A DNA stretch of 20,975 nt from Elusimicrobia bacterium HGW-Elusimicrobia-2 (GTDB lineage Bacteria; CG03), in the NCBI GenBank assembly GCA_002841685.1, contig PHAM01000032.1, positions 1 to 20,975 on the forward strand, read 5' to 3'. The stretch's first letter is position 1. Each line of letters opens with the position of its first letter. Both the position numbers and the translations under genes were made by a program. Below the pieces are notes generated by a model. That model searched no databases. It saw nothing but the letters and a program-made list of their open reading frames with translations, and was not told where the DNA came from. Of the stretch, positions 1 through 20,975 are shown in pieces.

Positions 1-62
1 ATTCTGAGGAGCGTTAGCGACGAAGAATCTAAGATTTCTCGCTTCGCTCGAAATGACAGAAT
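1..62. repeat. Palindromic dispersed-type repeat
   Basis: The first 62 bases form an imperfect inverted repeat centred near position 31 (ATCTAAGAT), with arms built from GCGACGAAGAATCT and its counterpart AGATTTCTCGCTTCGCTCG. From memory, very similar elements, whose minus strand reads as an FERSE-type peptide, are scattered through many metagenome-derived bacterial genomes. Only one copy lies in this window, so repetitiveness is inferred. The left end may be cut by the window edge. Confidence 0.6.
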
Positions 63-157
63 GTATGCCGTTCAATCGGAGTATGAATAATGGGGGTTAA
101 AATAGTGTTCCGTATTTGCGAATAAACAAAGTCCATATTTTGTAGGAGGTGTTTTCC

Positions 158-184
158 AACCCCGACAAAAAATAGGGGTTTTCT
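158..184 (+). terminator. Possible hairpin terminator
   Basis: AACCCC (158-163) and GGGGTT (175-180) can form a 6-bp stem with an 11-base loop, and the right arm runs into TTTTCT. It could end transcription entering from the left. The stem is short and the T-tract is poor, so this is tentative. An AGGAGG at 144-149 has no start codon at a usable distance. Confidence 0.25.
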
Positions 185-207
185 AATACGCTACGGCGCA
201 TACGGTA

Positions 208-237
208 TTGACGCCTTGATGAATATTGTGCTAATAT
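208..237 (+). promoter_or_regulatory. Promoter of the DUF4143 ATPase gene
   Basis: TTGACG (208-213) is followed after 18 bases by TAATAT (232-237), a good sigma-70-type pair. Predicted transcription start is near 243-245, giving a leader of about 28 bases that carries GGGAG (261-265) seven bases before the ATG at 273. The inverted repeat at 214-246 covers the spacer and -10 box, so a repressor bound there would block RNA polymerase (inference). Confidence 0.6.
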
Positions 238-260
238 CCATCAAGGGTTTGATGAATATT
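214..260. repeat. Three operator-like half-sites over promoter and leader
   Basis: The 12-mer TTGATGAATATT occurs at 216-227 and again at 249-260, exactly 33 bases apart. Between them lies an inverted copy with one mismatch (233-244), so 214-246 is a 14-bp inverted repeat with a 5-base spacer. The first two half-sites sit on the promoter spacer and -10 box; the third sits just before the ribosome binding site. This arrangement suits an operator for a dimeric regulator, or an RNA hairpin masking translation. No regulator gene is identifiable beside it. Confidence 0.55.
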
Positions 261-272
261 GGGAGCATATAG

Positions 273-1628
273 ATGAGCAGATATATTCCAAGGCAAATTG
301 AGGATACTTGTTTAAGACGAATAAAATCAGGTCTTATAACCGCTATCCTCGGGGCAAGGCAGGTCGGAAAAACGACACTGCTTATAAAGCTCGGTGAAAT
401 TGCCGCCGCACGGGGAATTGTTTCAAAAGAAAGAATTTTTTATTATTCCCTTGACGACCCGATGTTGAGAGCGGAAATAAAAAAGGATTTTAGATTTTTG
501 GAAAAAGAACTTGAGAAATCACTCGGTGAGCAGATTTCAAAAATCAAAAAGCCGATTCTTCTGATAATTGATGAAGCGCAAAAATCACCTGATATTTTTG
601 AGTGGATAAAAATCATTTATGATTGTCACCGGAAAAATATAAAGATTCTTATTTCCGGCTCGTCTTCGCTTGGAATAAGAAAAAAGTCAGCGGAAAGTCT
701 GGCCGGAAGAATAACATTTTTGAAATTGTTCCCGTTTACTTTAAGGGAAATTATTACTGAATCGACAGGAATAAATCTGCCTCCGCCTTTATGGAGAGAA
801 TTTCCCAGGAAAAAAATTAAAAATTATTTTCTTTCCAGGCAGGCGCTTCTTTACAGACAGAAAATTCTTTTAAACAAACTCCTTGAAAGAATACTCATTG
901 AGGGCACTCTACCGGCTGTTTATACATCAAAATTGTGTGATGAAAAGCAATTGCGGCTTTCAAGTATAGTCAGCACGTATCTTGAAAAAGATATTCGCGC
1001 TCTTGGGGAAGTGGGAAGTTTTGATGACTATTCCAATTTGCTGAAAACTCTTTCTTTTGAAATCGGTTCGATGCTGAATTTGAATCATCTTTCTTCAGAA
1101 TTGGGCATTGCTTATAATACGGTAAAAAAATATGTTTCCATATTGAAAGAAACTTTTATTTTAAATCCTCTTTCGCCGCTGTTTGCATGCGCAAGGAAAA
1201 AAGTTGTTAAGAGCAGCAAAATGTATTTTTTTGATGTCGGTATCGCAAATTTTCTTTCAAAGAGAACCGCAAAAGAACACATCAAAGATGCGGCGGGCGG
1301 CTTTCTGTTTGAGAATGTTTTGATAAAATCTTATGAATCGGAAAACGCAAACCGTTCAATGCCGGGGGATATGCGTTTCTGGCGGGATTATGAAGGGCAC
1401 GAAATAGATCTTGTTATTAACGACGGGGATGGGGCGAACATTCCTGTTGAGATTTGCAGAAATAAAATTTTTCCGCGGGAAAAACTAAGAAATTATTATT
1501 CGTTTTTCACTTCTGCTCCCGGCGGGAAAAAATCCCCGTTCGGGATTTTCATATATCAGGGAGATGTCGGGATGGAGAAAATAGATAAAAGACCGGTTTA
1601 TCTTATCCCATGGTGGCTCTGGTGGTAA
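273..1628 (+). CDS. DUF4143-family P-loop ATPase
   Basis: This 451-residue protein belongs to the large AAA-type ATPase group that carries a C-terminal DUF4143 region. Visible parts are Walker A GARQVGKTT (27-35), Walker B ILLIIDEAQ (95-103), a sensor-like ISGSSSL (127-133), a helix-turn-helix-like stretch (about 273-291) and a C-terminal PD-(D/E)XK-like core with E347, EID (377-379) and VEIC (392-395). In the usual core the last motif is E-x-K; here the lysine position is cysteine, so nuclease activity, if the family has any, is doubtful in this copy. The cellular role of these ATPases is not settled. They are common in accessory DNA and often solitary. The start is supported by GGGAG seven bases upstream and by a promoter further up. 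A terminator lies directly on the stop codon, so the gene is probably transcribed alone. Confidence 0.85.
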   Translation: MSRYIPRQIEDTCLRRIKSGLITAILGARQVGKTTLLIKLGEIAAARGIVSKERIFYYSLDDPMLRAEIKKDFRFLEKELEKSLGEQISKIKKPILLIIDEAQKSPDIFEWIKIIYDCHRKNIKILISGSSSLGIRKKSAESLAGRITFLKLFPFTLREIITESTGINLPPPLWREFPRKKIKNYFLSRQALLYRQKILLNKLLERILIEGTLPAVYTSKLCDEKQLRLSSIVSTYLEKDIRALGEVGSFDDYSNLLKTLSFEIGSMLNLNHLSSELGIAYNTVKKYVSILKETFILNPLSPLFACARKKVVKSSKMYFFDVGIANFLSKRTAKEHIKDAAGGFLFENVLIKSYESENANRSMPGDMRFWRDYEGHEIDLVINDGDGANIPVEICRNKIFPREKLRNYYSFFTSAPGGKKSPFGIFIYQGDVGMEKIDKRPVYLIPWWLWW

Positions 1629-1663
1629 AAAGTAATAGAGACGACTATTGCTTTTTCTTTTTT
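1627..1663 (+). terminator. Rho-independent terminator
   Basis: AAAAAGTAATAG (1627-1638) pairs with CTATTGCTTTTT (1645-1656), 12 bp with one G-U pair and a 6-base loop, followed by CTTTTTT. It begins at the stop codon of the ATPase gene. It overlaps the lysine-rich end of the possible minus-strand mini-gene at 1645-1786, so one of the two readings may be secondary. Confidence 0.65.
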
Positions 1664-1786
1664 CTTGCCTGAATAATCGCTTTACAAACCTCAAAAACAA
1701 ATTCTTGCGTGGACAGACTTTCGTCCTGAATAAGATAGAAGTTTGTTTGCTTTTACATCAGGTTTTGATTTTTTCGCAATAGTCAT
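1645..1786 (-). pseudogene. Possible small gene broken by one extra base
   Basis: Read on the minus strand from ATG at 1786, the frame gives MTIAKKSKPDVK and soon leaves sensible sequence. Dropping one A from the four-A run (T run at 1751-1754 on the plus strand) joins it to a second frame that reads QTNFYLIQDESLSTQEFVF and ends ARKKKKQ-stop at 1645. The repaired product would be 46 residues. Its composition looks like a real small basic protein, of the size of an antitoxin or DNA-binding partner, but I recognise no family. There is no clear ribosome binding site. The disruption may be a true mutation or a homopolymer sequencing error. A chance match of two open frames cannot be excluded. Confidence 0.35.
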
Positions 1787-1824
1787 TTTGCTGAATAAAT
1801 CCGACAAACTGATTTGAAAGACGA

Positions 1825-4206
1825 GTGAAAAAGATTTTTATTGTTTTGAGTATTTTTTTTATTTTTACTCAGGTTTACGCGGGGGATGAAGGAACAGCGG
1901 GCGCCGTAATACTTTCGCAGAACCCGGGGGCAAGAGCTTCGGGGATGGGGGGGGCATACGCCGCCGCACAGAATGATGTTTCCTGTATTTATTATAATCC
2001 CGCGGGTCTGGCGACTCTGAGAGGAGGTCAGTCAACTTTTGCGTATCAAACGGGCATAGCCGATGACAGTTTCGGTGTCGTTAATTTTGGTTTTCCAAAC
2101 GCCAAAGGCGCCTTTGCCGGAAGTTTTATTTATTATAACGCAGGCAATATTGAGTTGATTGATATTTCAGGCAATTCTAAAACGGTCAAAGCGCAGCAGG
2201 ATTATCTCGCCTCTCTTTCTTACGGGCGGAAGCTTTTCGGAGATTTTTCAGTCGGGTTAAGCGGAAAAGTTCTTCAGTCAACGCTGGTTGAGGATTTTTC
2301 AGCCACGGCTTTTTGCGCTGATTTCGGCGGTTTATACAGCCGGAATAATTTTTCGCTCGGCGCAGCCGCCCAAAACATCGGAAGCGGATTGAAATATGAT
2401 GGTGAAACGGACCCTCTGCCGCAGAATATCAGAGCGGGCGTTTCTTACAGGGCAAATAATTTAATTATGGGTTTGGACATTGTGAAACCTAATGACGGAG
2501 ATATGAAGAAAAATCTCGGGATGGAATTTCTGCTTGGAAAATCATTTGCTTTGCGAGCGGGTTATAAATCCGGTTATGATCTAAGTTCTCTGACTTTCGG
2601 TTTCGGGATTAAGTTGAAAAAAATTAACATTGATTACGCAATGGCGCCGATGGATGAAATGGATACGGTTCAGAGAGTTTCTCTGGTTGCGCATTTCGGA
2701 GAAGAAAGGAAGGAAGAGGCGAAGAAACCGAAACCCCATAAAGAAAAAATTGTGTCGGCAAAGGCGGAGGAAAAGCCGGTTTCCAAACAGACAATTGCTG
2801 TGGGTAACTTTGTAAATATCAGCAAGGACGAAAAGTCGGAATGGTTGAGAGTGGGAATCCCTGATATGGCTTGCACAACGCTTTCGCAAATTGGAGGGAT
2901 CAAAATCGTTGACAGAGCGCGGCTTCAGGATGTGATAGAAGAGCAAAAACTCGGAATGCTCGGAATAATTTCAGAGGAGTCAGCGCCGGAGGTGGGAAAA
3001 CTGCTGGGCGCTACGGCAATAATCATCGGAAGTTATCGCCTTTCGGGGAATGATTTGCTTATTAACGCTCGACTCCTGAAAACGGAAACAGCGGAAATTC
3101 TACGGGCTGAAACAGGGAAAGGAAAGGTTAGCAAAATTGACGAAATTGTCCAGGAAATTGTGTTAAAAATGGCGGGCGTCATAGGTCAGAAAGTTACTGC
3201 GCGGGAGAGAAAACAAATACAAAATTCTGCGAAAATGATGCTAAATAATTTAGAGGAAATAAGCAGGGGCGAAGTTCTTTGTCAGGCGGGGGATATTACC
3301 GAAGCAAGGAAATATTATAAACAAGCCCTCAAGAAAAATCCCGATGCTGAAACTCTTCAAAAGCTCAAAGACATTGACCTGAAAATGGGCGCTGTCGCAG
3401 TGCTGAAATTTAGCAATAACTCCGGCGCTGAATATAATTATTTTAGTGACAGCATTCTTGAAACACTGACGGATTCTTTAACAAAAGAAACGGGGCTTTG
3501 CTTTGTTGAAAGGGCGAATCTTGAAAAAGCGATTGAGGAGCAGAAATTGGGCATGACCGGAATTGTGGATGCAAAAACAGCTCCCAAAGTGGGTAAAATC
3601 GCGGGGGCGAAATATCTTTTAACGGGAAGTTATAAAGTGACGGGCAAGACATTGAAAATATTTTCTCAGGTGATTAACAGCAGCAATGGCGCTGCCCTGT
3701 TAAAAGTTACAGAAGAGGGCGATGTCGGAAAATCAAAAAAAGTTGTTGAAAAAATGGCAGGGGAAATTGCCTCTGGTCTACTGGATGCAAAGCAAAAAGA
3801 AAAGGATGAACAGGCAATACAAGAGACAAGGAAAAGTTTGGCATCCGGCAAGCCGGAGAAAATTCAGTTGAATATCAGTGAATCGGTAATCAGTTTTGGA
3901 CTCGGTTCTGCTGAAATTACCGAAAGCAGTTATGATGGTTTTAAGACGATTGTGACTTTATTAAAGGAGTTTTCCGATTACAGGGTCGTAATTGCAGGAC
4001 ACACGGATAGTATCGGAGATGCAGAATATAATCAAAAACTTTCGGAGAACAGGGCTGCCAGTGTAATGGAGTATTTGATTAAGCAGAAAATTCCCCGAAG
4101 GAGATTGAGCAGTTTAGGATACGGAGAAAGCAAACCGCTTGACACCAATGACACAGATGAAGGCCGAAGGAAAAACCGCCGCGTTGAATTTCTTTTATTG
4201 AGATAA
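1825..4206 (+). CDS. PorV-type barrel / CsgG-like x2 / OmpA fusion protein
   Basis: This 793-residue protein starts with GTG at 1825, weakly supported by GAAAG upstream and strongly by an immediate signal peptide (residues 1-19, cut probably after VYA). Residues 20-292 resemble the PorV/PorQ (UPF0164) outer-membrane barrel family, with the typical opening NPGARASGMGGAY and YYNPAGLA. A charged linker (293-320) follows. Two CsgG/curli-transport-like domains come next (about 323-455 and 521-652), both containing EEQKLGM and a following G-A-x-x-x-x-x-GSY segment. They clearly arose by internal duplication and are separated by one TPR-like helix pair (481-510). Residues 680-793 are an OmpA C-terminal domain with HTDSIGD (726-732), LSENRA (739-744) and a closing RRKNRRVEF; D728 and R743 match its peptidoglycan-binding residues. 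The protein should sit in the outer membrane, anchored to the cell wall, with the CsgG-like parts in the periplasm. The exact role is unknown. No operon partner is visible. Confidence 0.8.
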   Translation: MKKIFIVLSIFFIFTQVYAGDEGTAGAVILSQNPGARASGMGGAYAAAQNDVSCIYYNPAGLATLRGGQSTFAYQTGIADDSFGVVNFGFPNAKGAFAGSFIYYNAGNIELIDISGNSKTVKAQQDYLASLSYGRKLFGDFSVGLSGKVLQSTLVEDFSATAFCADFGGLYSRNNFSLGAAAQNIGSGLKYDGETDPLPQNIRAGVSYRANNLIMGLDIVKPNDGDMKKNLGMEFLLGKSFALRAGYKSGYDLSSLTFGFGIKLKKINIDYAMAPMDEMDTVQRVSLVAHFGEERKEEAKKPKPHKEKIVSAKAEEKPVSKQTIAVGNFVNISKDEKSEWLRVGIPDMACTTLSQIGGIKIVDRARLQDVIEEQKLGMLGIISEESAPEVGKLLGATAIIIGSYRLSGNDLLINARLLKTETAEILRAETGKGKVSKIDEIVQEIVLKMAGVIGQKVTARERKQIQNSAKMMLNNLEEISRGEVLCQAGDITEARKYYKQALKKNPDAETLQKLKDIDLKMGAVAVLKFSNNSGAEYNYFSDSILETLTDSLTKETGLCFVERANLEKAIEEQKLGMTGIVDAKTAPKVGKIAGAKYLLTGSYKVTGKTLKIFSQVINSSNGAALLKVTEEGDVGKSKKVVEKMAGEIASGLLDAKQKEKDEQAIQETRKSLASGKPEKIQLNISESVISFGLGSAEITESSYDGFKTIVTLLKEFSDYRVVIAGHTDSIGDAEYNQKLSENRAASVMEYLIKQKIPRRRLSSLGYGESKPLDTNDTDEGRRKNRRVEFLLLR

Positions 4207-4217
4207 AACTTGCAGGA

Positions 4218-4235
4218 ACACGCCGTCAGGCGTGT
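4218..4235 (+). terminator. Stem-loop after the barrel fusion gene
   Basis: ACACGCC (4218-4224) and GGCGTGT (4229-4235) form a perfect 7-bp GC-rich stem with loop GTCA, 12 bases after the stop codon. It is followed by CATTTAT, not a real T-tract. It also lies beyond the end of the minus-strand mini-gene at 4279-4422 and could serve both strands as a weak terminator. Confidence 0.4.
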
Positions 4236-4278
4236 CATTTATATGGGGGAGAGGGATTGCAACGGGTATTTTGCGGCG

Positions 4279-4422
4279 TTATTTTATTATGATTTGTTTA
4301 ACTTTGCCGTCTTCCCATATTGCGAGGGGGGTTCCATCTTTTTTGTGTTGAGCAACGACTTTTCTGACAGCTTTTTTCATGGCAAGCATGGCTTTTTCAT
4401 TTAAGGTTAACCGTTTTTTCAT
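4279..4422 (-). CDS. 47-residue small basic protein, antitoxin-like
   Basis: This short minus-strand gene encodes 47 residues, opening MKKRLTLNEKAMLAMKKA and closing with a TPLAIWEDGKVKQIIIK tail. The ATG at 4422 has GGGAG seven bases upstream, an excellent ribosome binding site, and a TATAAT lies further upstream at 4472-4477 (no convincing -35). The pattern of a helical N-terminus followed by a PLxIWxDGKV strand recalls small conserved bacterial proteins of about 50-70 residues that I have seen near toxin-antitoxin genes; this is memory, not a search. No toxin gene lies beside it. Neighbours are the barrel fusion gene (convergent) and yccF (divergent). Confidence 0.7.
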   Translation of the reverse strand: MKKRLTLNEKAMLAMKKAVRKVVAQHKKDGTPLAIWEDGKVKQIIIK

Positions 4423-4548
4423 AATTTGACTCCCGCTATTACATAGACATTTCTATTTTTCATTGCACGCCATTATAGCTAATTTGATTGAAAACTTCTA
4501 CGTTAGAAATTGAAATATGAGCATGGATATGGAGTTTTTTTCATGTTA

Positions 4549-4577
4549 TTGACATTCTGTAGAAAAATTACTAAAAA
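4549..4577 (+). promoter_or_regulatory. Putative yccF promoter
   Basis: A perfect TTGACA (4549-4554) is followed after 17 bases by TAAAAA (4572-4577), which matches four of six -10 positions. It lies about 37 bases before the yccF start and would give a leader of about 30 bases. The -35 is strong and the -10 weak. Confidence 0.45.
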
Positions 4578-4614
4578 TACACACATTGTTGAATGTCGGC
4601 AGAAAGGAGACAAT

Positions 4615-4986
4615 ATGAATTTACTCGGGAATATTCTTTGGATTATTCTGGGCGGAGGTATTATCCTTTTCTTGGAGTATATTATTGCTGGCCTCATGCT
4701 CTGTGCCACAATCATTGGCATTCCTTTTGGTATTCAGTGCATCAAACTCTCACTCTTGGCTCTTCTGCCATTTGGAAAGGAAATTAGACAGACGGAGAAA
4801 GCTACTGGATGCCTATCAACTGTGATGAACCTTATTTGGATACTCATTGGAGGAATATGGATTGCATTGACTCATCTGATTTTTGCCGTCATCTGTGCAA
4901 TTACGATTATTGGGATTCCATTCGCCAAGCAACACATGAAGTTAGCAACATTGTCGCTGGTGCCTTTCGGAAAGGAAGTGGTATAA
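4615..4986 (+). CDS. yccF: YccF (DUF307) inner membrane protein
   Basis: This 123-residue protein has the YccF architecture: two tandem hydrophobic repeats, each with TIIGIPF (32-38 and 97-103) followed by a PFGKE motif (52-56 and 117-121). The opening MNLLGNILWIILGG is typical of the family. Four hydrophobic segments predict an inner membrane protein. The ATG at 4615 is preferred over in-frame starts up to 4510 because AGGAG (4605-4609) stands just before it and the family normally begins here. Function is unknown; no partner or operon is visible. The gene is AT-rich like the rest of the first 5 kb. Confidence 0.88.
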   Translation: MNLLGNILWIILGGGIILFLEYIIAGLMLCATIIGIPFGIQCIKLSLLALLPFGKEIRQTEKATGCLSTVMNLIWILIGGIWIALTHLIFAVICAITIIGIPFAKQHMKLATLSLVPFGKEVV

Positions 4987-5013
4987 ATATTTAACCAATT
5001 CACTGGTGTTGGC

Positions 5014-5071
5014 GGGAAACCGTCGTTCTGACGGAAAAAACTGAACGGTGAGAATGGGCGGTTTCCCATTC
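5014..5071. repeat. Overlapping, mutually exclusive hairpins
   Basis: GGGAAACCG (5014-5022) can pair with CGGTTTCCC (5059-5067). The same right arm can instead pair locally, GAATGGG (5052-5058) with CCCATTC (5065-5071), while CCGTC (5020-5024) pairs with GACGG (5030-5034). The alternatives exclude each other. The block lies between yccF and the tRNA and could act as a terminator or processing signal. No T-tract follows, so the role is open. Confidence 0.4.
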
Positions 5072-5152
5072 AAAAAGCTGTTCATTTCAAAATACTTTAA
5101 AAAACAAAATAAGTAAGCTCCATGGTTTTTTTTATGAAAATTTTAAGGTTTT

Positions 5153-5161
5153 TGCTACAAT
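5153..5161 (+). promoter_or_regulatory. Extended -10 promoter of tRNA-Leu
   Basis: TGC followed by TACAAT (5156-5161) is an extended -10 box ending nine bases before the first base of the tRNA. No good -35 hexamer is found 17-18 bases upstream, which an extended -10 can tolerate. Confidence 0.55.
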
Positions 5162-5170
5162 CACAATCGA

Positions 5171-5254
5171 GCCGGAGTGATGGAACTGGTAGACATGCGG
5201 GTCTCAAAAACCCGTGAGGGCGACTTCGTGTGGGTTCGAGTCCCACCTCCGGCA
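5171..5254 (+). tRNA. tRNA-Leu (CAA anticodon)
   Basis: The 84-base gene folds as a type II tRNA. The acceptor stem is GCCGGAG (5171-5177) with CTCCGGC (5247-5253) and A as discriminator base. The anticodon stem CGGGT/ACCCG encloses the loop CTCAAAA, giving anticodon CAA (reads UUG). The variable region has a GAGG/CTTC stem, and the T arm is GTGGG-TTCGAGT-CCCAC. The long variable arm and A73 are both typical of leucine tRNA. The 3' CCA is not encoded, so it must be added enzymatically. Confidence 0.95.
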
Positions 5255-5290
5255 AAATAATTAGGGATTATTGAAAAAAAGGAAAGAAAA

Positions 5291-5563
5291 ATGGCTAATA
5301 CGATAATTATTATTTTCACGCTTATCGCGGCGCTGGGAATTTATTTCAGCCCTCGCGGCTCGGCGGCTTTTCTTCTGCCTGCGGCCGGGGTGTTCGTCAT
5401 ATCCATAAGGACGGAGGCCGTTCCGCTCACACATGCCGCTGTGATCTCGTCGGCGGGCCTGATATTCCTCGTCCTCGGCAAAATTTTTCAGCGCAGAAAA
5501 AAGCTCATGTCCGCTCTCGGCGTCATAGCCGTATGGGCGCTCACGCTCCTGCGTATATGCTGA
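5291..5563 (+). CDS. Small membrane protein coupled to ABC permease gene
   Basis: This 90-residue protein is mostly hydrophobic, with about four possible membrane segments (roughly 4-19, 26-40, 48-63 and 73-87) broken by short basic loops such as QRRKKL. A purine-rich AAGGAAAG lies before the ATG. Its last seven bases overlap the start of the next permease gene (ATGCTGA), which implies translational coupling. I recognise no family. The coupling suggests an accessory subunit of the transporter or an envelope factor made with it, but this is inference only. Confidence 0.6.
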   Translation: MANTIIIIFTLIAALGIYFSPRGSAAFLLPAAGVFVISIRTEAVPLTHAAVISSAGLIFLVLGKIFQRRKKLMSALGVIAVWALTLLRIC

Positions 5564-6528
5564 AATACATCCTCAGGAGGATCATATCCTACATCCCTCT
5601 TCTGATAGGCATAACGCTGATCTCTTTTCTGATAATGAGGCTCTCCCCGGGCGGGCCGGAACTCATGGCGGGCTTCGGTTCCGCCGACAGCGACCCTGAA
5701 GTCCGCGAGAAAATTGTGCGCGTCTACGGCCTTGACCGGCCTCTGCACGAGCAATACCTGAAATGGCTGGGCAATATCGTGACTCTGGATTTCGGCGTCT
5801 CATTCCAGGACGGAAGGAGCGTCTCAAAAAAGATCATGGAGAGGCTTCCGGCGACGATACTCCTCAATGTCTGCTCTCTCTTTTTCATATTCCTGATAGC
5901 AGTGCCCGCCGGCGTCTACTCGGCGGCGAAGCCCGGCTCTTTTTTTGACAGGGCCGTCACTATTCTCGTCTTCGCCGGTTTCTCTATTCCGGCCTACTGG
6001 CTCGCGCTAATCTTCATGGACTATTTCGGCGTGAGGCTGGGCATCCTTCCTATTTCGGGGATGGTTTCTTCCGGATGGGATTATTTCGGCCCGCTGAGGA
6101 AGGTCGCCGACGTGGCCTGGCATCTCATACTTCCTGTTTTTATTTCAGCTTTTACGGGCCTTGCATCCCTGTCAAGATATGTCCGGGCGGAAATGAAAGA
6201 AGTCCTTTCCATGGATTTTATCACGGCCGCCAGGGCCCGGGGCGTGGGCGAAGGAGATGTCATTTGGAAACACGCCTTCAGAAACGCTCTTCTGCCTCTT
6301 GCAACGCTGACGGGACTCATGCTCCCGTCGATAATAGGGGGAGGGGTCATATTTGAGACGATATTCTCATGGCCGGGCGTGGGGCGTCTCATGTATCAGG
6401 CCGTCATGGCGCGGGACTACCCCCTCATCATGGGAAACGGCGTGATTGTGGCGGCGCTTACTCTCGCCGGAAATTTTATAGCCGATGTTTCCTACGCTTA
6501 CATAGACCCGAGGATACGCTACAAATGA
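5557..6528 (+). CDS. Dpp/Opp-type ABC transporter permease (DppB/OppB-like)
   Basis: The 323-residue product is the first of two inner-membrane permeases of a peptide/nickel-type (Dpp/Opp) ABC importer. It has the family N-terminal helix (MLKYILRRIISYIPLLIG followed by FLIMRLSPGGP) and the periplasmic N-terminal domain, with LDRPLHEQYLKWLG in the usual place. The EAA-type cytoplasmic loop (DFITAARARGV through FRNALLP) contacts the ATPase. Several further membrane helices lead to the ending YIDPRIRYK, which is also typical. I chose the ATG at 5557 over the upstream in-frame ATG at 5533 because the family starts with this helix. It overlaps the small membrane gene by 7 bases and the next permease by 4 (ATGA). 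Substrate cannot be told from sequence. Confidence 0.9.
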   Translation: MLKYILRRIISYIPLLIGITLISFLIMRLSPGGPELMAGFGSADSDPEVREKIVRVYGLDRPLHEQYLKWLGNIVTLDFGVSFQDGRSVSKKIMERLPATILLNVCSLFFIFLIAVPAGVYSAAKPGSFFDRAVTILVFAGFSIPAYWLALIFMDYFGVRLGILPISGMVSSGWDYFGPLRKVADVAWHLILPVFISAFTGLASLSRYVRAEMKEVLSMDFITAARARGVGEGDVIWKHAFRNALLPLATLTGLMLPSIIGGGVIFETIFSWPGVGRLMYQAVMARDYPLIMGNGVIVAALTLAGNFIADVSYAYIDPRIRYK

Positions 6529-7340
6529 GAAAAGGCGCATCCTCCGTCGAGAAACTGCTTTTATATTCTGCTTTCCTCGTTCCGGCGCTCTTCATAGCCG
6601 CGGCACTAGCCGCACCGAAGCTCAGCTCTTATTCGCCATACGAGCAGAATCTTAAAGAGAGGTTCGCTCCGCCTTCGCCCTCGCACATAATGGGAACGGA
6701 TGAGTTCGGAAGAGATGTTTTAGCCCGTCTTATTTACGCGGGGAGGGTATCGCTGGCTGTGGCGGCGGTCGCCGTGGTGATATCGGTCTTCATAGGCACT
6801 GTCCTCGGACTTTTCGCCGGTTTTTTCGGCGGCTGGGCGGATTCGCTCATAGTAAAAATGATAGACATTTTCCTTTGCATGCCAACATTTTTTCTCATAC
6901 TCATGGTTGTGGCTTTCTGGGGGCCTTCCGTCAGGAACATAATGATCGTCATCGGCGTCACGTCGTGGCCGGGCCTGGCCCGGCTTGTCAGAGCCCAGGT
7001 GCTCTCGGTGTCAAAAAGAGATTATATCAGCGCCGCGCGCTCCCTGGGCTACGGCAGGATGCGTATAATCTTCGTTCACATACTCCCGAATGTCCTGGCG
7101 CCGATTTTTGTCGCGGCCGTGCTGGGTATAGGAGGAGCGATACTCGTGGAATCCGGGATCTCATTCCTGGGGCTGGGCGTTCAGCCGCCCTTTGCCTCGT
7201 GGGGGAACATGCTCTCTTCCGGAAGGACCTATATGGGAACGGCCTGGTGGCTCTCTTTCTGGCCGGGAATGGCGATTTTTATAAATGTTCTATCCTTTAA
7301 TCTTGTCGGAGAACATCTCAAAGACAGATTCGGCCGCTGA
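6525..7340 (+). CDS. Dpp/Opp-type ABC transporter permease (DppC/OppC-like)
   Basis: This 271-residue partner permease shows the OppC/DppC signature HIMGTDEFGRDVLARLIYAG, five or more membrane helices, and an EAA-type loop (DYISAARSLGY through HILPNVLAP). FLGLGVQPPFASWGNML near the end is another family hallmark. The ATG at 6525 sits in an ATGA overlap with the preceding gene; the open frame extends upstream but that part lies wholly inside the partner gene. The two permeases should form the heterodimeric channel of an importer. No substrate-binding protein or ATPase gene is adjacent: secA follows from its own promoter, and a tRNA and yccF precede. The other subunits are presumably encoded elsewhere. 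Confidence 0.9.
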   Translation: MRKGASSVEKLLLYSAFLVPALFIAAALAAPKLSSYSPYEQNLKERFAPPSPSHIMGTDEFGRDVLARLIYAGRVSLAVAAVAVVISVFIGTVLGLFAGFFGGWADSLIVKMIDIFLCMPTFFLILMVVAFWGPSVRNIMIVIGVTSWPGLARLVRAQVLSVSKRDYISAARSLGYGRMRIIFVHILPNVLAPIFVAAVLGIGGAILVESGISFLGLGVQPPFASWGNMLSSGRTYMGTAWWLSFWPGMAIFINVLSFNLVGEHLKDRFGR

Positions 7341-7415
7341 CAATAAGTATCGAAATGTTTCATCCGCCGGGGCGGAGTCAACCTCTGTCACCATTTTCCA
7401 TTTTCATTTGCGTTA

Positions 7416-7444
7416 TTGTAAAACACCGTGGCGATTGATATAAT
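7416..7444 (+). promoter_or_regulatory. secA promoter with extended -10, leaderless layout
   Basis: TTGTAA (7416-7421), a 17-base spacer and a perfect TATAAT (7439-7444) preceded by TGA (extended -10) form a near-consensus promoter. Only six bases separate the -10 from the secA ATG at 7451. Transcription should begin at or next to the A of the ATG, so the mRNA would have little or no leader. No Shine-Dalgarno sequence is present, consistent with that. Confidence 0.7.
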
Positions 7445-7450
7445 TCGAAC

Positions 7451-10192
7451 ATGTCGTTTATAGATGATTTTTTCTCAAAAAAAATGTGGGATGTGCGCAG
7501 CTACAGGCCTTTTGTCAAAAAGGTCGCCGCGCTGGAAGATGATGTAAAAAAACTTTCCGACGAGGATTTCCCGAAGGAAACAGCCAGGCTCCGGGAAGAG
7601 ATAAAATCCGGCGGAAACATCCAGAAGATCCTTCCTTACTGCTTCGCTCTCGCGAGGGAAGCGTCCGTCCGCACGCTGGGCCTGAGGCATTTTGATGTGC
7701 AGATAATGGGCGGCTCTGTGCTTTTTGAGGGCAAGATAGCGGAGATGGCCACCGGAGAGGGTAAAACCCTTGTGGCGACGCTGCCTGTTTACGCCAAGGC
7801 CGTGCAGGGAATGAAAACCCATATCGTCACGGTGAACGATTATCTCGCCCGCCGCGACGCTTATTGGATGGGGCCCGTTTACAGGTTTCTGGGCCTCTCG
7901 GTGGGATTCATCCAGCACGACACCAGCGTTGAGGAAAGGCAGAAGGCGTATTCATGCGACGTTAATTTCATAACCAACAACGAACTGGGATTTGATTATC
8001 TCAGGGACAACATGGTTCTCTCTCTTCAAGAAAAGGTCATGGGAAAAAGAGAATACGCCATCATAGACGAGGTGGATTCCATCCTCATAGACGAGGCGAG
8101 GACGCCGCTGATAATATCCGGAGCAGGGGAAGAGGCCACCGAAAAATACAGCATCGCCGACAGCGTCGCCTCCAAGCTGAAAGTGCGTTTTGTGACGGAA
8201 TCTGAAGAGGTAGAGGCAAAATATCAGGAAATAGACCTGAAGAAAGGTTATGACGCCATCGTGGACGAAAAAAGCCATTCTGTTGAGCTCACGGATACCG
8301 GCATTAAAAAATGCGAGGCCTTCCTGAGCGTCCAGAATATGTACGACGATATCCAGTCCTCATGGCCGCATCACATAACACAGTCAATACGGGCACGGTA
8401 CCTGTTCAAAAGGGACAGCCATTATGTCGTACAGGACGGCGAGGTCGTCATCGTTGATGAATTCACCGGAAGGATGATGCCGGGAAGGCGCTGGAGCGAC
8501 GGTCTCCATCAGGCTGTCGAGGCCAAGGAGAATATTTCCGTCAGGCAGGAGAGCCAGACGCTGGCGACAATAACTTTCCAGAATTTCTTTAATCTTTACG
8601 ATGACAAAGCCGGCATGACCGGCACCGCCGTCACCGAGGCTACCGAATTCAAGAAAATATACAAACTGGACGTCGTGTGTATCCCGACGAACCAGGATAT
8701 CGCGCGGAAAAAGAACGATGACCAGATATACAAAACGGAAAAAGAAAAATTTGACGCTCTGACAGACGAAGTGAAGAGGATCAATTCCACGGGCGCTCCC
8801 GTGCTCATCGGCACACGGTCCATAGAGACCAACGAGCGCATAGGCACGCTGCTGAAGAGAGCAGGGATCGCCCATGAGCTCCTGAACGCCAGATACCACG
8901 CCAGGGAAGCGGATATAATAGCCCAGGCGGGAAGGCTGAAAGGCGTCACCGTCGCCACCAACATGGCCGGCCGCGGCACGGACATAATCCTCGGCGGAAA
9001 TCCCGAGTTCATAGCCAAGCAGAAAATGGCGGGGATGAAACTGGACCCCCTGATTGAAGCCGAGGCGTCATCGATTGAGCCCACGGACGATGAGGAAATA
9101 AAAAGAGCCCGGGAAATATACAAAAAACTCTATGCTGAAGCGAAAGAGGTCACCGATAAGGAACACGGGAAAGTGCTGGAAGCCGGCGGACTCCATGTGC
9201 TGGGCAGTGAGCGCCACGAATCCCGGCGTGTGGACAACCAGCTCATAGGCCGCTGCGCGCGTCAGGGAGATCCCGGGTCGGCGCAGTTTTTTATTTCTCT
9301 GGAAGATGAACTCATGAGGCTTTTCGGCGGAGACAGGATCAAACCGCTCATGGAAAGAATAGGGCTTGAGGACGGAGAAGTCATAGAGCACCCCTTCATA
9401 AACGCGGCCGTGTCAAACGCGCAGAAGAAAATAGAAGCCATGCATTTTGACATGAGGAAACAGCTGCTTGATTTTGATAATGTGCTCTCCAGGCAGAGGG
9501 ATATAATATATTCGCTGAGAAGCGATGTTCTTGACGGCGAGGGCATACCGGAGGAGACACTGGGCTGGTTTGAGGATGTCATAGATTCCCGCATAGGGGA
9601 ATATCTTTCCGACGCCAAATCCTTCAAATGGAACACCATCGGCTACAGCGAATGGCTGAAGAGGGCTGTTGACATGGACACGGGCCTGAGCCACGAGGAT
9701 ATGACGAGGATGACGCCAAATGAGATAGGTAAGAAAACCGCCGATGTGATAACGCGGGCCTGGGATGAACGGCTCGCTCAGCTGGGCGAAAAAGATTTCG
9801 GGGGCATGATACGCTTTATCGCCATACGGGTGATAGACCAGCACTGGAAAGAGCATCTTCTGAATCTTGATAAGATGAGGGAAGGCATAGGCCTGAGAGG
9901 TTACGCCCAGAAGGACCCCGTCGTGGAATACAAAAGGGAATCCCTCGCCATGTTCGAGGGCATGCTCGACAGCGTAAAAAAAGAGACGATGGAATTTATT
10001 TTTCATATGCAGGTGTCCGTAAACACGGCCGTTCGTCGCCGAGGCGCTCCAGGGCGTCCGTCGGGGATCTCAGCCGCGGCGGAAGCTAAAAGCGATACGG
10101 CAATTGAAATTAAACGAAAAATAACGCCAAATGATCCGTGCCCCTGCGGGAGCGGAAAAAAATACAAAAAATGCTGCGGGAAGATCGTCTAA
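7451..10192 (+). CDS. secA: SecA preprotein translocase ATPase
   Basis: The 913-residue protein is the motor that drives unfolded preproteins through the SecYEG channel using ATP. It has Walker A MATGEGKT (99-106), Walker B with IIDEVDSILIDEARTPLI, and the preprotein-crosslinking region. Further along are the second-domain motifs VIVDEFTGRMMPGRRWSDG and TNMAGRGTDIILGG, and the helical scaffold. A C-terminal zinc-binding tail CPCGSGKKYKKCC binds SecB or the ribosome in better-studied bacteria. It is full length and slightly long for the family. It heads a plus-strand gene string with lnt 17 bases downstream. The start codon follows the promoter by six bases with no ribosome binding site, so translation may be leaderless. 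A weak GC-rich hairpin at about 7368-7381 separates it from the permease genes. Confidence 0.98.
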   Translation: MSFIDDFFSKKMWDVRSYRPFVKKVAALEDDVKKLSDEDFPKETARLREEIKSGGNIQKILPYCFALAREASVRTLGLRHFDVQIMGGSVLFEGKIAEMATGEGKTLVATLPVYAKAVQGMKTHIVTVNDYLARRDAYWMGPVYRFLGLSVGFIQHDTSVEERQKAYSCDVNFITNNELGFDYLRDNMVLSLQEKVMGKREYAIIDEVDSILIDEARTPLIISGAGEEATEKYSIADSVASKLKVRFVTESEEVEAKYQEIDLKKGYDAIVDEKSHSVELTDTGIKKCEAFLSVQNMYDDIQSSWPHHITQSIRARYLFKRDSHYVVQDGEVVIVDEFTGRMMPGRRWSDGLHQAVEAKENISVRQESQTLATITFQNFFNLYDDKAGMTGTAVTEATEFKKIYKLDVVCIPTNQDIARKKNDDQIYKTEKEKFDALTDEVKRINSTGAPVLIGTRSIETNERIGTLLKRAGIAHELLNARYHAREADIIAQAGRLKGVTVATNMAGRGTDIILGGNPEFIAKQKMAGMKLDPLIEAEASSIEPTDDEEIKRAREIYKKLYAEAKEVTDKEHGKVLEAGGLHVLGSERHESRRVDNQLIGRCARQGDPGSAQFFISLEDELMRLFGGDRIKPLMERIGLEDGEVIEHPFINAAVSNAQKKIEAMHFDMRKQLLDFDNVLSRQRDIIYSLRSDVLDGEGIPEETLGWFEDVIDSRIGEYLSDAKSFKWNTIGYSEWLKRAVDMDTGLSHEDMTRMTPNEIGKKTADVITRAWDERLAQLGEKDFGGMIRFIAIRVIDQHWKEHLLNLDKMREGIGLRGYAQKDPVVEYKRESLAMFEGMLDSVKKETMEFIFHMQVSVNTAVRRRGAPGRPSGISAAAEAKSDTAIEIKRKITPNDPCPCGSGKKYKKCCGKIV

Positions 10193-10209
10193 AAATAGCG
10201 CGTTACTGA

Positions 10210-11733
10210 ATGTTCTCTTCTGTATTATTGTGCATCCTCAGCGGAGCTTTATACTGGGCGGCTTTTCCGCCCTTGGACATGGGCTTTGCCGCATGGTTCG
10301 CGCTCATTCCTTTTTTCTTCGCCTGCAAAGGCAAAAAACCCGCTCAGAAGATCGTACTCGGATTTACCGCGGGGATAACGGCTTTCTCACTCAATCTCTA
10401 CTGGCTGTATCCGACGATAAGAGTCACGGGGGAATCGGCGATTCTCAGCTTTTCCGCGGTGATACTGACGGGGGCTTTTTTCGCTCTCTTTACGGCGCTG
10501 TGGTCGCTGTTATCCGAAGAACACAGCCTTTATGCCGCCTCATCCGGCGTGCTGTTGTCGTGGGCGGGGAGTAAAATACTATGGTCTGTTCCGTGGTGCC
10601 CTCTTTATGTGAGTCAGGCCTCTTATCCGGCCATGCTCCAGATATGCTCGATAGCGGGTCCCTATTTTCTGACTTTCCTGATAATATACGCGAATCATTC
10701 TTTTTACAGGGCGGTCGCCATGAGAAGATTGCGGCCTCTTATACCCGCGGCCTCTCTTATCGCGCTGACGCTCGTTTTCGGAATTTATAAAACAGGCATT
10801 CCTCTGGACGGGGAAGAATATGATATCTGCGCCGTTCAGCCGAATATCAGCCAGGATATCAAATGGGATAAGGACAATATTGACGCCGTAAAGGATAAAA
10901 TCAGATTGTTCACGGCCGCTTCCATAGCGGCTGATCTTACGGTCTTTCCCGAAGCCGTGCTGCCGGGCATCATAAATTATGACGCTGATATAAGTATTTT
11001 TATATCAGAGCTGGAGAGCATGAAGAAAAAGCCCTCTGTGCTGGGAGCGGCTTTTTACGGTCTGGAAGAAGATAAAAAAGGCGATTACAGGAGGGTCCTG
11101 AAAAACAGCGCCCTGCTTTTAAATCCTTCTCCGGCATCGGGCGATATCTCCGGGGCGAGACAGTTTTATTTTAAAAGAAAACTTGTGCCCTTCGGGGAGT
11201 TTGTACCTTTCGGCGAATTTCTGGGGCGCTTTATCAAGGTCATAAACACTCTCGGCGGTTTTGAGTCCGGCAGAGAGGCGGCAATACTTAAAGCCGGAGA
11301 TCTCAGGATAATACCGCTTATATGCAGCGAGTCGGTTTATCCGTCTCTCTGGAGAGGCGACGGGAATATAGCCGTTAACATAACCAATGATGCCTGGTTC
11401 GGAAAAACAGCGGCGGCCGAACAGCATTTGCGTCATGTCATCGTGGGCGCCGCTTCTTTCGGAATACCGGCGGCCTTCGCCAACAACACAGGTCCTTCGG
11501 CTCTGATAGACGCCAGGGGGCGCGTGATACGCAAAAGCGGAATGTCCGAAGAATGTTCTTTTACGGAAAGCGTGACGCTTCCCGCGCGCGAAAGTTTTTA
11601 TGGAAGGAATTGGGATTTCACGCTCGCGGCATCAGCTTTGATTGCGGCGTACGGTTTACTGATTATTTTAAGACAAAAGCGCGTTGGCGCACTTGTATTT
11701 CAACGGAGGTTTAAATGGATAAAGATCTGCTGA
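10210..11733 (+). CDS. lnt: Apolipoprotein N-acyltransferase
   Basis: The 507-residue inner membrane enzyme transfers a third acyl chain from phospholipid to the N-terminal cysteine of lipoproteins, the last maturation step in diderm bacteria. About six N-terminal membrane helices are followed by a nitrilase-like periplasmic domain and a final helix. The catalytic triad can be assigned as E248 (in VFPEAVLPG), K324 (in KRKLVPFGE) and C372 (in LICSES). The essential loop glutamate E330 is also present. The usual L-I-C-Y-E is ICSES here, a tolerated variation around the cysteine. The ATG at 10210 has no obvious Shine-Dalgarno sequence but lies 17 bases after secA, so it may depend on ribosomes finishing secA. 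Its end overlaps prfB by 19 bases. Confidence 0.95.
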   Translation: MFSSVLLCILSGALYWAAFPPLDMGFAAWFALIPFFFACKGKKPAQKIVLGFTAGITAFSLNLYWLYPTIRVTGESAILSFSAVILTGAFFALFTALWSLLSEEHSLYAASSGVLLSWAGSKILWSVPWCPLYVSQASYPAMLQICSIAGPYFLTFLIIYANHSFYRAVAMRRLRPLIPAASLIALTLVFGIYKTGIPLDGEEYDICAVQPNISQDIKWDKDNIDAVKDKIRLFTAASIAADLTVFPEAVLPGIINYDADISIFISELESMKKKPSVLGAAFYGLEEDKKGDYRRVLKNSALLLNPSPASGDISGARQFYFKRKLVPFGEFVPFGEFLGRFIKVINTLGGFESGREAAILKAGDLRIIPLICSESVYPSLWRGDGNIAVNITNDAWFGKTAAAEQHLRHVIVGAASFGIPAAFANNTGPSALIDARGRVIRKSGMSEECSFTESVTLPARESFYGRNWDFTLAASALIAAYGLLIILRQKRVGALVFQRRFKWIKIC

Positions 11734-12812
11734 CCGCGATAGAAGAAATAAAAAAGGAAACGGAAAAAATGAAGGCTCTCGCCGATTTTCCGTCAATGGA
11801 GGAAAAGATCGCCGAACTTTCGGATCTCAGTCTCAAAGAGGGTTTATGGAACGACCCTCAAAAGGCGGGTAAGCTGATGAAAGAACTTGATGGCCTGAAA
11901 AAAGACCTCGAAAGTTTCAAAAGCGTCGACAAAGAAGCCGTAAGTTTCTTTGAGATGGCGCGGATGTATGCCGATGACGAATCGTTCAGGGATGAACTTC
12001 TAAAAGAAGCGGAAAAAATTTCTTCGGAAATCCGCGGGATAAACATAAAACTTCAATTCAACGATCCCTCGGACAGCAACGGCGCCATTGTCACGCTGCA
12101 TTCCGGCGCCGGCGGAACGGAGGCCTGCGACTGGTGCCAGATGCTTTTGAGGATGTACACACGATGGTGCGAGAGAAGGGGCTATGAATTCAAGATCATA
12201 GACATGATCGCCGGTGACGAGGCGGGACTCAAGAGCGTCACCTTTGAGGTCGGCGGCCGATTCGCTTACGGCTATCTTAAATCCGAAACGGGCATTCACC
12301 GTCTTGTGCGGATCTCGCCATTTGATTCTAACAAAAGGCGGCACACATCTTTCGCATCCTGCGACGTCATAGCTGATCTGGGAGAAGTCGCGGAACTGGA
12401 GATAAAGGATTCGGACCTGAGAATAGACACCTACCGGGCCTCGGGCGCCGGGGGCCAGCATGTCAACAAAACCGATTCCGCCGTGCGCATCACGCATCTG
12501 CCGACGGGAGTCATTGTCGCCTGCCAGAACGAGCGCAGCCAGCATCAGAACAAGGCCAGAGCGATGCAGCTCCTTCAAGCCAGGCTTGTTGCCCTGGAAG
12601 AGGATAAGCGTAAAGACCAGACGCAGCGCCGTTATGACGGCATGGGCCAGATAGGATGGGGGCATCAGATAAGGTCTTATGTTTTTATGCCCTACCAGAT
12701 GGCCAAGGATCTCCGCACGGGTTACGAAACGGGAAATATAAACGCCGTGATGGACGGCGAGATAGACGGATTCATAGAAGCTTATCTGACATACGGACAA
12801 AACGAAAAATGA
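11715..12812 (+). CDS. prfB: Peptide chain release factor 2
   Basis: This 365-residue release factor ends translation at UGA and UAA codons. The SPF stop-codon recognition motif (201-203, in RISPFDSNKRRHTSF) identifies it as RF2 rather than RF1. GGQ (246-248, in SGAGGQHVN) is the peptidyl-tRNA hydrolysis motif, and GAGGTEA marks the start of the core. The ATG at 11715 has GGAGG (11704-11708) upstream. The reading frame is uninterrupted from that start, so the programmed +1 frameshift that controls RF2 in E. coli and many other bacteria is absent. It overlaps lnt at its start and the next gene by ATGA at its end. secA and prfB are also neighbours in Bacillus. Confidence 0.97.
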   Translation: MDKDLLTAIEEIKKETEKMKALADFPSMEEKIAELSDLSLKEGLWNDPQKAGKLMKELDGLKKDLESFKSVDKEAVSFFEMARMYADDESFRDELLKEAEKISSEIRGINIKLQFNDPSDSNGAIVTLHSGAGGTEACDWCQMLLRMYTRWCERRGYEFKIIDMIAGDEAGLKSVTFEVGGRFAYGYLKSETGIHRLVRISPFDSNKRRHTSFASCDVIADLGEVAELEIKDSDLRIDTYRASGAGGQHVNKTDSAVRITHLPTGVIVACQNERSQHQNKARAMQLLQARLVALEEDKRKDQTQRRYDGMGQIGWGHQIRSYVFMPYQMAKDLRTGYETGNINAVMDGEIDGFIEAYLTYGQNEK

Positions 12813-13357
12813 AAAATCGCGTAAAATCTTTTCTCTCTGTGATAGCCGGCAAATACAAGGGCCGGAGGCTCGAATGCGCCGACGGGGTGCGGCCCCTGAC
12901 GGGCTTGAGCAAGAAATCCCTTTTTGATATCCTCACGCCTTATATCGGCGGAGCCAGGTTCCTGGATCTTTTCGCCGGCACGGGTTCCGTGGGCCTTGAG
13001 GCTCTTTCAAGGGGCGCCTCGCAAAGCGTGTTCGTTGAGAAAAGCCCGCGGGTGGCTGAGCTTATCAGGAAAAATTTTGAAAGCGGCGGCGTGGACACCG
13101 GGGAATACGACATCGTGCCGGTCGACGCGCGGAATTATCTGGAACACACATCTGAAAAATTCGACATTATTTTTATAGGCCCGCCTTATCCTCTCATGCT
13201 GGATAAGGATTTCATGACCCTGGTTTTTAATGCCCTGAAACCCGGCGGCATAGCCGTGTGCCAGCACCGCACGGGATGCGATTTCGGCTTTCCGCAGAAA
13301 GCGGCCAGGACAAAAGTCTATGGCGTCACGACTATAGATTTCTATATCAACGAATGA
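12809..13357 (+). CDS. rsmD: RsmD-like 16S rRNA (guanine-N2) methyltransferase
   Basis: The 182-residue protein matches the RsmD family (m2G966 of 16S rRNA). It opens with VIAGKYKGRRL, has an RPLTG-SKKSLFDIL stretch in place of the usual RP-T-DRVREALFNIL, and then the SAM-binding motif I FLDLFAGTGSVGLEALSRGA (51-70) and VFVEKSP. The catalytic [D/N]PPY motif is GPPY here (G124-P-P-Y127), with glycine in the position of the acidic or amide residue that normally contacts the target base. Both the DRVRE segment and this motif are degenerate, so activity may be altered. The ATG at 12809 is chosen from the ATGA overlap with prfB; the longer open frame upstream lies inside prfB. It overlaps the next gene by another ATGA. 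Confidence 0.88.
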   Translation: MKNRVKSFLSVIAGKYKGRRLECADGVRPLTGLSKKSLFDILTPYIGGARFLDLFAGTGSVGLEALSRGASQSVFVEKSPRVAELIRKNFESGGVDTGEYDIVPVDARNYLEHTSEKFDIIFIGPPYPLMLDKDFMTLVFNALKPGGIAVCQHRTGCDFGFPQKAARTKVYGVTTIDFYINE

Positions 13358-16047
13358 AATTGACCGACAAGAAAAGCTTTGCCGCACAAAAAGACGCGGT
13401 TGATTTTCCCGGCGAGAAAATCCCCGCTCCCGTCTCGCCCTCGCTCTCTCACTCTTACGCCCCGGCGCACTTTCAGCTTCGTTCGTTCGAACCGTGCCCG
13501 CTCCGGACTGCGACAGGCTTTTTTTATCGGCAAAGCTTTTCTTTGTATGCGCTTATAAGCTTCACGGCCTGCGCCTTGTTATTTATTTTTGGCGCGGCGT
13601 CTTCGTCCGCCGTAGGCGCGGCGGGATTGAACGTTTACGAGAGGGTGTTCCCCAATGAGATAGTTACCGATATGGTATTTTCCGGGAAAGTTTATCTCCG
13701 CGGCGACTGTGTGATAAGGGAAGGCGCGCGCGTGACGATACTCCCCGGCACGCGGATAATTCCCGGCGGTGAAAACTTCTCTCTGTCATACGACCAGCGC
13801 ATAGGCAAAAGGAATATAGACACTGCCATAAAAGGTAAAGCCGTGATAATCGTTGAAGGGTCGCTCGAGGCGGTCTTCGGAAAAGACCTGCAGAGCGTGA
13901 TGGGCGCCATGGATGAACAGGGCGGCGCAGGCGGCATAAGATGGGGCGGTATAGTTGTCGCGGGGAAAGGCCAGTTGACGCTCAAAGGCGTACAAATAAA
14001 AGACGCCGTTTACGGGATTCTTGCCGCGGGTTCGGCGGATGTATTTCTGGACATGGCCGAGATCAAAAATTGCGGCATAGGTATCATAAGCGCCAATGAA
14101 TCTTATGTCCAGCTGAAAAATTCCCGGATCAGCGCCAACGCCACTTCCGGTATAGAGCTTTATGACAGCGGCCGCGTCCGCGCGGAAAAGAGCATGATAC
14201 TGTCAAACAGGCAGTCGGGTGTCATGGCGCGCCACAGGAGTAATATCAGCCTGACGGCGTGCGAGATCACGCACAACAGCAAAGGCCTTCACATAAGGGA
14301 CGCTGCAAACGCGGATCTGAATAAGAATCTTTTTCATGCCAACGGCACGGACATTGACAGCATAAAAAAACATGAGGCAAAACCTCTGCCTGCGGTAAAA
14401 GAAGATGTGCTCTGGCGTGGGATGGTGGAGATAACGGAAGATTTTATCGTTCCTTTCGGCGCCTCGCTCAGGATAGAGGAAGGAACAAAAATATTCGTGT
14501 CGTCTTATTCCGCCAACGATCTGGATTTTGAGGCCGTTTTCGCCGACGGGAAAAGAAAAATCACTTCCGCGGGGCTGTGTGATGTGATAATTGAGGGGAA
14601 TATAGTGATAGAGGGGTCAGACGATAAGCCCGTTATTTTTATCGCTCCGTCGGGTTTCGGCAGTATCATAATGTCGGGCGAGGGAGCTTCTTCGTCTATC
14701 TCAAATCTCGTGTTCAGCGGCCGGGGAAGCGGTTTTTTCATACTTGACGAAAACGCCGCGAAATTCAAAAGCTCAGTTTTTGAGGATTTCTTCTCAGCAT
14801 TCATCTTCTCCGACGGCGCCAAGGCCTCTTTTACGGACTGCCTTTTTTCCAATTGCCGCTGGGCCGTGCTGATCTACGATTCGGCCAGGCCTTTTTTTAC
14901 GGGCTGCTCGTTCAGATCCAATACCGCCGCCGTGGGCATGAGCGACAGCGCTTCCCCTTTTTTCAGGGATTGCGCCTTTGAAAAAAATGAGACGGCCATC
15001 AGCGCCGCCGGAGCGTCGCACCCGGACTGCGCGGGATCGTCGCTCAAAGAAAACACGAATGCTTTCGTTTTTTTTGAGAACTCCTCGGGCAGAATAGCGG
15101 AAAACACATTTGTCTTGAACAAATCCGCCGTCAGATTAAAAGGAAACTCGTCGGCGGAGATCAACAAAAACGCTTTTATAAAGAATACGGCCGCTATATT
15201 GATGGACGCTTCTTCCTCCAGCGAGAGCTCCGGCAACAGCTATGTGAAGAACGGCGCCGACCGCGAGTACGCTCCGACGGAATCACCGACTCTGAAAGGG
15301 ATCATGGCGGAAAACGAGGTGTGGAGCGGCACAATAGAACTCAAGGGAGACCTGCTCGTAAAAGAGGGCGCGCTCCTGCGCATAAAATCCGGTACAAAGA
15401 TCCTTGTAGAGCCGTCGGAGAAAGATTTTGTTCTTTTCAGGGACATAGCCGCCGGCGGCTCGGAGATGACAAGGACGGGACTGGTGGATATCATCGTTGA
15501 AGGCGTCATCCATGCGGAAGAGATGACGATTTCCGGATCATCCCTCGCCGCCGAACCCTCGTGGGGCGGTTTTGTGTTCGTCAAAAACGCGGAAGGATTT
15601 TTTAAAAACACTTCGCCGGAAAACGCTGAAACAGCATTCGCTCTTTTTGATAAGAGCACCGTATTCATCGAGGAAGGCATCCTTAAAAACTGCCGCAACG
15701 GGGTGCTCCTGTACGGCGAAAGCGTGATGACTGTAAAGAAGTGCCGTATCACCGGATCCGAAAAAGGTCTCGGCATATTCATGAATTCCGTCTGCAATAT
15801 CTCATTGTCCGTCATCACCGGCAACAACCGCGGCATCACGCTCATGGGCGGGGCTTTGAGCGCGGAAAATAATCTTATAAGCAAAAATACCACGGGAGCC
15901 GATATCATCGCCGGCGCGGCGGTGTTCAAAGAGAATAGTTTCCTCGCCAACAGCAGGGCTTTGGAAACGCGCGTCGCTTTTCAGGATCAGGACAACAAGT
16001 TCTTTGAGAACAAGACGGACATATTCGAGAATTTAGCGAAAAAATAA
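13354..16047 (+). CDS. Secreted three-module right-handed beta-helix protein
   Basis: From ATG 13354, which forms an ATGA overlap with the methyltransferase gene, the frame encodes 897 residues. A hydrophobic segment (about 64-82, LYALISFTACALLFIFG) looks like a signal peptide but is preceded by an atypical 60-residue stretch rich in proline and serine. A TTG at 13543 would start directly at that signal. The mature part has three modules. Each begins with a cap containing a G-A-x-L/V-x-I-x-x-GT-K/R-I pattern (about 94-170, 353-420 and 657-720), continues to a V/I-I-V/I-E-G strand and then runs into many 20-25-residue rungs with NosD/pectate-lyase-like turns (about 198-335, 430-635 and 738-890). 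Such folds occur in surface glycan-binding or lyase-type proteins. No catalytic residues can be assigned. It is the last gene of the secA string, and Sec-dependent export fits. Confidence 0.8.
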   Translation: MKLTDKKSFAAQKDAVDFPGEKIPAPVSPSLSHSYAPAHFQLRSFEPCPLRTATGFFYRQSFSLYALISFTACALLFIFGAASSSAVGAAGLNVYERVFPNEIVTDMVFSGKVYLRGDCVIREGARVTILPGTRIIPGGENFSLSYDQRIGKRNIDTAIKGKAVIIVEGSLEAVFGKDLQSVMGAMDEQGGAGGIRWGGIVVAGKGQLTLKGVQIKDAVYGILAAGSADVFLDMAEIKNCGIGIISANESYVQLKNSRISANATSGIELYDSGRVRAEKSMILSNRQSGVMARHRSNISLTACEITHNSKGLHIRDAANADLNKNLFHANGTDIDSIKKHEAKPLPAVKEDVLWRGMVEITEDFIVPFGASLRIEEGTKIFVSSYSANDLDFEAVFADGKRKITSAGLCDVIIEGNIVIEGSDDKPVIFIAPSGFGSIIMSGEGASSSISNLVFSGRGSGFFILDENAAKFKSSVFEDFFSAFIFSDGAKASFTDCLFSNCRWAVLIYDSARPFFTGCSFRSNTAAVGMSDSASPFFRDCAFEKNETAISAAGASHPDCAGSSLKENTNAFVFFENSSGRIAENTFVLNKSAVRLKGNSSAEINKNAFIKNTAAILMDASSSSESSGNSYVKNGADREYAPTESPTLKGIMAENEVWSGTIELKGDLLVKEGALLRIKSGTKILVEPSEKDFVLFRDIAAGGSEMTRTGLVDIIVEGVIHAEEMTISGSSLAAEPSWGGFVFVKNAEGFFKNTSPENAETAFALFDKSTVFIEEGILKNCRNGVLLYGESVMTVKKCRITGSEKGLGIFMNSVCNISLSVITGNNRGITLMGGALSAENNLISKNTTGADIIAGAAVFKENSFLANSRALETRVAFQDQDNKFFENKTDIFENLAKK
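13367..13546. repeat. MITE-like segment with terminal inverted repeats
   Basis: GAAAAGCTTTGCCG (13371-13384) and its exact reverse complement CGGCAAAGCTTTTC (13528-13541) bound a segment of about 180 bases. With one extra A the match extends to ACAA at the outer ends (13367-13384 and 13528-13546). Inside are a shorter inverted pair (GGCGAGA and TCTCGCC) and the palindrome GTTCGAAC. The segment coincides exactly with the odd N-terminal extension of the beta-helix protein and stops at the TTG that could start its signal peptide. It carries no gene of its own. A miniature mobile element or a long-range hairpin between two genes are both possible. Confidence 0.55.
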
Positions 16048-16061
16048 AACAATCCCGGTCT

Positions 16062-16198
16062 CATATGCGCGACAAGCGCCCCGCTGACGGTACCCGTAGA
16101 CGGCCGCTCAGGTATGCGCTTCGCTGCCAATTCGCTCGGAGCACTGGGCAAAACTCCTCGCTCATATGGCCCGCTCCGGATACCGTCAGCGGGCCGAT
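16062..16198. repeat. Long-armed inverted repeat between convergent genes
   Basis: CCCGCTGACGGTACCCG (16080-16096) and CGGATACCGTCAGCGGG (16177-16193) are complementary at 16 of 17 positions and enclose 80 bases. CATAT occurs at both outer edges, and another CATATGGCCCG lies inside the right arm. The interior contains CGCTTCGCTGCCAATTCGCTC, recalling the TTCGCTTCGCTC cores of intergenic repeats. The segment fills the gap between the ends of the beta-helix gene and the UPF0280 gene, so it may act as a two-way terminator, or be a miniature mobile element. It shares GCCCGCTCCGGA with the segment at 13367-13546. Confidence 0.55.
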
Positions 16199-16202
16199 AT
16201 GT

Positions 16203-16931
16203 TTATGTCAGTTCTGTGAATTCTATATCGCCGGCGAATGCGATCTTATCGTTTATTATCGCGGCGCAGCCGGTGACAGATTTGTGACACACGCAGGAAT
16301 CAACGGCCTTTTCAAGATCCCCCGCCGTCTGGACGCTGTTTGCCAGAGCCGTCGCGAAAGCGTCGGAAATAGCGCCCGAGGGCGATATCACAACAGCGAG
16401 GAGAGCTTTGCCGAAACTCAGCGAATGTCCTATTTGTGAAGACGAGCTCGATATTGCGCAGGGCAGAAGATTCTTTCTTATTTTCAGAGCGAATTTATCG
16501 AAAGAGCTCCCTGTGTATAAACCGCATATAAGATCCTCCCGAGAAGAAGCGAAGATGTCGCCGCCGTTTTCTATTATGAGCGTACCGAATGGCGTTCTGA
16601 CCGAGCGGAACAAAGCTTCGGCGATAGCCCCCGCGACCGCTGCCATGGGCCCCGTGCCGGATCTCCGGCCTGCGTCAATCATGTTCTTGATTATGACAGG
16701 GTCAGCATCATCGCTCTCTACTGGTATCAGCGATTCGGCGAACAGCTTATCGGCGACAGCGCGATCTTCCACTTCGCCGTATATCAGGGGAAGATTCGCG
16801 CGGCATTCTTCCTCAACATCAGCGTCGGAGGATACGGATATGCTGCAGTGACGGTATTTCAGAGTGAAATTGTTTTTGACCCGCGCTCGGGGGCGGTAAA
16901 AGTGTTTTTCTCCTACGCCGGGGATTCGCAC
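16203..16931 (-). CDS. UPF0280 / COG2122 ApbE-like protein
   Basis: The 242-residue protein belongs to UPF0280 (COG2122), distantly related to the ApbE flavin transferase fold. Family marks are the start HFYRPRARVKNNF, AAVAGAIAEALF (97-108), IENGGDIF (120-127), SSQIGHSLSFGKA (164-176) and the ApbE-like DAFATALAN (190-198). The start is GTG at 16931, five bases after the ferredoxin stop codon; it is chosen because the family opens with this motif and no better start exists. Homologues often lie near NIL-domain ferredoxins and COG1900 proteins. The Methanosarcina acetivorans member (MA1715, from memory) is needed for efficient sulfide assimilation. Its chemistry is unknown. Here it is the third gene of that same set, which supports a role in delivering sulfide-derived sulfur to homocysteine. 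Confidence 0.85.
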   Translation of the reverse strand: MRIPGVGEKHFYRPRARVKNNFTLKYRHCSISVSSDADVEEECRANLPLIYGEVEDRAVADKLFAESLIPVESDDADPVIIKNMIDAGRRSGTGPMAAVAGAIAEALFRSVRTPFGTLIIENGGDIFASSREDLICGLYTGSSFDKFALKIRKNLLPCAISSSSSQIGHSLSFGKALLAVVISPSGAISDAFATALANSVQTAGDLEKAVDSCVCHKSVTGCAAIINDKIAFAGDIEFTELT

Positions 16932-16935
16932 TGAA

Positions 16936-17340
16936 TCAGTATTTCAAGGTCATCGCGTTGTAGGGGCAGTGCGTTATGCAGAACTCGCAGGCGATGCATT
17001 TTTTGGGGTCGAACACGACCTTGTTACCGGCGTCAAAAGAGAAGGCGTTAGTGGGGCAGTAGCCGACGCACACGCCGCAGGAAACACATTTCTTCTCGTC
17101 CATCTTGATGTCTTCGCCGAGCCTCTGGAAAGACACTCCGCTCTTTTTGAAAAAAGCGCAGGCCGCATCAATGTTTTTCTTGCTCCCTTCCATCTCAAGT
17201 ATCATCCTGCCGACCCTGTTTTGTGTGATGGTCGCCTGGAGGATGTTGAAGGATATGTCGTGTTTTCTTGCCAGCGTCGAGATTATGGGCTGGTTCACCA
17301 CCTGGGGCGAGAATTTGAGCACCAGTCTTTTTTTGATCAT
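16936..17340 (-). CDS. NIL-domain 2x[4Fe-4S] ferredoxin
   Basis: The 134-residue protein has an N-terminal NIL domain (about 1-78), the substrate-binding-like fold also found on methionine ABC transporter ATPases. A bacterial ferredoxin domain follows. Eight cysteines form two CxxCxxCxxxCP clusters, C85/88/91/95 (CVSCGVCVGYCP) and C115/118/121/125 (CIACEFCITHCP), each binding a [4Fe-4S] centre. The ATG at 17340 overlaps the upstream gene's stop (ATGA) and is preceded by GGAGGG. In Methanosarcina the equivalent (MA1822) works with a COG1900 partner in homocysteine synthesis from sulfide. The NIL domain may sense or bind a sulfur amino acid or its precursor, while the clusters supply electrons or carry sulfur; that division is inference. 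Confidence 0.93.
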   Translation of the reverse strand: MIKKRLVLKFSPQVVNQPIISTLARKHDISFNILQATITQNRVGRMILEMEGSKKNIDAACAFFKKSGVSFQRLGEDIKMDEKKCVSCGVCVGYCPTNAFSFDAGNKVVFDPKKCIACEFCITHCPYNAMTLKY

Positions 17341-18503
17341 TTGACCCTCCCGGCGCCCGGAAGCAGGGCAGTGGGATCGCCCAGAAGGAACTGACCCGCT
17401 CTGATCTTTTTCTGGAGTATTTTCGCGATTTCCCGGGCTTTTTTAAGGCTGGACCATGAAAAGGAAGGTATCTCTTTTTTGCCGAGCTTTACGGTTCCGC
17501 TCCTGAGTTCTTTGTAGCTGACGAGGGCTATGGCTTTTTCTTTTCCGTAGGGATAATCTTCCGAGTAATCTATGACGGGGGCGAATATCTCATCGTCGCC
17601 TTTTCCGGCCGCGCGGGCTATGCTCTCGTCAAGAACGGGGATGGGGATGCCCACTCCGACAGAAAGAGACGCGCCGTAACCTGTCAGGTAAGCCGCCCTG
17701 AGAAAATCAGGGGATGTTTTTTTGAGATCGCAGATCAGGGCTATGGTCGCCGCGCCGCCGACAGGGAAACCGTTCTTCTTTTTAACGGATGTCGTGTGCT
17801 GCGTGCCGTGCCAGACTATGTATCCTTCCGCGCCCGCCATGAAAACACGCGTGCCGATGCCTATGGTTTTGAGCTCCGGATCGTTGAGCAGGGGGCTCAG
17901 AGTGCCGGCAGAGGAATAAGAGATGCTTCCCATTTTGGGTTTCAGTATACCCATATACGTGTATATGGTTTTGCCGGATCTGTTGACGGCGACATTGTAG
18001 TTCTGGTAACAGTTGCGGGGATTGAACAAAACAGCGTCTGTCAGATCCGCGAGCTTAAAACTTTTCCTGAGGCTTGTCGCGGGATAGCAGTCCGTTCCAT
18101 AGGCTGTTGCCTCGAGCAGGACGCTTTTTCCCCTGACAAAGTCCTCTATGACGCCAGCGCCGCCGTATTTGAAATTTATGGGCCGCAATCTGTTCTTTTC
18201 ATAGCGGGGCAGAGCCGTCGCTCCGAGGAAGACATCCCTTGCCGCGTATGCCGCGTAAGCCGGCACCTTGTTGAGCGTCACCTCGCCGCCGCCGAGTTTT
18301 ATTTTGGGGCTTGTCTTCGGTATGTTGAAGTAGATGCCCGAAGAGCACATCGGCCCGAAGGTGCCTGTCGTGACCACATCCACCTTCCGCGCGGCTTTTT
18401 TCACGCCGTGCTCCCTGACATAGGACACCATCTCTTCGCTGGTGAGAACCACGGCTTTTTTCTGCTGTATCCTCCCGTTTATCTCATAAATGCTTTTTTT
18501 CAT
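17337..18503 (-). CDS. COG1900 / DUF39 homocysteine biosynthesis protein
   Basis: The 388-residue protein is a clear DUF39 (COG1900) member. The family is implicated in forming homocysteine from aspartate semialdehyde and sulfide in methanogens. Two cysteines in conserved settings, C53 (GTFGPMCSSG) and C139 (YGTDCYP), correspond by context to the two essential cysteines I recall in Methanosarcina MA1821. Other marks are NPRNCYQNYNVAVN, ISYSSAGTLSPLLNDP and IGIGTRVFMAGAEGYI. The C-terminal CBS pair of the methanogen protein is absent. The start is ATG 18503, with AGGAG (18516-18520) upstream. An in-frame start at 18560 is excluded because it lies upstream of the promoter. It is the first gene of a three-gene operon, coupled by ATGA to the ferredoxin. 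Confidence 0.92.
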   Translation of the reverse strand: MKKSIYEINGRIQQKKAVVLTSEEMVSYVREHGVKKAARKVDVVTTGTFGPMCSSGIYFNIPKTSPKIKLGGGEVTLNKVPAYAAYAARDVFLGATALPRYEKNRLRPINFKYGGAGVIEDFVRGKSVLLEATAYGTDCYPATSLRKSFKLADLTDAVLFNPRNCYQNYNVAVNRSGKTIYTYMGILKPKMGSISYSSAGTLSPLLNDPELKTIGIGTRVFMAGAEGYIVWHGTQHTTSVKKKNGFPVGGAATIALICDLKKTSPDFLRAAYLTGYGASLSVGVGIPIPVLDESIARAAGKGDDEIFAPVIDYSEDYPYGKEKAIALVSYKELRSGTVKLGKKEIPSFSWSSLKKAREIAKILQKKIRAGQFLLGDPTALLPGAGRVK

Positions 18504-18527
18504 TTGAAACACAAGCTCCTTGCGCCC

Positions 18528-18556
18528 ATTATAATTTTTTTTATCCCAACTTGCAA
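18528..18556 (-). promoter_or_regulatory. Promoter of the sulfide-to-homocysteine operon
   Basis: On the minus strand TTGCAA (18551-18556), a 17-base spacer and a perfect TATAAT (18528-18533) make a strong promoter. Transcription should start near 18521, putting the AGGAG ribosome binding site at the very 5' end of the mRNA, about 18 bases before the ATG. No riboswitch or SAM-box-type leader can fit, so regulation by homocysteine or methionine, if any, must act elsewhere. Confidence 0.7.
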
Positions 18557-18626
18557 ACAAACGGAAGGGGTATATTTAGTGGGATAATGGTATTTGCGAT
18601 CTTTATATGAAGTTCTCGCGGATTTT

Positions 18627-18635
18627 TGTTATACT
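18627..18635 (+). promoter_or_regulatory. Extended -10 promoter of the DUF2007 gene
   Basis: TGT followed by TATACT (18630-18635) is a good extended -10 box. The ATG at 18643 comes seven bases later with no Shine-Dalgarno sequence, the same layout as at secA, again suggesting a leaderless transcript. No clear -35 hexamer is seen. Confidence 0.5.
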
Positions 18636-18642
18636 TCTCCAA

Positions 18643-19065
18643 ATGAAATTGATCACAGTTTTCTCATCAATGTCGGTGATGGATGTGCAGCTTGCCAAAG
18701 CTGTCCTGGAAAGCGAAGGTATCCAATCTTCCATCGCGGATTATCATATAGCCAGCATAGCGCCTCATTATATACCGGCTTTAAGCGGCATTAAATTGAA
18801 TGTTAAAGAGCAGGATTATCATGATGCAAAAAAAATATTAGATGATTATATGGGGAAAATACAAAAACCGGCAAACAAGAAAACGGAACACACAGTTAAT
18901 AAAATGAAATGTCCAAAATGCGGCAGTGAAAATTTAATTAAAACAGGCGCATCGAAAATGTGGGCTTTGATAGTAATAAGCTTTCTTTTTATGGACGGCG
19001 TGCCGCGAAAACCTTATTTGAAGTGCCGGGACTGCGGTTATAAAGTGAAAATTAAAAACATATGA
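18643..19065 (+). CDS. DUF2007 domain plus zinc-ribbon protein
   Basis: This 140-residue protein begins with a DUF2007 (putative signal-transducing) domain, about residues 1-70, recognised by TVFSSMSVMDVQLAKAVLES with SEGI following and by the KLNVKEQDYHDAKKIL segment. Residues 88-140 form a zinc ribbon with C90-x2-C93 and C128-x2-C131. The two cysteine pairs are separated by a strongly hydrophobic stretch (about 106-117), unusual inside a ribbon and possibly a membrane-contacting helix. I prefer ATG 18643 to 18607 because the family starts with this strand and the -10 box lies between the two. The gene is AT-rich relative to its neighbours and stands alone, which hints at recent acquisition. 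Its function is not known. Confidence 0.75.
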   Translation: MKLITVFSSMSVMDVQLAKAVLESEGIQSSIADYHIASIAPHYIPALSGIKLNVKEQDYHDAKKILDDYMGKIQKPANKKTEHTVNKMKCPKCGSENLIKTGASKMWALIVISFLFMDGVPRKPYLKCRDCGYKVKIKNI

Positions 19066-19119
19066 CCATTCGGCGAGTGTCGCAAAACGCTGCTGTTTCG
19101 CGTTGAAAAAAGGAGAATT

Positions 19120-19512
19120 ATGAAACTTGATGTTGTTTTTCCGGGCGGAAAGAAAGTGGATGTGCTGTATCACGGTTTCAGGATACGATCCGATCAGCCC
19201 GTTGAAGACGGCGGAGAGAATTCCGCGCCGTCCCCCTACGACCTGTTCCTCTCATCCATAGCCGCCTGCGCGGGTTATTATGTTATAGCTTTCTGCGCGC
19301 AGAGGGGTATAAGCTCCGAAGGGCTGGCAATGACGATGAACTGCGAAAAAAACGAAGAGACGCACACCATAGGCAAAATAGACATAGCCATCAAACTTCC
19401 CGCGGGTTTTCCGGAAAAATACAGGAACGCCGTCGTTAAAGCCGCCGAATCATGCGGCGTGAAAAAACGTTTTGTTTACCCGCCGGAATTCAGCGTTTTC
19501 ATAGAAAGCTGA
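19120..19512 (+). CDS. OsmC-family protein
   Basis: The 130-residue protein is an OsmC/Ohr-type protein, a family of thiol peroxidases and related proteins that detoxify organic hydroperoxides as dimers. The two family cysteines are present, C50 (in SSIAACAGYYV) and C112 (in AAESCGVKK), along with the SPYDLFLSSIAAC segment. Length is normal. AAGGAG precedes the ATG at 19120 with good spacing. It more closely resembles the general OsmC-like subgroup than Ohr; the substrate cannot be stated. The gene lies 54 bases after the DUF2007 gene on the same strand, and neighbouring hydrophilic composition is ordinary. Confidence 0.88.
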   Translation: MKLDVVFPGGKKVDVLYHGFRIRSDQPVEDGGENSAPSPYDLFLSSIAACAGYYVIAFCAQRGISSEGLAMTMNCEKNEETHTIGKIDIAIKLPAGFPEKYRNAVVKAAESCGVKKRFVYPPEFSVFIES

Positions 19513-19533
19513 TTTTGCCATCGCTTTTACCTG

Positions 19534-19557
19534 ATGAGAAAATTAATGAGAAAATTA
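19534..19557. repeat. Tandem 12-mer direct repeat
   Basis: ATGAGAAAATTA occurs twice in perfect tandem (19534-19545 and 19546-19557) between the ends of the OsmC gene and the kinase-like gene. It is followed by pyrimidine-rich DNA with T runs. It is probably a slippage duplication. Confidence 0.6.
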
Positions 19558-19588
19558 TAGGCGTCCCCTTTTTCTTACCTTTTTCTTT

Positions 19589-20776
19589 TTACTGAATAAG
19601 CTGGTCGGCGTATTTTTTGTAAAAAGCCGTTCTTTCGGCGGCGTCCGGTATTTCTATGCGCGGCACCACGACGACATTCCCGCCTTTGGGCTGGTTGAAA
19701 GACTGCTGCACAAAAAGTTTTACGATGGCCGCGGGTACGGCATATAATATGTCAAAAGGATCCTGCCCGGATTTACCCCCTGAAATATCTTTTGTTCTTG
19801 CCAGTGTCCGCAGGTAGTTTCCTTTTATAAGTTCCATTATCTGTTTTACATTCGCGGATAGAGCGGACATATCCATATCCTCTATTTTCATTGCCCACAA
19901 ATTGATACCGGATAATTCCTTCAGTTCCTCAGCGTTCAGATGAACGGGGGGTTCGAAATAGACGAGCTTGACATCGTAGGGCATTCCCGCGAAAAGCGGA
20001 TCGGGGTTTTCCATGGTGATGGGCGAACGGTATTCGGGATCCGTGTTCACTCCGTTGTAAAAAACGTTATAGCCCTTGGAGAGATATGTGTCGGTGAGGC
20101 GGTTCACAACCCACCAGGCCAGGGCGCTCTCCCATGAACTGAAGCAGGGCCCGAAACCCTTAAAGAGCAGATAACGCACATTGTCGCATGAGAAATTAAC
20201 AACATTGGACAGCTCTCTGTAAAAAGTGCTCTTGCCGCATCCGGCCGCGCCCACAGGCATTATCAGCCTGGGATTCTCGACGGCGAGAGTGTCTCTGTCC
20301 CAGTTGGGATTAGTCTTGAGCGAATATTCTATGGAATCCTCTATGTGCTTTTTACCTTTGGCATAAAGAGCGTCAAGATCCATTCCTGTCACCTGCGCTT
20401 CCACAACGGCCAGGAAGGTGTTGATTATGTGATAGGGGCTCAGTTTGAAGCAGAAGGAATATTTTCCCATATCGGAAACAGCCTTGGCGAAATCCGGAGC
20501 GGACTTGATCATAAATTCGCCTTTCGCGGGATTGACGGCAAAGATCGGCGATTTGTAGACATTTTTCGCCTCTTTCAGCGCCTCAAGAACATTTCCTCCG
20601 TCACGCCGCGGCGCATCTTTGACTTCGGCGGCCTTCACGATGTCCCGCAGACAGATAAATATGTCTGTTTTAAACAGTATCGTGTTCTTGTCTTCGAGGA
20701 GAACGGCGAGTTTTTCAAGCGAGCGCTTCTGGGCGATCTCTTTCAGCAGGCCTATCGTTCTTTCATCTGCATTCAT
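19589..20776 (-). CDS. P-loop kinase-like ATPase (AAA_33 / polynucleotide-kinase type)
   Basis: This 395-residue protein has about 165 residues of helical N-terminus without a recognised domain. A P-loop NTPase domain then follows, with Walker A GAAGCGKST (176-184). After it comes NFSCDNVRYLLF (194-205), resembling the S-x-D-x-x-R substrate motif of zeta-toxin and polynucleotide-kinase-like enzymes, and GYNVFYNGVNTDPEYRSPI (235-253), resembling their N-T-x-x-x-x-R motif. The fold suggests phosphorylation of a small molecule, nucleic acid end or peptidoglycan precursor, but the substrate is unknown. ATG 20776 is chosen over 20800 because GGAGGAG (20782-20788) lies just before it. A promoter is present upstream. 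It is convergent with the OsmC gene and has no antitoxin-like partner in view. Confidence 0.7.
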   Translation of the reverse strand: MNADERTIGLLKEIAQKRSLEKLAVLLEDKNTILFKTDIFICLRDIVKAAEVKDAPRRDGGNVLEALKEAKNVYKSPIFAVNPAKGEFMIKSAPDFAKAVSDMGKYSFCFKLSPYHIINTFLAVVEAQVTGMDLDALYAKGKKHIEDSIEYSLKTNPNWDRDTLAVENPRLIMPVGAAGCGKSTFYRELSNVVNFSCDNVRYLLFKGFGPCFSSWESALAWWVVNRLTDTYLSKGYNVFYNGVNTDPEYRSPITMENPDPLFAGMPYDVKLVYFEPPVHLNAEELKELSGINLWAMKIEDMDMSALSANVKQIMELIKGNYLRTLARTKDISGGKSGQDPFDILYAVPAAIVKLFVQQSFNQPKGGNVVVVPRIEIPDAAERTAFYKKYADQLIQ

Positions 20777-20832
20777 TCTTTCTCCTCCGGGATGTTTCAA
20801 CTCCGGTTCTTTTTCAACACAACAAAGCCTCT

Positions 20833-20861
20833 ATTCTACATAAATATTGCGCTTTTTACAA
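20833..20861 (-). promoter_or_regulatory. Promoter of the P-loop kinase-like gene
   Basis: On the minus strand TTGTAA (20856-20861), a 17-base spacer and TAGAAT (20833-20838) give a convincing promoter with a leader of about 50 bases to the ATG at 20776. The -35 equals that of secA. Confidence 0.6.
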
Positions 20862-20881
20862 TTCGAGCGAAACTGTCTGTC

Positions 20882-20935
20882 ATTTAAAAATCAAAAGTGA
20901 ACCGTTTTTGTTAGATTTAAGAATCAAAAGTGAAC
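20882..20935. repeat. Two near-identical direct repeats, transposon-end-like
   Basis: A 21-base sequence containing AATCAAAAGTGAAC occurs at 20882-20902 and 20915-20935, with one difference (A/G) and a 33-base period. Spaced direct repeats with a GTGAAC or GTTCAC core near an end are typical of transposase-binding sites in some IS21-type elements (from memory). No transposase gene lies in the window; it would have to be beyond position 20975. Confidence 0.5.
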
Positions 20936-20942
20936 TCTTTAT

Positions 20943-20970
20943 TTTCCCCCTTTTTGATAAAAGGGGGAAA
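20943..20970. repeat. Perfect 12-bp hairpin at the window edge
   Basis: TTTCCCCCTTTT (20943-20954) and AAAAGGGGGAAA (20959-20970) pair perfectly around the loop TGAT. No T-tract follows on the plus strand, and on the minus strand it is followed by AATAAAG, so it is a poor terminator. It may belong to a dispersed repeat or to the mobile element suggested by the adjacent direct repeats. Confidence 0.6.
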
Positions 20971-20975
20971 CCGAA

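Follow-up and report, generated by a model that had tools for sequence, protein, structure and literature searches.

A divergent copy of a known three-gene operon, predicted to form homocysteine from sulfide, with an altered UPF0280 loop

A three-gene operon on the minus strand of the window (the whole stretch of DNA analysed here, 20,975 nt; operon at 18503-16203) encodes, in this order, a HcyBio/DUF39 protein, a NIL plus 2x[4Fe-4S] ferredoxin and a UPF0280/COG2122 protein. We infer its activity, which is very probably the formation of homocysteine, the methionine precursor, from sulfide and aspartate semialdehyde in the manner of L-ASST, and likewise the exact role of UPF0280. The pathway is known (PMC5764234) and the gene arrangement is common, so that the novelty which an earlier note on this DNA had seen in the three-gene unit falls away; what is unusual here is the divergence of this copy and the altered loop of its UPF0280 protein.

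Results

Operon layout and expression signals

The features of the operon are as follows.

18528..18556, minus strand: sigma-70-type promoter, TTGCAA-17-TATAAT (consensus scan; kept in L001, L014, L015 and L016)
18516..18521, minus strand: ribosome-binding site AAGGAG, 12 nt before the ATG (sequence; kept in four congeners)
17340..18503, minus strand: HcyBio/DUF39/COG1900 protein, 387 aa, predicted L-aspartate semialdehyde sulfurtransferase large subunit, without the CBS pair (PF01837; AlphaFold)
18345..18347, minus strand: codon of HcyBio Cys53 (GPMCSSG), the motif equivalent of the essential, persulfide-bearing Cys54 of MA1821 (invariant in 93/93 sequences; role from PMC12068725 and PMC5764234)
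18087..18089, minus strand: codon of HcyBio Cys139 (GTDCYP), the motif equivalent of MA1821 Cys131, reported as non-essential in vivo (invariant in 93 sequences; PMC12068725)
16936..17340, minus strand: NIL domain plus 2x[4Fe-4S] ferredoxin, 134 aa, predicted electron-donor subunit (PF09383 and Fer4 matches)
16966..17088, minus strand: two CxxCxxCxxxC motifs of the ferredoxin part, Cys85-Cys125 (sequence, alignment)
16203..16931, minus strand: UPF0280/COG2122 protein (ApbE fold), 242 aa, GTG start (NF003323; 2O34 match)
16449..16460, minus strand: UPF0280 loop Cys158-Ala-Ile-Ser161, in which the conserved Cys is Ser161 (alignments; codons TGC at 16458-16460 and TCG at 16449-16451)
16401..16403, minus strand: UPF0280 Leu177, where 36/36 relatives have the Asp of GxADA (alignment)

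The stop codon of the first gene and the start codon of the second share an ATGA overlap, and a 4-nt gap (TTCA) separates the second gene from the GTG of the third. Both junctions are kept in the congeneric loci L014 and L015; in L016 the first junction reads TAATG and the second is the same as in the window. The consensus scan for promoters gave 5 matches where 3.1 ± 1.9 were expected, and the promoter match alone is thus weak evidence, little above chance. Across four congeneric loci, TTTGTTTGCA, the A-tract, TATAAT and AAGGAG are kept while the flanking bases diverge. Since the promoter hexamers, the A-tract, AAGGAG and the gene junctions persist across four congeneric genomes, the operon is a real unit. 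The earlier note's description of three minus-strand genes coupled by ATGA and four bases is therefore confirmed, the families by profile and the junctions directly in the sequence, as is its view that they form one unit, given the kept junctions, promoter and ribosome site. Its one strong promoter is conserved in the four congeneric loci, but the consensus match by itself is not strong. No riboswitch was found upstream of the operon at Rfam gathering scores, and a search for plasmid-borne copies gave no PLSDB match.

Two side observations concern the flanks. Behind the operon, at about 16060-16200 of the window, lies a 170-nt intergenic element whose long inverted repeat is near-perfect (fold z = -3.6). 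The element is 92% conserved in L015, and 65 nt of it are found again, at 77%, on a different contig of this genome (L003); it may be a dispersed repeat or resemble a terminator. On the other side the operon is adjoined by divergent DUF2007 and OsmC genes (18607-19512, plus strand), an adjacency kept in L014 and L016. OsmC proteins handle peroxides or thiols, and by analogy a link of this neighbour to sulfur is possible.

A divergent HcyBio lineage

The HcyBio protein matches PF01837 with 449 bits (gathering cut-off 26.2) over profile positions 1-349 of 349, and its AlphaFold model has a pLDDT of 93. A solved structural relative was not found by sequence, and Foldseek and VIA-align searches with the model returned noise only (best Foldseek E 0.03; Z ⩽3.2), which is not proof of a new fold. 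The two context-conserved cysteines pointed out in the earlier note, Cys53 and Cys139, are indeed invariant in the 93 sequences compared. Its suggestion that tolerance of mutated cysteines would speak against the function holds for Cys54 of MA1821, which is essential, but not for Cys131, which is non-essential (Methanosarcina, 2025; PMC12068725).

No CBS pair, a C-terminal feature of the methanogen subtype, was found after HcyBio, with ⩽33 residues beyond the profile match in 93/93 loci examined. Judged from these proteins, lack of the pair is the rule among the loci examined, and the pair does not define bacterial HcyBio. The absence had been noticed correctly before, but the reading that it removes regulation is misleading, since none of the 93 loci has a CBS-sized extension and the NIL domain, a proposed methionine-inhibition site (Methanosarcina, 2025; PMC12068725), is kept; with this domain present, loss of regulation should not be concluded. 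The NIL domain is recognized by PF09383 with 68 bits, in a protein encoded adjacent to HcyBio that also has two Fer4 stretches, and all eight cluster cysteines are conserved.

HcyBio shares 50-58% identity with its relatives from other genera (nearest named, from an FCPU426 MAG, 57%) and 87-98% within the genus. In the tree the four congeneric proteins group on a single branch, whose stem measures 1.85 changes per column. This branch is attached neither to the phylum's other copies nor to the copy of the same-family G007 or the second one of G004, also of this family, although joins of long branches are unreliable. The other 89 sequences define 135 positions with ⩾93% conservation, and at 25 of these one or more of the four congeners departs from the conserved residue. 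The changes at conserved positions include H117G, Q201T, G258C and M263T, with Cys53 and Cys139 kept. HcyBio of the window's genus is a long-branch and unusually divergent lineage.

The long stem and the up to 25/135 altered positions would also fit a COG1900 aldehyde sulfurtransferase with a changed substrate, comparable to MMP16, in which case homocysteine would come from another route or from uptake. MMP16 thiolates sulfoacetaldehyde for coenzyme M. This coenzyme M synthase (MMP16/ComF, COG1900d) belongs to the same COG1900 superfamily as the window protein, but it carries a ferredoxin domain of its own and acts on a different substrate. With the MMP16 model TIGR03287 the window protein reaches only 122.7 bits, far below the cut-off of 363.95, whereas it matches the HcyBio profile over the full length and keeps both motif cysteines. 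The genome content that bears on a changed substrate is given further below.

The altered loop of UPF0280

The UPF0280 protein scores 179 bits (E 1e-52) with the PRK04334 model NF003323, under the strict equivalog cut-off of 271 bits; such a sub-cut-off score is common to 15/16 genomes of the phylum. It has no Pfam match. It does match the solved D. vulgaris protein DVU1097 (2O34, E 3e-25), and its AlphaFold model (pLDDT 90) has a predicted ApbE fold with 2O34 as the best match.

The protein deviates at 8 of 42 positions conserved to the same degree as those counted for HcyBio. In the motifs used here, G[IV]C[TS]SS and GxADA, which were derived from our alignments and are not a published definition, the Cys is present in 35/36 relatives; in the window its place is taken by Ser161, and Cys158 stands three residues upstream. 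The otherwise invariant Asp is lost in the window's class. The upstream Cys, in the form CGIS or CAIS, is common to the window and two further genera of its family (L103, L105). In another family of the phylum the conserved Cys is also Ser, with an upstream Cys in L101 and none in L011, and the L005 protein has both loop cysteines. The change from Cys to Ser thus occurs in two families of one phylum, in most cases with the upstream Cys. In G009, which represents a second lineage within the phylum, neither loop position is a Cys. In the UPF0280 tree the proteins of the family form one group, whose nearest neighbour is L104, from the same class; this indicates that the loop change predates the window's genus.

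A strict need for cysteine at that position is difficult to square with an altered loop of this kind. One tentative explanation, which we consider unlikely, is that the sulfur-handling step has been rebuilt in this family: the UPF0280 loop Cys would have shifted (GxC to CxxS) with loss of the nearby Asp, HcyBio of the window's genus would have gained Cys258 and lost other conserved residues, and UPF0280 would pass sulfur from a different position or act without a cysteine. Of these two roles, a non-thiol one is favoured by the G009 protein.

Separately, the UPF0280 gene of L008/L101 (G010:C155) was seen to have an in-frame TGA where relatives encode the Gly of FAGES. Selenocysteine or a recoded TGA was considered and rejected on account of this Gly position; more likely is a change of one base, either an error or the mark of a pseudogene.

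The long branches of all three proteins and the loss of near-invariant residues could further be read as signs of a relic, redundant or in decay, that diverges under relaxed constraint, with methionine being imported. However, relaxed constraint would not keep frames, junctions, promoter and cysteines as they are found here: the three frames are open, junctions, promoter and ribosome site are maintained in four species, the Fe-S and catalytic cysteines are intact, and UPF0280, with 76-95% identity, is preserved within the genus, as is HcyBio. We therefore regard a relic as highly improbable.

Distribution and comparison with known systems

The earlier note had suggested tallying the gene order across bacteria. 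An HcyBio-alignment scan of one genome per species (84,980 species) was used, and the best 80 loci of more than 583 relatives, a non-random sample, were compared. HcyBio, NIL-ferredoxin and UPF0280 are found in the same order on one strand in at least 28 of these best 80 loci, a lower bound because some loci end near the genes. The rest comprise 32 loci with HcyBio and NIL-ferredoxin only, 18 with neither gene nearby and 2 with another order. Members of the 28 come from Chloroflexota (one D. mccartyi MAG), Bacillota, Elusimicrobiota, a deltaproteobacterial MAG and a MAG labelled Diapherotrites. The three-gene arrangement of the window is therefore common and spans several phyla. The MAG labelled Diapherotrites archaeon (L071) has all three genes in one operon, its UPF0280 sitting on a long branch, a case of transfer or mis-binning. 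Genes of this pathway have been noted in Chloroflexi and deltaproteobacteria before (Mukai et al. 2017, PMC5424206).

Genetic evidence for the pathway comes from D. vulgaris, where all three genes are needed for homocysteine, and so for growth without methionine, according to transposon fitness (Price et al. 2018, PMC5764234). Its COG2122 mutants are rescued by methionine, with a fitness correlation of r = 0.98 to the DUF39 gene (PMC5764234). The argument of the earlier note that UPF0280 is a true pathway partner is thus right but had already been established by these experiments. The D. vulgaris proteins (DvMF_1464, DvMF_0262, DvMF_0044) belong to the same three families as those of the window, and conventional homocysteine enzymes are missing there too (PMC5764234); in D. 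vulgaris Miyazaki, however, the three locus tags lie far apart, whereas the window has one operon. The Dehalococcoides cluster DET0921:DET0919 was named in the same work as carrying the pathway (PMC5764234). In the D. mccartyi MAG locus L024 the three genes follow the window's order on one strand, but the gaps are longer (for example, ~430 nt ahead of the UPF0280 frame), and its UPF0280 keeps GICTSSG and the Asp, unlike that of the window. The Methanosarcina L-ASST, MA1821-MA1822 with MA1715, shares the families and the motif cysteines, and a persulfide and ferredoxin chemistry has been proposed for it (PMC12068725, PMC5764234). In contrast to the window HcyBio, MA1821 has a CBS pair, and MA1715 is located elsewhere in the Methanosarcina genome by its locus number.

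Homocysteine routes in the genome and its phylum

The window's own assembly (1.78 Mb, 94 contigs, 96% complete) encodes Asd, Hom, a full-length MetH, MTHFR and CysK. In this genome, which was examined by family searches and in the stretches around their matches, neither MetX (TIGR01392) nor MetA (PF04204) gave a match, and no MetB/MetC/MetY-type enzyme (PF01053) was found beyond three weak matches, which were rejected as a lysine-decarboxylase-like protein, a serine palmitoyltransferase/KBL-like protein and SHMT. The genome is thus predicted to make aspartate semialdehyde and to use homocysteine, with the operon as the only visible link. The sulfide-to-homocysteine assignment of the earlier note is well supported by the matching families and by the presence of Asd, Hom, MTHFR and MetH. 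Its main refuting test, a complete conventional route encoded alongside the operon, came out in its favour, since no such route was found (MetX, MetA, PF01053). Because these enzymes were not found, the operon is the only visible homocysteine source in this genome, although a conventional gene could be missing from a 94-contig assembly that is ~4% incomplete.

The phylum is small, and 16 genomes were compared. HcyBio is present in 12 of them and UPF0280 in 14, and full-length PF01053 enzymes only in G006 and G005, the other 11 HcyBio genomes having none. G006 has a MetY-type enzyme and lacks both HcyBio and UPF0280. This near-complementary pattern of HcyBio versus PF01053 supports the pathway assignment. 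The sister species G005 (HcyBio 98% identical) carries the operon together with a metX-cysK-metY cluster (L120, G005:C63:2500-7000), which holds one of its full-length PF01053 enzymes, so the operon need not be the sole route in every genome; both routes may coexist there, or the bin, listed as 4% contaminated, may be contaminated. The congeneric G004 has the divergent three-gene operon and, in addition, a canonical HcyBio-NIL pair without UPF0280 nearby (L010, L016).

The G005 cluster and the canonical G004 pair both speak for a changed substrate, and a genome with a divergent and a canonical copy leaves room for a different substrate of the former, but the second G004 copy may itself be contamination (6% listed). 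Moreover, the window's own genome, which has MetH and MTHFR, revealed no other source of homocysteine, and G003, where PF01053 was the sole family tested, no PF01053 enzyme. These absences make a change of substrate less likely, and we consider it improbable.

Discussion

Taken together, the data are best explained by homocysteine formation. Sulfide would be loaded as a persulfide on Cys53 of HcyBio with the help of UPF0280, and HcyBio would transfer the sulfur to the aldehyde of L-aspartate semialdehyde, the product of Asd. The thioaldehyde-like intermediate would then be reduced to homocysteine by electrons of the NIL-ferredoxin, and MetH would methylate the homocysteine to methionine. This chemistry we infer from the literature, while gene content, operon structure, conserved cysteines and genome context were seen here. 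The earlier reading was correct in its observation and its pathway, but did not notice how divergent this copy is or that its UPF0280 loop has changed.

The natural UPF0280 variants offer a cheap test of the role of this protein in the pathway: if a UPF0280 without the conserved cysteine still supports homocysteine formation, a persulfide relay via that residue is excluded. The route escapes standard annotation, in which UPF0280 is a 'hypothetical protein' and the best NCBIfam match of HcyBio is MMP16. With this operon, one more candidate phylum joins the anaerobes in which homocysteine is made without homoserine.
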